A stretch of 64,000 nucleotides of DNA from Modestobacter sp. VKM Ac-2984. GTDB lineage: Bacteria; Actinomycetota; Actinomycetes; Mycobacteriales; Geodermatophilaceae. How positions within the stretch are numbered: the first letter of the stretch is position 1; each line of letters opens with the position of its first letter. The translations under genes were made by a program, and so were the position numbers. The notes beneath the pieces were generated by a model, which was given only the letters and a program-made list of their open reading frames with translations, was not told where the DNA came from and ran no database searches. The DNA is taken from contig NZ_JAPVBJ010000002.1 in NCBI RefSeq assembly GCF_026967985.1, positions 476,349-540,348 of the forward strand, in the 5' to 3' direction. Positions 1-64,000 of this stretch are shown here, piece after piece.

Positions 1-813
1 GCCGCGGCCGAACAGGGCGAAGGCGAGCAGCAGGCCCAGGCCCGGCCCGGGGTTGGCCTCGAGCAGGAACAGGATGGACTGGCCGACCTCGGCCGCCTCG
101 GTGGTGCCCAGCGGGGTGAGGATGCCCTGGTTGATGGCGTTGTTCAGGAACAGGACCTTGGCCGGCTCGATGAAGATCGAGGTCAGCGGCAGCAGGCCGT
201 TGTCGACCAGGACGTCGACCACGTTGGAGGCCAGGTCGCTGAAGGCCTGCACGAACGGCCCGGCGATCACGAAGCCGACGACAGCCAGGAACCCGCCCCA
301 GATGCCGGCGGAGAAGTTGTTGACCAGCATCTCGAAGCCGGGCCGGATCTTGTGCGCCCACAGCGCGTCGAGCTTCTTCATCGACCAGCCGGCGAGCGGG
401 CCCATCACCATGGCGCCCAGGAACATCGGCACGTCGGCGCCGGTGATGGCGCCGATGGTGGCGATCGCGCCGACGACGCCGCCGCGGAGGTTGTCGTCGT
501 ACATCATCCGGCCGCCGGTGTAGCCGATGAGCAGCGGCAGGAGGTACGTGATCATCGGGCCGACGATCCCGGTGCCCTCGGCGCCGGAGCCCCAGGCGCC
601 AAGCTCCTCGACGAAGCCGTAGCCGCCCTCGTAGCCCAGCGCGTCGCCGATCAGGGTGATCCAGCCGGTCTCGATGAACAGGGCGGTGATCAGGCCCCAG
701 GCGATGAACGCGCCGATGTTCGGCAGCACCATGTTCGACAGGAAGGTGCCGAACCGCTGCACGTGCAGCCGCATCCCTCCTGAGCGCGCGGCGGGATGGG
801 TGGTCGTGGCCAT
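1..813 (-). CDS. mtlA: PTS mannitol-type permease, IIC(B) component (3' end outside window)
   Basis: Membrane permease of a sugar-alcohol phosphotransferase system, which imports and phosphorylates mannitol or a related hexitol. The 271 visible codons are the N-terminal IIC part: several hydrophobic segments and the family-type stretch NNAINQGILTPLG. The IIB (and any IIA) domain would lie beyond base 1, so whether this is IIC, IICB or IICBA cannot be told. The ATG at 813 has a strong AGGAGG-type site just upstream. A second in-frame ATG (codon 14) also sits directly behind an AGGAGGG run and is a less likely alternative. It diverges from the zinc dehydrogenase at 1089, and the shared 275-bp gap holds a CRP-like site. 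Mannitol specificity is inferred from similarity; the family call is firm. Confidence 0.9.
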   Translation of the reverse strand, partial: MATTTHPAARSGGMRLHVQRFGTFLSNMVLPNIGAFIAWGLITALFIETGWITLIGDALGYEGGYGFVEELGAWGSGAEGTGIVGPMITYLLPLLIGYTGGRMMYDDNLRGGVVGAIATIGAITGADVPMFLGAMVMGPLAGWSMKKLDALWAHKIRPGFEMLVNNFSAGIWGGFLAVVGFVIAGPFVQAFSDLASNVVDVLVDNGLLPLTSIFIEPAKVLFLNNAINQGILTPLGTTEAAEVGQSILFLLEANPGPGLGLLLAFALFGRG

Positions 814-888
814 GAGGGGCCCTCCTGAGCTGGATCGGCAACCGCGATCGACAGGGGTCGTTCGGGCGTCTGACTGAACGATCGATCG

Positions 889-904
889 TGTGACGGCGAT
901 CACC
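889..904. promoter_or_regulatory. CRP/GlxR-like operator
   Basis: TGTGA-CGGCGA-TCACC matches the CRP/GlxR consensus TGTGA-N6-TCACA at 9 of 10 defined bases. It lies between the divergent PTS permease (starts at 813) and the dehydrogenase (starts at 1089), where catabolite control of a sugar-alcohol locus is expected. Match and position are seen; binding is inferred. Confidence 0.5.
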
Positions 905-908
905 CGGA

Positions 909-928
909 TCTGTGTATGTCTGTGTATC
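909..928. repeat. Tandem 10-bp repeat in divergent promoter region
   Basis: TCTGTGTATG is followed at once by TCTGTGTATC, two copies differing only in the last base, 5 bp downstream of the CRP-like site. It is an AT-richer patch in a GC-rich region, so it may mark promoter DNA or a regulator site. No function can be assigned. Confidence 0.5.
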
Positions 929-1088
929 AAGCGTTCAAGCGCGGGTCAAGAGCGGAGAAACCCACACGATCACAGAGAGACCCACCCAACCGGGTGTACG
1001 GCTCCCGTCCTACAGTGATCGGCGACACCCAGTCAGTGGCCCGCGGCGCCGGACGGCGTCACCGTCGACACAGCACTCGGAGGACGAC

Positions 1089-2147
1089 ATGAAGGCCCTG
1101 CGGTTCTACGCCCCTGAGGACGTGCGGCTCGAGGACGTCCCCGAGTCCGAGTGCGGCCCGGACGAGATCAAGCTCAAGGTCAAGAACTGCTCGACCTGCG
1201 GCACCGACGTCAAGATCTTCCACAACGGTCACCAGAACCTCTCCCCGCCGCGCACGATCGGGCACGAGATCGCCGGCGAGGTGGTCGAGGTCGGCGCGAA
1301 CGTCAACACCACCTACGGCAGCTCCTGGGCGCCGGGCGACCGGGCGCAGGTCATCGCCGCGGTGCCGTGCGGGGAGTGCCACGAGTGCCGCAAGGGCTGG
1401 ATGGCGGTCTGCCAGAACCAGACCTCGGTGGGCTACCAGTACGACGGCGGCTTCGCCGAGTACATGATCGTCCCGCAGCAGGTGCTCAAGGTCGACGGCC
1501 TCAACCGGATCCCGGACAACGTCGGCTACGACGAGGCCTCGGCCGCCGAGCCGTTCGCCTGCGCCATCAACGCCCAGGAGCTGCTCGGCATCGAGGAGGG
1601 CGACACCCTCGTCGTCTTCGGCGCCGGGCCGATCGGCTGCATGCACATCCGGATCGCCCGCGGCGTGCACAAGGTCGGGAAGGTCATCCTGGTCGACGTC
1701 AACGCCGAGCGGCTGGAGATGTCGGCCAACGCCGTCCAGCCCGACGAGGTCATCAACGGCACCGAGACCGACGTGGTCGCCCGGGTCCTGGAGCTCACCG
1801 AGGGCCGGGGCGCCGACGTCATCATCACCGCGACGGCGGCGAACGTCACCCAGGAGCAGGCCATCGCGATGGCCGCCCGCAACGGCCGGATCTCCTTCTT
1901 CGGCGGCCTGCCCAAGACGAACCCGACGATCACCTGCGACTCCAACGTCGTGCACTACCGGCAGCTGCACATCCACGGCGCCAACGGGTCCGCGCCGGAG
2001 CACAACAAGCGGGCACTGGAGTACATCTCCACCGGTCAGGTGCCGGTCAAGGACCTGATCACCGAGCACCTGCCGCTCGACCGCGTCCTCGACGCCTTCT
2101 CCATCGTGCAGAAGGGCGAGGCGATCAAGGTCACCGTCGAGCCCTGA
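1089..2147 (+). CDS. Zinc-dependent alcohol/polyol dehydrogenase (medium-chain family)
   Basis: 352-aa medium-chain dehydrogenase, probably NAD(P)-dependent oxidation of a polyol or polyol phosphate. Visible catalytic-zinc residues are C37 (STCGTD) and H59-E60 (GHE). All four structural-zinc cysteines are present at about 94, 97, 100 and 108. The Rossmann segment carries VFGAGPIGC. The ATG at 1089 follows GGAGG by 6 nt; an in-frame reading open further upstream has no support. It diverges from the mannitol-type PTS permease, so it plausibly oxidises the imported sugar alcohol in place of a classical MtlD. That pairing is inference. Family members annotated as sorbitol, L-iditol or galactitol-phosphate dehydrogenases look alike, so the substrate is open. 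Confidence 0.88.
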   Translation: MKALRFYAPEDVRLEDVPESECGPDEIKLKVKNCSTCGTDVKIFHNGHQNLSPPRTIGHEIAGEVVEVGANVNTTYGSSWAPGDRAQVIAAVPCGECHECRKGWMAVCQNQTSVGYQYDGGFAEYMIVPQQVLKVDGLNRIPDNVGYDEASAAEPFACAINAQELLGIEEGDTLVVFGAGPIGCMHIRIARGVHKVGKVILVDVNAERLEMSANAVQPDEVINGTETDVVARVLELTEGRGADVIITATAANVTQEQAIAMAARNGRISFFGGLPKTNPTITCDSNVVHYRQLHIHGANGSAPEHNKRALEYISTGQVPVKDLITEHLPLDRVLDAFSIVQKGEAIKVTVEP

Positions 2148-2150
2148 GTG

Positions 2151-2208
2151 AGCACTGTGCGCTGCGTGCCCGCTTCCTGGCCGGAACGGTCGCCTGGCGC
2201 ACAGTGCT
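2151..2208. terminator. Bidirectional hairpin terminator candidate
   Basis: Perfect 12-bp inverted repeat, AGCACTGTGCGC (2151-2162) and GCGCACAGTGCT (2197-2208), with a 34-nt spacer. It lies between the convergent ends of the dehydrogenase and threonine dehydratase genes. There is no U-tract, as is common for actinobacterial hairpins. Confidence 0.6.
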
Positions 2209-2232
2209 GCGGGCGTGAGCGGGACGTGGGGG

Positions 2233-3492
2233 CTACACGAGGAAGCGGTAGGCGGTCGTGCCCGGCGCCAGCAGCTGGATCTTCAGCGGGCCCGCCTCGA
2301 TCCGGGCCAGCAGCGGCGCCAGGCCGTCGACGCTGCCCAGCTCGATGCCGGTCAGCGCCGCCCCGGTCTCCCGGTTGTCCCGCTTGACGTACTCGAACAG
2401 CACGATGTCGTCGTCCGGGCCGAGCACCTCGTCGAGGAACCGGCGCAGCGCCCCGGGCTCCTGGGGGAACTCGACCAGGAAGTAGTGCTTGAGGCCCTGG
2501 TGCACCAGGGAGCGCTCGACCACCTCGGCGTACCGGCTGACGTCGTTGTTGCCGCCCGACAGCAGGGCGACGACGGTCTGGCCGGGCTCGACGCGGACCG
2601 AGCCGCCCGTGAGCGCGGCGCTGGCCAGGGCGCCGGCGGGCTCGGCGATCACCCCGTCGACCTGGTAGAGGTCGAGCATCTCGGTGCAGACCTGCCCCTC
2701 GGGCACGGTCACCAGCTCGGCACCCGAGTCGCGGACCAGTGGGAAGGTCACGTCGCCGGCCCGGCGCACCGAGGCGCCGTCGACGAAGGTGTCGATCTCG
2801 GCCAGCTCCACCGGCCGGCCCGCGGCCAGCGCCGCCGCCATGTTCGCGGCCCCGGCCGGCTCCACCCCCACCAGCCGGACGCCGGGGACGTGCTCGCGCA
2901 GCCAGGTGCCGCAGCCGGCCAGCAGCCCGCCCCCGCCGACCGGCAGGACGACGACGTCCGGCGGGGTGTCCAGCTGGCTGAGCAGCTCCATCGCCACGGT
3001 GGCCTGACCGGCGACCGTGGACAGCGCGTCGAAGGCGGGCACCAGCGTGGCCCCGGTCATCGTGGCGTGCTCGGCGGCTGCGGCGGCCGCGTCGTCGTAG
3101 GTGTCGCCGTGGACGACGAGCTCGACCATGTCCCCGCCGAGCGCGGCGATCCGCTGCCGCTTCTGCCGCGGCGTCGTCCCGGGCACGAACACCCGGCCCC
3201 GGACGCCGAGCACCCGGCAGGCGTAGGCGACGCCCTGGCCGTGGTTGCCGGCGCTGGCGGTCACCGCGCCGGCGGCCCGCCCGGCGGCGTCCAGCTGGCT
3301 GATCGTGTTGTAGGCGCCGCGCACCTTGTACGACCGGCCCACCTGCAGGTCCTCGCGCTTGACCCACACGGCGGCGCCGGTCAGCTCCGACAGCCGGGCG
3401 TTGCGCTGCAGCGGCGTCCGTTCGGCGACGCCGGCCAGCCGGGCGGCGGCGGCGGTGACCTCGGTGGAGAAGGAGGTGCGGAGGTCGGTCAC
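2233..3492 (-). CDS. ilvA: Threonine ammonia-lyase (threonine dehydratase), biosynthetic short form
   Basis: 419-aa PLP enzyme converting L-threonine to 2-oxobutyrate, the first committed step to isoleucine. The PLP lysine is K56 in SYKVRGAYN. A glycine-rich phosphate loop (PVGGGGLLAG) and the SGGNND motif follow. The C-terminal ~85 residues (HYFLVEFPQEPGALRRFLDEV) form one ACT-like regulatory domain, which fits the short, single-domain class rather than the two-domain E. coli form. The GTG at 3492 is chosen because GGAGG sits 8 nt upstream; a nearer ATG at 3500 is out of frame and stops at once. The gene stands alone, convergent with the dehydrogenase. Confidence 0.93.
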   Translation of the reverse strand: MTDLRTSFSTEVTAAAARLAGVAERTPLQRNARLSELTGAAVWVKREDLQVGRSYKVRGAYNTISQLDAAGRAAGAVTASAGNHGQGVAYACRVLGVRGRVFVPGTTPRQKRQRIAALGGDMVELVVHGDTYDDAAAAAAEHATMTGATLVPAFDALSTVAGQATVAMELLSQLDTPPDVVVLPVGGGGLLAGCGTWLREHVPGVRLVGVEPAGAANMAAALAAGRPVELAEIDTFVDGASVRRAGDVTFPLVRDSGAELVTVPEGQVCTEMLDLYQVDGVIAEPAGALASAALTGGSVRVEPGQTVVALLSGGNNDVSRYAEVVERSLVHQGLKHYFLVEFPQEPGALRRFLDEVLGPDDDIVLFEYVKRDNRETGAALTGIELGSVDGLAPLLARIEAGPLKIQLLAPGTTAYRFLV

Positions 3493-3530
3493 CGGCCCAT
3501 CCTCCCCGACGCCCCGCGGGCGCCGAGTGG

Positions 3531-3722
3531 TCAGTACTGGTCGCCCGTCTCCGCGTGTCGGCGCGTGTCGACGACCGCAACTGCGCACTCGCCGGGAGTC
3601 CGCCGGCCGGACGGGCGACGGTGGGGTGTCCGGCGGCGGGGCTGGTGCCGCCGCTGCCGCGCCTCCTCGGCGAGCTGACGGGCGGCCAGGACGCTGGCCG
3701 TCTCCGCGTCGTCCCAGCCCAT
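3531..3722 (-). CDS. Small Arg-rich hypothetical protein, coupled to DUF4190-type gene
   Basis: A 63-aa reading frame whose ATG (3722-3720) overlaps the TGA of the preceding gene as TGATG, a usual sign of translational coupling. The first half (MGWDDAETASVLAARQLAEEARQRR) looks like an amphipathic acidic-to-basic helix; the rest is Arg/Pro-rich and low in complexity. I recognise no family. Antisense GC-rich frames can look like this by chance, so the call rests mainly on the stop-start overlap. Confidence 0.4.
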   Translation of the reverse strand: MGWDDAETASVLAARQLAEEARQRRHQPRRRTPHRRPSGRRTPGECAVAVVDTRRHAETGDQY

Positions 3723-3994
3723 CAGGAGTCGGCGCCGAAGGCGGCCCACAGGATCAGCGCGGCGATCGCGGCCACCTGCAGCAGCGACACGGTCATCCCG
3801 GCGAGGGCGAGCCCGCGGCCGCGGGTGCCGTCCCGGCGGGTGTTGCGCAGGCCCAGGGCGCTGAAGGCGATGCCCAGCGGGAAGAGGACGAACGCGAAGA
3901 CCAGGCCGAGGACGGCCATGGCATCGGTGCCCACGGCCCGGACGGGCCAGTTCTGCGGGTCGAGGTGGACGGTGGACGTCTCCGTGTCGTTCAT
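3722..3994 (-). CDS. Small membrane protein, DUF4190-like
   Basis: 90-aa protein with two hydrophobic segments, AMAVLGLVFAFVLFPLGIAFSALG and a C-terminal LALAGMTVSLLQVAAIAALILW. They are separated by a basic, glycine-rich loop (RNTRRDGTRGRGLAL), the layout of DUF4190 proteins. Function is unknown for the family. The ATG at 3994 (MNDTETS) is preferred because a weak GGACAGG lies upstream; another in-frame start 12 codons earlier has no ribosome site. Its stop overlaps the start of a small ORF (TGATG), and it diverges from the histidine kinase at 4116. Confidence 0.7.
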   Translation of the reverse strand: MNDTETSTVHLDPQNWPVRAVGTDAMAVLGLVFAFVLFPLGIAFSALGLRNTRRDGTRGRGLALAGMTVSLLQVAAIAALILWAAFGADS

Positions 3995-4115
3995 GGCACG
4001 AGCCTGTCCGGCGCCGGGGGGTGCGGACATCGGCCGGAGGTGGTCGGCCCTCTGCTACGAAAGTCGCAGGTCATCGACCCGGTCGTCAGCCCGTCGGGGG
4101 ACGGCGCGAGGACGG

Positions 4116-5366
4116 ATGATCTCTACGCTCACCCCCGTGGAGACGGGTGGCGGGACGGCGGTCGACGGGTCCGGTGCCCGGCGGTGGCCCTGGGCGCGGT
4201 TGCGCGACCTGGCCTTCGTGTCGCTCGGCGTGCTGGGGGCGGCCTCCCTGGTCGTCGGTGAGGGCCCCGTGGCCGACTTCGCCGCCCGGACGTGGCTCCA
4301 GGCCCTGGGGACGCTGGTGCTGGCCGTCGCCCTGTGGTGGCGCCGGCGGTACCCGGTGCACGTGGCGCTGCTGGGCTGCGTCGTCGGAGCTGCGGGGGGC
4401 TCGTGGCTGCCGGTGTGGCTGGCCCTGCTGACCGTGGCCATCCGGCACCGCGACCGGTGGCTGGTGCTGGTGCTGTGCGCGGCCGCAGTTGCGCTGGTGG
4501 TGAGCGCGGCGACCGAGGCGGGGCTCGAGCCGGCCGTCCTGCTGGACCCCTTCTCGGCCGCGATCCTGGCGGCCTACGGGCTGGCCGCGGTCGTCTTCCC
4601 GGTGCTGCTGGGCGCCTACCTCGGTGCCCGCCGCGACCTGGTGCAGTCGCTGCAGGAGCGGGTCGTCCAGACCCAGGCCGAGCAGCGGCTGCGGGTTGAG
4701 CAGACCCGGCAGGCTGAACGCACCCGCATCGCCCGGGAGATGCACGACGTGCTGGCGCACCGGATGTCCCTGGTGGCGCTGCACGCCGGCGGCCTGGAGG
4801 TCAACCCGACGGCCGGTCCGGCAGAGGTCGAGCAGTCCGCCGCCCTGATCCGCACCACCGCCCGGCAGGCGCTGGAGGAGCTCCGCACCGTCCTGGGTGT
4901 GCTGCGGGCCGACACCGGCTCCGCACCCCAGGCCGACGCCGAGCTGCTGCCGCAGCCCACCCTCGCCGACGTCGACCGACTGGTCCGGGCGAGTTCGGCG
5001 GCGGGCGTCGCCGTGCACCTGCACCTCGACCTGCCCGAGGGGCAGACCCCGCCCCCGATCGTGGGCCGCACCGCGCACCGGGTCGTGCGGGAGGCCCTCA
5101 CGAACGTGCACAAGCACGCCGCCGGCGGCACGGCCACCGTGCTCCTGACCGGGGAGCCCGGCAGCGGCCTGCAGGTCCGGGTGCACAACAGCGCCCCGGC
5201 CACGGCGGCGGCACCGTTGGTGCCCGGGGCCGGCCTCGGGCTCCTGGGCCTGCGGGAACGGGTGGAGCTGGTGGGTGGCCGGCTCAGCACGGGGGCGCAG
5301 CCCGACGGCTTCCTGGTGCACGCCGACCTGCCCTGGCCCGACGGCGGGGACGGGGAGCTCGCGTGA
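4116..5366 (+). CDS. Sensor histidine kinase, NarL-partner (HisKA_3) type
   Basis: 416-aa membrane histidine kinase. Residues ~30-170 hold about four to five membrane helices with almost no extracellular loop, so it probably senses something in or at the membrane. The dimerisation/phosphoacceptor segment is RIAREMHDVLAHRMSL with phospho-His at H210. The ATPase domain has N-box-like REALTNVHKHA and G-box GLGLLGLRERV. The start at 4116 has GAGG about 6 nt upstream; a GTG at 4137 is an alternative. Its TGA overlaps the GTG of the response regulator (GTGA), so the two are co-translated. The signal is unknown. Confidence 0.92.
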   Translation: MISTLTPVETGGGTAVDGSGARRWPWARLRDLAFVSLGVLGAASLVVGEGPVADFAARTWLQALGTLVLAVALWWRRRYPVHVALLGCVVGAAGGSWLPVWLALLTVAIRHRDRWLVLVLCAAAVALVVSAATEAGLEPAVLLDPFSAAILAAYGLAAVVFPVLLGAYLGARRDLVQSLQERVVQTQAEQRLRVEQTRQAERTRIAREMHDVLAHRMSLVALHAGGLEVNPTAGPAEVEQSAALIRTTARQALEELRTVLGVLRADTGSAPQADAELLPQPTLADVDRLVRASSAAGVAVHLHLDLPEGQTPPPIVGRTAHRVVREALTNVHKHAAGGTATVLLTGEPGSGLQVRVHNSAPATAAAPLVPGAGLGLLGLRERVELVGGRLSTGAQPDGFLVHADLPWPDGGDGELA

Positions 5367-6034
5367 GCGGATCGGGAGCCGACTCCGTGCGCCTGTTGCT
5401 GGTCGACGACGACGCGCTGGTGCGGGCGGGCCTGCGCGCCGTGCTCGCCAGCGCCCCGGACCTGCGCGTGGTCGGTGAGGCCGGGGACGGCGCGGAGGCG
5501 CTCGACGCCGCGCTCCGGTTCCGGCCGGACGTCGTCCTGATGGACGTGCGGATGCCGCGGATGGACGGGCTGGCCGCCACGGCCGCGCTCACCGCACGCC
5601 CCGATGCCCCCCGGGTGCTGGTGCTGACCACCTTCGACCTGGACGAGCACGTCTTCGGTGCGCTGCAGGCCGGCGCCAGCGGCTTCCTGCTGAAGGACAC
5701 CCCGCCGCGGGAGCTGGTGCAGGCGGTCCGGGTGGTCGCCGCCGGGGAGGCCATGCTCTCCCCGACCGCTACGCGGCGGCTGATCACCCGCTACACCGCC
5801 ACGGGCGCCGACGCCCGCCGGCAGGAGGCGCGGGGGCGGATCGAGGCCCTCACCGAGCGGGAGCGCGAGGTGCTGCTGGCCGTGGGGCGCGGCCTGTCCA
5901 ACGCGGAGATCGGCCGGGAGTTGTTCCTCAGCGAGGCCACGGTGAAGTCGCACGTCTCGCGGGTCTTCACCAAGCTGGGGACGGCCAACCGGGTCCAGGT
6001 GGCCATCCTCGCCCACGTCGCCGGGCTGCTCTGA
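5363..6034 (+). CDS. LuxR/NarL-family response regulator
   Basis: 223-aa response regulator, partner of the overlapping kinase. The receiver domain (about 9-125) has acidic pocket LVDDD, phospho-Asp D61 in LMDVRMP, a T in VLTTFD and the conserved K in LLKD. The C-terminal LuxR helix-turn-helix (about 158-220) contains LTEREREVLLAVGRGLSNAEIGRELFLSE followed by TVKSHVSRVFTKL. The GTG start overlaps the kinase stop by 4 nt. Targets are unknown; the upstream membrane-protein gene on the other strand is a natural candidate by position only. Confidence 0.94.
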   Translation: MSGSGADSVRLLLVDDDALVRAGLRAVLASAPDLRVVGEAGDGAEALDAALRFRPDVVLMDVRMPRMDGLAATAALTARPDAPRVLVLTTFDLDEHVFGALQAGASGFLLKDTPPRELVQAVRVVAAGEAMLSPTATRRLITRYTATGADARRQEARGRIEALTEREREVLLAVGRGLSNAEIGRELFLSEATVKSHVSRVFTKLGTANRVQVAILAHVAGLL

Positions 6035-6049
6035 CCGACGGTCGGTCAG
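6031..6049. terminator. Perfect palindrome enclosing two convergent stop codons
   Basis: CTGACCGAC-G-GTCGGTCAG is a perfect 9-bp inverted repeat around one central base. The left arm contains the TGA of the response regulator (6032-6034); the right arm contains the stop of the minus-strand SDR (6046-6048). With a 1-nt loop it is less clearly a terminator than a symmetric stop or operator-like element. Confidence 0.5.
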
Positions 6050-6966
6050 ATGCCCCGGAACCTGCCCCGCACGGCCTCCTTCTCCGGCACCGGCGCGAAC
6101 ACGTTGCCGGTGGTCGGCCCCACCGAGTCGCGGGCCATGCCGAACACCTTGAGCAGCGGGCCGACCAGCGCGTCGAACACCGGCGGGAAGAGCCGGAACC
6201 CGGCGATGATCACCGGGTTGGCGATCCCGGACTGCTGGAGCCGGCGCGGCTTCGACACCTGTGCCAGCACCGCCCGGGCGACCCGCTCGGGGGTGTAGAC
6301 CGGGGGCGGCGGGTGCCCGGTGTTGCCCAGCACAGTGGCGGCCTGGCCGTAGATCGGCGTCGTCGTCCCGCCCGGGGCGACGGCGGAGACGTGCACGTCG
6401 GGCAGCTCGCGCAGCTCCTGCTGCAGGGTGCGGATCAGCCCGAGCTGGCCCCACTTGGCGGCCACGTAGGCGCCCATCGTGGGCGCGGTGATCGAGGCCA
6501 GCAGCGAGCTGACGACGACGACGTGCCCGCGCCGCTGGGCCCGCAGCACCGGCAGCGCGGCCTGGAAGACGTGGAACGTGCCCTGGACGGCGGTGTCCAC
6601 GACGCGCTGGAAGACGGCGGGGTCCAGGTCCTCGACCCGGCCGTAGGCCATCACGGTGGCGGAGTGGACGACGACGTCCAGCCGGCCGAAGGTGCCGGTC
6701 GCGCGGTCGACGGCGGACTGCACGGCCGCGGCGTCCAGGACGTCGGCCGGCACGCACTCGACGGCCGTGGCGCCGGCGGCCCGGCAGTCGGCGGCGGCGT
6801 CGGCGAGCGTGGTGGAGCTGCGGGACACCAGCACGAGGGCGGCGCCGCGCCGGGCGAACTCGATCGCGCTGGCCCGGCCGATGCCGCTGGAGGCGCCGGT
6901 GACGAGCACGACCTCCTTCAGCGCGCGGGCGGAGGAGACGTCGTCAGCCGTGGTCTGGGCGGTCAC
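6046..6966 (-). CDS. Short-chain dehydrogenase/reductase
   Basis: 306-aa SDR oxidoreductase. The nucleotide-binding motif is VTGASSGIGRAS and the catalytic set is S (VVSSLLAS), Y167 and K171 (YVAAK). The usual NNAG is replaced by HSATV, seen in some longer SDRs. The ~60-residue C-terminal extension (FRLFPPVFDALVGPLLKVFGMARDS) is hydrophobic and may touch a membrane or lipid substrate. I take the GTG at 6966 (VTAQTT); an in-frame GTG at 7002 is possible, and neither has a good ribosome site. It is convergent with the response regulator and diverges from pyruvate carboxylase. Substrate unknown. Confidence 0.85.
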   Translation of the reverse strand: MTAQTTADDVSSARALKEVVLVTGASSGIGRASAIEFARRGAALVLVSRSSTTLADAAADCRAAGATAVECVPADVLDAAAVQSAVDRATGTFGRLDVVVHSATVMAYGRVEDLDPAVFQRVVDTAVQGTFHVFQAALPVLRAQRRGHVVVVSSLLASITAPTMGAYVAAKWGQLGLIRTLQQELRELPDVHVSAVAPGGTTTPIYGQAATVLGNTGHPPPPVYTPERVARAVLAQVSKPRRLQQSGIANPVIIAGFRLFPPVFDALVGPLLKVFGMARDSVGPTTGNVFAPVPEKEAVRGRFRGI

Positions 6967-7098
6967 GTGCGGGACGTACCCGGTGCAGCGCCCGGCACGC
7001 ACGTTGTGCGCAACGGGGCCACCGGGCAGCCGGGTGCGCCGCTAGCGTCGGCCCCGAGGGCGTGCGTGCCGGCGCTCCCCGACACGAGAGGGGCACCC

Positions 7099-10000
7099 GT
7101 GTTCGACAAGGTCCTGGTCGCCAACCGCGGTGAGATCGCCGTCCGCGCCTTCCGCGCCGCCTACGAGCTGGGTGCCGGGACGGTCGCCGTCTTCCCGCAC
7201 GAGGACCGCAACTCCGTCCACCGCCTGAAGGCCGACGAGAGCTACGAGATCGGCGAGCCGGGCCACCCGGTGCGGGCCTACCTGGACGTCGCCGAGATCG
7301 TCCGGGCCGCCCAGCGCGCCGGCGCCGACGCCGTCTACCCCGGCTACGGCTTCCTGTCGGAGAACCCCGACCTGGCCGAGGCCTGCGCCCGGGCCGGGAT
7401 CACCTTCGTCGGCCCCTCGGCGGCGGTGCTCGAGCTCACCGGGGACAAGTCCCGGGCGATCGCCGCGGCCCGCGAGGCCGGGCTGCCGGTGCTGCAGGGC
7501 ACCGACCCCAGCGACGACGTCGACACCCTGCTGGCCGCGGCGGACGCGATCGAGGGCCCGGTGTTCGTCAAGGCGGTCGCCGGGGGCGGCGGGCGCGGCA
7601 TGCGCCGGGTCGAACAGCGCGACCAGCTGCGCAGCGCGATCGAGGCGGCGATGCGGGAGGCGGAGTCGGCGTTCGGGGACGCGACGGTCTTCCTGGAGCA
7701 GGCGGTGATCGACCCCCGGCACATCGAGGTGCAGATCCTGGCCGACAGCACCGGCGACGTCATCCACCTGTACGAGCGCGACTGCTCGGTGCAGCGCCGG
7801 CACCAGAAGGTCATCGAGATCGCCCCGGCGCCGAACCTGGACCCGGCCCTGCGCGAGCGGATCTGCGCCGACGCCGTCGCCTTCGCCCGGCAGATCGGCT
7901 ACAGCTGCGCGGGCACCGTGGAGTTCCTGGTCGACCGCGAGGGCCGGCACGTCTTCATCGAGATGAACCCGCGGATCCAGGTGGAGCACACGGTGACCGA
8001 GGAGGTCACCGACGTCGACCTGGTGGGCAGCCAGCTGCGGATCGCGGCGGGGGAGACGCTCGCGGACCTGGGGCTGACCCAGGAGTCGATCGTGCTCCGC
8101 GGGGCGGCGCTGCAGACCCGGATCACCACCGAGGACCCGGCCAACGGCTTCCGCCCGGACACCGGCCGGATCACCGCCTACCGCTCACCCGGTGGCGCCG
8201 GGGTGCGGCTGGACGGTGCCGCCACCCTGGGGGCCGAGGTGGGCGCGCACTTCGACTCGATGCTGGTCAAGCTCACCTGCCGCGGCCGCACCTGGGACAT
8301 CGCGGTGGCCCGGGCCCGCCGCGCGGTGGCGGAGTTCCGGATCCGCGGGGTCTCGACGAACATCCCGTTCCTGCAGGCGGTGCTGGACGACCCGGACTTC
8401 CGGGCCGGCCGGGTGACGACGTCGTTCATCGAGGAGCGCCCCGAGCTGCTCACCGCCCGCTCCTCGGCCGACCGCGGCACCAAGATGCTCACCTACCTGG
8501 CCGACGTCACGGTCAACGCCCCGCACGGCGAGCGCCCGCACCTGGTCGACCCGGTCGAGAAGCTGCCCCGGCTGGACATGAACCTGGCGCCGCAGGACGG
8601 CTCGCGGGACCGGCTGCGCGAGCTGGGGCCGGAGCGGTTCGCCGCCGACCTGCGTGCGCAGAAGGCCCTTGCGGTCACCGACACCACCTTCCGGGACGCG
8701 CACCAGTCGCTGCTGGCCACCCGGGTGCGCACCAAGGACCTGCTGGCCGTGGCCGGGCACGTGGCGCGGGCGACCCCGCAGCTGCTGTCGATCGAGGCCT
8801 GGGGCGGGGCGACCTACGACGTCGCGCTGCGGTTCCTGCACGAGGACCCGTGGGAGCGGCTGGCCGCACTGCGCGAGGCGGTGCCGAACATCTGCCTGCA
8901 GATGCTGCTGCGCGGGCGCAACACCGTCGGCTACACCCCCTACCCGGAGCAGGTGACGACGACGTTCGTCGCCGAGGCGGCGCGCACCGGGATCGACGTC
9001 TTCCGGGTGTTCGACGCGCTCAACGACGTCGGCCAGATGCGCCCGGCGATCGACGCCGTCCGGGAGACCGGGACGGCGGTCGCCGAGGTCGCGCTCTGCT
9101 ACACCGCCGACCTCTCCGACCCGGCCGAGCGGCTCTACGACCTGGACTACTACCTGCGCCTGGCCGAGCAGATCGTCGAGGCCGGGGCGCACGTGCTGGC
9201 GATCAAGGACATGGCCGGGCTGCTCCGCCCGCCGGCGGCGGCCACCCTGGTCACCGCGCTGCGCGAGCGGTTCGACCTGCCGGTGCACCTGCACACCCAC
9301 GACACCCCCGGTGGGCAGCTGGCCACCCTGATGGCGGCCTGGCAGGCCGGGGTCGACGCCGTGGACGGCGCCAGCGCGGCGCTGGCCGGGACGACGTCGC
9401 AGCCGGCGCTGAGCAGCATCGTCGCCGCCACCGACCACACCGAGCGGGCCACCGGCCTGGACCTGGCGCGCGTCAACGACCTGGAGCCCTACTGGGAGTC
9501 GGTCCGCCGGGTCTACGCGCCCTTCGAGTCCGGGCTGCCGGCGCCGACCGGGCGGGTCTACACCCACGAGATCCCCGGCGGGCAGTTGTCCAACCTGCGC
9601 CAGCAGGCGATCGCCCTCGGGCTGGGGCAGCGGTTCGAGGAGGTCGAGGCGATGTACGCCGCGGCCGACCGGCTGCTCGGGCGGCTGGTCAAGGTCACGC
9701 CGTCGTCGAAGGTGGTCGGCGACCTGGCGCTGCAGCTGGTGGGCGCGGGGGTGGACGTCGAGGACTTCGCCGCCGACCCCGGCACGCACGACCTGCCCGA
9801 CTCGGTGGTCGGGTTCCTCCGCGGCGAGCTGGGCGACCCGCCCGGCGGCTGGCCGGAGCCGTTCCGCTCCCGCGCCCTGGAGGGACGGCGCCCGGCCGAG
9901 CCGCCGGCGGAGCTGGCGCAGGAGGACCTGGCCGGCCTGGCGGAGGATCCGCGGTCGACGCTGAACCGGCTGCTGTTCCCCGGCCCCACCAAGGAGTTCC

Positions 10001-10476
10001 AGGCCCACCGGGAGGCCTACGGGGACACCTCGGTGCTGCCCAGCAAGGAGTTCCTCTACGGGCTGCGGCAGGGCGTGGAGCACTCGGTCGACCTCGAGCC
10101 CGGGGTGCGGCTGCTCATCGCGATCGAGGCGATCTCGGACGCCGACGAGCGGGGGATGCGCACCGTGATGTGCACGCTCAACGGCCAGCTGCGGCCGGTG
10201 TCGGTGCGGGACCGGTCCGTCACCTCCGACGTCCAGCCCACCGAGAAGGCCGACCGCAGCGACCCGGGTCAGGTGGCCGCACCGTTCGCCGGGGTGGTCA
10301 GCCTGTCGGTCAGCGAGGGCGACACGGTCGAGGCCGGGGCCCAGCTGGCCACCATCGAGGCGATGAAGATGGAGGCCGCGATCACCGCGCCGCGGGCCGG
10401 CACGGTCTCCCGGGTGGCGATCAGCGCCGTCCAGCAGGTCGAGGGCGGTGACCTGCTCGTCGTCCTGGGTGGCTAG
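7099..10476 (+). CDS. pyc: Pyruvate carboxylase
   Basis: 1125-aa biotin enzyme that carboxylates pyruvate to oxaloacetate (anaplerosis, gluconeogenesis). Domain order: biotin carboxylase at about 1-450 (VANRGEIAVR, glycine-rich AGGGGRGMRRV, EMNPRIQVEHTVTEE), carboxyltransferase at about 530-800 (TDTTFRDAHQSLLATRVR), a PYC-type linker domain, and a C-terminal biotinyl domain with the carrier lysine K1090 in EAMKMEA. Length is normal for single-chain pyruvate carboxylase. The GTG at 7099 is preceded by AGAGGGG; the frame is open further upstream but without homology. The stop shares a CTAG with the convergent SDR. It works opposite PEP carboxykinase at 36592 at the same metabolic node. Confidence 0.97.
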   Translation: MFDKVLVANRGEIAVRAFRAAYELGAGTVAVFPHEDRNSVHRLKADESYEIGEPGHPVRAYLDVAEIVRAAQRAGADAVYPGYGFLSENPDLAEACARAGITFVGPSAAVLELTGDKSRAIAAAREAGLPVLQGTDPSDDVDTLLAAADAIEGPVFVKAVAGGGGRGMRRVEQRDQLRSAIEAAMREAESAFGDATVFLEQAVIDPRHIEVQILADSTGDVIHLYERDCSVQRRHQKVIEIAPAPNLDPALRERICADAVAFARQIGYSCAGTVEFLVDREGRHVFIEMNPRIQVEHTVTEEVTDVDLVGSQLRIAAGETLADLGLTQESIVLRGAALQTRITTEDPANGFRPDTGRITAYRSPGGAGVRLDGAATLGAEVGAHFDSMLVKLTCRGRTWDIAVARARRAVAEFRIRGVSTNIPFLQAVLDDPDFRAGRVTTSFIEERPELLTARSSADRGTKMLTYLADVTVNAPHGERPHLVDPVEKLPRLDMNLAPQDGSRDRLRELGPERFAADLRAQKALAVTDTTFRDAHQSLLATRVRTKDLLAVAGHVARATPQLLSIEAWGGATYDVALRFLHEDPWERLAALREAVPNICLQMLLRGRNTVGYTPYPEQVTTTFVAEAARTGIDVFRVFDALNDVGQMRPAIDAVRETGTAVAEVALCYTADLSDPAERLYDLDYYLRLAEQIVEAGAHVLAIKDMAGLLRPPAAATLVTALRERFDLPVHLHTHDTPGGQLATLMAAWQAGVDAVDGASAALAGTTSQPALSSIVAATDHTERATGLDLARVNDLEPYWESVRRVYAPFESGLPAPTGRVYTHEIPGGQLSNLRQQAIALGLGQRFEEVEAMYAAADRLLGRLVKVTPSSKVVGDLALQLVGAGVDVEDFAADPGTHDLPDSVVGFLRGELGDPPGGWPEPFRSRALEGRRPAEPPAELAQEDLAGLAEDPRSTLNRLLFPGPTKEFQAHREAYGDTSVLPSKEFLYGLRQGVEHSVDLEPGVRLLIAIEAISDADERGMRTVMCTLNGQLRPVSVRDRSVTSDVQPTEKADRSDPGQVAAPFAGVVSLSVSEGDTVEAGAQLATIEAMKMEAAITAPRAGTVSRVAISAVQQVEGGDLLVVLGG

Positions 10477-11237
10477 CGGGCGGTCCAGCCGCCGTCCACG
10501 GTCAGGGTGTGCCCGGTGACCAGCGAGGCCGCCGGGGAGGCCAGGAAGGCCACGGCGGTGGCGACCTCCCCCGGCCGGCCGATCCGGTGCAGCGCGGCGA
10601 TCCGGTCGACGACGTCGGCGCGGAACGCCGGGTCCGACAGCGCCGGCTCGGTGCCCGGCGTCTCGATGAAGGTGGGGGCCACCGCGTTGACCCGGATGCC
10701 CAGCTCCCCCCACTCGACGGCCAGGCAGCGGGTCAGGTGGATGACCGCGGCCTTCGCGGTGCAGTAGGCGGACTCCCCGGGCAGCGCGACCAACCCGGCC
10801 TGCGAGGCGACGTTGACGATCGCCCCACCACCGGCCCGGGCCATGTGCCGGGCGGCGTGCTGGGCGAGGAAGAACGTCGAGCGGGTGTTGCGCGACCACA
10901 CGTCGTCGAAGTCCGCCTCGGTCAGCTCCAGCGCCGATGCCATCACCCCGCCGCCGGCGTTGTTGACCAGCACGTCGACCGACCCGAGCTCGTCGACCAC
11001 CCGGTCGATCGCCGCCCGGCTCTGGGCCAGGTCGGTGACGTCCATCGGGACGGCGACCACCCGGCGTCCGAGCGCGGTGATCTCCCCGGTGAGCCCGCCG
11101 TCGGAGGTGACGTCCCGGAGGCCCAGGCCGACGTCGGCGCCGGCGGCCGCCAGCTCCAGGGCGATCGCCCGGCCGAGGCCACGCGCCGCCCCCGTGACCA
11201 CCGCGACCTGGCCTGCGAGCGCGCTGCTGTCCGTCAT
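10473..11237 (-). CDS. Short-chain dehydrogenase/reductase (3-oxoacyl-ACP reductase-like)
   Basis: 254-aa classical SDR. Motifs seen: VTGAARGLGRAIA for NAD(P) binding, VNNAGGG, catalytic S145, Y158 and K162 (SAYCTAKAA), and the C-terminal GHTLTVDGG typical of FabG-like and sugar-dehydrogenase-like members. The ATG at 11237 follows GGGGAGG. Its TAG lies on the same CTAG tetranucleotide as the pyruvate carboxylase TAG, so the two genes end with interlocked stop codons. It diverges from the NhaA-fusion gene. The substrate cannot be read from sequence. Confidence 0.9.
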   Translation of the reverse strand: MTDSSALAGQVAVVTGAARGLGRAIALELAAAGADVGLGLRDVTSDGGLTGEITALGRRVVAVPMDVTDLAQSRAAIDRVVDELGSVDVLVNNAGGGVMASALELTEADFDDVWSRNTRSTFFLAQHAARHMARAGGGAIVNVASQAGLVALPGESAYCTAKAAVIHLTRCLAVEWGELGIRVNAVAPTFIETPGTEPALSDPAFRADVVDRIAALHRIGRPGEVATAVAFLASPAASLVTGHTLTVDGGWTAR

Positions 11238-11353
11238 CGTCGTCCTCCCCGTCCCTCGTCCCGCCGGACGGTCGTCCGGTGGGCAGCGCCGGGGCGACGG
11301 ACGCGACGTCCGACGGATCCCGCCCCGTCACATCCGCAGGGTAGGAAGACCGG

Positions 11354-14008
11354 GTGAGCGCACCGGTACGGACCACTGCACGGTCGGGGTCCGGTCACCT
11401 CCTCGCCCAGCTGTCGGCGCAGGCCCGGCGCATGCTGCAGACCGAGGCGGCCAGCGCCGGGCTGCTCGTCGTGGCCACCGCGCTGGCGCTGATCTGGGCG
11501 AACTCGCCGTGGGGCGACAGCTACGAGGCCTTCTGGCACACCGAGCTCTCCTTCGAGGTCGGCTCGACCGGCGTCGCGATGGACCTGCGGCACTGGGTCA
11601 ACGACGGCCTGATGGTGTTCTTCTTCTTCCTCATCGGCATGGAGGTGCGCCGCGAGCTGTCGATGGGGGAGCTGACCGAGCGCAGCCGGCTCTCCGTCCC
11701 GGCCCTCGGCGCGATCGCCGGGTTGGCGGTGCCGGCGGGCCTCTACCTCGCGATCAACGCCGGTGGGCCCGGTGCGCAGGGCTGGGGCATCCCGATGGCC
11801 ACCGACACCGCCTTCGTCCTCGGCGCGCTGGCGCTGGTCGGCTCCCGCTGCCCCACCCAGCTGCGGGTCTTCCTGCTGTCGCTCTCCGTCGTCGACGACA
11901 TCGGCGCGCTCACCGTCATCGCGGTCTTCTACTCCGACGACATCGACCTCCTCGCCCTCGGCGTCGCGGGGCTGTGCGTGGTCGCCTTCGCGCTGCTCAC
12001 CCGGTTGCAGGTGTGGCGCGGGCCGGCGTACTTCGCCGTCGGCGTGGTCATGTGGCTGGCGATGCACGCCTCCGGGGTGCACGCCACCATCGGCGGGGTC
12101 GTGCTGGGCCTGCTGGTCAGCGCCTACACGCCGCGCCGGCAGGAGGTGGAGTCCGCGGGCACGCTGGCCCGCGCCTTCCGGCAGGCCCCCGACGTCGCGC
12201 TGGCCCGGCGGGCGAAGCTGTCGGTGGAGCGGGCCATCTCGCCGAACGAGCGGATCGGCGCGCTGCTGGTGCCGTGGAGCGGGTACGTCGTCGTCCCGGT
12301 GTTCGCGCTGGCCAACGCGGGCGTGCAGTTCGACACCGAGCTGCTGGACCGGGCGCTCACCTCCCCGATCACCGTGGGCGTCTTCGTGGGCCTGGTCGTC
12401 GGCAAGTTCGTCGGCATCGGGCTGGCCTCGACCCTCGCCGTCCGCTTCGGCATGGGCTCGCTGCCGCCCGGGGTGACGCTGGCCGCTGTCTGGGGCGGGG
12501 CGGCGCTGTCCGGCCTGGGCTTCACCGTCTCGCTGTTCGTCGCCGACCTGGCCTTCGACGACGCGGCGCTGCGCGAGGAGGCGATGGTCGGCGTCCTCGC
12601 CGCCGGCGTCGTCGCCGCCGCGCTGGGCGCGGTCTGGTTCTGGGCGCTGGGACGGCGCTCGCCCCAGGTGGCCCGCACCGGGCCCCGGCAGCTGGACCCA
12701 CCGGTCGACCCGGCGGTCGACCACCTCCGCGGCCGGGCCGACGCGCCGCTGACCCTGGTCGAGTACGGCGACGTCGAGTGCCCGTTCTGTGGCCGCGCGA
12801 CCGGGGTGGTCGAGGAGCTGCGGCACCGGTTCGGCGACGACCTGCGGTACGTCTTCCGGCACCTGCCGCTGCCCGACGTCCACCCGCACGCCGAGCTCGC
12901 CGCCGAGGCGACCGAGGCCGCCGGCGCGCAGGGCGCCTTCTGGACGATGCACGACCGACTGTTCGCCCACCAGGACCAACTGGAGGCCGACCAACTGCTC
13001 GACCACGCCGCCGCGCTCGGGCTGGACCTCGGCCGGTTCGCCGCGGAGCTGGGCAGCGGTGCCCACGCGGCCCGGGTGCGCGCCGACGTGGTCGGCGCCG
13101 AGGCCAGCGGCGTGCGGGGCACCCCGACGTTCTTCGTCAACGGCGTCGGGCACGACGGCCCGACCACCACCGAGGCGCTCGCCGCCGCGCTGGTCGCCTC
13201 CGACCCGCGCGGTCCCGGCCACGGCAGCCTGCTGCCGGTGACCGAGCCGGTCGCCCCGGCTCGGTCCTCGGTCGCCCTCTCCCCGGCCGCCGAGCTGCCG
13301 GCGATCAGCGCGCTGCCCGGCGAGCGCCTGGCCGAGACGCCGGACGACGGGGCCTCCCCGCGACTGTCCGAGGCGCACATCGCCGTGCTGCGGCGGGTGG
13401 GGCGCCGCCAGCGCACCGTCCGCGGGCAGGTGCTGCTGCGCTCGGGGCAGGCGGAGTTCGACTTCTTCGCCGTCCTCGCCGGCACCGTGGCGGTGGTCGA
13501 GGGGCCGCTGGACGGCGGGCCGGACGGCGGCAAGCGGGTCGTGGCCGTCCACGGGCCGGGCCGGTTCCTGGGTGGGCTGAACATGCTGGCCGGGCAGCGG
13601 CCGGTGCGATCGCTGGTGGCCGCCGAGGACGGCGAGGTGCTGGTGCTCAGCCTGGAGCAGCTGCGCGCCGTCTTCACCCGGGACCGCGGCCTGGCCGACG
13701 TCATCACCCGGTCGTTCCTGCTGCGCCGGGCGATGCTCATCGGGCAGGCGAGCGGGCTGCGGGTGGTCGGCGACCGGCGCTGGCCGGCCAGCACCGAGCT
13801 GCGGGCCCAGCTGGCCGAGGACGGCGTGCCGCACACCTGGTTGGACCCGGCCGAGGACGCCGCAGCCGCCCGGCTGCTCGCCGAGATCGGCGGCGAGGAG
13901 GCGACCTCGCCGGTCGTGCTCACCCCCGACGGCCGGGTGCTGGTCGAGCCGACCCGCGAGGAGCTGGCCCGCTTCGCCGGCGCCTCGCGCGACCTGACGA
14001 CGACATGA
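11354..14008 (+). CDS. nhaA: Na+/H+ antiporter NhaA fused to DsbA, CNB-like and glutaredoxin-like domains
   Basis: 884-aa multidomain protein. Residues ~20-432 are a full NhaA antiporter, with the ion-binding pair D181-D182 (VVDDIGAL), MATDTAF and GMEVRREL. Residues ~455-620 are a DsbA/thioredoxin-fold domain with active-site CPFC (476-479) and cis-proline in GTPTFF; NhaA-DsbA fusions are known in actinobacteria. Residues ~672-797 resemble a cyclic-nucleotide-binding domain (GPGRFLGGLNMLAGQRP) but lack the usual FGE motif, so nucleotide binding is doubtful. Residues ~803-876 resemble the small glutaredoxin-like linker found in CNB-thioredoxin reductases, without CxxC. The oxidoreductase half of such enzymes is absent. 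The GTG at 11354 follows AGGAAG; the stop overlaps the next gene (ATGA). Periplasmic versus cytoplasmic placement of the tail is unresolved. Confidence 0.9.
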   Translation: MSAPVRTTARSGSGHLLAQLSAQARRMLQTEAASAGLLVVATALALIWANSPWGDSYEAFWHTELSFEVGSTGVAMDLRHWVNDGLMVFFFFLIGMEVRRELSMGELTERSRLSVPALGAIAGLAVPAGLYLAINAGGPGAQGWGIPMATDTAFVLGALALVGSRCPTQLRVFLLSLSVVDDIGALTVIAVFYSDDIDLLALGVAGLCVVAFALLTRLQVWRGPAYFAVGVVMWLAMHASGVHATIGGVVLGLLVSAYTPRRQEVESAGTLARAFRQAPDVALARRAKLSVERAISPNERIGALLVPWSGYVVVPVFALANAGVQFDTELLDRALTSPITVGVFVGLVVGKFVGIGLASTLAVRFGMGSLPPGVTLAAVWGGAALSGLGFTVSLFVADLAFDDAALREEAMVGVLAAGVVAAALGAVWFWALGRRSPQVARTGPRQLDPPVDPAVDHLRGRADAPLTLVEYGDVECPFCGRATGVVEELRHRFGDDLRYVFRHLPLPDVHPHAELAAEATEAAGAQGAFWTMHDRLFAHQDQLEADQLLDHAAALGLDLGRFAAELGSGAHAARVRADVVGAEASGVRGTPTFFVNGVGHDGPTTTEALAAALVASDPRGPGHGSLLPVTEPVAPARSSVALSPAAELPAISALPGERLAETPDDGASPRLSEAHIAVLRRVGRRQRTVRGQVLLRSGQAEFDFFAVLAGTVAVVEGPLDGGPDGGKRVVAVHGPGRFLGGLNMLAGQRPVRSLVAAEDGEVLVLSLEQLRAVFTRDRGLADVITRSFLLRRAMLIGQASGLRVVGDRRWPASTELRAQLAEDGVPHTWLDPAEDAAAARLLAEIGGEEATSPVVLTPDGRVLVEPTREELARFAGASRDLTTT

Positions 14009-15003
14009 GGTCGCTCGACGAGGAGCTCACCGACCTGGCCGACCACTATCGGTGGTTCGCGCAGGTGGAGGCCGCCCCGCTCTCCCCTCGCTACGCCGAG
14101 CTCGCCGCCGCGGTCGCCGAGGACGCCGACGTCCTGGCCTTCCTCGGCACCCTGCCGCGACCCAAGCGACAGGCGAACCTGCTGCTCGGGGCCCTGCAGT
14201 ACCTGCACGTCGGCCCGCCGGCCGACGGCGTCGAGCTGCACCGGTGGGTCACCGGCGACGCAGACCGGCTGCGGGAGACGATGCTCGCCCGGGCCACCCA
14301 GACCAACGAGGCCGCCCGCTGCGCGGCCCTGCTGCCGGTGCTGGCCGGCCTGCCGGGGCCGCTGGCGCTGATCGAGGTCGGCGCGTCGGCGGGGCTGTGC
14401 CTCTACCTAGACCGGTACGGCTACGAGTACTCCGACGGCGTCCGGGTCGGACTCCCCAGCCCGGTGCAGCTGAGCTGCGAGGTCACCGGAACCGGGCTGG
14501 TCCCGGGCGGGATGCCGGAGGTGGTGCGGCGGGCCGGGATCGACCTGAATCCGCTCGACCCCGCCGACCCCGACGACGTCGCCTGGCTGCAGGCGCTGAT
14601 CTGGCCGGGCATGGAGGAGCGACGCGACCGGCTCACCGCCGCGGCCGCGATCGCCGCCCGGGAGCCGGCCGAGATCCGGCGGGGCGACCTGGTCGAGGAG
14701 CTGCCCGGGCTGGTCGCCGCGATGCCGGTCGAGGCCACCGTCGTCGTCTTCCACACCGCGGTGCTGGCCTACCTGCCGGCGCCGGCGAAGGAGGCGTTCG
14801 CCGAGCTGGTCACCGGGCTGCCGGTGCGCTGGGTCTCCCAGGAGGGGGTGGGCGTGCTGCCCGCCGTCCGCGATCGGCTGCCCGAGCCACCGGCGCCCGA
14901 CGAGGTCCGGTTCCTGCTGGCCCTGGACGGCGAGCCGCTGGCGTACACCGCCGCCCACGGCGGCCGGATCGACTGGCTCCCCGCCGCCGCCCTCAGGCGT
15001 TGA
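14005..15003 (+). CDS. DUF2332 family protein
   Basis: 332-aa DUF2332 protein of unknown function. The central LIEVGASAGLCLYLDRYGYEY segment resembles a Rossmann-like or SAM-binding glycine motif, and the family is sometimes suspected to be methyltransferase-related, but no activity follows from this. The N-terminus (DHYRWFAQVEAAPLSPRYAELA) and the central LARATQTNEAARCA are typical family segments. Its ATG overlaps the stop of the NhaA fusion (ATGA), so the two are probably translated together, which may or may not mean shared function. It ends in a long inverted repeat. Confidence 0.85.
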   Translation: MRSLDEELTDLADHYRWFAQVEAAPLSPRYAELAAAVAEDADVLAFLGTLPRPKRQANLLLGALQYLHVGPPADGVELHRWVTGDADRLRETMLARATQTNEAARCAALLPVLAGLPGPLALIEVGASAGLCLYLDRYGYEYSDGVRVGLPSPVQLSCEVTGTGLVPGGMPEVVRRAGIDLNPLDPADPDDVAWLQALIWPGMEERRDRLTAAAAIAAREPAEIRRGDLVEELPGLVAAMPVEATVVVFHTAVLAYLPAPAKEAFAELVTGLPVRWVSQEGVGVLPAVRDRLPEPPAPDEVRFLLALDGEPLAYTAAHGGRIDWLPAAALRR

Positions 15004-15062
15004 TCATCGGCATCTGGACGCCCGACACGCCGGGCGGGCCCACCGATCGCCGATGATCAACG
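14998..15062. terminator. Long inverted repeat, bidirectional terminator candidate
   Basis: Perfect 14-bp arms CGTTGATCATCGGC (14998-15011) and GCCGATGATCAACG (15049-15062) with a 37-nt GC-rich spacer. The left arm holds the TGA of the DUF2332 gene; the right arm ends 4 bp before the stop of the convergent YgiC-like gene. Confidence 0.6.
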
Positions 15063-15066
15063 GTGA

Positions 15067-16329
15067 TCAGGCCGACCAGGTGGTGTTCGGCGGGCGGCGG
15101 TGGTCGATGGTGTGCGGCACGAAGAAGGACAGGTCGTCGGTGATCAGCCCGTCGGACTCCCGGATGCCCAGGCCCGCGGCCTCGCCGTCGACCACCCAGG
15201 TGCCGAGCACCGGGTGGTGCGGGCCGTCAGGGCCGGCGAAGTCGGGCAGCGCGCACAGCTGCTGCACGACCCAGCCCTCCGCGCCGTACTTCCCGCCGAG
15301 CGAGGCCAGCGGCTCGCCGCCGGGGGCGAACAGCTCGACGTTGTTGCCCTCCCGGCCGAACAGCGGCTTGCGGGCGTAGCCGGTCTGCTCCAACTCGGCC
15401 GCCCGCGGGTCGTCGGCGAAGTAGGCGCGGAGCAGGTGCTTGCCGATCACCGGGTCGTCGGCGTAGCGCTGCCACAGCACCGGCAGCAGCCCCTTGTTCG
15501 ACCACAGCATCTTCCAGATCGGCTCGATCCAGGTCGTGCCGTCGGGGGTCCACAGGTCGGCGATCACCGAGGGGCCGTACGCGTCCTCGAGCAGCCACTC
15601 CCAGGGGTAGAGCTTGAAGACGACGTCGATCCGGTTGCCCTTGGGGTCGTAGAACCGGGCGTCGCCGGTGTCCAGGGCCAGCTCCTCGGTGGTCATCACC
15701 ACCGTCTCGTAGCCGGCCCGCTGGACGGTGTCCGCCAGGTAGGCCACCGTCATCCAGTCCTCACCGCTGCGGTCGCCGTTGGTCCAGGCGAGGTGCACCC
15801 GGGGACGGCGGCCGTGCTCGGCCTCCCAGCGTGACAGGTTGCGCCGCCAGGCCTCGACCAGCCGGTCGTCGAGCTGGTTCCACTGGTCGCGGCCCTGGCC
15901 GGTCTCCAGGTGCCAGGCCCACTGCACGACCGCGGCCTCGACCAGCGAGGTCGGGGTGTCGGCGTTGAACTCCAGCAGCCGGGGCGCGCCCTCGCCGTCC
16001 CACCACAGGTCGAAGCGGCCGTAGACGCTGGGCGGCTCGGACTCCCAGGTGGCCTTGATGACCTCGCGGGCGTCGCGCGGGATCCGCATCCGGTCCAGCA
16101 GCCGCTCGTCGGCCAGCGCCACGTCACCGGCCTCCACGCAGGCGGCGAAGAGCTGGTCGGTCACGTGGGCCAGGTGGTCGATCTCGGCGGAGGTGAAGTC
16201 GTAGAAGACGTCCTCGCGCCAGTACGACCGGGTCTCGCCGCCCGGGACGGTCGTCTTGTTGTAGACCAGCCCCTGGCTCTCGATCTCGGCCTCCCAGCCG
16301 CGCCGGGCCGTGCCGTAGAGACGCCTCAT
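15067..16329 (-). CDS. Glutathionylspermidine synthase-like ATP-grasp protein (YgiC family)
   Basis: 420-aa ATP-grasp amide ligase-like protein of the glutathionylspermidine synthase/YgiC family. Family-type segments include WREDVFYDFTSAEIDHL, YGRFDLWWDGEGAPRLLEFNADTPTSLVEA and KPLFGREGNNVEL, which cover the substrate and ATP sites. It lacks the amidase domain of true glutathionylspermidine synthetase. Actinobacteria lack glutathionylspermidine, so the substrate is unknown. The ATG at 16329 overlaps the TGA of the upstream lipoprotein gene (ATGA). The pair matches the ygiB-ygiC arrangement known from enterobacteria. Confidence 0.88.
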   Translation of the reverse strand: MRRLYGTARRGWEAEIESQGLVYNKTTVPGGETRSYWREDVFYDFTSAEIDHLAHVTDQLFAACVEAGDVALADERLLDRMRIPRDAREVIKATWESEPPSVYGRFDLWWDGEGAPRLLEFNADTPTSLVEAAVVQWAWHLETGQGRDQWNQLDDRLVEAWRRNLSRWEAEHGRRPRVHLAWTNGDRSGEDWMTVAYLADTVQRAGYETVVMTTEELALDTGDARFYDPKGNRIDVVFKLYPWEWLLEDAYGPSVIADLWTPDGTTWIEPIWKMLWSNKGLLPVLWQRYADDPVIGKHLLRAYFADDPRAAELEQTGYARKPLFGREGNNVELFAPGGEPLASLGGKYGAEGWVVQQLCALPDFAGPDGPHHPVLGTWVVDGEAAGLGIRESDGLITDDLSFFVPHTIDHRRPPNTTWSA

Positions 16330-16751
16330 GAGCCGACGCTCCCGCTCCCGACCCGGCCCGAGCCGATGCCGCCGGAGATCCGGGTGCCGGAGGTGACCCG
16401 GCCGCTGCCGGGCAGCCCGGCCCGGGACCGCGCCGTGGTGTCGGCGGGGTTCACCCGGGTCGCGGCGCCGGTGTACTGCTGCGGGATGGTCTGCCCGACC
16501 GCGTACCGGTTGCCGCCGAAGCCACCCAGCAGGAAGAAGTAGGGCACCCCGCCGATGAAGCCGCCGCTGCGCTCGGCCTCCTCGCACAGCTCCTCGTCGA
16601 CCACCTGGTCCTGGTCGTCGACGCAGTAGACCCGTTCGGCCTCCTGCTCCTCGGCCCCGGTGCCGCAGGCGGACAGGAAGCCCATCGCCGCACCGGTCAG
16701 GCTGACCGTGCCGATCGCCGCCCGCACCCGGTTGCTCCTCGACGTGCTCAC
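16326..16751 (-). CDS. YgiB-like lipoprotein
   Basis: 141-aa exported protein. An N-terminal basic and hydrophobic stretch ends in the lipobox LSAC (FLSACGTG), so it is probably lipid-anchored on the outer face of the membrane. Two cysteines flank an acidic stretch (YCVDDQDQVVDEELCEE), followed by the aromatic/glycine segment PYFFLLGGFGGNRY and a flexible Ser/Gly/Arg tail. Position directly before, and overlapping, the YgiC-like gene, plus the acidic Cys pair, suggest the YgiB (DUF1190) role. Sequence similarity alone is weak. The GTG at 16751 follows GAGGAG. Confidence 0.75.
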   Translation of the reverse strand: MSTSRSNRVRAAIGTVSLTGAAMGFLSACGTGAEEQEAERVYCVDDQDQVVDEELCEEAERSGGFIGGVPYFFLLGGFGGNRYAVGQTIPQQYTGAATRVNPADTTARSRAGLPGSGRVTSGTRISGGIGSGRVGSGSVGS

Positions 16752-16916
16752 CGTCCGCGCTCCTCACCTGGGCGTCCACCGTGTCCCCGGACCGCACATG
16801 CTGTCGGACCCGGGGTCCCGCGGTGCACCCGACCCCTCGCATCATCCCCGGATCCGCACCGCAGGCGGTGTCCGCCGCACGCGGGTGCCGGATCGCGATC
16901 GGGGTAGGGGCCGGGG

Positions 16917-17705
16917 ATGCACCTCGCAGCGCACCGGACCGGCTCCGGCGACCCCCTCGTCCTCGTGCACGGCCTGGGTGGCTCCTGGCGCTCCTGGGAC
17001 CCGGTGCTCCCGGGCCTGGCGGCGGCCCGGGAGGTGGTCGCCGTGGACCTGCCCGGCTTCGCCGGTGACACCCCGCCGCTGGCGGACCCCACGTTCGGGT
17101 CGATGACCGACGCCGTGGCGGGCTGGCTGCGGGCCGAGGGGCTGGCCGACGCCCCGCTGGTCGGCAGCTCGCTGGGGGCCCGGATGGTCCTGGAGCTGGC
17201 CCGGCGGGGGCTGGGTGGGGACGCCGTGGCGCTCGACCCGGGCGGGTTCTGGACCGACCGGGAGGCCGCGGTCTTCCTCGCCAGCCTGCGCGCCTCGATC
17301 GCGCTGGTCCGCCGGGTCCGGCCGGCGCTCCCCGCGCTGCTGGGCAACCCGGCCGGGCGGACGGCGCTGCTGGCCCAGTTCTCCGCCCGCCCGTGGGCAC
17401 TGGACGGCGAGGTGGCCACCCGTGAGCTCACCGGGTACGCGCAGTCGCCGTCCTTCGACGCCGTCCTCACCGACCTCGCCCGCGGGCCACGCCAGCAGGG
17501 CGCCCCGGCCGGGTCGCTGCCCGGCCGGCTGACCATCGGCTGGGGACGGCGGGACCGGGTGACCCTGGCCCGCCAGGCGGCGCGGGCGGTCGAGGCCTTC
17601 CCGGACGCCGAGCTGCACTGGTTCGACGGCTCCGGCCACTTCCCGATGTGGGACGTGCCTGCGGAGACCGTCGACCTGGTGCTCGCCGCCACGGCCCGCC
17701 GATGA
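16917..17705 (+). CDS. Alpha/beta hydrolase
   Basis: 262-aa alpha/beta-hydrolase fold enzyme. Seen: oxyanion-hole segment LVHGLGGS, nucleophile elbow VGSSLGARM (G-x-S-x-G), and a C-terminal catalytic His in DGSGHFPMWD. The acid residue is probably the Asp in GRRDRVT. The substrate is not predictable; similar proteins are annotated as esterases or haloalkane-dehalogenase-like hydrolases. The ATG at 16917 follows a weak AGGGG. It diverges from the YgiB-like gene across a 165-bp gap in which I see no clear promoter motif. Confidence 0.85.
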   Translation: MHLAAHRTGSGDPLVLVHGLGGSWRSWDPVLPGLAAAREVVAVDLPGFAGDTPPLADPTFGSMTDAVAGWLRAEGLADAPLVGSSLGARMVLELARRGLGGDAVALDPGGFWTDREAAVFLASLRASIALVRRVRPALPALLGNPAGRTALLAQFSARPWALDGEVATRELTGYAQSPSFDAVLTDLARGPRQQGAPAGSLPGRLTIGWGRRDRVTLARQAARAVEAFPDAELHWFDGSGHFPMWDVPAETVDLVLAATARR

Positions 17706-17777
17706 GTTCCCGGGGGCATGGCCGTCTGACCTGGTGACGGGACCGGGTGGCGGTCCCAGGAACCGAGGAGCTCCACC

Positions 17778-18179
17778 GTGCGCATGATCTTCGTCAACCT
17801 GCCGGTCGCCGACCTGGACCGGGCCGTGGCCTTCTACGCGGCGCTGGGCTTCGTCAACAACGCCCAGTTCACCGATGAGACCGCGGCCGCGATGGTCGTC
17901 GAGGAGAACATCGTGGTGATGCTGATGACCCGGGAGAAGTTCGCCGGCTTCGTGCCCGGCCAGGTCGGCGACCCGGCGCAGGCGACCTCGGTCCTGCTCG
18001 CCCTGTCGGCAGGTGGCCGCGAGGAGTGCGACGACACGCTGGGCAAGGCCCTGGAAGCGGGCGGCAAGCCCTGGCAGCCGGCCCAGGACCACGGGTTCAT
18101 GTACGGCACCAGCTTCGCGGATCCCGACGGCAACGCCTGGGAGGTGACCTGGATGGACCCCGCCGTCATCCAGGGCTGA
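17778..18179 (+). CDS. VOC family (glyoxalase/bleomycin-resistance-like) protein
   Basis: 133-aa single VOC module. The N-terminus MIFVNLPVADLDRAVAFYAALGF and the C-terminal DPDGNAWEVTW are the typical strand-helix and metal-ligand segments. Proteins of this type bind small molecules or catalyse metal-dependent chemistry as dimers; the role here is not identifiable. The GTG at 17778 follows GAGGAG with a 7-nt gap. It is followed by a hairpin terminator and by the convergent DUF1348 gene. Confidence 0.88.
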   Translation: MRMIFVNLPVADLDRAVAFYAALGFVNNAQFTDETAAAMVVEENIVVMLMTREKFAGFVPGQVGDPAQATSVLLALSAGGREECDDTLGKALEAGGKPWQPAQDHGFMYGTSFADPDGNAWEVTWMDPAVIQG

Positions 18180-18196
18180 CCGGCCCCGTCGAGTGG

Positions 18197-18240
18197 CGAC
18201 CTGTGCACGCCTCCCCGTCGGGCGAGGCGTGCGCAGGTCG
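18197..18240 (+). terminator. Hairpin terminator of the VOC gene
   Basis: 17-bp stem (18197-18213 and 18224-18240) with a 10-nt loop. The only non-Watson-Crick position becomes a U-G pair in plus-strand RNA but an A-C mismatch in minus-strand RNA, which favours the VOC transcript. Confidence 0.65.
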
Positions 18241-18252
18241 AGAGTCGGTGGC

Positions 18253-18705
18253 TCAGTGCAGCGGGATCTCCGGCTCGCCGGGGGTGCGCGGGCCGGTCAG
18301 CCGCCGCTCGGCCTCGGTGATCGGGACGTCGTTGATGCTGGCCTCCCGCCGCCGCATCAGCCCGTGCGCGTCGAACTCCCAGTTCTCGTTGCCGTAGCTG
18401 CGCCACCACTGCCCGGCGGCGTCGTGCCACTCGTACTGGAACCGGACGGCGATCCGGTCGTCGGTGAAGGCCCACAGCGACTTGCGCAGCACGTAGTCCA
18501 GCTCGCGTGCCCACTTCGCGGTGAGGAAGGCGACGATCTCGGCGCGCCCGGTGACGAAGGTGTCCCGGTTCCGCCACACCGAGTCCTCGGTGTAGGCCAG
18601 CGAGACCCGCTCGGGGTCCCGGCTGTTCCAGGCGTCCTCGGCCGCCTGCACCTTCGCGGCGGCGGTCTCGGCGGTGAACGGGGGCAGCGGCGGGCGATCG
18701 GTCAC
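18253..18705 (-). CDS. DUF1348 / NTF2-like (SnoaL fold) protein
   Basis: 150-aa NTF2-like protein of the DUF1348 family, recognised by [36 protein letters not shown] and [12 protein letters not shown]. The fold forms a small-molecule pocket and is often a binding or isomerase-type protein; no catalytic role is established for DUF1348. The GTG at 18705 is reached 20 nt after the stop of the DUF2237 gene, so the two form a minus-strand operon. Confidence 0.85.
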
Positions 18706-18724
18706 CCGCCCATCCTGGCCCACG

Positions 18725-19123
18725 TCAGAGCGAGGAGAGGTCGTCCGGGACGTCGACGGCCTGGGACCGCAGCACGTCCAGCGGCACGACCTCCAGGGCG
18801 CGGGCGTTGGTCGCGGCCAGCACCACCCCGGCCGGCGCACCCGCCTCGAGGGCCTGCAGCCAGCGGACGGCGACCACGCACCAGCGGTCGCCCGGGCGCA
18901 ACCCGGGGAAGGAGTACTCCGGGCGCGGGGTGGCCAGGTCGTTGCCCAGCTCGCGCTGCATCTGCAGGAACTCCGCGGAGACCACCGCACAGACCGTGTG
19001 GCTGCCCAGGTCGGCCGGCCCGGTGCGGCACGACCCGTCCCGGGTGAAGCCGGTCATCGGGTCGGTGCCGCACGGCTCCAGCGGGCCACCGAGCACGTTG
19101 CGGTCCTCGCCGGGGTCGGTCAT
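18725..19123 (-). CDS. DUF2237 family protein
   Basis: 132-aa DUF2237 protein. Family features seen: [40 protein letters not shown], with three conserved cysteines (C18, C32 and C45), then [20 protein letters not shown] and VPLDVL. The cysteine pattern suggests a metal site, which is inference. No ribosome-binding site is visible before the ATG at 19123, so it may be leaderless. First gene of a two-gene operon with the DUF1348 gene; diverges from the epimerase-like gene at 19215. Confidence 0.88.
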
Positions 19124-19214
19124 GGGGTGATCATCGCGCCGCCGGAGCCCGCCTGCTGGGTGGATGGTGTGCCCCTGAGTCGCGCCCGACCGGCCCGACC
19201 GGGAGGCTGGGGTC

Positions 19215-20141
19215 GTGCGAGTACTGGTCACTGGGGCGTCGGGGTTCGTCGGCAGCAGGCTGGCGCCTGCCCTGGAGGAGGCCGGGCACGAGGTCCGGGC
19301 GATGACCCGGCACCCGGACACCTACTCCGGGGCCGGCACGGCGGTGCGGGGGGACGTCGGTGACGAGGCGTCGTTGCGCGACGCGCTCGCCGACTGCGAG
19401 GCCGCCTACTACCTGGTCCACTCGCTGGACTCGGCGGACTTCCAGGAGAAGGACGCCGCGGCCGCCCGTTCCTTCGCCCGGGCCGCAGCCGATGCCGGGA
19501 TCGGCCGGATCGTCTACCTGGGCGGGCTCGGCAACGACTCCGACGACCTCTCCGCGCACCTGCGCAGCCGCCGCCAGGTCGAGGAGCTGCTGGGGGAGAC
19601 GGGTGTGCCGGTCACCGCGCTGCGGGCCGGGATCGTGGTCGGCCACGGCGGGGTCTCCTGGGAGATGACCCGCCAGCTCGTCGCGCACCTGCCGGCGATG
19701 GTCACCCCGCGCTGGGTGCACACCCGGACCCAGCCGATCGCGATCGCCGACGTCGTCCGGTACCTGGTCGGGGTGCTGGAGGCCCCGGAGGCCGAGGGCC
19801 GGGCGTTCGACGTGGGCGGCCCCGAGGTGCTGGAGTACCTGGAGATGCTCACCCGGGTCGCGGAGATCCAGGGACGCCGGCTGCTGATCGTCCCGGTGCC
19901 GCTGCTGAGCCCGAAGCTCTCCTCCTACTGGCTGTCCCTGGTCACCGACGTCGACGTGCAGACCGGCCGGTCGCTGATCGACTCGATGACCAACGAGGTG
20001 GTGGTGAAGGACGACTCGATCCGCCGGGTCGTCCCGTTCGAGCCGATGCCCTACGACGACGCGGTGCTGACCGCGCTGGGCGAACGCGCCCGGGCCCGCC
20101 GGGACGCCCGGGGGTCGAAGACGGCGGGGCTGGCCGGATGA
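19215..20141 (+). CDS. NAD(P)-binding epimerase/NmrA-like oxidoreductase
   Basis: 308-aa atypical or extended SDR. The N-terminus VRVLVTGASGFVGSRLAPALEEAGHEV is the Rossmann motif; YYLVHSLDS and VYLGGLGND resemble the NAD(P)H-binding, DUF2867-linked subfamily often associated with quinone or ubiquinone-like chemistry. There is no clear YxxxK in the usual place. The C-terminal part (LLSPKLSSYWLSLVTDVD) is typical of the longer members. The GTG at 19215 follows GGGAGG by 8 nt. The stop overlaps the CPBP gene start (ATGA), indicating co-translation. Confidence 0.85.
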   Translation: MRVLVTGASGFVGSRLAPALEEAGHEVRAMTRHPDTYSGAGTAVRGDVGDEASLRDALADCEAAYYLVHSLDSADFQEKDAAAARSFARAAADAGIGRIVYLGGLGNDSDDLSAHLRSRRQVEELLGETGVPVTALRAGIVVGHGGVSWEMTRQLVAHLPAMVTPRWVHTRTQPIAIADVVRYLVGVLEAPEAEGRAFDVGGPEVLEYLEMLTRVAEIQGRRLLIVPVPLLSPKLSSYWLSLVTDVDVQTGRSLIDSMTNEVVVKDDSIRRVVPFEPMPYDDAVLTALGERARARRDARGSKTAGLAG

Positions 20142-20932
20142 CGCGTACCGAGCGCCGGCCCGGGCAGGCCGTGCTGTCCGACGCCCGGCTGAGGCGGCTG
20201 CTGGCCCGGGCGCCGTCCTGGCTGGTGGACAAGGTGCCGCGGGACCACCGGGAGACCGACGAGGCCTTCCGGCGCCGTCGGCGGGTGACCGCCGGCGTCT
20301 CCCTGGCCGGGGCCGGGCTGCTCGGCGTCTCGCTGTCGACGAAGCCCGGCTCGACGGCGTTCTACGCCCTGACCTTGGGCGTGGCCGGCACCTGGGTGGC
20401 CGGCGGCCTCGCCTCCGGGCCGCTGCACCTGGGCTGGGTGCAGACCCCCAAGGCCACGCTGCGCCGCCCGCTGCTCACCCCGGTCGTGGCCGGGACGGGG
20501 GCGTTCGCGTCGTTCTACGCCGCGGCGCTGGTGGCCAAGCGCATCCCGCCGCTGGACGCGGCGATCTCCCGGGTGCTGCGCTACGCCCAGCAGGGCTCTG
20601 CACCGCTGGTGCTCACCACGACGCTGGCCAACGGCATCGCCGAGGAGGTCTTCTTCCGCGGCGCGCTCTACGCGGCGGCCGGCGTCCACCACCCGGTGCT
20701 CAAGTCCTCCGCCGTCTACACGCTGGCCACCGTCGCGACCCGCAACCCGGCGCTGGTGCTCGCCTCGGTGCCGATGGGCCTGCTGTTCGCGCTGCAGCGG
20801 CGGGTCACCGGCGGCATCCAGGCGCCGGTGCTCACCCACGCCACCTGGTCGGTGCTGATGCTGCGGTACCTGCCGCCGCTGTTCGCCGACGAGTCCTCGG
20901 TGAACGACCCGCACCCCGCCGAAGGACTCTGA
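20138..20932 (+). CDS. CPBP family intramembrane glutamic endopeptidase-like protein
   Basis: 264-aa membrane protein of the CPBP (CAAX protease and bacteriocin-processing, ABI) family. Motif 1 is GIAEEVFFRGAL (EExxxR); a later membrane segment carries a conserved His (APVLTHATWS). About six hydrophobic segments follow a ~45-residue basic cytoplasmic N-terminus. Catalytic residues are present, so proteolysis is plausible, but the substrate is unknown. Its start overlaps the stop of the epimerase-like gene (ATGA). Confidence 0.87.
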   Translation: MTRTERRPGQAVLSDARLRRLLARAPSWLVDKVPRDHRETDEAFRRRRRVTAGVSLAGAGLLGVSLSTKPGSTAFYALTLGVAGTWVAGGLASGPLHLGWVQTPKATLRRPLLTPVVAGTGAFASFYAAALVAKRIPPLDAAISRVLRYAQQGSAPLVLTTTLANGIAEEVFFRGALYAAAGVHHPVLKSSAVYTLATVATRNPALVLASVPMGLLFALQRRVTGGIQAPVLTHATWSVLMLRYLPPLFADESSVNDPHPAEGL

Positions 20933-20938
20933 TCCCGG

Positions 20939-21973
20939 TCAGGCCGGGCGGGCCAGCAGCTCCGTCAGCGCCTGGTCGATGAACGCGTTGTCCGCCGGGT
21001 TCTGACCCAGGCCGGCGAAGTGCCCGTAGACGGTCGGGATGACCCGGACCTCACCGTTCGGGATGAACTGCGACGCCCACTCCTCGTCCTCCGGCGGGAA
21101 GTACAGGTCGGTCTCCGCCGGCATGGCCAGCAGCGGGCAGCGGATGGAGCGCAGCGCCGCCTCGGTGTCACCGTCGAAGCCCGGGGTCCTCCCGACGTCG
21201 CCGTGCTCCCAGGTCCACAGCATCCCCAGCAGGTCGTTGGGGTCGCGGTCGTCGAGCCAGAAGCCCTCCCAGAACCCGACGAGGAAGTCCTCCAGTGAGG
21301 AGAAGCCGAGGTTGCGGTACTCCCGCTGCCAGTAGAAGGCCTGCGACAGGCCCCAGCCGGCGTAGATCCGGGCGAAGGCCCGCAGCCCGGCGGTGGGCAG
21401 CGCATCCCGCCGGTAGCGGCCGCCCGCGAACGCCGGGTCGAGGGTGAGTGCGGCGCGCAGGCTCTTCAGGAAGACCTGGTTGTGCTCGCTGGTGACCGCC
21501 GAACCGACGATCGGCGCCGCCCGCTTCACCATCTCGGGGTGGCTGACCGCCCACTGGTAGGTCTGGCCGGCGCCCATGGAGGAGCCGAGGACCAGCTCGA
21601 CGGACTCGATGCCCCACTTCTGCGTGAGCAGCCGGTGCTGCACCTCGACCTGATCGTGGAAGGTCACGTTGGGGAAGCTCGGCCCGTCGTAGGGCGGCGG
21701 GGTGTTGCTCGGCGACGTCGACAGGCCGTTGTTCAGCTGGTTGGGGACGACGATGAAGTACTTCTCCGGGTCCAGCGCCAGACCCGGCCCCGTCGTCCAC
21801 TCGTTGGCGTCGTGCCAGGCGCTGTACCAGGTGGGGTGGACGATCACGTTCGACTTCTCGGCGTTCAGCGTGCCGTACGTCTTGTAGGCGAGCTGGGCTC
21901 CGCGCAGGGTCGCGCCGCCCTGCAGGACGACGTCCCCCAGGTCGAAGAGCTCGTGGTCGGTGGGCCGCGGCAT
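20939..21973 (-). CDS. Homoserine O-acetyltransferase-like alpha/beta hydrolase
   Basis: 344-aa alpha/beta-hydrolase of the homoserine acetyltransferase (MetX-like) superfamily. Seen: LAYKTYGTLNAEKSNVIVHPTWYS near the N-terminus, nucleophile elbow LGSSMGAGQ, an Asp in PAETDLYFPP and the His in YGHFAGLG. True MetX proteins carry other substrate-binding residues, and homologues beside formamidase genes are simply annotated as hydrolases. It lies 29 nt downstream of fmdA on the same strand, so a role in amide or acyl metabolism is inferred. The ATG at 21973 follows GAGGAG. Confidence 0.85.
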   Translation of the reverse strand: MPRPTDHELFDLGDVVLQGGATLRGAQLAYKTYGTLNAEKSNVIVHPTWYSAWHDANEWTTGPGLALDPEKYFIVVPNQLNNGLSTSPSNTPPPYDGPSFPNVTFHDQVEVQHRLLTQKWGIESVELVLGSSMGAGQTYQWAVSHPEMVKRAAPIVGSAVTSEHNQVFLKSLRAALTLDPAFAGGRYRRDALPTAGLRAFARIYAGWGLSQAFYWQREYRNLGFSSLEDFLVGFWEGFWLDDRDPNDLLGMLWTWEHGDVGRTPGFDGDTEAALRSIRCPLLAMPAETDLYFPPEDEEWASQFIPNGEVRVIPTVYGHFAGLGQNPADNAFIDQALTELLARPA

Positions 21974-22002
21974 CGCTGCTCCTCAGGGCTCGGGCCGGGC
22001 GG

Positions 22003-23256
22003 TCAGAAGCTCGATCGGGGGACGCCCATGCCCGGGTCGATCCGCGTCGGGCCGGACGCCGAGGGGGTGACGTCGACGTCGAAGATCCCGGTGGGGAGGT
22101 AGACGGTGGCGCAGGAGTTGGGGATGTCGACGACCCCGGACAGCCGGCCCTCGATCGGCGCGGCGCCGAGGATCATGTACGCCTGCTCGGGCGACCAGCC
22201 GAACTTCGTCAGGTAGTCGATCGCGTGCAGGCAGGCCCGCTGGTAGGACAGGTGCGAGTCCAGGTAGCGCTGCTCGTCGTCCAGCGTCACCGACGTCCCG
22301 GAGAAGGCCAGCCACTTCTCGTACCGAGGGTCGACGTTGCCCGGCATGAAGATGGCGTTCTCACCGACCCCGTAGGTCTCCATGCCGCCCTTGATCAGGT
22401 CGACGTGCAGGTCGATGAAGCCGCCCATCTCGATGGCCCCGCAGAAGGTGATCTCGCCGTCGCCCTGGGAGAAGTGCAGGTCGCCCAGCGACAGCTTCGC
22501 CCCGGGCACGTAGACGGGGTAGAAGACCCGGCTGCCCTTGGTCAGGTTCTTGATGTCCTGGTTGCCACCGTTCTCCCGGGGCGGTGCGGTGCGCGCGGCC
22601 TCGCCGGCGACGCGGTCGTACTCCGCGCCGGTCAGGCCGGAGAGGATGGCGTCCTGCGGCAGCGGGGGCAGGGCCAGCGGTGGGACCCGGTCGGGGTCGG
22701 TGGCGATCAGCGCACCCTCGCGCCGGTTCCAGCGGGCCAGCAACTCCGCCGACGGCGCGGTGCCCATCAGACCCGGGTGCACGATGCCGGTGAACGACAC
22801 GTGCGGGACGTGCCGGGAGGTCGCCGTCTGCCCGGCGAAGTCCCAGATCACCTTGTAGGCGTCCGGGAACTGGTCGGTCAGGAACCCGCCACCGTTCTGC
22901 TTGGCGAAGATGCCCGTGTACCCCCAGCCCTGCCCGGCCAGCGGGCCGGAGTCCTCCTGCGGGATCGGCCCGACGTCGAGGATGTCGACGATCAGCAGGT
23001 CACCGGGCTCGGCACCCTCCACGGCGAAGGGGCCGCTCAGCACGTGCACCGTGGACAGCGGTGCGTCCCGGATGTCGTCGGCGGAGTCGTCGTTGTGGAT
23101 CGCCCCGTCGAACCACTCGCGGCAGTCGACCCGGAAGGTGTCCCCGGGGCGGACGGTCACCTGGGCCGGGATGTCGGGGTGCCAGCGGTTGTGGCCGATG
23201 TGCTGCTGCTCGGTGAACGGCTTGCTGGAGTCGAGGGGGAACAGGCGCTCGGGCAT
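22003..23256 (-). CDS. fmdA: Formamidase
   Basis: 417-aa acetamidase/formamidase-family enzyme, hydrolysing formamide (or short-chain amides) to the acid plus ammonia. Length matches Methylophilus FmdA-type proteins. Family-type stretches: HNRWHPDIPAQVTVRPGDTFRVDCREWFDGAIHNDDSADD, PGDLLIVDILDVGPIP, HVPHVSFTGIVHPGLMGTAPS and LSLGDLHFSQGDGEITFCGAIEMGGF. The ATG at 23256 follows AGGAG. It is flanked on the same strand by fmdB upstream and the acyltransferase-like hydrolase downstream. No amide/urea ABC transporter is in view. Confidence 0.93.
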   Translation of the reverse strand: MPERLFPLDSSKPFTEQQHIGHNRWHPDIPAQVTVRPGDTFRVDCREWFDGAIHNDDSADDIRDAPLSTVHVLSGPFAVEGAEPGDLLIVDILDVGPIPQEDSGPLAGQGWGYTGIFAKQNGGGFLTDQFPDAYKVIWDFAGQTATSRHVPHVSFTGIVHPGLMGTAPSAELLARWNRREGALIATDPDRVPPLALPPLPQDAILSGLTGAEYDRVAGEAARTAPPRENGGNQDIKNLTKGSRVFYPVYVPGAKLSLGDLHFSQGDGEITFCGAIEMGGFIDLHVDLIKGGMETYGVGENAIFMPGNVDPRYEKWLAFSGTSVTLDDEQRYLDSHLSYQRACLHAIDYLTKFGWSPEQAYMILGAAPIEGRLSGVVDIPNSCATVYLPTGIFDVDVTPSASGPTRIDPGMGVPRSSF

Positions 23257-23369
23257 GGCTGGCTCCTGGGCTCGGGTCGGGCTGCGGGGCGTCTGGCCGA
23301 CGGTTCGGTGCGGGGTCGCACGCCGCCGGGTGGGTCGGGGTCCGCCGTCGGACCTGGGGAGGGGCGACC

Positions 23370-23660
23370 TCAGGGCCGCGGCAGCCGACTCAGGGCCGGG
23401 TTGCGCAGCACGTCGGCCCGGCGGCCGGCCCGCGGACCGGGCGGCGGGGCGGAGACGACGTCGGGCTGGTCACTGGTGCGCTCCGTGCGCTCGACCAGGG
23501 CGCGGCGCACCGGGGACCCGAACGAGAGGCGGGGTGCGGTGAACACCCGTGCGGCGGTCGAGCCGCAGGCCGGGCACGGGACCGTGGGTGGAGCGGCGCC
23601 CATCGCGCAGCGGGACTCGGTCGTGCCGTGGTGGGTGCAGCGGTACAGGTAGACGGCGAT
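23370..23660 (-). CDS. fmdB: FmdB-family zinc-ribbon regulatory protein, apparent ATC start
   Basis: 96-aa FmdB-like protein, thought to regulate the formamidase downstream. Homology begins at IAVYLYRCTHHG, where the family has MPxYEYRC. That codon is ATC (23660-23658), placed exactly 6 nt after GGAGG, and no ATG/GTG/TTG lies nearby in frame. Either ATC is the start or the initiation codon has mutated. The zinc ribbon has one regular knuckle, CPACGS, while the first is CTHHG where the family has CxxCG, so one ligand may be His. The C-terminal half is Arg/Pro-rich and disordered. Confidence 0.7.
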   Translation of the reverse strand: MAVYLYRCTHHGTTESRCAMGAAPPTVPCPACGSTAARVFTAPRLSFGSPVRRALVERTERTSDQPDVVSAPPPGPRAGRRADVLRNPALSRLPRP

Positions 23661-23963
23661 GTCGGACCTCCGGGCGACCGGCGGAGGGTCACTCGGCCCT
23701 CCGGACCAGGCGCACGCTCGTCCCGCCGTGAGGAGGCGGTCAAGGCGCGCAGGAGCTCGGATCGGGCCCGTTCCCGTCATCGTGCGGCGCGTCGTGACGG
23801 AGTGGGTGGTGTGTCCCGGCATGTCGCGGTCGGCCGACCGTGGGGTCGAACCGGTCCGTCACGCTGAGTCCCGGTGTTGCCTCGGTCACGTAGGCGTGCA
23901 TCGGCGCTCTGGTTACCCGACAGTAGGTCGATCCGGACTCTCCCGAACCAGGAGGCACCGACG
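23661..23963. promoter_or_regulatory. Divergent intergenic region, fmdB / acyl-CoA dehydrogenase
   Basis: 303 bp without a convincing gene. It holds a perfect 14-bp palindrome CGGTCGGCCGACCG (23827-23840), a plausible operator for a dimeric regulator. I find no good -10/-35 pair; promoters for both divergent genes should be here. Confidence 0.4.
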
Positions 23964-25232
23964 ATGACGTCGACCGCCAACCGCCCCGCCGAGATCGACG
24001 ACACCTGGCTGCCCCAGCCACCCGTCCTGCACTCCCCGTGGCACACGCCCGAGCGGGCCGCGCTGATGGAGCAGGCCCGTCGGTTCGCCATGGACGAGGT
24101 GCTGCCGGTCGCGAACGAGCTCGACCCGCAGAAGGGCGAGATCCCGCAGCACCTCCTCGAGCGGCTCGGTGAGCTGGGGTGGTTCGGCATCACCGTCCCC
24201 GCGGCCGACGGCGGGCTGGGGCTCGGCGTCTTCGAGTACTGCATGGTCAGCGAGGAGCTGGCCCGGGCGTGGATGAGCGTGGCCAGCATCCTGGCCCGGT
24301 CGCAGGGCATGGGGACGGCGGTCGCCGACCCCGACCGCCGCCGCGAGCTGCTGCGGCGCAGCGCCGGGGGCTCCTGGATCGGCGCGGTGGCGCTGTCGGA
24401 GCCCGAGGCCGGCTCGGACCTGGCGAACGTGCAGACCCGCGCGGTGCGCGACGGCGACGAGTGGGTGGTCACCGGGCACAAGCGCTGGTGCGGCAACGCC
24501 AAGGCCGCCGACTTCATCCAGGTGCTGGTCCGGGTGGCCGACCCGAAGCCCGGGGAGTCCCGGTCCCGGGGGCTGCGGAACCTGCTGCTGGTCAAGGAGC
24601 GCGGCTCGTTCCCGCCGGGGCTGTCCGGCTACGCCATCGACAAGGTCGGCTACCACGGCTTCCTGACCTGGGACCTCACCTTCGACGGGGTCCGCATCCC
24701 GGCCGCGGACCTCATCGTCGGCCCGGGTGAGGGCGGCGGGTCCGACAGCAGCGGTGACTCCGGCGCCGGGTTCCGCGAAGCACAGGCCTTCCTGAACACC
24801 GCCCGGGTGCACACCGCGGCCCGCGCCGTCGGCCTGGCCCGGGCCGCGGTCGAGGACTGTGTGCTCTACCTGCAGGAGCGCGCCCAGTTCGGCCACCCGA
24901 TCGGCGACTTCCAGGCGCTGCGGTTCACGCTGGCCGACATGGCCGCCCAGGTGGAACAGGCGCGGGCGTTCTACCGCCAGGTGGCCCACCTGCTCGACGA
25001 GGGCGTGCCGTGCGAGCGGGAGGCGGCGATGGTGAAGCTGCAGGCCACCGAGATGGCGGTGCGGGTCACCAACCAGGCCATGCAGCTGCACGGCGGCAAC
25101 GGCTACACCACCGAGCGGCAGGTGGAGCGGCACTGGCGGGACGCCCGGCTGACCACGATCTTCGAGGGCACCAGCGAGATCCAGAAGCGGATCATCAGCA
25201 ACACGATGCTCCCCCGCAGCCCGCTGGGCTGA
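23964..25232 (+). CDS. Acyl-CoA dehydrogenase
   Basis: 422-aa flavin acyl-CoA dehydrogenase. N-terminal helical domain, then the FAD-contact segment VALSEPEAGSDLANVQTRAVRDGDEWVVTGHKRWCGN. C-terminal domain has RAQFGHPIGDFQALRFTLADM, QLHGGNGYTTERQVERHWRDARLTTIFEGTSEI; the Glu of FEGTSEI is the likely catalytic base. Chain-length or branched substrate cannot be assigned. The ATG at 23964 follows AGGAGG with a 7-nt gap. The 3' end carries a stop-overlapping hairpin and a 15-bp direct repeat. Confidence 0.93.
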   Translation: MTSTANRPAEIDDTWLPQPPVLHSPWHTPERAALMEQARRFAMDEVLPVANELDPQKGEIPQHLLERLGELGWFGITVPAADGGLGLGVFEYCMVSEELARAWMSVASILARSQGMGTAVADPDRRRELLRRSAGGSWIGAVALSEPEAGSDLANVQTRAVRDGDEWVVTGHKRWCGNAKAADFIQVLVRVADPKPGESRSRGLRNLLLVKERGSFPPGLSGYAIDKVGYHGFLTWDLTFDGVRIPAADLIVGPGEGGGSDSSGDSGAGFREAQAFLNTARVHTAARAVGLARAAVEDCVLYLQERAQFGHPIGDFQALRFTLADMAAQVEQARAFYRQVAHLLDEGVPCEREAAMVKLQATEMAVRVTNQAMQLHGGNGYTTERQVERHWRDARLTTIFEGTSEIQKRIISNTMLPRSPLG

Positions 25233-25239
25233 CTGCGGG
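25213..25239 (+). terminator. Hairpin overlapping the acyl-CoA dehydrogenase stop
   Basis: CCCGCAG (25213-25219) pairs with CTGCGGG (25233-25239) around the stop codon, and a bulged outer stem (GCTC...GAGC) can extend it. A 15-bp sequence GCAGCCCGCTGGGCT occurs at 25216-25230 and again at 25241-25255, as if the end had been partly duplicated. Confidence 0.45.
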
Positions 25240-25405
25240 AGCAGCCCGCTGGGCTTCCTGTGAGTCCGGCCAGGTTCGGTGTCGGCGGGAGATCGGCTGG
25301 GCAGGAGAGGGCCGCGCCGCCACCGGCACTCGTCCGGTGCGCCGATCTCCTCAGCATCGGGAGAGCCACCACCGACCCGGGGCCGCCCCGGTGAAGGAGA
25401 TGCAC

Positions 25406-26671
25406 GTGTCATCGCAGCACGACCAGCCCCCGCCGACCGATGCGGTCACCGGTGGGAAGCCCGGGACGGCCACCGACGCCGGTGTGCCCGCCGGGGTCCG
25501 GACCGCCGGGATGTGGTGCCTCTGGACGCTGGCGATCGGCGCCGTCGTCTACCTCGCGGTGCAGTTGGCCGTCGTCCTGGGCACCGTGGTGCTCACCTTC
25601 CTGGGCGGTCTGCTGCTGACCGCGCTCCTGCGGCCGGTCGCCTCCTGGCTGGACCGCACCGGGGTGCCCCGCCTCGCGGCGACGTGGCTGGTGATGCTGC
25701 TCTTCCTCGTCCTGCTGGGCGGGGTCGTCTACTTCCTGCAGCAACGGGTCACCCGCGAGTGGACCAGCCTGCGCCCCACCCTGGTCAGCGGGCTGGACCG
25801 GGTGCGCACCAGCCTGGTCGAGACGCTCGGTCTGCCCCGGGAGCGGGTCAACTCGATCATCGACGGGCTGATCGGCCAGCTGACCGGCGGGTTCGGGGGT
25901 GGCGCAGCCGGGCCGGGGATGGTGGTGACCGGTGCCACGACCGCGGTCACCGTCGCGGCGGCGCTGGTCCTCGCCCTGTTCACCGCGTTCTGGCTCATCT
26001 ACGACGGTGCCCGGATCTGGCGGCTGTGCCTCCGGATCGTGCCGGCCGACCGCCGGGCGGCCGCCGACGACGCGGGGAACGGCGCCTGGCGCACCCTGGG
26101 TGGCTACCTGCGGGGCACGACGGCCGTCGCGCTCATCGACGCCCTCGGCATCGGCCTGGCGCTGCTGCTCATCGGCGTGCCGTTGGCCTTCGCCCTGGCG
26201 GTGCTCACCTTCCTGGGTGCCTACATCCCGGTCGTCGGCGCCTTCGTGGCGGGGCTGGCCGCCGTGGTGGTGGCCTTCGCCGCGGGCGGGCTGACCGACG
26301 CCCTGCTCGTGCTCGGTGCGGTGGTCGTCGTACAGCAGATCGAGGGCAACCTCCTGCAGCCGTTGATCATGCGGCGGACCGTCTTCCTGCACCCCCTGGG
26401 GATCGTCTACGCCCTCACCGTCGGCGGCCTGCTGTGGGGCATCGGCGGGGCGGTCATCGCCGTGCCGCTGACCGCCGTGGTCTACGCGATCGCCGTCGCC
26501 CTGGCCGACCGCAAGGGCGGCGAGGAGGCAGAACCGCGACCGCGGGGCCTCCGCCTCCGGACTGGCGGTGCCTCCCGGGCCGACGTGCCGTCCAACGACG
26601 GCCGGCCGGCCGGAGCCGGCGGAGGACCTAGCCGCCGGGACCAGGCGGCGGAGGCGTCCGAGGGCTCCTGA
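25406..26671 (+). CDS. AI-2E family transporter (YdiK/PerM-like)
   Basis: 421-aa membrane protein of the AI-2E/UPF0118 family. It has an N-terminal soluble stretch, paired hydrophobic helices, a cytoplasmic helical segment (REWTSLRPTLVSGLDRVRTSLVETL), then the C-terminal membrane block with the conserved FLGAYIPVVGAFVAG and QQIEGNLLQPLIM. Members export autoinducer-2, ions or other small molecules, so the substrate is open. GAAGGAG lies at 25393-25399; the GTG at 25406 is at the right 6-nt distance, whereas the ATG at 25400 abuts it. The 3' end overlaps the convergent hybrid kinase gene by 44 nt. Confidence 0.9.
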   Translation: MSSQHDQPPPTDAVTGGKPGTATDAGVPAGVRTAGMWCLWTLAIGAVVYLAVQLAVVLGTVVLTFLGGLLLTALLRPVASWLDRTGVPRLAATWLVMLLFLVLLGGVVYFLQQRVTREWTSLRPTLVSGLDRVRTSLVETLGLPRERVNSIIDGLIGQLTGGFGGGAAGPGMVVTGATTAVTVAAALVLALFTAFWLIYDGARIWRLCLRIVPADRRAAADDAGNGAWRTLGGYLRGTTAVALIDALGIGLALLLIGVPLAFALAVLTFLGAYIPVVGAFVAGLAAVVVAFAAGGLTDALLVLGAVVVVQQIEGNLLQPLIMRRTVFLHPLGIVYALTVGGLLWGIGGAVIAVPLTAVVYAIAVALADRKGGEEAEPRPRGLRLRTGGASRADVPSNDGRPAGAGGGPSRRDQAAEASEGS

Positions 26672-29324
26672 TCGTCACGGTGGTGCCCTCCGGGCTGGGG
26701 ACGACGGTGACGTCGGCGAACGCGCTCATCAGCGTCGCCCCCCGCCCGCGGTCCATGCTCGGCACCCGTTCCCGCCACTGCCCGTGGTCGCGCACGGTGA
26801 TCTCCACGCCGTCCACGGAGGCCTCGATGGACACCTCGACGACCGGTCGGGTCGGGTTCTGGGCGTGCTCGACCGCGTTGGTGGCGGCCTCGCAGGCGGC
26901 CAGCAGCAGGTCGTAGACCTGGTCCTCGTCCAGCCCGGCGGCGGTCAGGACCCGGCGGAGGGTCCGGCGCAGCCCGGGGATCGCCCGGGGGGTGGCGGGG
27001 AAGCGCCACTGCTCCCGGAGCACCGGCGCGGTCGTCGGGGGCCGGGGCGTGGCCGGTGGCCGGCAGACCGGCACCAGCGCACGTACCTCGGCCGGTCCGG
27101 CCGGGGCGGGCGGCTTCGGCACCGGCAGGGCGGGGGTCGGGCCGACGGGAGCTCCGTCGCGGGCACCCGAACCGCGCTCCACCGCGACGCGCACCCGGGC
27201 GATCAGCTCGGCGGCCTGGAACGGCTTGGCGAGGTGGTCGTCGACCCCGGCCGCGAACCCCTCGACCGCGGCCTCCTGGCCGGCCCGGGCGGTCAGCATG
27301 ATCACCGGGATGGAACGGGTGGCGGGGTCGGCGCGCAACCGGCGCAGCAGCTCGAAGCCGTCCACCCGCGGCATCATCACGTCGGTCAGGACGACGTCGG
27401 GCCGGTGCGCGGCCACGGCCGCCAGCGCCTCCTCGCCGTCGCTGCAGGTGCGCACCCGCCAGATCGGCGCCAGCACCCTCGTCAGGTAGCTGCGCATGTC
27501 GGCGTTGTCGTCGACGACCAGGACCGTGGCCGTCGCGCCGGCAGGGGCCTCCGGCAGCTCGTCGGGGGTCACGTCGGCGACCCAGGAGGCGGCGGTGCCG
27601 TGCGCGACCGCCGAGGGGGTGGCCGACGGGCCCGCGTCGGCAGGCGCGTCGGGGCTGCCGTAGGGGACAGCGACGGTGAAGGTGCTCCCGGCGCCCGGTT
27701 CGCTCTCCACCGTCACGGTGCCGCCGTGCAGGCCGACCAGCTCGCGGACCAGGGCCAGCCCGATGCCGGTGCCCTCCCGGGTGCGTGCCAAGGAGTCGCG
27801 CACCCGGTGGAAGCGGTCGAACACCAGCGGCAGCTCGGCGGCCGGGATGCCGATCCCGGTGTCGGCGACGGTGAGCAGCACCTGGTCGGCCTCACCCCGC
27901 AGGGTCAGCTCGATGCCGCCGACGAAGGTGTACTTCACGGCGTTGGTGAGCAGGTTGAGGACGACCTTCTCCCACATCCGCGGGTCGACGTGCACCGGCC
28001 GGTCCAGCGGGGGGCAGTCGACCGACAGCTGGAGGCCGGCCCGCTCGGCGGCGGCCCGCAGCACCCCGGCCAGCTCGGCGGTGAAGGCGGCGACGTCGGT
28101 CTCCACCCGGACGGCCTCGGCCCGGCCGGCCTCGATGCTGGCGACGTCCATCAGGTCGTTGACCAGGCGCTGCAGGCGCTGCCCGTTCCGCAACGCCAGC
28201 TCCAGCTGGTCGCGGGCTGCGGGGGGCAGCTGGTCGGGGGTGTCGGCCAGGACGTCGCTGATCGGCCCGAGCAGCAGGGTGAGCGGGGTGCGCAGCTCGT
28301 GGCTCACGTCGGAGAAGAACTCCGTCTTCGCCCGGTCGAGCTCGGCCAGCGACGCGGCCCGCCGCCGTTCGGTCTCGAACGCCCGGGCGGTGCCCAGGGC
28401 GCTGGTGAACTGCCCGGCGACCAGGCCCAGGAAGGTGCGGTACTCGGGGTCCAGTGCGCGGTTCGGGCTGACCCCGGCGACCAGGACGCCGATCCGCTCC
28501 TCACCCGCGGCGCCGCCCAGCGGCAGCACGACGGCATCGCGCACCGGGTCCTGCCAGAGCCCGCCGACCAGCCCCATCCCGCCGACCGGTCCGGGCAGCG
28601 CGGCGGTGTCAGGGACGGACGCGGGCAGCAGGTCGGCCGGGCAGCCGACCGTGCCGGCCCGCCGGAGGCCGTCGCCCTCGTCGAGGTAGACGGCGGCGAA
28701 CGGCACGTCGAAGGGATCGCTGCCCAGGGTGCGGCACAGGTCGGCGAGCACGGCCTGCTCGTCGCCCCGTTCCGCCTCGGTGCAGGAGAGCTGGTGCAGC
28801 AGCTGCTGGCGCCGTTCGGCGAGGACCTCGCTGGTCACCTCGGTGCAGACGGCGTGCATCCCGGCGACGAGCCCGTCGTCGCCGAAGGCCGGCGCGTGGG
28901 AGACGGTGAAGTAGGTCTCCTCGCGGTAGCCGGCGCGTTCCAGCAGCAGCGGGAGCCGGGGCAGCCAGGACGCCTCGCGGGTGGTCATCGCGTGCTCGAC
29001 CGGCCCGGACAGGACGGCCCAGCCCTCGGCCAGGGTGACCCGGATGTCCTCGCCGATCGCCGGGTGCTTGGCGCCGATGAACGGCGTGTAGGCGTCGTTG
29101 TAGAACTGCACGTACCCGGGGCCCCAGGTCAGCACCATCGGGAAGCGGGAGGCCAGCACGGTGCGGACGGCGTACTGCAGGCTCGCCGGCCACTGCGCGA
29201 CCGGGCCCACCGGCGTCGCGGACCAGTCGAGCCCGGCCATCAGCCGGCCGGCCTCCCCGTCACCGGCGAAGAGGTCGGCGGGGGTGGGCGCCCCCGGCGC
29301 AGCAGAGGTGGGATCGGGGGGCAC
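26628..29324 (-). CDS. Hybrid sensor kinase with receiver and C-terminal RsbW-like ATPase domain
   Basis: 898-aa soluble signalling protein without membrane segments. Order: PAS-like domain at ~20-165 (WSATPVGPVAQWPASLQ), GAF-like domain at ~190-315, HisKA with phospho-His H342 (FFSDVSHELRTPL), HATPase_c at ~445-555 (DTGIGI, GTGIGLALV), receiver with D648 (LTDVMMP), a proline-rich linker, then a second, RsbW-type GHKL domain at ~775-890 (ACEAATNAVEHAQ, RDHGQW, GRGATLM). The last domain is typical of anti-sigma-factor kinases. So the protein may link phosphorelay to partner-switching control of a sigma factor, which is inference. The GTG at 29324 is chosen because GGAGG lies 5 nt upstream; 29351 is an alternative. 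Confidence 0.9.
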   Translation of the reverse strand: MPPDPTSAAPGAPTPADLFAGDGEAGRLMAGLDWSATPVGPVAQWPASLQYAVRTVLASRFPMVLTWGPGYVQFYNDAYTPFIGAKHPAIGEDIRVTLAEGWAVLSGPVEHAMTTREASWLPRLPLLLERAGYREETYFTVSHAPAFGDDGLVAGMHAVCTEVTSEVLAERRQQLLHQLSCTEAERGDEQAVLADLCRTLGSDPFDVPFAAVYLDEGDGLRRAGTVGCPADLLPASVPDTAALPGPVGGMGLVGGLWQDPVRDAVVLPLGGAAGEERIGVLVAGVSPNRALDPEYRTFLGLVAGQFTSALGTARAFETERRRAASLAELDRAKTEFFSDVSHELRTPLTLLLGPISDVLADTPDQLPPAARDQLELALRNGQRLQRLVNDLMDVASIEAGRAEAVRVETDVAAFTAELAGVLRAAAERAGLQLSVDCPPLDRPVHVDPRMWEKVVLNLLTNAVKYTFVGGIELTLRGEADQVLLTVADTGIGIPAAELPLVFDRFHRVRDSLARTREGTGIGLALVRELVGLHGGTVTVESEPGAGSTFTVAVPYGSPDAPADAGPSATPSAVAHGTAASWVADVTPDELPEAPAGATATVLVVDDNADMRSYLTRVLAPIWRVRTCSDGEEALAAVAAHRPDVVLTDVMMPRVDGFELLRRLRADPATRSIPVIMLTARAGQEAAVEGFAAGVDDHLAKPFQAAELIARVRVAVERGSGARDGAPVGPTPALPVPKPPAPAGPAEVRALVPVCRPPATPRPPTTAPVLREQWRFPATPRAIPGLRRTLRRVLTAAGLDEDQVYDLLLAACEAATNAVEHAQNPTRPVVEVSIEASVDGVEITVRDHGQWRERVPSMDRGRGATLMSAFADVTVVPSPEGTTVTIRSPRTPPPPGPGG

Positions 29325-29532
29325 GCACACCTCCAGCCGGGACACCAGCACACCTGCGAGCCCGGGCAGCGCTGTACCCGGGGGCGGTCACCAGCGACCC
29401 ACCCGCTGCGTGCAACTTACCTCCGGGGGCGGTGCCCTGCCCTGAGGCCAGCTGTGCCCCCGGACGGCGGGGCGGGTTGGATGGGGGCAGAACCGCCGGG
29501 AGAGCCCTGGCGCCGACCCCGAGGAGACCCCC

Positions 29533-29910
29533 GTGGCAGAGCTGACCCGTCCCGACGTCGAGCCCCCCACCGGGCCTGCCCCGTCCGACCTGGTGATCGA
29601 GGACCTGGTGGTCGGCGAGGGCGCCGAGGCCACCGCCGGCAGCCTGGTGAGCGCGCACTACGTGGGCGTCACCCACGACGGTGGCGAGCAGTTCGACGCC
29701 TCCTGGGACCGTGGCGACCCGCTGGAGTTCCGGATCGGCGTCGGCATGGTCATCCAGGGCTGGGACGAGGGCATCGTCGGCATGAAGGTCGGCGGCCGCC
29801 GCCGGCTGACCATCCCGCCGCACAAGGCCTACGGCGAGCGCGGCGCCGGCGGCGTCATCAAGCCCGGCGCCACCCTCGTCTTCGTCGTCGACCTCGTCGG
29901 CGTCCGCTAG
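29533..29910 (+). CDS. FKBP-type peptidyl-prolyl cis-trans isomerase
   Basis: 125-aa single-domain FKBP, a proline isomerase and folding helper. Key segments: LVIEDLVVGEGAEATAGSLVSAHYVG, FDASWDRGDPLEFRIGVGMVIQGWDEGIVGMKVGGRRRLTIPP, AYGERG and TLVFVVDLVGV. These include the usual active-site aromatic and Asp residues. No signal peptide, so cytoplasmic. The GTG at 29533 follows GAGGAG. It is followed by a 21-bp hairpin and then the convergent SDR gene. Confidence 0.94.
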   Translation: MAELTRPDVEPPTGPAPSDLVIEDLVVGEGAEATAGSLVSAHYVGVTHDGGEQFDASWDRGDPLEFRIGVGMVIQGWDEGIVGMKVGGRRRLTIPPHKAYGERGAGGVIKPGATLVFVVDLVGVR

Positions 29911-29922
29911 GTCTTCGACCGA

Positions 29923-29969
29923 GTGCGCTGAGTGCCAGGTCCGCGGGCCGGACCTGGCACTCAGCGCAC
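29923..29969. terminator. 21-bp perfect hairpin terminator
   Basis: Arms 29923-29943 and 29949-29969 are perfectly complementary over 21 bp with a 5-nt loop (CGGGC). It lies between the convergent FKBP and SDR genes and has no U-tract. It should fold in transcripts from either strand. Confidence 0.8.
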
Positions 29970-29979
29970 ACCGTTCGCG

Positions 29980-30684
29980 TCAGATCGCGAGCTGGCCGTA
30001 GAAGTCGCGGGGGTCGGCGGACAGGGCGGCCTTGACGCCTCGGCTCCAGTCGTCGACCAGCACCTCCCACGCGCCGGCCTGGACACCGTCGAGGGCGGCC
30101 CGGACGACGTCGGCCGGGTCGCTCATCGGGCCGGTGTAGCCGGCCATCATGTCGGTGTCGGCGGCTCCCAGCACGACGCCGGTGACCGACGTGCCCTGCT
30201 CGGTGAGCTCGATCCGGACGCCGTTGGTGAGGCTCCACTCCGCGGCCTTGGCGGCGCTGTAGGCGTTGGCGCCGGAGGTGGAGAACCAGGAGAGCGCCGA
30301 GAGCACGTTGGCGATCGCGCCCCCGCCGTTGCGGGCGAGCACCGGGGCGAACGCCCGGATGACGCCCAGCGTGCCGAAGAAGTGCGTCTCCATCTCCAGC
30401 CGGACGTCGGCCAGGTCGCCGGTGACGAGGTCGGCCCGGGTCGTGAGGCCGGCGTTGTTGACCAGCAGCGTGACGTCGCCGGCGGCTGTGGCGGCGGCGG
30501 CGACCGATCCCGGGTCGGTGACGTCCAGCGGCAGCACCTGCACGCCCGGGACGTCGACGAGCTCGGGGCGGCGAGAGGTGGCGTAGACCTTGGCGGCGCC
30601 GCGCTCGAGCAGCTGCTGGGCGAAGTGGCGGCCGAGGCCGCGGTTCGCGCCGGTGACCAGGGCGACGGATCCGGTGATGTCCAT
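29980..30684 (-). CDS. Short-chain dehydrogenase/reductase under MerR-type control
   Basis: 234-aa classical SDR. Motifs: ALVTGANRGLGRHFA, LVNNAGL, catalytic Ser in SALSWFS and Tyr/Lys in NAYSAAKAA. The substrate is unknown; small SDRs next to MerR regulators often handle reactive carbonyls or drugs. The ATG at 30684 follows AAGGAG. Upstream, a promoter with a 20-bp spacer and central palindrome is shared with the divergent merR gene, so regulation by that MerR protein is strongly suggested. Confidence 0.9.
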   Translation of the reverse strand: MDITGSVALVTGANRGLGRHFAQQLLERGAAKVYATSRRPELVDVPGVQVLPLDVTDPGSVAAAATAAGDVTLLVNNAGLTTRADLVTGDLADVRLEMETHFFGTLGVIRAFAPVLARNGGGAIANVLSALSWFSTSGANAYSAAKAAEWSLTNGVRIELTEQGTSVTGVVLGAADTDMMAGYTGPMSDPADVVRAALDGVQAGAWEVLVDDWSRGVKAALSADPRDFYGQLAI

Positions 30685-30719
30685 GGTGGTTCTCCTTGCG
30701 TTCGGGTGGGCTGCCGAGC

Positions 30720-30751
30720 ACGCTAGGACCTGACGTTGACGTCAGAGGCAA
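30720..30751 (-). promoter_or_regulatory. MerR-type promoter with long spacer and central operator
   Basis: On the minus strand, -35 TTGCCT (30751-30746) and -10 TAGCGT (30725-30720) are separated by 20 bp. The spacer contains CTGACGT-CA-ACGTCAG (30745-30730), a perfect 7-bp dyad. Overlong spacer plus central dyad is the signature of promoters activated by DNA distortion by MerR proteins. It drives the SDR gene; the merR gene starts divergently at 30779. Confidence 0.7.
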
Positions 30752-30778
30752 GGGTGATCTGGGCCACCGGGAGGACCT

Positions 30779-31141
30779 GTGCGGATCGGTGAGGTCGCTG
30801 CAGCGGCCGGCGTGAGCGTGCGGGCGCTGCGCTACTACGAGGAGCAGGGGCTCCTGGAGGCCGAGCGCACCCCGAGTGGGCAGCGCCGGTACGCCGAGGA
30901 CGCCGTGGGCCGGGTGCACTTCGTCCAGCAGCTCTACGCCGCCGGGCTGACCAGCAAGGACGTCCTCGAGCTGCTCCCGTGCGTGCACACCGGGGTCGCC
31001 ACGCCCGCGATGCTGGCCCGGCTGGTCGAGCAGCGGGACGGCATCGACCGGCAGCTCGCCGAGCTCGCGCAGGCCCGCGAGCGGTTGGACGAGATAATCC
31101 GCATCGGCCAGGAGCACGCCTCGGTCGCCGCCGCCTCCTGA
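30779..31141 (+). CDS. MerR family transcriptional regulator
   Basis: 120-aa MerR-type activator. N-terminal winged helix IGEVAAAAGVSVRALRYYEEQGLLEAERTPSGQRRYAEDAV, then FVQQLYAAGLTSKDVLELLPCVHTG and a long coiled-coil dimer helix (ARLVEQRDGIDRQLAELAQARERLDEII). The effector domain is short and has a single Cys (C68), so metal sensing by a Cys cluster is unlikely. The GTG at 30779 follows GGGAGG. It faces the SDR gene across a shared MerR-type operator and probably controls both itself and the SDR. Confidence 0.92.
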   Translation: MRIGEVAAAAGVSVRALRYYEEQGLLEAERTPSGQRRYAEDAVGRVHFVQQLYAAGLTSKDVLELLPCVHTGVATPAMLARLVEQRDGIDRQLAELAQARERLDEIIRIGQEHASVAAAS

Positions 31142-31200
31142 CCCTCGCGACGGGTCTCCGCTGGTGGAATGGCCAGGGCGCGCCGCGGGTTGGGCGGGGC

Positions 31201-31893
31201 ATGCAGGTCGAGGTGTGGTCCGACGTCGTGTGTCCGTGGTGCTACATCGGCAAGCGCAAGCTGGAGACGGCGCTCTCCCGCTTCGCGCACGCCGACCAGG
31301 TCGAGGTGGTGTGGCGTTCCTTCCAGCTCGACCCGAGCGTCCCCGAGGGCCACACCGAGCCCACCCTGCCGGCGCTGGCCGCCAAGTACGGGCGCAGCGT
31401 CGAGGAGATGGCCGGCCAGATGCGCCGGGTCGAGGAGGTGGCCGCCGCCGAGGGGCTGCAGTACGACCTCGTCCAGGGCGTCAGCGGCAACACCCTCCTC
31501 GCCCACCAGCTCCTCCACCTCGCCGCCGAGCGGGGCCTGGGCGACGCGATGAAGGAGCGCCTGCTGCACGCGCACTTCACCGAGCACCGCTCGGTGTTCG
31601 ACGTCGACGGGCTCGTGCCGCTCGCCGTCGAGGTCGGCCTGGCCGAGGACGAGGTCCGCGCCGCGCTGGCCGACCACCGGTACCTGCCCGCCGTCCACGC
31701 CGACATCGAGACCGCACGGGCGCTCGGCGCGACCGGCGTCCCGTTCTTCGTCGTCGACCGCACCTACGGCGCCGCCGGGGCGCAGCCGGCCGAGCAGTTG
31801 CTGCAGCTGCTCGAGCGCGCCTGGGCCGACGCCCACCCGCTCACCACCGTCCCCGCCGCCGAGGGCTGCGCGGACGGCAGCTGCGCCGTCTGA
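31201..31893 (+). CDS. FrnE-like DsbA family oxidoreductase
   Basis: 230-aa DsbA/FrnE-type thioredoxin-fold protein, cytoplasmic (no signal peptide). Active site CPWC in WSDVVCPWCYIGKRKL; the alpha-helical insert contains QGVSGNTLLAHQLLHLA; cis-Pro lies in GATGVPFFVVD. The C-terminus has a second Cys pair, GCADGSC, which may interact with the first. Family members act in disulfide chemistry, oxidative-stress tolerance or polyketide biosynthesis. It lies 59 nt after merR on the same strand and might belong to the same regulon. Confidence 0.9.
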   Translation: MQVEVWSDVVCPWCYIGKRKLETALSRFAHADQVEVVWRSFQLDPSVPEGHTEPTLPALAAKYGRSVEEMAGQMRRVEEVAAAEGLQYDLVQGVSGNTLLAHQLLHLAAERGLGDAMKERLLHAHFTEHRSVFDVDGLVPLAVEVGLAEDEVRAALADHRYLPAVHADIETARALGATGVPFFVVDRTYGAAGAQPAEQLLQLLERAWADAHPLTTVPAAEGCADGSCAV

Positions 31894-31914
31894 GCCGCGC
31901 CCGCGCGGCCGCTC

Positions 31915-31976
31915 TGCACGCGTTCCGGACGCACTGCACGCGCTGCACCACGTGCGATGCGTACGGAACGCGTGCA
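31915..31976. terminator. Inverted repeat between convergent genes
   Basis: TGCACGCGTTCCG (31915-31927) and CGGAACGCGTGCA (31964-31976), perfect over 13 bp with a 36-nt spacer. It sits in the 136-bp gap between the FrnE-like gene and the convergent nitronate monooxygenase gene and probably terminates both. Nothing else is seen in the gap. Confidence 0.6.
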
Positions 31977-32029
31977 ATGCCGCCTCCGGATCCGGGGGCG
32001 GGGCCGGGGTCGGGGCTTCGCGCCCCGGG

Positions 32030-32992
32030 TCAGCCGAGGAGGCGGGGGGCCTTCTCCAGGGCCTTGCGGGCGTCGGCGGCCAGCCGGCGGACGACGTCGC
32101 TCGCCGACTCCTCACGGGTGACCAGCCCGACCGACTCCCCGGCGTAGACCGGCGCGTGGTCGAGGTCGCCCTCGGCCCGGGCGCGGCGGACCAGGTCCGC
32201 TGCGGCGGTGTCGCCGCGCAGCTCCGTCTCCCGGCCGTGCCAGAGCTGGGTGAACTCGTTGGCCAGTGCCCGCCCGGGCCAGCGCGCTGGCCAGGGCAGT
32301 CCCTGGGCGATGTCGAAGGCGCTGGTCAGCACCGTGTCGTCGCCGGCGGCGGCCCGGATCCGCTCGCGGGCGGCCGGGGAGTTGGCCGCCTCCGTGCAGG
32401 ACAGGAACGGGGTGCCGATCCAGGCCCCTGCGGCGCCGGCCACCAGGACGGCGGCCAGCCCCGCACCGGTGGCCACCCCGCCCGCGGCGAGCACCGGCCG
32501 GTCGGTCGCGGCCAGCACCTCCTGCAGCAGCGGCAGGGTGGCCCGCTGCCCGGTGTGCCCGCCGGCCTCGGTGCCCTGCGCCACGATGACGTCGGCCCCG
32601 GCCGCCAGGGCGCGGTCCAGGTCGGCCAGCGAGTTCACCGCGGTGGCGACCGCGATCCCGGCGTCGTGCAGCGGCCCCACGAACGGCTCCGGGTCGCCGA
32701 AGGAGACCGACACCAGGGCCGGCTCGGTGGCGATCGCCGCGGCCAGCAGCTCCGGGCGCCGCTCCAGGGCCCAGGCCATCAGGCCGACCCCGAAGGAGAC
32801 GTCTGCCTCCGTGGGCAGCCGGGCCTGCTCGGCCAGCCACTCCACCGGGGTGTCGGACCCGACGCCGATCATGCCCAGCCCGCCGCCGAGGGAGACGGCG
32901 CGGGCGAGCTCGCCGCCGGCCACCCCGGCCATCGGGGCACCGAACACCGGCACGTCGAGGTCGAACCAGCGGGTCAGCGGGGTCTTGATCAC
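32030..32992 (-). CDS. Nitronate monooxygenase family protein
   Basis: 320-aa FMN-dependent (beta/alpha)8-barrel of the nitronate monooxygenase/2-nitropropane dioxygenase-like family. Seen: [29 protein letters not shown], the FMN-phosphate segments [12 protein letters not shown] and [13 protein letters not shown], and [10 protein letters not shown]. The Gln/Gly-rich AQGTEAGGH carries the usual catalytic His. Whether nitronate is the real substrate is open. The GTG at 32992 is the family start but lacks a close ribosome site. It lies 41 nt downstream of the FBP-domain gene on the same strand. Confidence 0.88.
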
Positions 32993-33033
32993 CGGCCCAT
33001 CGTCGTCCCTCGCCCTGTGGGGCGCAGCGGCGG

Positions 33034-33534
33034 TCAGCGGCGGGTGACGTCGGCGGTGAACGCCTGCAGCCGCGTGCGCAGACCGATGACCTGCTCCTCG
33101 ATCGCGAGGGCCTGTAGCTCCTCGTCGAGGTGCTGCGCCGACGGGGGGAGGGCGGTCACCCGGCTCGCGCAGTCCAGGTCGGCGCAGATGTAGGTGCCCA
33201 CGGTGTTGCCGTTGCGGCCGGCCTCGCCGACCCGCCGTGCGGTGAACAACGAGACGTCGGCGGCCGACTGCACCGAGTGGCACAGCAGGCACATCGCCGA
33301 GCGGCGGCTGGACATCTTCGTGTCGGCGGCCCGCAGCGCGATGCCGACGGGGTCGCCGTCCTGCTCGTGCACGAGGTAGCCGCGCAGCTCGGCCTTGGCG
33401 TCCCGCCAGCCGAGCACGTCGAGCGACGCCCAGTCCAGCTCGTCCAGGTCGCGGGGCGGCGTGAGGGACGCGGCCTCGCTGCGGGAGCAGTTGACCATCG
33501 AGCGGCGGATCGCCGCCTCGGTCAGGGCGTGCAC
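33034..33534 (-). CDS. FBP (FusB/EF-G-binding-like) treble-clef domain protein
   Basis: 166-aa protein with the FBP C-terminal treble-clef zinc finger. The metal site is CLLCHSVQ (two Cys) plus YICADLDCASRV (two Cys). The N-terminal half, AIRRSMVNCSRSEAASLTPP with LDELDWASLDVLGWRD, is typical of actinobacterial FBP-domain proteins. FusB relatives release EF-G from ribosomes and give fusidic acid resistance; for the actinobacterial group the ribosomal role is inferred by homology only. The GTG at 33534 has GGAGG 5 nt upstream. Confidence 0.82.
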   Translation of the reverse strand: MHALTEAAIRRSMVNCSRSEAASLTPPRDLDELDWASLDVLGWRDAKAELRGYLVHEQDGDPVGIALRAADTKMSSRRSAMCLLCHSVQSAADVSLFTARRVGEAGRNGNTVGTYICADLDCASRVTALPPSAQHLDEELQALAIEEQVIGLRTRLQAFTADVTRR

Positions 33535-33622
33535 GGGGACCTCCAGAGACGTCGGGACGGGACGGCCGCAGAGGCTACGTACCGCGCCCGTCCCGACGCA
33601 CCCGGATTTCCCGCAGGCCCGG

Positions 33623-33648
33623 TCCACCAAGATGGCCATCCTGGTGGA
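33623..33648 (-). terminator. Loop-less palindromic terminator candidate of the 80-aa ORF
   Basis: TCCACCAAGATGG (33623-33635) abuts CCATCCTGGTGGA (33636-33648). They pair over 13 bp with one exception, which is G-U in minus-strand RNA but A-C in plus-strand RNA. It lies 8 bp downstream of the minus-strand gene ending at 33657, so direction and strand agree. Confidence 0.5.
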
Positions 33649-33656
33649 GCCGGGGA

Positions 33657-33899
33657 TCAGCTGGTGGCGGGGCCGCCGTGCTCGGTGCCGGAGAGCTTGC
33701 GGAGCAGGTCGTGGGCGCGCTCGGCGCGCTGCGAGTCCTGCTCCATCACCTCGCGGAAGAACGAGGCGACGTCGTCCAGGTTGGCGTTCTCGGCATCCCG
33801 GACGTACTGGCCGTAGTCGTGCCCGGCCTTCAGGGAGTGGTACTGGACGGAGATCAGGTCGAACGTGACGTCGGCGAAGCCGGTCTCACCGGTGGCCAT
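33657..33899 (-). CDS. Small conserved-looking hypothetical protein (80 aa)
   Basis: 80-aa acidic protein, MATGETGFADVTFDLISVQYHSLKAGHDYG followed by two helices. The second, SFFREVMEQDSQRAERAHDLLRKL, has a spacing of Glu and His reminiscent of ferritin-like helices but is too short for a metal cage. I do not recognise the family. The ATG at 33899 has an excellent GAGGAGG site, codon use matches its neighbours, and a hairpin follows, so it is very probably a real gene. Confidence 0.75.
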   Translation of the reverse strand: MATGETGFADVTFDLISVQYHSLKAGHDYGQYVRDAENANLDDVASFFREVMEQDSQRAERAHDLLRKLSGTEHGGPATS

Positions 33900-34006
33900 G
33901 GGTCCTCCTCAGGAGTGCGCATGGGGCCGTTGCTGGGCCTCGGGATCTGACGTCGTCGCGCTACCCCGTCCTCGGGCGGGTGACACGCGGGTCGGACCGT
34001 TCCGTC

Positions 34007-34243
34007 TCAGGTCTGGTCGTTGGTCGGGGCCTCGCCCACCGCGCCGGCGAACCCGCCGGTGACGTCGCCGCCGCCGGCCTCGTCGGCCTCGATGCGGGAG
34101 GTGGCGAGCTCGTCCTCGCCGCTCGCGACCTGGTCGTCCTCGGTGGAGGCGAGGTCCTCGCCCTCGCCGAGGGCGCCGGGGTCAGCCTGCAGGGTGCGCG
34201 GGTCGTTGAGGGGGTCGGGGACGTCGGGATCGGTGACGGTCAT
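34007..34243 (-). CDS. Small acidic, probably disordered hypothetical protein
   Basis: 78-aa protein with about 22 Asp/Glu, almost no aromatic residues and no hydrophobic core (TVTDPDVPDPLNDPRTLQ, then EGEDLASTEDDQVASGEDELATS). Such proteins are common next to metabolic genes in this family of actinobacteria and are annotated as hypothetical. The ATG at 34243 has only a weak GGGG upstream. It diverges from the ArsR gene; the operator-like dyad at 34284 lies between them. Confidence 0.55.
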   Translation of the reverse strand: MTVTDPDVPDPLNDPRTLQADPGALGEGEDLASTEDDQVASGEDELATSRIEADEAGGGDVTGGFAGAVGEAPTNDQT

Positions 34244-34283
34244 GCCCCGACCGTGCCCCGGTGGTGCGCCGTCCGAACGTGCG

Positions 34284-34297
34284 TAACTGGACAGTTA
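34284..34297. promoter_or_regulatory. ArsR-type operator candidate in an AT-rich island
   Basis: TAACTG-GA-CAGTTA is a perfect 6-bp dyad, followed by TTAATTAA, an exceptional AT-rich patch in this genome. TGGACA (34288-34293) could be a -35 element, making the dyad an autorepressor site over the promoter. The ArsR start codon at 34324 has no ribosome site, which suits a near-leaderless transcript. Confidence 0.5.
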
Positions 34298-34323
34298 ATT
34301 AAGGCTCCTGTTACACATCCCGC

Positions 34324-34653
34324 ATGGAGGCTCTCGCGGCCCTGGCCGACCCGACCCGGCGGCAGATCGTCGCCCTGCTCGCCGCCGGTGAGCGGGGTGC
34401 AGGGGAGCTGGCCGGACAGTTCCCGGTCAGCCGTCCGGCGATCAGCCGGCACCTGCGGGTGCTCCGCGAGGCCGGGCTGGTGCAGGTCCGGGTGGAGGGG
34501 CAGCGCCGGGTGTACGCGCTGGACCCGGCGCCACTGTCGGAGCTGGACGCCTGGCTGGCCCCCTACCGGCGGCTGTGGGCGCAGCGGCTGGACGCGCTGG
34601 ACACCGAGATCGCCCGCGGACGGCGGGCCCGAACGCAGGAGGACGGTCGATGA
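34324..34653 (+). CDS. ArsR family transcriptional regulator
   Basis: 109-aa winged-helix repressor. MEALAALADPTRRQIVALL is the classical ArsR N-terminus, PVSRPAISRHLRVLREAGLV the recognition helix, and VEGQRRVYALDP the wing. No metal-binding Cys is present, as in the group that partners AHSA1/SRPBCC proteins. The overlapping downstream gene (ATGA) is exactly such a protein. An AT-rich dyad upstream is the likely operator. The ligand is unknown. Confidence 0.92.
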   Translation: MEALAALADPTRRQIVALLAAGERGAGELAGQFPVSRPAISRHLRVLREAGLVQVRVEGQRRVYALDPAPLSELDAWLAPYRRLWAQRLDALDTEIARGRRARTQEDGR

Positions 34654-35153
34654 CGACACCGGACGAACGGCTGGGGCAGGTCACCGAGCTGCCCGAGGGG
34701 GTGCGGCTGCAGTTCCGCCGCAGCTGGCCGGACCCGATCGACGACGTCTGGGCGGCGCTCACCCAGCCCGACCGGATGGTGCGCTGGATCGGCACCTACG
34801 AGGGGGAGCGGCGGCCCGGCGGGGCGGGCACCTTCACCATGACCCACGAGGAGACGCCCATCGGTGAGCCGATGCGGATCGTCGAGTGCGAGGAGCCGCG
34901 CCGGCTGGTGGTCGACTGGGACACCGAGGAGGGCTGGCGGGTCGAGCTCGACCTCAGCACGGACGGCGGCCGGACGGTCCTGCTCTTCACCCAGCTCTTC
35001 GCCCCGGGCACCGAGATCACCGACTACGTGCTGGGCTGGCACTGGTACCTGGACAAGTTCGACGCCGAGGTGGGCGACCGCCCGGCGCCGGGTGACTGGG
35101 ACGGCTTCCTCGCCGCCACCGGGCCCGCCTACGGGCGTCTCCCCCAGGCCTGA
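34650..35153 (+). CDS. SRPBCC / AHSA1-like (START-fold) protein
   Basis: 167-aa protein of the AHSA1/SRPBCC ligand-binding fold. Seen: LQFRRSWPDPIDDVWAALTQPDRMVRWIGTYEG, FTMTHEETPIGEPMRIVECEEPRRLVVDW and a C-terminal helix with VLGWHWYLDKFDAEV. It probably binds a hydrophobic ligand or acts with the co-translated ArsR repressor (ATGA overlap). No catalytic residues are recognisable. It is followed by a 15-bp hairpin. Confidence 0.9.
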   Translation: MTTPDERLGQVTELPEGVRLQFRRSWPDPIDDVWAALTQPDRMVRWIGTYEGERRPGGAGTFTMTHEETPIGEPMRIVECEEPRRLVVDWDTEEGWRVELDLSTDGGRTVLLFTQLFAPGTEITDYVLGWHWYLDKFDAEVGDRPAPGDWDGFLAATGPAYGRLPQA

Positions 35154-35162
35154 GCCGGTTGG

Positions 35163-35202
35163 CCGACCGTGGAGCCGGGTCACGCGGCGGCTCCACGGTC
35201 GG
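35163..35202. terminator. Hairpin terminator between convergent genes
   Basis: CCGACCGTGGAGCCG (35163-35177) and CGGCTCCACGGTCGG (35188-35202) form a perfect 15-bp stem with a 10-nt loop, between the AHSA1-like gene and the convergent old yellow enzyme gene. Confidence 0.75.
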
Positions 35203-35226
35203 GTGGGTGGCTGAGGCCTGGGCGGT

Positions 35227-36399
35227 TCAGGCCTGGGCGGCCCGGGCGGGCTCCACCCGGACCGGGTCCGGTCCGGTCCACCGGCCCAGCCGGTGCAGCA
35301 GCCGGTCGCGGGAGGCCAGCCGCGGGCCGGCCTGGACCGGGTACGCGTCGTAGGAGCTGGTCAGGGCACGGGCGGCGTGCAGGGCGAAGTTCGGGTCGTC
35401 CTGGGCCTCCCGGGCGACGGCGACCAGGTCGGCCTGCCCGGTGGCGACGACGGCGTCGGCCTGCTGCGGGTCGACGAGCAGGCCCACGGCCATGGTCGGG
35501 ATGCCGACCTGCTCCTTGATCGCGGCGGCGAAGGGCACCTGGTACCCGTAGCCGATCGGGTGCTCCCAGCCGCTGCCGATGCCCCCACCGGAGACGTCGA
35601 TCGCGTCCACCCCGAGGGCCTTCAGCTCCCGGCAGAAGGCGATGGTGTCGGCCAGCGTCGTCCCGTCGCGGGTCGCGTCGACGGCGGAGACCCGCACCAT
35701 CAGCGGCAGGTCGGCCGGCCAGACGGCGCGGACGGCCTCGACCACCTCGAGCGGGAACCGCATCCGGTTCTCCAGCGACCCGCCGTAGGCGTCGGTGCGG
35801 GTGTTGGTCAGCGGCGACAGGAACTCGTTGAGCAGGTAGCCGTGCGCGGTGTGCACCTCGGCGAGCTGGAACCCGGCGGTCAGCGCCCGGCGGGCGGCGG
35901 CGACGAACGCGTCGCGCACGGCGGGGAGCTCCTCGAGCGCGAGCGCGCGGGGGGCCGGCCAGCCCTCGCCCATCGGCACGCCGCTGGGGGAGACCGGCGT
36001 CCACGGGACGTCGCCGGGCCGGGCGTTCTCCGCGGTGACCGGGCCGTCGCCGTCCCAGGGGCGGAGCGTGCTGCCCTTGCCGCCGGCGTGCGCCAGCTGG
36101 ATCGCCGCCACGCTGCCGTGCTCGCGCAGGAAGGCGGCGACGCGCGCCAGGCCGGGCACCTGCTCGTCGTTCCACAGGCCGACGTCGCCGGGGCTGATCC
36201 GGCCCTCGGCGGTCACGCCGGTGGCCTCGACCATCACCAGGCCGAAGCCGCCGAGGGCGAACCGGCCCAGGTGGGCCAGGTGGTAGTCGCCGACCACCCC
36301 GTCGGAGACGCAGTACTGGCACATCGGCGCGACCGCGAGGCGGTTGGGGAGGGTGACCCCGCGCAGGGTCAGGGGCTGCAGGAGCTGAGGTGTGCTCAC
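35227..36399 (-). CDS. NADH:flavin oxidoreductase, old yellow enzyme family (YqjM-like)
   Basis: 390-aa FMN (beta/alpha)8 ene-reductase. PMCQYCVSDGVVGDYHLAHLGRFALGGFGLVMVEATGV matches the thermophilic-like/YqjM class with its active-site Cys (MCQY). IQLAHAGGKGS, EVHTAHGYLLNEFLSPLTNTRTDAYGGSLENRMRF and AVGLLVDPQQAD carry the substrate- and FMN-binding residues. It should reduce activated C=C bonds of enones, maleimides or nitro compounds. The GTG at 36399 has no evident ribosome site and abuts the palindrome GACCGCGGTC (36400-36409), so transcripts may be leaderless or repressible. Confidence 0.92.
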   Translation of the reverse strand: MSTPQLLQPLTLRGVTLPNRLAVAPMCQYCVSDGVVGDYHLAHLGRFALGGFGLVMVEATGVTAEGRISPGDVGLWNDEQVPGLARVAAFLREHGSVAAIQLAHAGGKGSTLRPWDGDGPVTAENARPGDVPWTPVSPSGVPMGEGWPAPRALALEELPAVRDAFVAAARRALTAGFQLAEVHTAHGYLLNEFLSPLTNTRTDAYGGSLENRMRFPLEVVEAVRAVWPADLPLMVRVSAVDATRDGTTLADTIAFCRELKALGVDAIDVSGGGIGSGWEHPIGYGYQVPFAAAIKEQVGIPTMAVGLLVDPQQADAVVATGQADLVAVAREAQDDPNFALHAARALTSSYDAYPVQAGPRLASRDRLLHRLGRWTGPDPVRVEPARAAQA

Positions 36400-36461
36400 G
36401 ACCGCGGTCAACCGCGCGGTGGTCGGGAGGCATTCCAGGGGGACGTGCGTCACACTCTTGG

Positions 36462-36498
36462 TAGACGTTCTAGACGTACGCCTTTCGACCGGTAGCCT
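36462..36498 (+). promoter_or_regulatory. Candidate promoter of PEP carboxykinase with direct repeats
   Basis: TAGACGT occurs twice (36462-36468, 36471-36477), 9 bp apart, followed by a possible -10 TAGCCT (36493-36498). TAGACG (36471-36476) could act as a weak -35 with a 16-bp spacer. The repeats may also be a regulator site. This is inferred from pattern and position. Confidence 0.35.
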
Positions 36499-36591
36499 GG
36501 CCCGATCCCCCCGGCCCCAGCGTCGCGGCCGGGGGGTCGACACAGCGCCGGTGCGACAACCCCGCCGGCGGCACCCGAAGGAGGAGACGCC

Positions 36592-38406
36592 GTGACTTCC
36601 GTGGCCACCCCAGGTCTCGAGAACGCCCCCACCACGCATGCCCGACTCCTTGCCTGGGTGCAGGAGATGGCCGAGCTGGCCCAGCCCGACCAGGTGGTGT
36701 GGGTCGATGGCTCCGACGAGGAGTGGGAGCGGCTGACCACCCGACTCGTGGACGCCGGCACCTTCACCCGGCTGGCGAAGAAGCCCAACTCCTTCCACTG
36801 CGCCTCCGACCCCAGTGACGTCGCCCGGGTCGAGGACCGCACCTTCATCTGCTCGGTCGACGAGGCCGACGCCGGTCCGACCAACAACTGGATGGAACCG
36901 GCCGAGATGAAGGCCGTCATGACCGAGCTGTACCGGGGGTGCATGCGCGGCCGGACGATGTACGTCATCCCGTTCTGCATGGGCCCGGTCGAGGCCGAGA
37001 ACCCCATGTTCGGCGTCGAGCTCACGGACTCCGAGTACGTCGTCGTCTCGATGCGGGTCATGGCCCGGATCGGCAGCCGCGTGCTCCAGGCGATGGGTGA
37101 AGACCGGCCGTTCGTGCCGGCGATGCACTCCCTCGGCGCCCCACTGGAGGCCGGGCAGGCCGACGTCCCGTGGCCGTGCAGCGACACCAAGTACATCGTG
37201 CACTTCCCGGAGGAGCGGACCATCTGGTCCTACGGCTCCGGCTACGGCGGCAACGCCCTGCTGGGCAAGAAGTGCTACTCGCTGCGCATCGCCTCGGTCA
37301 TGGCGCGGGACGAGGGCTGGCTCGCCGAGCACATGCTGATCCTCAAGCTCACCAGCCCGCAGCAGAAGACGTACTACGTCGCCGCGGCCTTCCCCTCGGC
37401 CTGTGGCAAGACGAACCTGGCGATGCTCGAGCCGACCATCCCGGGCTGGAAGGTCGAGACGCTCGGCGACGACATCGCCTGGATGCGCTTCGGCGAGGAC
37501 GGTCGGCTCTACGCCCTCAACCCCGAGTTCGGGCTGTTCGGCGTCGCCCCGGGCACCGGCTGGGACACCAACCCCAACGCGATGCGCACCATCGACCAGG
37601 GCAACTCGGTGTTCACCAACGTCGCGCTCACCGACGACGGCGACATCTGGTGGGAGGGGATGACCGACGACGCCCCCGCCCACCTGACCGACTGGAAGGG
37701 CCGGGACTGGACGCCGGAGTCCGAGGAGCCCTCCAGCCACCCGAACAGCCGCTTCTGCACGCCGATCACCCAGTGCCCGATCCTGGCGCCGGAGTACGAG
37801 GACCCGAAGGGCGTGCCGATCTCGGCCATCCTCTTCGGCGGACGCCGCAAGACCACGATCCCGCTGGTCAGCGAGGCGCGGGACTGGAACCACGGTGTGT
37901 TCATGGGCGCGACGCTCTCCTCGGAGACGACCGCCGCAGCCACCGGCGCCGTCGGCGTCGTCCGCCGCGACCCCTTCGCCATGCTGCCGTTCATCGGCTA
38001 CAACGCCGGTGACTACTTCCAGCACTGGGTCGACACCGGCAAGCAGCACGACGCCAGCAAGCTCCCGCGGATCTTCTACGTGAACTGGTTCCGCCGGGAC
38101 GACGAGGGCGGCTTCCTGTGGCCGGGCTTCGGGGAGAACAGCCGCGTGCTCAAGTGGGTCGTCGAGCGCCTGGAGGGCACCGCGGCCGCCGAGGAGACCC
38201 CGGTCGGGCACGTGCCGACGCCGGACTCGCTCGACGTCTCGGGGCTGGGCATGACCCGTGACCAGGTCGAGCAGGCCCTGCGCGTGGACAAGGACGAGTG
38301 GCAGGCCGAGGTCCCGCAGATCACCGAGTGGTTCGAGAAGTTCGGCGAGAAGCTGCCCAGCACCATGTGGGACGAGCTGGAGATCCTCAAGAGCCGTCTC
38401 GCCTGA
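36592..38406 (+). CDS. pckG: Phosphoenolpyruvate carboxykinase (GTP)
   Basis: 604-aa GTP-dependent PEP carboxykinase interconverting oxaloacetate and PEP plus CO2. The nucleotide P-loop is [15 protein letters not shown] (hyperreactive Cys in SACGKT). FEGMTDD-equivalent [12 protein letters not shown], metal-binding [13 protein letters not shown], and [21 protein letters not shown] match the GTP family rather than the ATP family. The GTG at 36592 follows GAGGAG. Key gluconeogenic enzyme, paired functionally with pyruvate carboxylase at 7099; regulation may act through the direct repeats upstream. It is followed by two hairpins. Confidence 0.97.
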
Positions 38407-38430
38407 GCCGGTAGCACCGGCCACAGACCG

Positions 38431-38507
38431 GGTCGGCCGCCGCGGAGGCCGACCCCCGGGACGAGGTCCCGCTCCCCGACAGCGTCGTCGGGGGGCGGGA
38501 CCTCGTC
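38431..38507 (+). terminator. Tandem hairpins after PEP carboxykinase
   Basis: First hairpin GGTCGGCC/GGCCGACC (38431-38438, 38447-38454). Second, stronger: 21-bp stem 38460-38480 with 38487-38507 and a 6-nt loop (AGCGTC). Its one exception is U-G in plus-strand RNA, agreeing with the direction of pckG. Confidence 0.75.
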
Positions 38508-38606
38508 GCGTCCGGCGACGCTCCGCTCCCGTTCCGCCGGTGGTGGCGCGGTCGGGTTAGCGTGGCGGGGGCGTGCCCATCCCCCGTGACGGAGGCCAGT
38601 CCGCTC

Positions 38607-39821
38607 GTGCCCAACCCGTACCTGCACGTGCTGCGGACCCCGCATGCCCTGCCGATGGTGCTGGCCGCGTTCATCGGCCGGCTGCCGCTGTCGATGATCG
38701 GCCTGGGCAGCGTGCTGCTCGTCCAGTCCGAGACGGGTTCCTACGGACTGGGTGGTGCGGTCGCCGCCGTGGGTGCGGTCGCCACCGCGATCGCCGGGCC
38801 GGTGATCGGCCGGCTGGCGGACACCCATGCCCAGCGCCGGGTGCTGCTCTCCGTGCTGGCGATCTTCGTCGTCTCGGGGGTGGGCTTCCTCTGGTCGGTG
38901 CGCGGCGGCTGGCCGCTGTGGACGGTGTTCCTCACCGCCGCCGCCGCCGGGGCGACCATCCCGCCGGTCTCCTCGATGATCCGGGTGCGCTGGACGCACC
39001 TGCTCCGCGGCACCCCGCGGCTGCCCACCGCGCTGGCCATGGAGTCGGTGGTCGACGAGTTCGTGTTCATCGTGGGGCCGGTGCTGGTCACCTTCCTGTC
39101 CACCACCGGGCACACCACCTCCGGCGTCGTCACCGCGTTCACGCTGGCTGCCGTCGGCAGCCTGCTGTTCGCCGCGCAGGGGCACACCGAGCCGCCGCCG
39201 GCCGCGCACGGGCACCGGCGCGGGGCGTCGGCGATCCGGGTGCGAGGGCTGCGGGTGCTGTTCGTGGTGGGGGCCGCGGTCGGCGCCATCCTCGGCGCGC
39301 TGGAGATCGGGCTGGTCGCCTTCGCCGACGAGGTGGGTCAGCGGTCGCTGTCCGGGCTGCTCATCGCCGGCCTGGCCGCCGGCTCGATGTTCGCCGGCAT
39401 CGGCTGGGGCGTCGTGCACTGGAAGGTGCGGCTGCGGCACCGGCTGGTCGCTGCCCTCGTCGTCCTGACCGTGCTGACCGTGCCGCTGGTGCTGGTCACC
39501 AGCTACTGGCTGATGCTGCCGCTGGTCGTGGTCGCCGGCATCGCCGTCTCGCCGTCGCTGATCAGCGCCTTCACCCTGGCCGAGGTGCTGGTGCCCCGAT
39601 CTGCGGTCACCGAGGCGTTCACCTGGATCGGCACCGCGCTGGCCCTGGGGGTGGCGATCGGGGCGTCGGTCGCCGGGAAGATCGTGGACACCGTGGGGGC
39701 GAACGCCAGCTTCCTGGTCGCCACCGTGGCGGCGGGCCTGGCGGCGGTGGTGGTCGGCCTGGGGCAGCGGACGCTGCACGTGCCGGCCGAGCACGCCGCC
39801 TCCCCGGCGTTGGCCCACTGA
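38607..39821 (+). CDS. MFS transporter
   Basis: ~404-aa major facilitator with 12 predicted membrane segments. Seen: LGRLADTHAQRR-type motif A (GRLADTHAQRRVLL) after helix 2 and PPVSSMIRVRWTHLL. A long cytoplasmic loop (AAQGHTEPPPAAHGHRRGASAIRVRGLRV) divides the halves. Similar actinobacterial transporters are drug or sugar efflux proteins; substrate unknown. Start uncertain: the GTG at 38607 has GGAGG 11 nt upstream and matches the family start (VPNPYLHVLRTP); the GTG at 38586 lacks a ribosome site. Confidence 0.87.
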   Translation: MPNPYLHVLRTPHALPMVLAAFIGRLPLSMIGLGSVLLVQSETGSYGLGGAVAAVGAVATAIAGPVIGRLADTHAQRRVLLSVLAIFVVSGVGFLWSVRGGWPLWTVFLTAAAAGATIPPVSSMIRVRWTHLLRGTPRLPTALAMESVVDEFVFIVGPVLVTFLSTTGHTTSGVVTAFTLAAVGSLLFAAQGHTEPPPAAHGHRRGASAIRVRGLRVLFVVGAAVGAILGALEIGLVAFADEVGQRSLSGLLIAGLAAGSMFAGIGWGVVHWKVRLRHRLVAALVVLTVLTVPLVLVTSYWLMLPLVVVAGIAVSPSLISAFTLAEVLVPRSAVTEAFTWIGTALALGVAIGASVAGKIVDTVGANASFLVATVAAGLAAVVVGLGQRTLHVPAEHAASPALAH

Positions 39822-39822
39822 A

Positions 39823-39839
39823 GGAGGACCCCGTCCTCC
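39823..39839 (+). terminator. Short hairpin after MFS gene
   Basis: GGAGGAC-CCC-GTCCTCC, a 7-bp stem with 3-nt loop, lies directly behind the MFS stop codon (39819-39821). Weak but well placed. Confidence 0.4.
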
Positions 39840-39909
39840 CCACCCCTCGCACGCTCGCGGTGGGACCCGGGAGCGGGCCGGACCGGCCTGCTGCTGCGAT
39901 GCTCGGCGG

Positions 39910-40578
39910 ATGACCTCCCCTCGCCCGGCCGCCTGCGGCGGCCGCCTGCTCGGGGTCGCCCCGGAGCGGCTGGACCGCTGGCTGGACGGCGTCGCGCAGC
40001 GGCACGGCGCGTTCACCGACGTGCAGGTCGACGACGCGGGCGTGGTCACCGTGACCTGTCAGGACACCACCACGGTGCGGCTGACCGTCCCCTACGGCTG
40101 GACGCCGGGACCGGCGCCGCTGACCGCCTTCACCGCCGCGGCCAAGGTGCCGCGGCGCACCGCCGTCCTGCTGGTCCGGCGCGGCCGCTGGGCGGTCGGG
40201 GTGTTCGACGGCGCGGACCTCGTCGTCTCCAAGGTCGACACCCGCCAGGTGCAGGGCCGCACGGCCGCCGGGGGCTGGTCGCAGCAGCGCTTCGCCCGCC
40301 GGCGCGGGCACCAGACCGACGCCGTCGTCAGCCACGCCGCGGACACCGCCGCCCGGGTGCTGCTGCCGCACGCCGGCACGCTGGACGCGCTGGCGCCGGG
40401 CGGGGACAAGGGGCTGGCCGCGGAGGTGCTGACCGACCCGCGGCTGCGCCCGCTGGCCGACCTGCCGCGCCTGCCCGCGCTGGACGTCGGCGAGCCGACG
40501 AAGGTGGTGCTGCTGGCGACCCCGGCCCAGTTCCGGGCCGTGCGCGTGCACATCGTGGAGCCCACCGACCGCACCTGA
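39910..40578 (+). CDS. acVLRF1 family peptidyl-tRNA hydrolase
   Basis: 222-aa actinobacterial VLRF1, a relative of eRF1/Vms1 release-factor-like hydrolases that release nascent chains from stalled large ribosomal subunits. The catalytic loop GGWSQQRFARRRGHQ corresponds to the GSQ-type motif of the family. N-terminal GRLLGVAPERLDRWLDGVAQRHG and C-terminal VVLLATPAQFRAVRVH fit too. Role in ribosome quality control is known for the family, inferred here. The gene ends inside a 34-bp perfect palindrome shared with the convergent monooxygenase gene. Confidence 0.88.
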   Translation: MTSPRPAACGGRLLGVAPERLDRWLDGVAQRHGAFTDVQVDDAGVVTVTCQDTTTVRLTVPYGWTPGPAPLTAFTAAAKVPRRTAVLLVRRGRWAVGVFDGADLVVSKVDTRQVQGRTAAGGWSQQRFARRRGHQTDAVVSHAADTAARVLLPHAGTLDALAPGGDKGLAAEVLTDPRLRPLADLPRLPALDVGEPTKVVLLATPAQFRAVRVHIVEPTDRT

Positions 40579-40608
40579 GGGGCCGAAGTCGCGACTTCGG
40601 CCCCTCAG
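40575..40608. terminator. 34-bp perfect palindrome enclosing both stop codons
   Basis: CTGAGGGGCCGAAGTCG (40575-40591) is followed directly by its reverse complement (40592-40608). The TGA of acVLRF1 (40576-40578) and the stop of the minus-strand monooxygenase (40605-40607) lie at mirror positions. It should form a bidirectional terminator with only a few unpaired bases at the tip. Confidence 0.8.
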
Positions 40609-42434
40609 CAGGTGTGGTGGACCTCCTGTAGCCGGTACACCGGGGTCGGGATGCCCACCTCTCGGGCCTTGAGCTGCAGCGCCAGGTAGAGCGAGTAGTG
40701 CCGGGACTGGTGCAGGTTCCCGCCGTGGAACCACAGCGCCTCCTGCTGGGTGGGCTTCCACATGTTGCGTTGCTCGCCCTCCCAGGGGCCCGGGTCCTTG
40801 GTGGTGTCCGAGCCCAGCCCCCAGACCTTGCCCACCCGGTCGGCGACCTCCTGGCTGATCAGGTCGGCGGCCCAGCCGTTCATCGAGCCGTACCCGGTCG
40901 CGTAGACGACCAGGTCGGCCGGCAGCTGGGTGCCGTCGGTCAGCACGACCGAGTCCTCGGTCAGGTGGTCGACCTGCCCCTTGACCAGGCGGACGTCGCC
41001 GTTCGCGACGAGGTCGGCCGCGCCCACGTCGATGTAGTAGCCCGAGCCGCGGCGCAGGTACTTCATGAACAGGCCCGACCCGTCCTCGCCCCAGTCGTGG
41101 TCGAACCCGGCGGCCTCGAGCCGCTGGTAGAAGTCGGCGTCCCGCTCTCGCATCTGGTCGTACAGCGGGATCTGGAACTCGTGCATGATCCGGTAGGGCA
41201 GCGAGGCGAAGGTGAGGTCGGCCTTCTCCGTCGTCATGCCGCCGGCGACGGCCTCCTCGGAGTACAGCGCACCCAGCCCGATCTCCATCAGCGACTCCGA
41301 CCGGACGATGTGGGTCGAGGAGCGCTGCACCATCGTGACGTCGGCGCCGTTCTCCCACAGCGCCCCGCAGATGTCGAAGGCCGAGTTGTTGGAGCCGATG
41401 ACCACGCACTCCTTGCCGCGGTAGGCGTCCGGGCCGGGGTGGGCCGAGGAGTGGTGCTGGTCGCCGCGGAAGACGTCCTGGCCGGGCAGCACCGGGACGT
41501 TCGGCTTGCCCGACATCCCGGTCGCCAGGACCAGCTGCTTCGGGCGCAGCTCCACCGGCGTCCCGTCCCGCTCGACGGTGACCCGCCACTCCTGGGTCGC
41601 CTCGTCGTAGGCGGCGCTGATCGCCCGGGTGTTCGACCAGTAGTTCAGCTCCATCACCCGGGTGTAGGACTCCAGCCAGTCGGCGATCTTGTCCTTGGGG
41701 GCGAACACCGGCCAGTTGTCCGGGAACTTGATGTAGGGCAGGTGGTCGTACCAGACCGGGTCGTGCAGGCACAGCGACTTGTAGCGGCTGCGCCACTGGT
41801 CCCCGGGCCGGGGGTGCTTGTCGATCACGATGGTGGGGACGTCGAGCTGCCGCAGCCGGGCCCCGAGCGCGATCCCGCCCTGCCCGCCGCCGACGACGAG
41901 GACGTACGGCTGGGTCTGGTACCCCAGCTCCCGGGCCTCCCGCTCGCGCCGGTCCAGCCACGTCTCCCGGTCGCGGTGGATGCCGTGCTCGGCGCCCTTC
42001 GGACGGCGGTCGTGCGCCGGCTCCTCGTGGCCGGTGAGCTCGTACAGCGTGGTCAGCAGCGTCCACGCGCGCCCGTCCTGCAGGCGCAGGTGCCCCCGCC
42101 CACGCCCGACGGCGGTCTCGAAGGTGATCCACGCCTCGTCGACGCCGTCGGCGCCGGTGGGCGGCTCGGCGGCCGTGAAGCCCTGCGGGTCGGTGCGGTC
42201 GAGCGTGGCCTCGAGCAGGTCACGGACGCCGTCGTGTCCCTCGACGGTGGTGATGTTCCAGCTGAACGCCACCAGGTCGCGCCAGAAGCAGGTCGGGGCG
42301 AAGAGCTCGGCCACCCGGTCGACGTCCCGGGCGGTCAGCGCGGACTGGAATGCCTCCAGCCAGGCGGCCACCCGGCTGCCGGGGTCGTCCGCTCCGGTGG
42401 TCGGGGTGTCGGTCGGGTCCAGCGTCTGGGTCAC
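40605..42434 (-). CDS. NTF2-like/flavin-containing monooxygenase fusion
   Basis: ~609-aa two-part protein. Residues ~1-150 are an NTF2/SnoaL-like domain (VAAWLEAFQSALTARDVDRVAELFAPTCFWRDLVAFSW). Residues ~175-609 are a class B flavoprotein monooxygenase: FAD motif VVGGGQGGIALG, NADPH motif VIGSNNSAFDICG, and DLVVYATGYGSMNG. Baeyer-Villiger or N-/S-oxidation is plausible; this fused architecture is known from many bacterial NAD(P)/FAD proteins. GCAGGAG abuts an ATG at 42440 but stands 6 nt before the GTG at 42434, so I take the GTG. Convergent with acVLRF1; last before the hairpin of the ADH gene. Confidence 0.87.
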   Translation of the reverse strand: MTQTLDPTDTPTTGADDPGSRVAAWLEAFQSALTARDVDRVAELFAPTCFWRDLVAFSWNITTVEGHDGVRDLLEATLDRTDPQGFTAAEPPTGADGVDEAWITFETAVGRGRGHLRLQDGRAWTLLTTLYELTGHEEPAHDRRPKGAEHGIHRDRETWLDRREREARELGYQTQPYVLVVGGGQGGIALGARLRQLDVPTIVIDKHPRPGDQWRSRYKSLCLHDPVWYDHLPYIKFPDNWPVFAPKDKIADWLESYTRVMELNYWSNTRAISAAYDEATQEWRVTVERDGTPVELRPKQLVLATGMSGKPNVPVLPGQDVFRGDQHHSSAHPGPDAYRGKECVVIGSNNSAFDICGALWENGADVTMVQRSSTHIVRSESLMEIGLGALYSEEAVAGGMTTEKADLTFASLPYRIMHEFQIPLYDQMRERDADFYQRLEAAGFDHDWGEDGSGLFMKYLRRGSGYYIDVGAADLVANGDVRLVKGQVDHLTEDSVVLTDGTQLPADLVVYATGYGSMNGWAADLISQEVADRVGKVWGLGSDTTKDPGPWEGEQRNMWKPTQQEALWFHGGNLHQSRHYSLYLALQLKAREVGIPTPVYRLQEVHHTC

Positions 42435-42594
42435 GCGCATCTCCTGCGTCCTCGGAGGAGTGGCCGCCGTGACCGGCGTCCGGGAGCAGCTGACCACCCT
42501 GCCGCCACCCGGTGAGAGAGCTCCGGAGGAGTCGCCCCGTCCCCGTCGAGCGCCGCCACCGTCTGTGCGATCCGAAACACATCCAGTGACGGAG

Positions 42595-42626
42595 GGAGGG
42601 GTCAAAATCGCGCTTTTGGCCCCTCC
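42595..42626. terminator. Hairpin after the zinc alcohol dehydrogenase gene
   Basis: GGAGGGGTCAAAA (42595-42607) and TTTTGGCCCCTCC (42614-42626) pair over 13 bp with a 6-nt loop and one exception. It lies 4 bp past the dehydrogenase stop on the minus strand. The exception is U-G only in plus-strand RNA. Confidence 0.6.
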
Positions 42627-42630
42627 GGGG

Positions 42631-43656
42631 TCAGGGCTGGAGGACCAGCCGGATCGGGTCGCCCTCCTTGCGGGACAGCCGATCGACCGCGGTCGCCGCC
42701 TCGCTGAGCGGCAGCGTGTCGCTGACCGAGCGGGCGAAGTCGATCCGGTGGTGCCGCACCAGCTGCACCAGTTCGAGCACGTGCTCGGGCATCGACCCGT
42801 AGTGACCCAGCACCTTCTGCCCGAAGTAGCTGAACGCGGTCCCGTCCTTGATCGTCAGCGGCTGCCTGGTCAGCCCGACCAGCACCAGCGCGCCACCGAC
42901 GCCGAGCGCGCGCACCGCCTGCTCGCGCACCGCGGCGACCCCGGCGAAGTCGAAGGCGAACGCCAGCCCGGCCCCACCGGTCGCTGCCCGCACCTGGTCG
43001 ACCAGGTCGTCGTCGGCGGGGTCCAGGGCCACGTCCGCGCCGAACTGCAGCGCCCGTTCCCGGGCGGCCGGCACGGGGTCGACGGCGATGATCGGCGCGG
43101 CCCCGGCCAGCCGGAGCAGCTGCACGCCGTGCGCGCCCAGCCCGCCGATGCCCCAGACGCCCACCGGCTGGGCCGGCCGGACCCCGGCGGTGGCGGTGAT
43201 CGCCCCCCACGGGGTGGAGACCGCGTCGGGCACGATGCAGGCCTGCTCCAGCGGCAGGTCGTCGGGGACGGCGACCAGCGTGTCCGCCCGCGCCACCGCG
43301 TACTGGGCCCAGCCGCCGTCGTAGTCGACGCCGCGGGTGTGCACGACGCCGTGCCGCTCCTCACCGGCCTGGAGCAGCACCCGCTGGTCGGTGGCCCAGC
43401 CGGTCACGCCGTCGCCCAGCGCCGCCACGGTGCCGGCGACCTCGTGGCCCAGGGTCACCGTGTCCCCGGGCAGGAACAGCGGGGTCAGCTCGCCCTCGAT
43501 GAGGTGGACGTCGGACAGGCACACGCCGGCGGCGCGCACCCGGACGAGCACCTCGCCGGGGCCCGGGGTCGGCACGGGCACCTCGGTGACGGCGAAGTCG
43601 CGGGTCCGGACGTTCAGCCGCCCGGCGAGCATGGAGTCAGGGATCGTCTCGGCCAT
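42631..43656 (-). CDS. Medium-chain alcohol dehydrogenase lacking the structural-zinc site
   Basis: 341-aa MDR-family dehydrogenase. Catalytic-zinc residues are present: Cys in AGVCLSDVH and GHE in LGHEVAGTV. The structural-zinc lobe, normally four cysteines, reads LLQAGEERHGVVHTRGVDYDGG and has none, so this zinc is not bound. Rossmann segment VGVWGIGGLGAHGVQL. Such variants exist among alcohol dehydrogenase-like quinone and zinc proteins. The ATG at 43656 has GAGG 3-4 nt upstream. It diverges from the esterase gene at 43712. Substrate unknown. Confidence 0.87.
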   Translation of the reverse strand: MAETIPDSMLAGRLNVRTRDFAVTEVPVPTPGPGEVLVRVRAAGVCLSDVHLIEGELTPLFLPGDTVTLGHEVAGTVAALGDGVTGWATDQRVLLQAGEERHGVVHTRGVDYDGGWAQYAVARADTLVAVPDDLPLEQACIVPDAVSTPWGAITATAGVRPAQPVGVWGIGGLGAHGVQLLRLAGAAPIIAVDPVPAARERALQFGADVALDPADDDLVDQVRAATGGAGLAFAFDFAGVAAVREQAVRALGVGGALVLVGLTRQPLTIKDGTAFSYFGQKVLGHYGSMPEHVLELVQLVRHHRIDFARSVSDTLPLSEAATAVDRLSRKEGDPIRLVLQP

Positions 43657-43711
43657 GACCTCACCCTGCCCCCGGCCGTGCAGGTCCGCCGTCCGGGGGT
43701 AGGGGAGCGCG

Positions 43712-44398
43712 GTGTCTCCTTCCTCACGAGCGGCGGACGGCCGCCTGGACAGCCGCCCCGACCAGCAGCCGACCGGCCCCGCGCCCGTCCCGGGGGTCTC
43801 CCGGCTCGACCTGGGGCCGGGGGCGGAGGCGTTGCTCGCCGTCCCGGCCGGCGACCCGCAGCCGCGCCCGCTGCTGGTGTTCTTCCACGGCGCCGGCGGG
43901 ACGGCGGAGCAATCCCTGGCCGCGGTCGGCGCGGCAGCCACCGACCGGGGCGTGCTCGTGCTCGCCCCGACGTCGGCGGCCACCACCTGGGACCTGATCG
44001 CCGGCGGGCTGGGCCGGGACGTCGCCGCGCTGGACGCGGCGCTCGGCCACGTCTTCGCCACCTGCCCGGTGAGCCGGGTGGCCGTGGCCGGGTTCTCCGA
44101 CGGCGGCTCGTACGCGCTCTCGCTGGGCGTGGCCAACGGCGACCTGGCCGAGGCCGTGCTGGCCTTCTCCCCGGGCTTCGTCTCCTCGCCCGGCCGGTAC
44201 GGTCGGGCCCGGTTCTGGCTCAGCCACGGCGTCGAGGACCCGGTCCTGCCGGTGGACCGGTGCGGGCGGCGGGTCTCCGCCGAACTGCTCGCCGACGGCT
44301 ACGACGTGACCTACGAGGAGTTCGCCGGCGGGCACGTGATCACCCCGGAGCTGGTGACCGCGGGGCTGGACTGGTGGCTCGGCGCCCCGGCCGGCTGA
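43712..44398 (+). CDS. Alpha/beta hydrolase, esterase/polyhydroxybutyrate-depolymerase-like
   Basis: 228-aa alpha/beta hydrolase. Seen: oxyanion segment VFFHGAGGTAEQ, nucleophile elbow AGFSDGGSYAL, an Asp in HGVEDPVLPV and His in FAGGHVITPE, together the catalytic triad. The fold and motif GFSDGG match phospholipase/carboxylesterase and PHB-depolymerase-like enzymes. No signal peptide is clear; the N-terminal 35 residues are polar and disordered. The GTG at 43712 follows AGGGGAG. Convergent with the DUF2382 gene, 14 nt between stops. Confidence 0.85.
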   Translation: MSPSSRAADGRLDSRPDQQPTGPAPVPGVSRLDLGPGAEALLAVPAGDPQPRPLLVFFHGAGGTAEQSLAAVGAAATDRGVLVLAPTSAATTWDLIAGGLGRDVAALDAALGHVFATCPVSRVAVAGFSDGGSYALSLGVANGDLAEAVLAFSPGFVSSPGRYGRARFWLSHGVEDPVLPVDRCGRRVSAELLADGYDVTYEEFAGGHVITPELVTAGLDWWLGAPAG

Positions 44399-44412
44399 CC
44401 GGGGCGGCCGGC

Positions 44413-45207
44413 TCAGTCGCGGGGCGTGTCGCTGGTGGTGAGCTCCACCTCTTCGTGCCGCAGCTGCTCGGTGACCGCGGTCTCCTCGGTCTCCCACGAG
44501 GTGGTCAGCCGCACCCGCTCGGCCGGCACGCGCTCCAGGGAGACCCTGGGCTCCTCGGCGTAGAGGGTGACCCACCCGGTGCTCCGAGAGGGCTCCCGCT
44601 CCCCCGACGACCGCTCTCCCGGTGAGGAGGCGGGGCCGGCCTCACGATCGCCGTGGGCGAGCGGGAGGTGCTCGATCCGGGCGCGCTGGCGGGTGATCGT
44701 CACCGGCACCAGCACCTCCTCGCTGACCTCCTCGATGCGGAGCACGGCCCGCGTCCAGGGCTCGACCACGGTGGTGACGTCCAGCTGCTCCTCGGCGCGG
44801 GTCATCACGCCATCGCCGTCGCTGGTCCGGGTCGGGACGGTGGGCTGGGCTGTGGTCCGGACCGGGGCTGGGGCCGGGGCCGGCTCGCGGTAGTGCTCGA
44901 GCAGCGCCGACTCCTCGTCCGGGCTCAGGTGGTCCGCCCGGGTCGCCCGGGGCGCGGAGTGGACGGCGGCCGAGTCGACGGCCAGCAGGAGCCGGCCGTC
45001 GGCGAACTCTGACCCGGCGACCGGGGCGATGGTCGGCACGTCGTCGGTGTCCGGTGTGGCGGCGTGCGTCCCCGGGGTGAGGCCCACCCACGTGGGCTGC
45101 TGGGTCGCGTCGTCGAGGTAGACCGCGGTGATCGTGCCCAGCGGCTTCCCGTCGCGGTCGTGGGCGATCGCCCCGATGACAGAGGGCGGAGTCGGGTCAC
45201 TGGCCAT
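44413..45207 (-). CDS. PRC-barrel plus DUF2382 (YsnF/AvaK) stress protein
   Basis: 264-aa protein. Residues ~8-90 are a PRC-barrel (VIGAIAHDRDGKPLGTITAVYLDDATQQPTWVGL), followed by an Ala/Pro-rich linker. The C-terminal DUF2382 domain reads VMTRAEEQLDVTTVVEPWTRAVLRIEEVSEEVLVPVTITRQRARIEHLPL and continues with VRLTTSWETEETAVTEQLRHEEVELTT. DUF2382 proteins such as YsnF are stress-linked, with no known biochemistry. Charged and soluble. The ATG at 45207 has no strong ribosome site. Diverges from the HelD-like helicase gene at 45310. Confidence 0.88.
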   Translation of the reverse strand: MASDPTPPSVIGAIAHDRDGKPLGTITAVYLDDATQQPTWVGLTPGTHAATPDTDDVPTIAPVAGSEFADGRLLLAVDSAAVHSAPRATRADHLSPDEESALLEHYREPAPAPAPVRTTAQPTVPTRTSDGDGVMTRAEEQLDVTTVVEPWTRAVLRIEEVSEEVLVPVTITRQRARIEHLPLAHGDREAGPASSPGERSSGEREPSRSTGWVTLYAEEPRVSLERVPAERVRLTTSWETEETAVTEQLRHEEVELTTSDTPRD

Positions 45208-45309
45208 GCCAGGTGGGTGATCCAGAAGGCACTGGTCTACACATCGCCCGGCGGGTCGTGGCGGAAGTCGGTTGAGCCGGGTACGGAGCACGCGTAGCGT
45301 CCTCTGACC

Positions 45310-47409
45310 GTGTCCGTGCCGTTCGCCCCGGCCCCTCCCTCCGCCGCCGACCCGACCGATCCCGTCCTCGCCGCCGAGCGCGACCACCTGCTCCGCGCGG
45401 CGGAGTGCCTGACCTCCATGCGCGCCGCCGCCGTCTCGGTCACCGACGCCGGCGTCGACGCCTGGGCCTCCGAACGGCTCGGTGCCGCCCGGGCCGAACG
45501 ACTGCTCGCCCTCGCCGCCGACCCGGGCGTCCCGGCGTTCTTCGGCCGGACCGACGGCGCCGGCGACGCCGGCCCGGAGAGCTTCCACATCGGCCGCCGC
45601 CACGTGCGCGACGCGGCCGGCGACCCGGTCGTCATCGACTGGCGTGCGCCGATGAGCCGGCCGTTCTACCAGGCCAGCGCCGCCGAACCGCAGGGGTTGC
45701 TGCGCCGCCGCCGCTTCGGGTTCGCCGGCGGGGAGCTGACCAGCTACGAGGACGAGCAGCTCGCCGACGGCGAGGACGACGGCGGCGCTGGCGAGATCCT
45801 GCGCCAGGAGATCGAGCGGCCGCGCAGCGGCCCGATGCGCGACATCGTGGCCACCATCCAGCCCGACCAGGACGACATCGTGCGCGCCCCGCTGGCCGAG
45901 TCGATCTGCGTGCAAGGGGCCCCGGGCACCGGCAAGACGGCCGTCGGGCTGCACCGGGCGGCCTACCTGCTCTACACGCACGGCGACCAGCTGGCCCGCA
46001 CCGGCGTGCTGGTGGTCGGGCCGAACCGGGCCTTCCTGCGGTACATCGAGCAGGTGCTGCCCGCGCTCGGCGAGGTCGAGGTCGACCAGGCGACGGTCGC
46101 GAGCCTCACCGCCCGGGTGACGGTCCGCGCCCGGGACGAGCCGGCGGTCGCCGTCCTCAAGGGCGATCCGCGGATGGCGGAGGTGCTGCGCCGGGCGCTG
46201 TGGGGCGGCATCCGCAAGCCGGTGGACTCGGTGCAGGTGACGCTGGCCGGCCGGAAGTACCGGATCGGGGAGGACCGGCTCAAGCGCTTCGTGGACGACC
46301 TGCGCCGGGCCGGCACCAGCGGCGTCGACGAGCAGCAGCTGGTGCACTACGCCGCCGGCCGGGAGCGGCTGGCGATGTCCCTGGCCGAGTACGCCCGGCG
46401 GTTGAAGGAGGCCGGCGGCGGCAGCCCCTCCGACGCGGAGACGCGCCGGACCGCCCGCAGCGCCGAGGTGCGGGCCTTCTGCGACGCCGTCTGGCCGGCG
46501 GTGGACGCCGCCGGGCTGGTGCACGACCTGTTCACCGACCCCGAACGGCTGGCCCGGGCGGCCCGCGGCGTGCTGACCGAGGAGGAGCAGGCGCTGCTGC
46601 ACTGGCCCCGCGCACCGCGGTCGGTGCGCGCCGCCCGGTGGACGGCCGCGGACGCGGTGCTGGTCGACGAGGTGGCCGGGATGCTGGAACGGACCCCGGG
46701 CTACGGGCACGTGGTGGTGGACGAGGCACAGGACCTCTCGCCGATGGAGTGCCGTGCCGTCGCCCGCCGGCTGGGCGCGGGCTCGCTGACCGTGCTCGGC
46801 GACCTGGCCCAGGCCACCAGCCCCTGGTCGGCGACGGACTGGACGCAGACCCTGGCGGCGCTCGGCCGGCCGGCCACGACGGTGCGGCCGCTGACCCGGG
46901 GCTACCGGGTGCCGGGGGAGGTGCTCGACTTCGCCAACCGGCTGCTGCCCGCGATCGCCCCCGGGCTGGCCGCGGCCACCGCAGCCCGCCGGGAGCCGGG
47001 CGCCCTGCAGCTGCGGCCGGTCGGCACGCTGGCCGGGCCGCTGGCCGAGCTGGTCGCCGAGCTGGCGGCCACCGCCGGTTCGACCGGGGTGGTCTGCGCC
47101 GACGCCTCGGTCGCCGAGGTGGTCGGGGTGCTCACCGCGGCGGGACTGGACGTCGCGCCGCTGGCCGACGACGGCGCCGCACCGGCCCGGGTGTCCGTCG
47201 TCCCGGCCGGGTTGGTGAAGGGGCTGGAGTTCGACCACGTCGTGGTGGTGGAGCCGGCCGCGATCGTCGCCGCGGAACCCCGCGGGCTGCACCGGCTCTA
47301 CGTCGTCCTCACCCGGGCGGTGAGCAGCCTGGTCGTGCTGCACCGCGGCGAGCTCCCCGAGCTGCTGACCGGGGAACCTGTGGCCGGGCCGGCAGGTCGG
47401 CGTCCCTAG
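45310..47409 (+). CDS. HelD-like superfamily 1 ATPase/helicase
   Basis: 699-aa UvrD-like ATPase of the HelD group, which in actinobacteria clears stalled or inactive RNA polymerase. Residues ~1-170 form the N-terminal coiled region, with GPESFHIGRRHVRD and VIDWRAPMSRPFYQ typical of the group. Then come IQPDQDDIVRAP (Q motif), Walker A GAPGTGKT (203-210), VVVDEAQDLSPMECRAV (Walker B) and the C-terminal GLEFDHVVVVEP and LYVVLTRAV motifs. GTG start at 45310; the next gene begins 9 nt after the stop, so it is co-transcribed with PPK2. Direct polymerase interaction is inferred from family knowledge. Confidence 0.9.
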   Translation: MSVPFAPAPPSAADPTDPVLAAERDHLLRAAECLTSMRAAAVSVTDAGVDAWASERLGAARAERLLALAADPGVPAFFGRTDGAGDAGPESFHIGRRHVRDAAGDPVVIDWRAPMSRPFYQASAAEPQGLLRRRRFGFAGGELTSYEDEQLADGEDDGGAGEILRQEIERPRSGPMRDIVATIQPDQDDIVRAPLAESICVQGAPGTGKTAVGLHRAAYLLYTHGDQLARTGVLVVGPNRAFLRYIEQVLPALGEVEVDQATVASLTARVTVRARDEPAVAVLKGDPRMAEVLRRALWGGIRKPVDSVQVTLAGRKYRIGEDRLKRFVDDLRRAGTSGVDEQQLVHYAAGRERLAMSLAEYARRLKEAGGGSPSDAETRRTARSAEVRAFCDAVWPAVDAAGLVHDLFTDPERLARAARGVLTEEEQALLHWPRAPRSVRAARWTAADAVLVDEVAGMLERTPGYGHVVVDEAQDLSPMECRAVARRLGAGSLTVLGDLAQATSPWSATDWTQTLAALGRPATTVRPLTRGYRVPGEVLDFANRLLPAIAPGLAAATAARREPGALQLRPVGTLAGPLAELVAELAATAGSTGVVCADASVAEVVGVLTAAGLDVAPLADDGAAPARVSVVPAGLVKGLEFDHVVVVEPAAIVAAEPRGLHRLYVVLTRAVSSLVVLHRGELPELLTGEPVAGPAGRRP

Positions 47410-47418
47410 GCTCCGGGG

Positions 47419-48273
47419 GTGCCCGACTCCCTGCGCCGCGCCCTGCGCGCCCCTGCCGCCCCGATCGAGCTGCGCGAGATCGACCCGCGGTCGACCCCGC
47501 TGGCACCGGGCGACAAGGAGTCCACCCGGGAGGCCACGCGCGTGGACGAGACCCGCCTGGCCGAGCTGCAGCAGCGGCTGTACGCGGAGGGCAGCGCCGG
47601 CAGCCGACGGCGGGTCCTCCTCGTGCTGCAGGGCATGGACACCAGCGGCAAGGGCGGGGTGGTCAAGCACGTCGTCGGTGCGATGGAGCCGCACGGGGTC
47701 ACGGTGGCCAGCTTCGGCAAGCCGACGCCGGAGGAGCTGCGGCACTCCTTCCTCTGGCGGGTGCGCCGGGCGCTGCCCGGGCCGGGGCGGGTCGGCGTCT
47801 TCGACCGCTCCCACTACGAGGACGTGCTGATCGGCCGGGTGCGGGAGCTGGCGACCCCCGAGGTGATCGAACGGCGATACCGGGAGATCGTCCGGTTCGA
47901 GCGCCAGCTCGTCGCCGACGACGTCACCGTGGTCAAGGTGTTCCTGCACCTGTCGCCGTGGGAGCAGAAGCAGCGCCTGCTGGCCCGGCTCGACGACTCC
48001 AGCAAGCGCTGGAAGTTCGACCCCGCGGACGTCGACGAGCGGGCGCTGTGGCCGCAGTACCAGCAGGCGTACGCCACCGCCCTGGAGCGCACCGAGACCG
48101 ACACCGCACCCTGGTACGTCGTCCCGGCCGACCGGAAGTGGTACCGGAACTGGGCGGTGAGCCGGCTGCTGTTGGAGACGCTGACCGAGCTGCAGCCCCG
48201 GCTGCCGGAGCCGGCCTGGGACGTCGACGAGCAGCGCGACCGGCTGATCGAGGAGCACCCGATCAGCTGGTGA
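47419..48273 (+). CDS. Polyphosphate:nucleotide phosphotransferase (PPK2 family)
   Basis: 284-aa PPK2-type kinase using polyphosphate to phosphorylate nucleoside mono- or diphosphates. Walker A is LQGMDTSGKGG, the Walker B/lid motif FDRSHYEDVLIGRVREL, and the C-terminal WYVVPADRKWYRNWAVSRLL is diagnostic of the class I and III short forms. AMP versus ADP preference cannot be read reliably. The GTG at 47419 lies 9 nt behind the HelD-like gene. Its 3' end overlaps the convergent YihY gene by 11 nt. Confidence 0.92.
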   Translation: MPDSLRRALRAPAAPIELREIDPRSTPLAPGDKESTREATRVDETRLAELQQRLYAEGSAGSRRRVLLVLQGMDTSGKGGVVKHVVGAMEPHGVTVASFGKPTPEELRHSFLWRVRRALPGPGRVGVFDRSHYEDVLIGRVRELATPEVIERRYREIVRFERQLVADDVTVVKVFLHLSPWEQKQRLLARLDDSSKRWKFDPADVDERALWPQYQQAYATALERTETDTAPWYVVPADRKWYRNWAVSRLLLETLTELQPRLPEPAWDVDEQRDRLIEEHPISW

Positions 48274-49096
48274 GCGGCGTCCCCCGGGTGAGGCGCTCGT
48301 CCAGCGCCTGGGTGAACAGCCAGCCGGCGATCAGCACGAACTGCAGCAGGAACAGCCAGAACCCGATGGCGATCACCCCGCCGACCACGGTGAGGCCGCC
48401 GAACGGGGCGCCGAGGTCCAGCGGCAGGGCGAGGAAGAGGACGAACCCCTGCAGGAAGCCGGACAGGCAGGCGGCGGTGAACAGTGCCCCGGCGACCACG
48501 GCCCGCCAGCCCAGCCGGCTGACCGCGACCACCCGGAAGACCCACGCCAGCGGCAGCGTGAGGGCGAACAGCACGGAGTAGTAGCCGGCGGCGAACGCGC
48601 CGACCGCCGTGGCGACTCCCGGCGTCTCGGCCAGGTGCGCGAGCAGCCGCGCGACCAGCAGCAGCGGGTACAGCAGCAGCGGTGCCAGCACCAGCAGCGG
48701 CAGCGCCAGCAGCCGGCCCCGCCAGGCGGTGAACCGGTCGTGCGACGGGCTGAAGCGCAGCAGCGCCCGGCGCAGCCCCTCGCCGTAGAGCGAGATGGGC
48801 AGCAGGGTCAGCAGGGCACCGACGACGTCGAGGCCCGTGCCCGCCTCCGCCAGCCGCTCCACCGCGCCCGGGGCACCCAGCTCACCGGGCAGCACCTCGG
48901 TCAGTCGGTCGGTGAGGCCGCGCACCGTGTCGGCACCGGCCAGCCAGCTGGTCAGGCCGAGGGAGAGGACCAACGCCGGGACGACGGCGATCCCGGCGTA
49001 GAAGGTGAGCCCGGCAGCGATGAGCGCGGTGTCCCGCTGGCGCATCCGGGCCTGCATCGCCTGGAGCAGGCCGCGTGCCTCCCTCACCACCTGCAT
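48263..49096 (-). CDS. YihY/BrkB family inner-membrane protein
   Basis: 277-aa polytopic membrane protein of the YihY/virulence-factor BrkB family. DTALIAAGLTFYAGIAVVPALVLSLGL is the conserved N-terminal segment; about six hydrophobic helices follow, with PLAWVFRVVAVSRLGWRAVVAGALFTAACL typical. Function in the family is unsettled (earlier called ribonuclease BN in error). It is the last gene of the minus-strand run that starts near 52048. Its stop overlaps PPK2 by 11 nt. Confidence 0.9.
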   Translation of the reverse strand: MQVVREARGLLQAMQARMRQRDTALIAAGLTFYAGIAVVPALVLSLGLTSWLAGADTVRGLTDRLTEVLPGELGAPGAVERLAEAGTGLDVVGALLTLLPISLYGEGLRRALLRFSPSHDRFTAWRGRLLALPLLVLAPLLLYPLLLVARLLAHLAETPGVATAVGAFAAGYYSVLFALTLPLAWVFRVVAVSRLGWRAVVAGALFTAACLSGFLQGFVLFLALPLDLGAPFGGLTVVGGVIAIGFWLFLLQFVLIAGWLFTQALDERLTRGTPLTS

Positions 49097-49153
49097 CAGG
49101 TCATGTGATCAGGTCCGGGCCGGGCGCGCTCGGCGGCGCGCCCGGCACCTCGG

Positions 49154-49309
49154 TCAGGGGACCGAGTTGGACGAGCCCACCAGGATCATGAAGGTGAAGG
49201 CCACCACCAGGATCAGCAGGAAGGTGCCGACGATCAGCAGGCGTGCACGGTTCTTGGGCAACCGGCCCTGCCCGGTGCGGTCGGGTCGGTCGTCGGGTCG
49301 CTCGCTCAT
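49154..49309 (-). CDS. Small single-pass membrane protein (51 aa)
   Basis: 51-aa protein: a charged N-terminus (MSERPDDRPDRTGQGRLPKNRAR) and one hydrophobic helix (LLIVGTFLLILVVAFTFMILVG) ending in SSNSVP. Small single-pass proteins of this sort are common in actinobacteria and often annotated only as membrane proteins. The ATG at 49309 follows GGGAGG. It lies between the desaturase-like gene and yihY on the same strand; role unknown. Confidence 0.75.
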   Translation of the reverse strand: MSERPDDRPDRTGQGRLPKNRARLLIVGTFLLILVVAFTFMILVGSSNSVP

Positions 49310-49375
49310 CGGTCCTCCCGGACGTCGTCTCACGCCCGCGGGACGCGGTGGCCGGCTCCGCCGGCCCCGGGGCGG

Positions 49376-49397
49376 CGCCTGCTCGGGCGAGCAGGCG
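49376..49397. terminator. Strong short hairpin after the desaturase-like gene
   Basis: CGCCTGCTCG (49376-49385) and CGAGCAGGCG (49388-49397) form a 10-bp stem with 2-nt loop, plus a neighbouring GGCCGGC-TCC-GCCGGCC stem-loop (49350-49366). Together they fill the 150-bp gap between two same-strand genes. Confidence 0.55.
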
Positions 49398-49459
49398 GCT
49401 GTGCCCGGTGCCTGCCCACTTCGGTGGACGCTCACGCCTGCCGGCGCGGCCCACTCCGG

Positions 49460-51043
49460 TCAGCGACCGCCGAGCAGGTGCTGCGCCGCTGCGAAGCCGC
49501 CCAGGCCGCTGACGGCTCCGCCGCGGACCGTGCCACCCGAGGAGGCGGCGACCACCCGCGGGTGCGCCGTCGCCACGCCCCAGGTGCCGACGGCGGCCGG
49601 GTCGGGGGCGACCGGCCACGACAGGTCGCCGTGGAAGATGTGCCCGCCCGGCATCGCCAGCGACGCCTCGACGTCCAGCGGCGAGGACGCCTGCAGGCAC
49701 GGTCGCCCCTCGCCGTCGGTGGCGAGGCAGTCGGTCAGCGGCTCGGTCAGGTGTTCGTCCAGCTGGGCGACCACCCGGCGCACCGCCTCGGCCCGGGTGC
49801 CGGCGGGGTCGGCCGCGTAGAGCTCGGCCGGCGTGTGCAGCCCGAACAGCGTCAGGGTGTGCAGCCCGGTGCCGCCGACGATCGAGGGGTCGGTGAGGGA
49901 ATGGCAGTACACCTCGAACGGGATCACCTCGGGCAGCCGCCCGGCCGCGGCCTGCGCGTACGCGGCGTCGATCTGACCGGCGGCCTCGTCGACGTGCACG
50001 GTCCCGCTGAAGACCCGGCGAGGGTCGGCGCCCGACCGCAGTCCGGGCAGCCGGCTCAGCACCATGTTGACCTTCAGCTGCGACCCCGACGGCCGCGGTG
50101 CCGGGGCGGCGCCCAGCAGGTCGTCGAGCACGGCGGGGGCCGCGCCGCTGACGAGGTGCCCGGCGTCGGCTGCGTGCGCCGTCCCGTCGGCGTCGGTCCA
50201 GTGCACGGTGACCCCGTCGGCCCGGGTCTCGACCGCGGTGACCTCGGCCCGGGTGCGCAGTGCGGCGCCCCCTGCCCGCGCCGCGTCGGCGAGGGCGCCG
50301 CTGACCGCCCCCATGCCGCCGACCGGCACCCGCCAGCGGCCGGTGCCGTTGCCGATCAGGTGGTAGAGGAAGCACCGGCCGGCCAGCCCGTCCGCGACGT
50401 GCACGTCGGCGAAGGTGCCGATCAGCCCGTCCGTGAGCGCGATCCCCCGGACGTCGTCGTCGGTGAGGTGGTCGGCGACGACGTCGGCCAGCGGCCGCTC
50501 CCGCAGGTCGTGCCACATGCCCGGGTCACGCAGGCGTGCGGTGAGCTCGGCCTCGCTGGGGAGCGGGCCGGTCAGGGTGGGCGCCAGGTCCTCGGCGAGG
50601 GTGGTCAGCCGGCCGTAGAACCGCTGCCAGCCGGCGAACTCGGCGTCGGAGCCGGTGAGGGCCCGGAAGGCGGCCGCCGTCTCCGGACCCTCGTCCCGCT
50701 CGACCAGCAGCCCGGTGGCCGCATCGCCGCGGCGCACGGGGGTGTACGAGGCGACGGCGCGGTCGACCAGGGTGATCGGCAGCGCCAGGTCGGCGACGAT
50801 CCGGTCGGGCAGCAGGCTGACCAGGTAGGAGTACGCCGACAGCCGGACGTCGACGCCCGGGAAGACCTGCTCGCTGACCGCGGCGCCGCCGAGCGCCGCC
50901 CGCCGCTCCAGCACCAGCACCGACCAGCCCGCGCGGGCCAGGTAGGCGGCGGCGACCAGCCCGTTGTGGCCGCCGCCCACCACGATCGCGTCGTACCGGG
51001 CCGCGGTGGTCGTGCCAGGGGTGCTCATGCCAGGGGTGCTCAT
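49460..51043 (-). CDS. Phytoene-desaturase-like NAD(P)/FAD oxidoreductase
   Basis: ~527-aa flavoprotein of the phytoene dehydrogenase/FAD-amine-oxidase-like group. Dinucleotide motif AIVVGGGHNGLVAAAYLARAGWSVLVLERRAALGG at the N-terminus; family-like LSAYSYLVSLLPDRI, CFLYHLIGNGTGRWRVPVGGMGAVSGALADAA, FALHT-type FGLHTPAELYA and a C-terminal GHIFHGDL plus GGAVSGLGGFAAAQHLL. The substrate need not be a carotenoid; many relatives act on retinol-like or unknown compounds. The ATG at 51043 overlaps the GNAT stop (ATGA). The first five codons are duplicated exactly (second ATG at 51028). Confidence 0.88.
   Translation of the reverse strand: MSTPGMSTPGTTTAARYDAIVVGGGHNGLVAAAYLARAGWSVLVLERRAALGGAAVSEQVFPGVDVRLSAYSYLVSLLPDRIVADLALPITLVDRAVASYTPVRRGDAATGLLVERDEGPETAAAFRALTGSDAEFAGWQRFYGRLTTLAEDLAPTLTGPLPSEAELTARLRDPGMWHDLRERPLADVVADHLTDDDVRGIALTDGLIGTFADVHVADGLAGRCFLYHLIGNGTGRWRVPVGGMGAVSGALADAARAGGAALRTRAEVTAVETRADGVTVHWTDADGTAHAADAGHLVSGAAPAVLDDLLGAAPAPRPSGSQLKVNMVLSRLPGLRSGADPRRVFSGTVHVDEAAGQIDAAYAQAAAGRLPEVIPFEVYCHSLTDPSIVGGTGLHTLTLFGLHTPAELYAADPAGTRAEAVRRVVAQLDEHLTEPLTDCLATDGEGRPCLQASSPLDVEASLAMPGGHIFHGDLSWPVAPDPAAVGTWGVATAHPRVVAASSGGTVRGGAVSGLGGFAAAQHLLGGR
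51014..51043. repeat. Exact 15-bp tandem duplication covering the start codon
   Basis: GCCAGGGGTGCTCAT occurs twice in tandem (51014-51028, 51029-51043). Read on the minus strand it is ATGAGCACCCCTGGC twice, giving MSTPG-MSTPG at the N-terminus of the desaturase-like protein and two possible start codons. Confidence 0.9.
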
Positions 51044-51498
51044 GCCAGCTCCCGGGCGAAGAAGACCGCGTACGGGTCGTCGGCGCCGATGTAGTGCCCG
51101 AACGCCTCGACCGGCCGGTAGCCCGCCGACGTGTACAGCGCGACCGCCTCCGGCTGCCGGACCCCGGTCTCCAGGCGCACCGTCGTCCACCCCCGGCGCA
51201 GCGCCTCGGCCTCCAGGCCGGCGAGCAGCAGCCGGGAGATGCCGCGACCGCGTGCCGGTGGGGCGACGTACATGCGCTTGACCTCGGCTTCGGCGTCCCC
51301 GAGCGGCCGCAGCGCACCGCAGCCGACCGGCGTGCCGTCGTCGTCCCGGGCGAGCAGCACGACGGCCACGTCCGCGGCCGACGGAGGCACCCCCGGCTCG
51401 CCCGCACCGTCGTAGCGGGCCCGCAGCTCCAGCTGCTGGGCGGCGGTCAGCGCGGCGACGTCCGGGTCGTCCCAGGAGGCGGTGGAGAGGGTCGGCAC
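51040..51498 (-). CDS. GNAT family N-acetyltransferase
   Basis: 152-aa acetyltransferase. Acetyl-CoA motif A is AEVKRMYVAPPARGRGISRLLLAGLEAEALRRG (RxxGxS-like RGRGIS); motif B includes LETGVRQPEAVALYTSAGYRPVEAFGHY. The substrate is unknown. The GTG at 51498 has only a weak AGGATGA upstream. It lies 4 nt after the preceding hypothetical gene and overlaps the desaturase-like gene at its end, so it is part of an operon. Confidence 0.87.
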   Translation of the reverse strand: MPTLSTASWDDPDVAALTAAQQLELRARYDGAGEPGVPPSAADVAVVLLARDDDGTPVGCGALRPLGDAEAEVKRMYVAPPARGRGISRLLLAGLEAEALRRGWTTVRLETGVRQPEAVALYTSAGYRPVEAFGHYIGADDPYAVFFARELA

Positions 51499-51502
51499 CG
51501 GG

Positions 51503-52048
51503 TCATCCTGGCGCGCCGTCGTCCACCCGCTGCAGCAGCCCCCAGACGAACTGGGCCCGCACCGCACCGGGGAGGTGCACCTCGAAGCGACTCGGGACGC
51601 CCGGATCGACAGCGGTCGCACCGGGCAGGCAGATGACGTCGTCCACCACGTGCTCCCAGACGTGGAGTGTGTCCGGTGTTGAGGCTGCGACCGGTGCGCC
51701 GGGGGCGCGCACGAGCTGCTCGTGCAGCACCGAGCCGTCGGGGCCGGAGAGCACCTCCCACCGCAGGAACGGCCACAGCGGCAGTGGCCAGCGCCTCGTG
51801 ACGAGGTCCACGTCACCGAACCGCCGGCCCTCCACCTGGTCGGCGGGGCCCAGTACGGCCGCCCGCAGCGCAACCCCGCGCGGCGCTCGCTCTGCGTGAT
51901 GAAGAGCTCGCCAGCGACGGTGCGCGAGCCGCGCCTCGGCCCGGTCGGCGGACAGTCGGGGCAACGCCTCGGCGACCAGGTCGGGTCGCGTGTCGGCCAT
52001 CCGGCGGAGCAGTACGAGACAGAACTCGCGGCGGCCCAACCCCTGCAC
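51503..52048 (-). CDS. Hypothetical protein (181 aa), first of the GNAT/desaturase run
   Basis: 181-aa protein not recognised. It has an N-terminal basic amphipathic part (RREFCLVLLRRMADTRPDLVAEALPRLSADRAEARLAHRRWRALHHAER), then a beta-rich part with TRRWPLPLWPFLRWEVLSGPDGSVLHEQLV. The central DTLHVWEHVVDDVICLPGATAV is unusual and hydrophobic. GTG start at 52048. A 4-nt gap to the GNAT gene and identical strand make it part of that operon. Confidence 0.65.
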   Translation of the reverse strand: MQGLGRREFCLVLLRRMADTRPDLVAEALPRLSADRAEARLAHRRWRALHHAERAPRGVALRAAVLGPADQVEGRRFGDVDLVTRRWPLPLWPFLRWEVLSGPDGSVLHEQLVRAPGAPVAASTPDTLHVWEHVVDDVICLPGATAVDPGVPSRFEVHLPGAVRAQFVWGLLQRVDDGAPG

Positions 52049-52123
52049 CCGGCGAGCCTGTCACCCTCGGTGAGCGTGTTGAACCACCCGGCCGGAGTTT
52101 CTGCACAAATGTGCCCCGGCCGT

Positions 52124-52152
52124 TTGTCACGAGCTCATAACGCACGTACGGT
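52124..52152 (+). promoter_or_regulatory. Promoter of the NlpC/P60 leader
   Basis: TTGTCA (52124-52129), 17-bp spacer, TACGGT (52147-52152). The expected transcript start, near 52159, lies about 50 nt before the riboswitch P1 stem. Spacing and position fit a sigma-A-type promoter. Confidence 0.6.
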
Positions 52153-52209
52153 CACCAGCGGTCCTGACGGGCAGCGCAGTCGCCCACCCGGGTGACGACC
52201 GACAGGACC

Positions 52210-52361
52210 GCCGCCGAACCACACGGCTCGCCGCAACACTCGCGGGCTCGTGGACCGGGGACCCACCGCAGCACTGGGGTGAAGCTCCGCACGGCCCGTT
52301 CGCGGGCCCGAGGAGCCGGGCGACTTCCCGCCCGAACCCGTCAGCTAACTCGGTAGGCGGC
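52210..52361 (+). ncRNA. c-di-AMP riboswitch (ydaO-yuaA type)
   Basis: Leader with the hallmark actinobacterial ydaO segments GGGGACCCA and GGGGTGAAGC, then near the 3' side CCCGAACCCGTCAGCTAACT followed by CGGTAGGCGG. GCCGCC (52210-52215) can pair with GGCGGC (52356-52361) as P1. In this group c-di-AMP usually switches off cell-wall hydrolase genes (rpf, nlpC), and here the gene that follows is an NlpC/P60 hydrolase. Boundaries are approximate. Confidence 0.9.
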
Positions 52362-52390
52362 AGGTGGAAGAAAGGACACACCCGCCGAAC

Positions 52391-53569
52391 ATGGCGAGTT
52401 CGCACACCTCCGTCCGTCATGGCCGCAACGGCCGACGGGCCCTGCTCACCCTGTTCATCGCGGGTGGCGTAGCCCTTGCCCCGGTGCCCGCACTGGCGGC
52501 TCCTGAAACCCCCACCACCTCGCAGGAGGCGGCCGAGCTCATCGCCGCCCGCGGTCACGACCTCGAGGTCGTGACCGAGAAGATGCACGAGGCGACCGAC
52601 GTGCTGACCAGCATGAAGGCCGAGTCGGACGCCGCGGCTGCCCAGCTCGTCGCCGCCGAGGCCGCTGTGGTCGAGGCGCGGGACCACGTGCGCCAGGTCG
52701 CCCGCAGTGCCTTCACCGGTGAGCAGCTGTCCTCGCTGCAGGCCATGCTCACCAGCTCCTCCGCCGACGAGATGCTCGACCGGATGGGCACGCTGGACAG
52801 CATCGCCGGGCACAACAACGAGGTCCTCGGCGACGCTCAGCAGGCCACCGTCGCTGCCGACGAGGCCAAGGTCGCCGCCGAGCAGGCCGCCGCCGCGGCG
52901 GAGGCCCAGGTCGCCGAGGTCGCCGCTCAGCAGGCCGACCTGAACGAGCAGATCGCCGAGTACCAGGCCGAGTACGACCGGCTCTCCGCCGAGGAGCGCG
53001 AGCGCGCTCGCATCCTGGCCGAGCAGCACGCTGCCGCAGAAGCGGCTGCGGCCGCAGCCGAGCGGGAGGCTCAGGCGGCCGCCGCAGCCGAGCGCAGCAG
53101 TCAGGCCGCCTCGCGCGACGAGCGGACCGCTGCCCCGGCTCCTGCCCCCGCCCGCTCGTCCGCGCCCAGCGCGGTGGCTGCCCCGGCGCCCTCCGCGCCG
53201 GTCGTGGCCAGCAGCGGCGCTGCCGCCACCGCGGTGAACACCGCCATGGCCCAGCGTGGCAAGCCCTACGTGTGGGCCGCGACCGGTCCGAACGCCTACG
53301 ACTGCTCGGGTCTGGTGAAGTACTCCTACGCCTCGGCCGGGGTCAACCTGCCCCGCAGCAGCCGGGCGCAGGCGGCGTCGGGCCGGGCGGTCTCCCGTGG
53401 CGAGCTGCAGCCGGGCGACCTGATCGCCTACTACAGCCCGGTCAGCCACATCGGCATCTACATCGGCAACGGCCAGATGGTCCACGCGCCGACGTCGGGT
53501 GACGTGGTCAAGGTCGCCAGCATCGACGCCATGGGGCCGATCACCGCCATGCGTCGGGTCGCCGGCTGA
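52391..53569 (+). CDS. Secreted NlpC/P60 peptidoglycan endopeptidase with coiled coil
   Basis: 392-aa exported cell-wall hydrolase (RipA/CwlO-like). Signal peptide at ~1-36 (RRALLTLFIAGGVALAPVPALA). Residues ~45-245 form a long Ala/Glu-rich coiled coil, then an Ala/Pro linker, then NlpC/P60 at ~275-392 with catalytic C305 (YDCSGLVKYSY) and H353 (SHIGIYIG). It cleaves D-iGlu-DAP-type peptide bonds in the wall. The ATG at 52391 is taken over a GTG at 52364, which lies directly behind the riboswitch. Expression is probably riboswitch-controlled by c-di-AMP. It is followed by a 14-bp hairpin. Confidence 0.94.
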   Translation: MASSHTSVRHGRNGRRALLTLFIAGGVALAPVPALAAPETPTTSQEAAELIAARGHDLEVVTEKMHEATDVLTSMKAESDAAAAQLVAAEAAVVEARDHVRQVARSAFTGEQLSSLQAMLTSSSADEMLDRMGTLDSIAGHNNEVLGDAQQATVAADEAKVAAEQAAAAAEAQVAEVAAQQADLNEQIAEYQAEYDRLSAEERERARILAEQHAAAEAAAAAAEREAQAAAAAERSSQAASRDERTAAPAPAPARSSAPSAVAAPAPSAPVVASSGAAATAVNTAMAQRGKPYVWAATGPNAYDCSGLVKYSYASAGVNLPRSSRAQAASGRAVSRGELQPGDLIAYYSPVSHIGIYIGNGQMVHAPTSGDVVKVASIDAMGPITAMRRVAG

Positions 53570-53592
53570 CACCTGCACCACCCTGTGACACC

Positions 53593-53634
53593 CACCGGTG
53601 CCCCGGTCGCCTGACGGCGGCCGGGGCACCGGTG
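53593..53634 (+). terminator. Hairpin terminator after the NlpC/P60 gene
   Basis: CACCGGTGCCCCGG (53593-53606) and CCGGGGCACCGGTG (53621-53634), perfect 14-bp stem, with a small inner CGCC-TGAC-GGCG hairpin in the loop. Lies 23 bp past the stop. Confidence 0.75.
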
Positions 53635-53738
53635 CGTCCGGGCCCGGTGGCGACGATCACGCGGGCACGCCCACCGGCGCCCCGTCCCGCCGGGCACGAT
53701 GGGGCACAGTCCACCCACGTCCCACCCCGAGGAGTGCC

Positions 53739-54086
53739 GTGCCCGCCGCACTGACCGACCCGAGGAGGGTCGCGCGCGTCTTCCGCGCCGTCGCCATCGC
53801 CGAGGCCGTCTCCTGGGTGCTGTTGCTGGCCGGCATGTTCGTCAAGCGGGTCCTGGACGCCTCCGAGCTGGGCGTGCAGGTCTTCGGCCCGGTCCACGGT
53901 GCGGTGTTCGTGGTCTACGTCGTCGTGACCCTCGTGGCCTGGCGGGTGCTCCGCTGGACCCCGGTCACCGGGCTGCTGGCGCTGGCCGCCTCGGTGCCGC
54001 CGCTGGTGACGATCTGGTTCGAGCGCTGGGCCCGGCGCACCGGCCGGCTCCCGGTCGACGCCGCCACGCCGGCCCGGGCCGGCTGA
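53739..54086 (+). CDS. DUF3817 family membrane protein
   Basis: 115-aa protein with three hydrophobic segments (AEAVSWVLLLAGMFVKRV, VHGAVFVVYVVVTLVAWRVL, PVTGLLALAASVPPLVTIWFERW). EAVSWVLLLAGM and PVHGAVFVVY are the DUF3817 signature stretches. Function unknown. The GTG at 53739 lies 4 nt behind GAGGAGTGCC; a GTG at 53734 is out of frame. A serine hydrolase gene follows on the same strand. Confidence 0.85.
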   Translation: MPAALTDPRRVARVFRAVAIAEAVSWVLLLAGMFVKRVLDASELGVQVFGPVHGAVFVVYVVVTLVAWRVLRWTPVTGLLALAASVPPLVTIWFERWARRTGRLPVDAATPARAG

Positions 54087-54113
54087 CCGCCCGATGACCC
54101 GGCGGAGCGCGCG

Positions 54114-55442
54114 ATGACCCTGCCCGTCCTGCCTGCCACCGCCCGCACGCTGCTGGCCCGCACCGCTCGGGTCCAGCGCGACGGCCGGGCGCCCAGCCTG
54201 GTCGCGGGCGTCGTCCGGGACGGCGGGCTGGCCTGGTCGGCCGGTCGCGGTGACGTGGCCGAGCCGCATGCCGACGTGCAGTACCGGCTCGGTTCGATCA
54301 GCAAGACGGTGACGGCGCTGGTCGTGCTGCGGCTGCGGGACGAGGGCCGGCTGGGGCTCGACGACCTGCTCGAGGAGCACGTCCCCGGCACGCCGTTCGG
54401 GGAGCGCACCGTCGGTCAGCTTCTCTCCCACCTCGCCGGTGCGAGCTCCGAGAGCCCCGGCGGCTGGTGGGAACGCGTCCCCGGCGGGTCGCTGGCCGAG
54501 CTCCGGCTGACCGACGAGGACGTCGTCCTGGGCTCCGCGCGGCGCTTCCACTACTCGAACCTGGGATTCGGGCTGCTCGGCGAGCTGGTCGCCCGGCACC
54601 GCGGGCGGTCCTGGGCCGAGGTCGTCCGGGACGAGGTGCTGCTGCCCCTCGGCATGGACCGCACCACGCCGCGACCGACCGGCCGGGCGGCGCGCGGCTC
54701 GGCGGTGCACCCCTGGGCCGACGTCGTCCTGCCCGAGCCCGAGCACGACGCCGGGGTCATGGCGGCGGCCGGGCAGCTGTGGGCGACGCTGGCCGACCTC
54801 GGCGCGTTCGCCGCGTTCCTGCTCGGTGACACCGGCGACGTGCTGTCCCCGGCGACGCTGGAGGAGATGACCGTGCCGGCCGGCGTCGACCCGTCGGCGT
54901 CCGGGTGGTCGGCCTACGGGCTGGGGGTGCAGGTGCTGCGGGTCGACGGGCACACCCTGGTCGGTCACGGCGGCTCGATGCCCGGCTTCCTGGCCGGGGT
55001 CTTCGTCGACCGGTCGGAGCAGGCCGGTGCGGTGATGCTGGCCAACACGACCAGTGGGCTGGACCCGCTGGTGCCGGGGCTGCTGGCCGACCTGCGGGCC
55101 GCCGAGCCCCGGATCGTCGACGCCTGGGCGCCGTCCCCGCCGCCGCTGCCGCTGGACCTGCTCGGCGTCTGGTTCTGGGGGCCGGCCCCGCTGGTGCTGC
55201 GCGCGCATGACGGTGGCCTGTTGCACCTGGGGCCACTGCCCGGCCGGCCGGGTCGGGCCAGCCGGTTCGCGCCCCGCGAGGACGGCACCTGGGTGGGGCT
55301 GGACGGCTACTACGCCGGCGAGACGCTGCGGGTGGCCCCCGACCACCTGGACGTGGCGACGTTCGTGCTCACCCGCACGCCCTACGACCCCGAGGCCCCG
55401 GTGCCCGGCGGGGTCGACGAGCGTGGCTGGACGGTGCCGTAG
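54114..55442 (+). CDS. Beta-lactamase/serine hydrolase (class C-like)
   Basis: 442-aa serine hydrolase of the beta-lactamase/D-Ala-D-Ala carboxypeptidase superfamily. Catalytic SxxK is S61-I-S-K64 (YRLGSISKTVTALV), YxN is HYSNLGFG, and the third motif is VGHGGSMPGF. No signal peptide is evident, so it is more likely an esterase or cytoplasmic peptidase than a beta-lactamase. The C-terminal ~115 residues form an extra beta-domain (LPLDLLGVWFWGPAPLVLRAHDGG). The ATG at 54114 has GGAG upstream. It ends 6 bp from the convergent membrane-protein gene. Confidence 0.88.
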   Translation: MTLPVLPATARTLLARTARVQRDGRAPSLVAGVVRDGGLAWSAGRGDVAEPHADVQYRLGSISKTVTALVVLRLRDEGRLGLDDLLEEHVPGTPFGERTVGQLLSHLAGASSESPGGWWERVPGGSLAELRLTDEDVVLGSARRFHYSNLGFGLLGELVARHRGRSWAEVVRDEVLLPLGMDRTTPRPTGRAARGSAVHPWADVVLPEPEHDAGVMAAAGQLWATLADLGAFAAFLLGDTGDVLSPATLEEMTVPAGVDPSASGWSAYGLGVQVLRVDGHTLVGHGGSMPGFLAGVFVDRSEQAGAVMLANTTSGLDPLVPGLLADLRAAEPRIVDAWAPSPPPLPLDLLGVWFWGPAPLVLRAHDGGLLHLGPLPGRPGRASRFAPREDGTWVGLDGYYAGETLRVAPDHLDVATFVLTRTPYDPEAPVPGGVDERGWTVP

Positions 55443-55448
55443 CGGGGC

Positions 55449-55967
55449 TCAGCGGCGGTCGAAGGCGTCCATCGTCGTCTTCACGACCACGGCGTAGGCA
55501 AAGTGCGGCACGAGGTCGCTGAGCCAGGAGCTCGCCGACCAGGTGCGCGGATCGGTGATGCCGAGGACGGTCATCGGCCCGTTGGCGGCCACCAGCACCC
55601 CGGCGCTGATCAGCGCGGTGCCCACGGCGGGCTGGGAGCGGAACCCGGCCGCACGGGCCAGGCCGACGACGATGCCGGTCCCGACACCGGCGGCGAGCCC
55701 GGTCAGGGGTCCGAGACCGGAGACCCGGTTCTGCCGGGTCTCCTCGTCGCCGGGGATCTGCACGTGCGCCTTGTCGGCCAGCTTCTCCACGGTCTGCTCC
55801 GGCGTCGAGCTGCTGCCCCGCCCGCGCGCCACCATGTCGAGGTAGGTGACGGCGTTGAGCGCGGTCGTCCCCGCTGCGCCGGCGGCCGCCCCGCGGAGCA
55901 CCCAGCCCAGCGCGCTGATGCCGCGCCTGCCCTTGCCGATGGTCCCGAAGGGGGTCTGCTTCGCCAT
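55449..55967 (-). CDS. Hypothetical membrane protein (172 aa)
   Basis: 172-aa protein with hydrophobic, Ala/Gly-rich segments (LGWVLRGAAAGAAGTTALNAVTYLDM, LGPLTGLAAGVGTGIVVGLARAAG, AVGTALISAGVLVAANGPMTVLG) and a charged loop (STPEQTVEKLADKAHVQIPGDEETRQNRVSGLG). I recognise it only as a conserved-looking actinobacterial membrane protein. The EKLADKAHVQIPG loop is soluble. ATG at 55967. Convergent with the serine hydrolase gene. Confidence 0.7.
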   Translation of the reverse strand: MAKQTPFGTIGKGRRGISALGWVLRGAAAGAAGTTALNAVTYLDMVARGRGSSSTPEQTVEKLADKAHVQIPGDEETRQNRVSGLGPLTGLAAGVGTGIVVGLARAAGFRSQPAVGTALISAGVLVAANGPMTVLGITDPRTWSASSWLSDLVPHFAYAVVVKTTMDAFDRR

Positions 55968-56008
55968 GGTCGCGCCCCTACCCGGGGTGCGTGGCGGGCG
56001 AAACGAGC

Positions 56009-56965
56009 TCAGCGCCAGCCCAGCCGGCTGCGGGCCGCCCAGTACTCCCCCGGCTCCTCGGGCTGCACCCAGGTCGCCGGCTGGTCGCCCGTCGGCACGT
56101 CCACGGTGCGCGCGGCGACGTTGCTCTCCAGTTGCGCCACCGTCACCGCGCCGGAGAGCACGACGTCGCACCACGGCTGGGCCAGCGCCGCCGCCAGCGC
56201 GAGGGCGTCCACCCCCACCCCGCGCTCGCGGGCCGCAGCGACCAGCGGGGAGTCCGGTGCGGTGCCCCGGTCGGTCAGCCGGCCGTTGGCCACGCCCTCC
56301 TTGACGACCACCCGGGCGCCGGCGGCCGACGCCTCGGCCAGCGCCGGCCCGGCCGAGGGCTCCAGCAGGTTCCAGGTCGACTGCACGCTGGTGAACAGCG
56401 GCGCGCCGTCGACGGTCAGCTCCAGCCCGCGCCGGACGGCGTCGGCCTGGGCGGCCCCGGAGGTGGAGAAGCCGAGCTCGACGCCGTCGGCGCGCAGCCG
56501 GGCCAGCCGGTGCTGCAGCGGCCGGTCGGTCCACAGCGGGCTGTCGGCGGTCAGCGAGTGCACCTGGTAGAGCCGCAGCCACGGGCCGAGCAGTTCCGTC
56601 GTCTCGGCCAGCTGGCGCTCGAAGGCGGCTGTCGTGTGCTCCTTCACCTCGTGCACCGTGGCGTCCGGGCGCCAGTCGGCGGTGTAGCGGTAGCCCCACT
56701 TGCTCGCCACGAACGGGACGGCCTCGGCGGTGCGCAGCCAGGAGGCGAGGAACTCCTCGGCGCGGCCGTAGGACCTGGCGGTGTCCACGTACTCGACGCC
56801 CAGGGCGGTCGCGGCGGAGAGCAGCTCGTGGGTGCGCGCCTCGAGGACGGCGGGGGAGCGGTCGGCGGGCAGGTCGGCGTCCCGGCCGAGGGTGAGGTAC
56901 GCCGGCCGGCCGACGGCGGCGAGGCCGAGACCCAGCTGGGCGGGGGACGAGGGGTGAGGGGGCAC
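56009..56965 (-). CDS. Aldo/keto reductase
   Basis: 318-aa (beta/alpha)8 NADPH oxidoreductase. Catalytic tetrad: Asp and Tyr in VDTARSYGRAEEFLASW, Lys in VASKWGYRYT and His in LYQVHSLTADSP. The C-terminal segment VLSGAVTVAQLESNVAAR carries the coenzyme-binding residues. Many such proteins reduce small aldehydes or oxidise sugars. The GTG at 56965 is the family start; a longer reading lacks homology. It diverges from the DUF3253 gene at 57021. Confidence 0.9.
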   Translation of the reverse strand: MPPHPSSPAQLGLGLAAVGRPAYLTLGRDADLPADRSPAVLEARTHELLSAATALGVEYVDTARSYGRAEEFLASWLRTAEAVPFVASKWGYRYTADWRPDATVHEVKEHTTAAFERQLAETTELLGPWLRLYQVHSLTADSPLWTDRPLQHRLARLRADGVELGFSTSGAAQADAVRRGLELTVDGAPLFTSVQSTWNLLEPSAGPALAEASAAGARVVVKEGVANGRLTDRGTAPDSPLVAAARERGVGVDALALAAALAQPWCDVVLSGAVTVAQLESNVAARTVDVPTGDQPATWVQPEEPGEYWAARSRLGWR

Positions 56966-57020
56966 GGGCCCATCCCAGCACCGGACGGCGCCGCGGGCAC
57001 CTGCCGCCCATCCTGGGTGC

Positions 57021-57272
57021 GTGGACGACGTCGACCGGGTGCTCGAGCAGACCATCGGCGCCCTGTTGGACCAGCGCCGTCCCGGTGCCTCGATCTGCCC
57101 GTCGGAGGCGGCCCGGGCCGTCGACCCCGAGGGGTGGCGGGACCTGATGCCGGCCGCGCGCGCAGCGGCCGGGCGGCTGGCCGGGGCGGGCGCGGCCCAG
57201 GTCACCCAGTCCGGCGAGGTGGTCGACGTCGGCACCGCGCGCGGGCCGGTGCGGGTCCGCCGGCCCCGCTGA
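57021..57272 (+). CDS. DUF3253 family protein
   Basis: 83-aa DUF3253 protein, recognised by LLDQRRPGASICPSEAARAVDPEGWRDLMPAARAAAGRLAGAG. This has a winged-helix-like predicted shape. Function unknown, often next to cryptochrome or unrelated genes. GTG start at 57021. Separated from the AAA gene downstream by 68 bp without a clear element. Confidence 0.85.
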   Translation: MDDVDRVLEQTIGALLDQRRPGASICPSEAARAVDPEGWRDLMPAARAAAGRLAGAGAAQVTQSGEVVDVGTARGPVRVRRPR

Positions 57273-57340
57273 AACCGCTGTCCCCGCCGGCCGGACGTGG
57301 CTAGCGTGCGATCTCCACCGGCGTACGGGAAGAGGGCAGC

Positions 57341-58810
57341 GTGGCGGTCGACGGACAGGCGTACCGATCGGAGCTCCGGCTCGAGTTCGACCCACCGTTG
57401 CCCGCGGCGCCCCGGCCGGAGCTCGCCGACGTCGGCAAGCTGGTCCGCCGGGGGGTGCGCGCGGTGGTCGGGGCCGCCCGCGCCGAGGACCGGACGACGC
57501 TGGCCGGCCTGCTGCTGGCACACCTCGGCCAGGCGGGCGCGGAGCTCGACGTCGTCGAGGAGGCGTGGCCGAGCTACGAGCACGTCAACGTCCAGGCCGG
57601 GCTGGACACCTGGCTGGCCGGCGCGGGGCGCACCTGGCAGCTGGTCGGCGTCGTCGGCTTCCAGCACCGGCCGTTCGGCCTGGGGGAGCTGCTGTCGGCG
57701 GCGCCGGAGACCCAGGAGCCGTACGGGCCCCGGCCGGGGAACGCGTCCCGGGTCAACCGGGCGGCCGGCCCGGACGGGGAGTCCCGGCCGTGCGTGCGGT
57801 GCGGCGTCTACCTGGTGACCGAGGGGTCGGCCCGCACCGCGGTGCTGGTGCGCGGCCCGGAGCCGGAGTCGGGGCTGCCGAACACCACGGTGCAGGTGGT
57901 CAGCACCGACCCGGAGCTGGCCGCGCGAGCGGCGACGGAGATCCGCGCCGCCGCGATGGCGCAGAACGTGTTCCGCGGCCAGGTGCTGTCGTTCGGCTCC
58001 GAGGTGTTCGGCCACGGACAGACCCTGTTGCAGTTCCACCGCCGGCCGACCCTCGCCGCCGACCAGCTGGTGCTCGCCGCGGACACGCTGGCCGAGGTGC
58101 AGCGCCAGGTGGTCGAGGTGGCGCGGCACAAGGAGCAGCTGCTGGCCGCCGGGCAGCACCTCAAGCGCGGCGTGCTGCTGTACGGGCCGCCCGGCGTCGG
58201 CAAGACCCACACGGTGCGGTACCTGACCAGCACCCTGGTCGGGACGACGGTCCTGCAGCTCACCGGCAACGCCCTGCACCTGATCGCCGAAGCATGCTCG
58301 GTCGCCCGGGCGCTGGCGCCGGCGATGCTGGTCATCGAGGACGTCGACTTGATCGCCGAGGACCGCGGCATGCACCCCGGCCAGCACCCGCTGCTGTTCC
58401 AGCTGCTCAACGAGATGGACGGGCTGGCCGAGGACGCCGACGTCGTCTTCGTGCTGACCACCAACCGGGCCGACCTGCTCGAACCGGCGCTGGCGGCCCG
58501 GCCGGGGCGGGTGGACCAGGCGGTGGAGCTCCGGCTGCCCGACGCCGAGGCCCGCCGGGCGCTGTTCGACCTCTACCGGGGCGGGCTGGAGGTCGACACC
58601 AGCGGGCTGGACGACGTCCTGGCCCGGACCGAGGGGGTGACGGCGTCGTTCCTCAAGGAGCTGCTGCGCCGGGCGGCGTTGCTGGCGGCCCAGCGGACTG
58701 CGACCGGGCCGCTGAGCGTGTCCGCCGCCGACCTCTCCGGTGCGCTGGGCGAGCTGCTCGACACCCGCAACGCGATGACCCGCACCCTGCTCGGCAGCGC
58801 GCCGGGCTGA
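57341..58810 (+). CDS. AAA+ ATPase with unrecognised N-terminal domain
   Basis: 489-aa AAA ATPase. Residues ~1-270 are not recognised and include a paired-Cys patch, RPCVRCGVYLVTEG (C151, C154). The AAA module spans ~275-489: Walker A GPPGVGKT (282-289), Walker B MLVIEDVDLIAED (329-341), sensor TTNRADLLEPALAARPGRVDQ with arginine finger, and the helical subdomain. That module is closest to the FtsH/Cdc48 class, but no protease site is present. Thus it acts as an unfoldase or remodeller at most; targets unknown. The GTG at 57341 follows AGAGGG. Ends 10 bp before the convergent secreted-protein gene. Confidence 0.87.
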   Translation: MAVDGQAYRSELRLEFDPPLPAAPRPELADVGKLVRRGVRAVVGAARAEDRTTLAGLLLAHLGQAGAELDVVEEAWPSYEHVNVQAGLDTWLAGAGRTWQLVGVVGFQHRPFGLGELLSAAPETQEPYGPRPGNASRVNRAAGPDGESRPCVRCGVYLVTEGSARTAVLVRGPEPESGLPNTTVQVVSTDPELAARAATEIRAAAMAQNVFRGQVLSFGSEVFGHGQTLLQFHRRPTLAADQLVLAADTLAEVQRQVVEVARHKEQLLAAGQHLKRGVLLYGPPGVGKTHTVRYLTSTLVGTTVLQLTGNALHLIAEACSVARALAPAMLVIEDVDLIAEDRGMHPGQHPLLFQLLNEMDGLAEDADVVFVLTTNRADLLEPALAARPGRVDQAVELRLPDAEARRALFDLYRGGLEVDTSGLDDVLARTEGVTASFLKELLRRAALLAAQRTATGPLSVSAADLSGALGELLDTRNAMTRTLLGSAPG

Positions 58811-58820
58811 GGCGCGCCGA

Positions 58821-59411
58821 TCAGGCGCCGCGGCGCCGGGACCGGCGCACCAGCAGGCCCGCCAGCACGGTCAGGGCTGCGCCTGCGGCGGCCACCATGC
58901 CGACCCAGGGCAGCGGTGCGGACGGCAGCTCGGTGCCGGCCGAGCCGGGGAGCGGGTCTGCCGGCGCCGTCGCCGCACCCAGGGCCCGGACCTCGGAGAG
59001 CAGGTCCGGGGTGACCGGTGCAGTGCCATCGCACAAGCCGGCGGTGTACGGGCCGTCCCCTTGCTCGCCGGGGCTGTCGGCGAAGACCAGGAACGGTCCG
59101 TCACCGGAGAGCTCGAGGCCGCAGCTGGCGCCGGAGGCGGCCGAGACGACGCCCTGCCGAGCGTGTGCCGTCCCCTTGAACACGGCCTCCACGGCGAACA
59201 CGTGCAGGGCGGGGTCGGTGCTACTCGCCCCGCCGCGCACCTCGCGGGAGACCAGCTGTCCGGCGAAGACGGCGTCGGCCCGCTCGAACTGCTCGGGGAC
59301 GGCCAGTCCCGCACAGCTGCAGGCCGACGCGGGGGTCGCCAGGACCCAGCTGGTCAGCACCAGTGCCAGAGTGGCCAGGAGTGCCGGGATCACCGGCGTC
59401 GTCCGGGACAT
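58821..59411 (-). CDS. Secreted/wall-anchored protein with CSC-type NTR-like domain
   Basis: 196-aa exported protein. Signal peptide with PALLATLALVLTSWVLATPASA, then mature start CSCAGLAVPEQFERADAVFAGQLVSREVRGG, the layout of NTR/TIMP-like domains. The C-terminus has SAPLPWVGMVAAAGAALTVLAGLLVRRSRRRGA, a hydrophobic helix and basic tail like a membrane anchor. Two further cysteines (SCGLEL, LCDGTA) can form disulfides. Function unknown. I take the ATG at 59411 (MSRTTP); another ATG 4 codons earlier (59423) is possible. Confidence 0.78.
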   Translation of the reverse strand: MSRTTPVIPALLATLALVLTSWVLATPASACSCAGLAVPEQFERADAVFAGQLVSREVRGGASSTDPALHVFAVEAVFKGTAHARQGVVSAASGASCGLELSGDGPFLVFADSPGEQGDGPYTAGLCDGTAPVTPDLLSEVRALGAATAPADPLPGSAGTELPSAPLPWVGMVAAAGAALTVLAGLLVRRSRRRGA

Positions 59412-59574
59412 GGCCGGGAGCATGCTCCCGCAGGATCTCGGTCAGGTCTCGCCGACGGGCCGGGCGGGCCGGCTCAGCGGTGCCGCACCCGGTCGGCCTC
59501 CCAGGGCGGCTCGGTCGATCCAGAGCTGGTGGGCCTGGCCGGCGACCTCGACGACCTCCCGGCTCACTGTGTGC

Positions 59575-60066
59575 TCAGTCCAGGTCGGCGACCGGCAGGG
59601 ACCCGGCGGCGCGTTCCAGCAGCGGGGTCATCCGGTGGTCGACGAACCGGCGCAGCGCCAGGTTCGTGTCCGTGCGCTGGACGCCCGGGATGGCGAGCAC
59701 CTGCTCGGTGATCCGCCACAGGTCGTCGGCGTCGACCGCGACCACCTGGACCAGCAGGTCGGCGACCCCGGAGAGACCGATGACCTCCAGCACCTCCGGG
59801 ATCGCGGCCAGCGCCTCGCCGACGTCGGCCAGGCTGCGCTGGACCACCTGCACGGTGACGTAGGCGCCCAGCCGGTAGCCCAGCGCCTCGGGTCGCACCC
59901 GCCGTTCGAAGGGGTCCAGGGCGCCGCTGGACTCCAGCCGGCCGAGCCGCGCCTGCACGGTGTTGCGGGCCAGCCCGAGCTGCTGGGAGAGCGCGAGGAC
60001 GGTGGCTCGCGGGTCCTCGGACAGGGCGAGCAGGAGCCGTGCGTCGGTGGCGTCCAGGGCTGGCAC
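59575..60066 (-). CDS. Lrp/AsnC family transcriptional regulator
   Basis: 163-aa Lrp-type regulator. N-terminal helix-turn-helix LDATDARLLLALSEDPRATVLALSQQLGLARNTVQARLGRLESSG, then the RAM ligand domain (YRLGAYVTVQVVQRSLADVGEALAAIPEVLEVIGLSGVADLLVQVVAVD). Divergent from the 2-oxoacid dehydrogenase operon with a TGCGCAAC-type dyad between them, so it probably controls that operon in response to amino acids, much as BkdR does. The GTG at 60066 has no strong ribosome site. Confidence 0.93.
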   Translation of the reverse strand: MPALDATDARLLLALSEDPRATVLALSQQLGLARNTVQARLGRLESSGALDPFERRVRPEALGYRLGAYVTVQVVQRSLADVGEALAAIPEVLEVIGLSGVADLLVQVVAVDADDLWRITEQVLAIPGVQRTDTNLALRRFVDHRMTPLLERAAGSLPVADLD

Positions 60067-60109
60067 GTTGCTCAGTCTGACAGGCGAGGGTGGGCACGCA
60101 GTGGACTTT

Positions 60110-60140
60110 CTGCGCAACGGCGTCGGAGGTGGTTGCGCAG
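60110..60140. promoter_or_regulatory. Lrp/AsnC-type operator dyad
   Basis: CTGCGCAAC (60110-60118) and GTTGCGCAG (60132-60140), perfect 9-bp inverted arms with a 13-bp spacer, centred one-and-a-half turns apart. TTGCGCA-type half-sites are known for actinobacterial Lrp/AsnC regulators. Sits in the lrp/E1-alpha divergent gap. Confidence 0.6.
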
Positions 60141-60281
60141 ATCGGTCGGTGAGTGATCTTCTCCACACGCGGCCCGGCGTGCCACCATGTGTGAGTGGCG
60201 CCACATCCTCGGCGCCGCATGGACGTCCAGCGACGGGCGCTCCGGTGACCCCGGGCTCCGCCAGACGGCGAGGAGAGTGGC

Positions 60282-61418
60282 GTGACCGCGTTGCAGCAGA
60301 AGACCACCGAAGTGGTCGACCCCGTACCGGGCGCCGGCGCGCCACACCTGCCGGATCAGCCGGACCTGGTCCAGCTGCTCACCCCCGAGGGCGAGCGGGT
60401 CGAGCACCCCGACTACCGCCTGGACATCTCGGACGACGAGCTGCGCGGCCTGTACCGCGACCTCGCCCTCGTCCGCCGGTGGGACGCCGAGGCGACCGCC
60501 CTGCAGCGCCAGGGCGAGCTCGGCATCTGGGCCTCGCTGCTCGGCCAGGAGGCGGCCCAGGTGGGCGCCGGCCGCGCCCTCGTCGACGGCGACATGGCCT
60601 TCCCCACCTACCGGGAGCACGGCGTCGCCTGGACCCGGGGCGTCGACCCGCTGCACGTGATGAGCCTGTTCCGCGGGGTCGACCAGGGCGGCTGGGACCC
60701 GGTCGCCCGCAGCTTCAACCTCTACACCGTGGTCATCGGCGCGCAGACCCTGCACGCCACTGGCTACGCCATGGGCCTGCAGCGCGACGGGGCGGAGAAC
60801 GCGGCGCTGGCCTTCCTCGGCGACGGCGCGACCAGCCAGGGCGAGGTCAACGAGGCGATGATCTGGGCGGCCACCTTCGCCGCACCGGTCGTCTTCTTCT
60901 GCCAGAACAACCAGTACGCGATCAGCGTGCCGATCGAGCGCCAGTCCCGGGTACCGCTCTACCAGCGCGCCGCCGGGTTCGGCTTCCCCGGCGTGCGGGT
61001 CGACGGCAACGACGTCCTGGCCGTGCTGGCCGTGACCCGGGCGGCGCTGGCCGCGGCCCGCGAGGGCTCCGGCCCCACCTTCATCGAGGCGTTCACCTAC
61101 CGGATGGGCGCGCACACCACCTCCGACGACCCGACCCGCTACCGGCTGGCCGGTGAGCTGGAGGAGTGGAAGCTGCGCGACCCGATCGCCCGGCTCAAGG
61201 CGCACCTGTCCCGCACCGGCATCGCCGGCCCCGAGTTCTTCGCCGCCGTCGACGTCGAGGGCGACGAGCTCGCCGCCCGGATCCGGAAGGGCACGCTGGA
61301 GATGCCCGACCCGGCCGGGACGGAGATGTTCGACCACGTCTTCGCCGAGCAGACCCCGGAGCTGGCCCAGCAGCGCGCGGAGTTCGTCGAGTACCACGCC
61401 TCCTTCGAGGGGAACTGA
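60282..61418 (+). CDS. 2-oxoacid dehydrogenase E1 component, alpha subunit (branched-chain/pyruvate type)
   Basis: 378-aa thiamine-diphosphate enzyme subunit. ThDP/Mg motif GDGATSQGEVNEAMIWAATFAAPVVFFCQNN; substrate-side LQRQGELGIWASLLGQEAAQVGAG and TYREHGVAWTRGVDPLHVM; RMGAHTTSDDPTRYR near the phosphorylation-loop position. This form is annotated either as PDH E1 alpha or as branched-chain 2-oxoacid dehydrogenase. The adjacent Lrp regulator and the pattern shared with the mycobacterial BCKADH operon favour the branched-chain activity. It is the first gene of E1-alpha/E1-beta/E2; GTG start. Confidence 0.9.
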   Translation: MTALQQKTTEVVDPVPGAGAPHLPDQPDLVQLLTPEGERVEHPDYRLDISDDELRGLYRDLALVRRWDAEATALQRQGELGIWASLLGQEAAQVGAGRALVDGDMAFPTYREHGVAWTRGVDPLHVMSLFRGVDQGGWDPVARSFNLYTVVIGAQTLHATGYAMGLQRDGAENAALAFLGDGATSQGEVNEAMIWAATFAAPVVFFCQNNQYAISVPIERQSRVPLYQRAAGFGFPGVRVDGNDVLAVLAVTRAALAAAREGSGPTFIEAFTYRMGAHTTSDDPTRYRLAGELEEWKLRDPIARLKAHLSRTGIAGPEFFAAVDVEGDELAARIRKGTLEMPDPAGTEMFDHVFAEQTPELAQQRAEFVEYHASFEGN

Positions 61419-61419
61419 C

Positions 61420-62394
61420 GTGCAGACGCTCACGATCGGCAAGGCGCTCAACCTGGGCCTGCGCAAGGCCATGGAGGACGACGGCAAGGTCGTGCTCATG
61501 GGCGAGGACATCGGCAAGCTGGGCGGGGTCTTCCGGATCACCGACGGCCTGCAGAAGGACTTCGGCGAGGCCCGCGTCGTCGACACGCCGCTGGCCGAGG
61601 CGGGCATCCTCGGCACCGCGGTCGGCCTGGCCATGCGCGGCTACCGGCCGGTGTGCGAGATCCAGTTCGACGGGTTCGTCTTCCCCGCCTACAACCAGAT
61701 CGTCACCCAGGTCGCCAAGATCCACGCCCGCTCCCGGGGCAAGCTGCCGATGCCGATCGTCATCCGGATCCCCTTCGGGGGCGGCATCGGCGCGGTCGAG
61801 CACCACAGCGAGAGCCCCGAGGCCTACTTCGCGCACACCGCCGGCCTGAAGGTGGTCGCGGTGAGCACCCCGGCCGATGCGTACTGGGGCATCCAGCAGG
61901 CGATCGCCGCGCCGGACCCGGTCGTCTTCTTCGAGCCCAAGCGGCGGTACTGGGAGAAGGGCGAGGTCGACACCGACGGCACCCCCGACCCGCTGTTCGG
62001 CTCCCGGGTGGTCCGCGGCGGGGACGACGTCACGGTGCTCGCCTACGGGCCGATGGTGAAGACGGCGCTGCAGGCCGCCGACGCCGCCGCCGAGGAGGGC
62101 CGCTCGCTGGAGGTCGTCGACCTGCGCACCCTCTCCCCGCTGGACCTCGACCCGGTCTACGAGTCGGTCCGCCGCACCGGCCGCTGCGTGGTCGTGCACG
62201 AGGCGCCGGTGACCCTCGGCCTGGGCGCGGAGATCGCCGCCCGGGTGACCGAGCACTGCTTCCACTCGCTGGAGGCGCCGGTGCTGCGCGTGGGCGGGTA
62301 CGACACCCCGTACCCGCCGTCGAAGATGGAAGAGGACTACCTCCCCGACCTCGACCGCGTGCTCGACGCCGTCGACCGAGCGATGGGCTTCTGA
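61420..62394 (+). CDS. 2-oxoacid dehydrogenase E1 component, beta subunit
   Basis: 324-aa E1-beta subunit, completing the heterotetramer. Family stretches: MGEDIGKLGGVFRITDGLQKDFGEARVVDTPLAEAGILGTAVGLAMRGYRPV, HHSESPEAYFAHTAGLKVVAVSTPADAYWG and GGYDTPYPPSKMEEDYLPD. Gap to the E1-alpha stop is 1 nt; GTG start at 61420 with GAGGGGAAC upstream. The stop overlaps the E2 start (TGATG). Confidence 0.93.
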   Translation: MQTLTIGKALNLGLRKAMEDDGKVVLMGEDIGKLGGVFRITDGLQKDFGEARVVDTPLAEAGILGTAVGLAMRGYRPVCEIQFDGFVFPAYNQIVTQVAKIHARSRGKLPMPIVIRIPFGGGIGAVEHHSESPEAYFAHTAGLKVVAVSTPADAYWGIQQAIAAPDPVVFFEPKRRYWEKGEVDTDGTPDPLFGSRVVRGGDDVTVLAYGPMVKTALQAADAAAEEGRSLEVVDLRTLSPLDLDPVYESVRRTGRCVVVHEAPVTLGLGAEIAARVTEHCFHSLEAPVLRVGGYDTPYPPSKMEEDYLPDLDRVLDAVDRAMGF

Positions 62395-63866
62395 TGGCCG
62401 AGCTGCGCCAGTTCAAGCTCCCCGACGTCGGGGAGGGGCTGACCGAGGGGGAGATCCTGTCCTGGCTGGTCGCCGTGGGCGACACGGTCACCGTCAACCA
62501 GCCGCTGTGCGAGGTCGAGACGGCGAAGGCCGCCGTCGAGCTGCCCAGCCCGTTCGCCGGCACGGTGACCGAGCTGCTGTTCGACGCCGGGACGACGGTC
62601 GACGTCGGCGCGCCGATCATCACGATCGACGTCGGTGGCGGTGCAGCTGCGGCCCCGACCGCGGACGCACCGGCAGCCGAGGGCACCGGGTCCGGGCTGA
62701 TCGGGGAGACCAACGCCAACGGCCGGACGGCGGTGCTGGTCGGCTACGGCCCGCGCAGCACCGAGGCCAAGCGCCGTCCCCGCCGGGGGCAGCCGGTCGC
62801 GGCCGCGCAGGTGACCGCGCCGCAGGTCCTCCCCGAGGCCGACTACGGCTCGGGAGGCGACCGGCCGCCGCTGCTGGCCACCGCCCCGGACGCGACGGTC
62901 AAGCCGGTCCGGCACGGTGGGCTGGAGGCCGCTCGCGCGGCCGAAGCGGCGGCGGCTCGCCGGCCCGCCGACCCCGCGGTGTCGGCGTCGTCCGCGACCG
63001 CCGGCCGCGGTGCCCTGCGCCCGCTGGCCAAGCCGCCGGTGCGCAAGTACGCCAAGGAACTCGGCATCGACCTGACCACGGTCCGGGGCACCGGCGAGGG
63101 CGGGGTGATCACCCGCGCCGACGTCGACGCCGCGCTGGCCCCGCCGGCCGAGCCCCAGGTCGCCGCGGCCGGGGACACCCGGATCCCGATCAAGGGGGTG
63201 CGGAAGCACACCGCCGCGGCCATGGTGGCCAGCGCGTTCACCGCGCCGCACGTCACCGAGTTCCTCACCGTCGACGTCACCCGCACGATGAAGCTGCGCG
63301 AGCGGCTGGCCGCCCGGCCGGAGCTGGCCGGGGTGAAGGTCAGCCCGCTGCTGTTCGTGGCCAAGGCGCTGCTGCTGGCGGCGAAGCGGCACCCGATGGT
63401 CAACAGCTCCTGGGACGAGGCGGCCCAGGAGATCGTCGTCCACGGCGCCGTGAACCTGGGCATCGCCGCGGCCACCCCGCGCGGCCTGATCGTGCCGAAC
63501 ATCAAGGACGCCGGCCGGCTGTCGCTGGCCGAGCTGGCCGGCGCGCTCAGCGAGCTCACCGAGACCGCGCGGGCCGGGAGGACCCAGCCCGCGGAGATGA
63601 CCGGCGGCACGATCACGATCACCAACGTCGGCGTCTTCGGCGTCGACACCGGCACGCCGATCCTCAACCCCGGCGAGTCGGCGATTTTGGCCTTCGGGGC
63701 CGTCCGGCAGATGCCCTGGGTGCACAAGGGCAAGGTCGTGCCGCGGCAGGTCACCCAGCTGGCCCTCTCCTTCGACCACCGCATCGTCGACGGGGAGCTG
63801 GGCTCCCGCTTCCTGGCCGACGTGGGGGCGCTGGTGCACGATCCCGGCACCGCGCTCACGTTCTGA
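62394..63866 (+). CDS. 2-oxoacid dehydrogenase E2 dihydrolipoyl acyltransferase
   Basis: 490-aa E2 core. One lipoyl domain with attachment lysine K45 (EVETAKAAVELPSP); Ala/Pro/Arg-rich linker; peripheral-subunit-binding domain at ~200-240 (LAKPPVRKYAKELGIDLTTVRGTGEGGVITRADV); catalytic domain with ALSFDHRIVDGELGSRFL (active His and Asp). Single lipoyl domain suits a BCKADH/PDH-like E2. The ATG overlaps the E1-beta stop by one base (TGATG). The E3 gene is not in view. Confidence 0.93.
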   Translation: MAELRQFKLPDVGEGLTEGEILSWLVAVGDTVTVNQPLCEVETAKAAVELPSPFAGTVTELLFDAGTTVDVGAPIITIDVGGGAAAAPTADAPAAEGTGSGLIGETNANGRTAVLVGYGPRSTEAKRRPRRGQPVAAAQVTAPQVLPEADYGSGGDRPPLLATAPDATVKPVRHGGLEAARAAEAAAARRPADPAVSASSATAGRGALRPLAKPPVRKYAKELGIDLTTVRGTGEGGVITRADVDAALAPPAEPQVAAAGDTRIPIKGVRKHTAAAMVASAFTAPHVTEFLTVDVTRTMKLRERLAARPELAGVKVSPLLFVAKALLLAAKRHPMVNSSWDEAAQEIVVHGAVNLGIAAATPRGLIVPNIKDAGRLSLAELAGALSELTETARAGRTQPAEMTGGTITITNVGVFGVDTGTPILNPGESAILAFGAVRQMPWVHKGKVVPRQVTQLALSFDHRIVDGELGSRFLADVGALVHDPGTALTF

Positions 63867-63868
63867 CC

Positions 63869-64000
63869 GTGCGCACCCAGCTCAGGCCGCTGCTGTCCTT
63901 CGCCGCCGGCTCCCGGGTCCCCGAGGGGTTCGGCTACCTCGGGGACGACGGGGAGGTGCGCGCCGACATGCCGGTGGAGACGTGGATCAGTGCCCGGATG
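63869..64000 (+). CDS. AGE-family epimerase/isomerase-like protein, N-terminus only
   Basis: First 44 codons, beginning with GTG 2 nt after the E2 stop: LRPLLSFAAGSRVPEGFGYLGDDGEVRADMPVETWISARM. GFGYLGDDG and PVETWISARM resemble the start of N-acylglucosamine 2-epimerase/YihS-like proteins. The remainder is outside the window, so the call is tentative; the gene appears to be in the E1/E2 operon by spacing. Confidence 0.55.
   Translation, partial: MRTQLRPLLSFAAGSRVPEGFGYLGDDGEVRADMPVETWISARM

Follow-up and report, generated by a model that had tools for sequence, protein, structure and literature searches.

A four-domain protein encoded in the genome of Modestobacter sp. VKM Ac-2984 joins a complete NhaA-type Na+/H+ antiporter to a DsbA-like domain and to a C-terminal tail homologous to the front of a family of redox flavoproteins. 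The window, i.e. the whole stretch of 64,000 nt that was analysed, belongs to contig NZ_JAPVBJ010000002.1, and coordinates are positions of this window. NhaA-DsbA fusions are already known as a kind, as is the system that combines zf-UBP, cyclic-nucleotide-binding (CNB) and thioredoxin reductase-like (TrxR) domains; the four-part combination is a new variant. No description of it was found in the open-access papers searched, a coverage outside which subscription papers mostly lie. The fusion suggests that, in these actinobacteria, the control of sodium and pH is coupled to the thiol state of the cell. The favoured reading, in which a cytosolic thiol-redox arm would regulate antiport of the NhaA family, is in our judgement about as likely as not. 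To our knowledge, the function of the CNB-mycoredoxin (Mrx) redox module is not settled so far. By joining it to an ion transporter, the fusion gives this module a measurable output, Na+/H+ exchange. If right, the reading would show how mycothiol-using bacteria couple stress on their thiols to the handling of sodium and pH.

Domains of the fusion protein

The 884 codons of the gene are open without a stop, and the GTG start is preceded by AGGA ending 7 bases upstream. Pfam and NCBIfam matches on this frame bear out the four domains and the order proposed in an earlier note on this DNA: complete NhaA with D181-D182, DsbA-like domain with CPFC, CNB-like domain and an 87-residue C-terminal domain. 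Positions are given in Table 1.

Table 1. Features of the fusion gene and of its downstream neighbour
Feature	Position	Strand	Details and basis
NhaA-DsbA-CNB-mycoredoxin-like fusion gene	11354..14008	+	884 aa, GTG start, TGA stop; Pfam/NCBIfam and family survey
NhaA Na+/H+ antiporter domain	11429..12637	+	residues 26-428; Pfam and alignment with E. coli NhaA structure
D181-D182, counterpart of the Asp pair in E. coli NhaA	11894..11899	+	structure-based alignment
DsbA-like thioredoxin-fold domain	12719..13192	+	residues 456-613; Pfam, structure model, Foldseek
CPFC active-site motif	12779..12790	+	residues 476-479; alignment of 33 proteins
CNB-like domain with long C-terminal helix	13334..13738	+	residues 661-795; Pfam core 690-776, model
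Cysteine-less mycoredoxin-fold domain	13745..14005	+	residues 798-884; NCBIfam, model, structure comparison
DUF2332 gene	14005..15003	+	PF10094, E 2e-75; start overlaps the fusion stop

Judged by its profile matches and alignments, the membrane half is a member of the NhaA Na+/H+ antiporter family. Na_H_antiport_1 (PF06965) matches with an E-value of 8.4e-136 and 453 bits (cut-off 23.5) over positions 2-373 of the 374 of the profile, and TIGR00773 with 344 bits (cut-off 254). This part aligns end to end with E. coli NhaA structures, save for an insert at 256-292. D181-D182 is placed on the pair D163-D164 of the E. coli protein. The motifs ATDTAF, VVDDIG and VVGKFVGI also align, with retention of the Thr-Asp of TM IV, the Asp pair and the Lys of TM X, the ion-site residues of E. 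coli NhaA. Where TM IX begins, the pH-sensor residues of the E. coli enzyme are absent: LEHVLHPW aligns with IGALLVPW in the fusion. These residues are a trait of the E. coli enzyme and do not define the family; therefore, the NhaA membership of the fusion stands.

E. coli NhaA has both termini in the cytosol. Because of this topology and of the full-length alignment, the parts located after about residue 430, namely the DsbA, CNB and Mrx domains, should be cytosolic. In the predicted structure (monomer fragment, pTM 0.49), the mutual arrangement of the domains is not fixed by the model.

The DsbA-like domain is matched by Thioredoxin_4 (residues 456-613, E 3.9e-20) and by DSBA (467-613, E 5.1e-16). 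Its predicted structure has helices inserted between strands, and Foldseek matches are BdbD, TsdA and DsbA. A GTPTFF motif is present in the fusion protein. CPFC and the loop proline do not vary among the 33 proteins compared, and the CPFC cysteines are the only ones common to all of them. On this alignment, the redox-active cysteine pair of the fusion is that of the DsbA domain. Since its cytosolic side is inferred from NhaA topology, this domain is presumably not a catalyst of extracytoplasmic folding.

The CNB-like domain matches cNMP_binding (PF00027) at 690-776 with an E-value of 2.8e-10. Structure matches are Crp-type, 5h5o and MloK1, and a 22-residue C-terminal helix (778-799) is predicted. 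The phosphate-binding cassette of such domains has a Glu and an Arg. The Arg is absent in all 27 aligned fusion tails and the Glu is replaced by Gly in 14 of them, that of the window included. Because of these absences, the domain, with its degenerate phosphate pocket, is not classed as a cyclic-nucleotide receptor. The earlier description of the domain as lacking FGE holds for the window, which has RFLGGL, and for 13 of the 26 other aligned tails; in the remaining 13 the sequence is (F)LGEL or FVGEL. Gating of the antiporter by cAMP or cGMP through this domain would agree with the CNB fold and the Pfam match, and one class III cyclase match over the cut-off is present in the window's genome (E 4.7e-9), but the loss of the phosphate-position Arg throughout and of the Glu in about half of the tails makes it very improbable. 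In the window's clade, the CNB domain sits on a long branch (0.88) of a tree built from 55 CNB-Mrx modules and could be degenerating.

The last domain is matched by the NCBIfam mycoredoxin model TIGR02200 weakly (812-869; E 2.8e-4, 21 bits for a cut-off of 89.5). It shares the fold and the loop (cis) proline of Mycoredoxin-1 (Mrx1, 2lqo) but the catalytic cysteines are missing, hence the name mycoredoxin-like. The whole tail has no conserved cysteine among the 33 proteins, a single stray one being found in the CNB/linker part of 4. Thus, the CNB-Mrx tail, which had been proposed as the sensor, cannot alone sense thiols and was rejected in that role.

Distribution, integrity and flanks of the four-part gene

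The fusion is not rare, as had been supposed. The whole-length gene occurs in at least 56 of the 112 family genomes, far beyond chance. Eight candidates per genome were scored in this search, two in the class search and seven in the class search with the tail profile, so that counts are lower bounds. By genus, the gene is found in 19/23 genomes of Modestobacter, 6/23 of g2, 8/16 of g3, 22/26 of g4 and 1/1 of g12, and in none of the other seven genera of the family among the matches listed. The four-part form spans these five genera down to about 50% identity. One genome (G086) has a second copy. Outside the family, the whole-length form is found in G275, the sole case besides the window's genome among the matches listed for 394 class genomes, and also in Actinophytocola xinjiangensis.

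NhaA-DsbA proteins without the tail are present in at least 80 of the 394 class genomes, in line with the earlier statement that such fusions are known in actinobacteria. These NhaA-Thioredoxin_4 proteins have the same NhaA and C-terminal DsbA-like domain, with about 46-57% identity, but no CNB and mycoredoxin-like tail in the match. In an NhaA-DsbA tree built with a quick method, three changes separate two- and four-domain forms. One fusion followed by losses and several fusions are both possible origins.

Three interrupted relatives, two with the gene in pieces (G017, G032) and one with a single internal TAA (G038), could recall an artefact in which an assembly error or a frameshift has merged two genes. 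The frame is uninterrupted in the other 53 of the 56 genomes, four named Modestobacter assemblies included, and an artefact is therefore ruled out for practical purposes. A stop near residue 640 in homologues had been named as the mark of such a junction; a break there, at residue 644, is seen in G032 only and the other 55 are unbroken at this place.

Genes of the neighbourhood are predictions of a simple codon-usage caller, not annotation. In the window, the fusion stop and the DUF2332 start overlap as ATGA (14005-14008), as expected from the co-translation proposed earlier. The synteny extends to 12 of the 19 same-genus loci, one of which (L013) has a shortened DUF2332 match, and to none of the loci of other genera examined, with flanks that measured at least about 1.5 kb. 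DUF2332 was thus rejected as a general partner. Beside the fusion of one close relative, the DUF2332 gene looks shortened, with 119 aa called (L004 from 7652; L013 from 4152). A glutathionylspermidine synthase-like gene (PF03738, E 3e-129; 15067-16329, minus strand) is convergent with the fusion and DUF2332 in the window, and its end recurs downstream in 12 of the 19 same-genus loci. In 10 of the 13 g4-type loci examined, an MFS transporter encoded directly upstream of the fusion ends in a tail with a CxxC (L181:1510-3108; L071, L073-L080). This motif is mostly EECxHCGV, and the DsbA domain might have such a tail as its substrate in the cytosol.

Kin of the tail and antiporters linked to the redox system

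Searches of family and class genomes with a profile of the tail gave, among the matches listed, two settings besides the fusion: CNB-Mrx-TrxR, and REC before Mrx-TrxR, the latter for the Mrx part alone. In the tree of 55 modules, 27 NhaA-linked and 28 TrxR-linked rows are split by one branch (support 89/80). These searches and the tree bear out the kinship with CNB-thioredoxin-reductase proteins put forward in the earlier note, and on this basis the tail of the fusion and the front of the CNB-Mrx-TrxR flavoproteins are homologous. The CNB and the cysteine-less mycoredoxin-like domain have the same order in both. In the flavoproteins, however, the module precedes a TrxR-like half without CxxC, whereas in the fusion it follows the antiporter and DsbA; the flavoprotein half is absent, the protein ending at residue 884. 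All three TrxR halves scanned match thioredoxin-disulfide reductase models with scores under the cut-off. With an anchored test, the CxxC of thioredoxin reductases was found at the expected place in 0/39 Mrx-TrxR proteins, L188 having one further on. Direct reduction of CPFC by Mrx-TrxR is thus uncertain. At two loci (L189:4998-6329 and L190:4853-6259), neither CNB nor REC was found in front of Mrx-TrxR; both have a DnaJ-like gene.

Burroughs, Iyer and Aravind reportedly predicted in 2011 a bacterial zf-UBP "cyclic nucleotide-dependent redox signalling system" that includes CNB-Mrx-TrxR. Among 36 CNB-Mrx-TrxR loci, chosen because they matched the tail profile and hence not at random, zf-UBP lies within 0.6 kb in 23 (tblastn), thioredoxin within 0.5 kb in 15 and ClpB within 5 kb in 17. 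At L172, the neighbours DnaJ, ClpB and thioredoxin were identified with Pfam and NCBIfam.

The fusion is itself linked to Mrx-TrxR. In at least 8 of the 22 g4 fusions (G041, G042, G043, G045, G050, G056, G064, G065), an Mrx-TrxR gene follows directly, with an overlap of 4 bases in the four g4 loci read. A REC domain stands in front of Mrx-TrxR in 7 of these 8 cases, G064 being outside the comparison. Among the matches listed, 14 of the 22 g4 fusions and every g1-g3 fusion have no adjoining Mrx-TrxR. At L181, a CNB-histidine kinase gene (7498-8955) comes after REC-Mrx-TrxR, and an MFS transporter gene before the fusion. With a CNB-histidine kinase after REC-Mrx-TrxR, this operon could encode a two-component redox system.

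At the level of genomes, an Mrx-TrxR match is found in at least 51 of the 56 fusion-bearing and at least 28 of the 56 fusion-less family genomes (Fisher 2.5e-6), a link that rests on the E threshold, the fusion-less G018 being borderline (2.4e-41). Stratification by genus gives p 0.006, a value that ignores kinship within genera. At E 1e-40 and among the matches listed, the window's genome gave no Mrx-TrxR, and this partner was accordingly rejected there; the fusion-bearing G097 (67% complete), G101, G103 and G044 gave none either. The partner is therefore not essential. Besides the fusion, the tail profile matches in the window's genome, among the matches listed, only a 243-aa frame, through its CNB part.

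The two halves also occur close to each other as separate genes. Of the 17 class genomes having both, 3 carry unfused NhaA-DsbA no more than 6 kb away from CNB-Mrx-TrxR (G439, at 51 bases; G234; G181), compared with 0.055 expected (P 2.6e-5; the 6-kb threshold was chosen after the cases had been seen). In G181, a 533-aa protein with a PF12768 beta-propeller just below cut-off is encoded between the two (L153:6230-7828). Such separate neighbours in other families (L152, L153, L154) would suit a fusion that serves co-expression only, its parts being useful in the same stress and not mechanically coupled. We hold this to be quite unlikely, since the fused form has been kept, uninterrupted in nearly all genomes, across genera as distant as those described above.

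A second antiporter family shows a related arrangement. In 12 loci chosen for frame length, a PF00999 (NhaP-type) antiporter with a C-terminal zf-UBP is called as one gene of 618-628 aa in 10; in L204 the PF00999 match and zf-UBP share an open frame without a called gene, which brings the count to 11 of 12, and L200 has neither. Both Pfam domains were confirmed in 2/2 proteins scanned. The zf-UBP domains of these antiporters are 53-76% identical to those beside CNB-Mrx-TrxR. As in the fusion, a Na+/H+ antiporter carries a C-terminal piece like one of the zf-UBP redox system, but the antiporter family is unrelated to NhaA and the attached piece is different. A chance link is less likely because this second, unrelated family carries zf-UBP of the same kind. 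These antiporters, of about 625 aa, were seen in several actinobacterial families (L193-L199 and L201-L204).

The same data bear on a reading in which NhaA is a mere anchor: DsbA would be a membrane-tethered cytosolic disulfide reductase or chaperone, the CNB-Mrx tail would dock and antiport would stay ungated. The invariant CPFC and loop proline agree with it, as does the frequent location of the tail's kin beside thioredoxin and ClpB, i.e. protein-thiol repair. Retention of the ion-site residues argues against it, and the antiporters fused to zf-UBP point to a transport function. Such an anchor therefore seems rather unlikely to us.

Proposed control of antiport by thiols

In the thiol-redox reading of the fusion, oxidant or electrophile stress in the cytosol would alter the state of CPFC, the occupancy of the Mrx groove, or both. 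Mycothiol or a mycothiol adduct would be the natural candidate for the groove ligand. The CNB domain with its long helix would relay the signal to the NhaA dimer and antiport would be switched on, Na+ moving out and H+ in. The lowered cytosolic pH might then damp thiol damage, as it does in Kef systems. Where an Mrx-TrxR flavoprotein is present, it would probably be the partner by which the arm is read or reset; because five fusion-bearing genomes have no match to it, the arm must also be capable of functioning in its absence. Such gating, by redox state or by a ligand, had already been suggested in the earlier note; it is plausible, and the genomic data lend it support.

KefB and KefC are K+/H+ antiporters with ancillary oxidoreductases, gated by thiols or thiol adducts (glutathione). 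By analogy, the working principle proposed here, cation/proton exchange gated by thiols or their adducts, would be alike, but Kef has a different transporter family, a different regulatory domain and uses glutathione. A broader and rather doubtful proposal is that actinobacteria possess a general route from thiol state to Na+/H+ exchange, built on CNB with cysteine-less Mrx and on zf-UBP, with NhaA-DsbA-CNB-Mrx and NhaP-zf-UBP as outputs. The Mrx domain would be the receptor of mycothiol or its adducts, and the fusion would be the mycothiol-based equivalent of Kef, which is gated by glutathione.

PF00999 antiporter genes are also seen as neighbours: one lies 1.7 kb from CNB-Mrx-TrxR in L164, one of the loci examined, and in Actinophytocola another comes immediately after the four-part gene. 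A single zf-UBP match is present in the genome of the window, on a different contig and apparently in a small gene that stands alone (L192, about 1500-1710; G000:C4:92247-92432).
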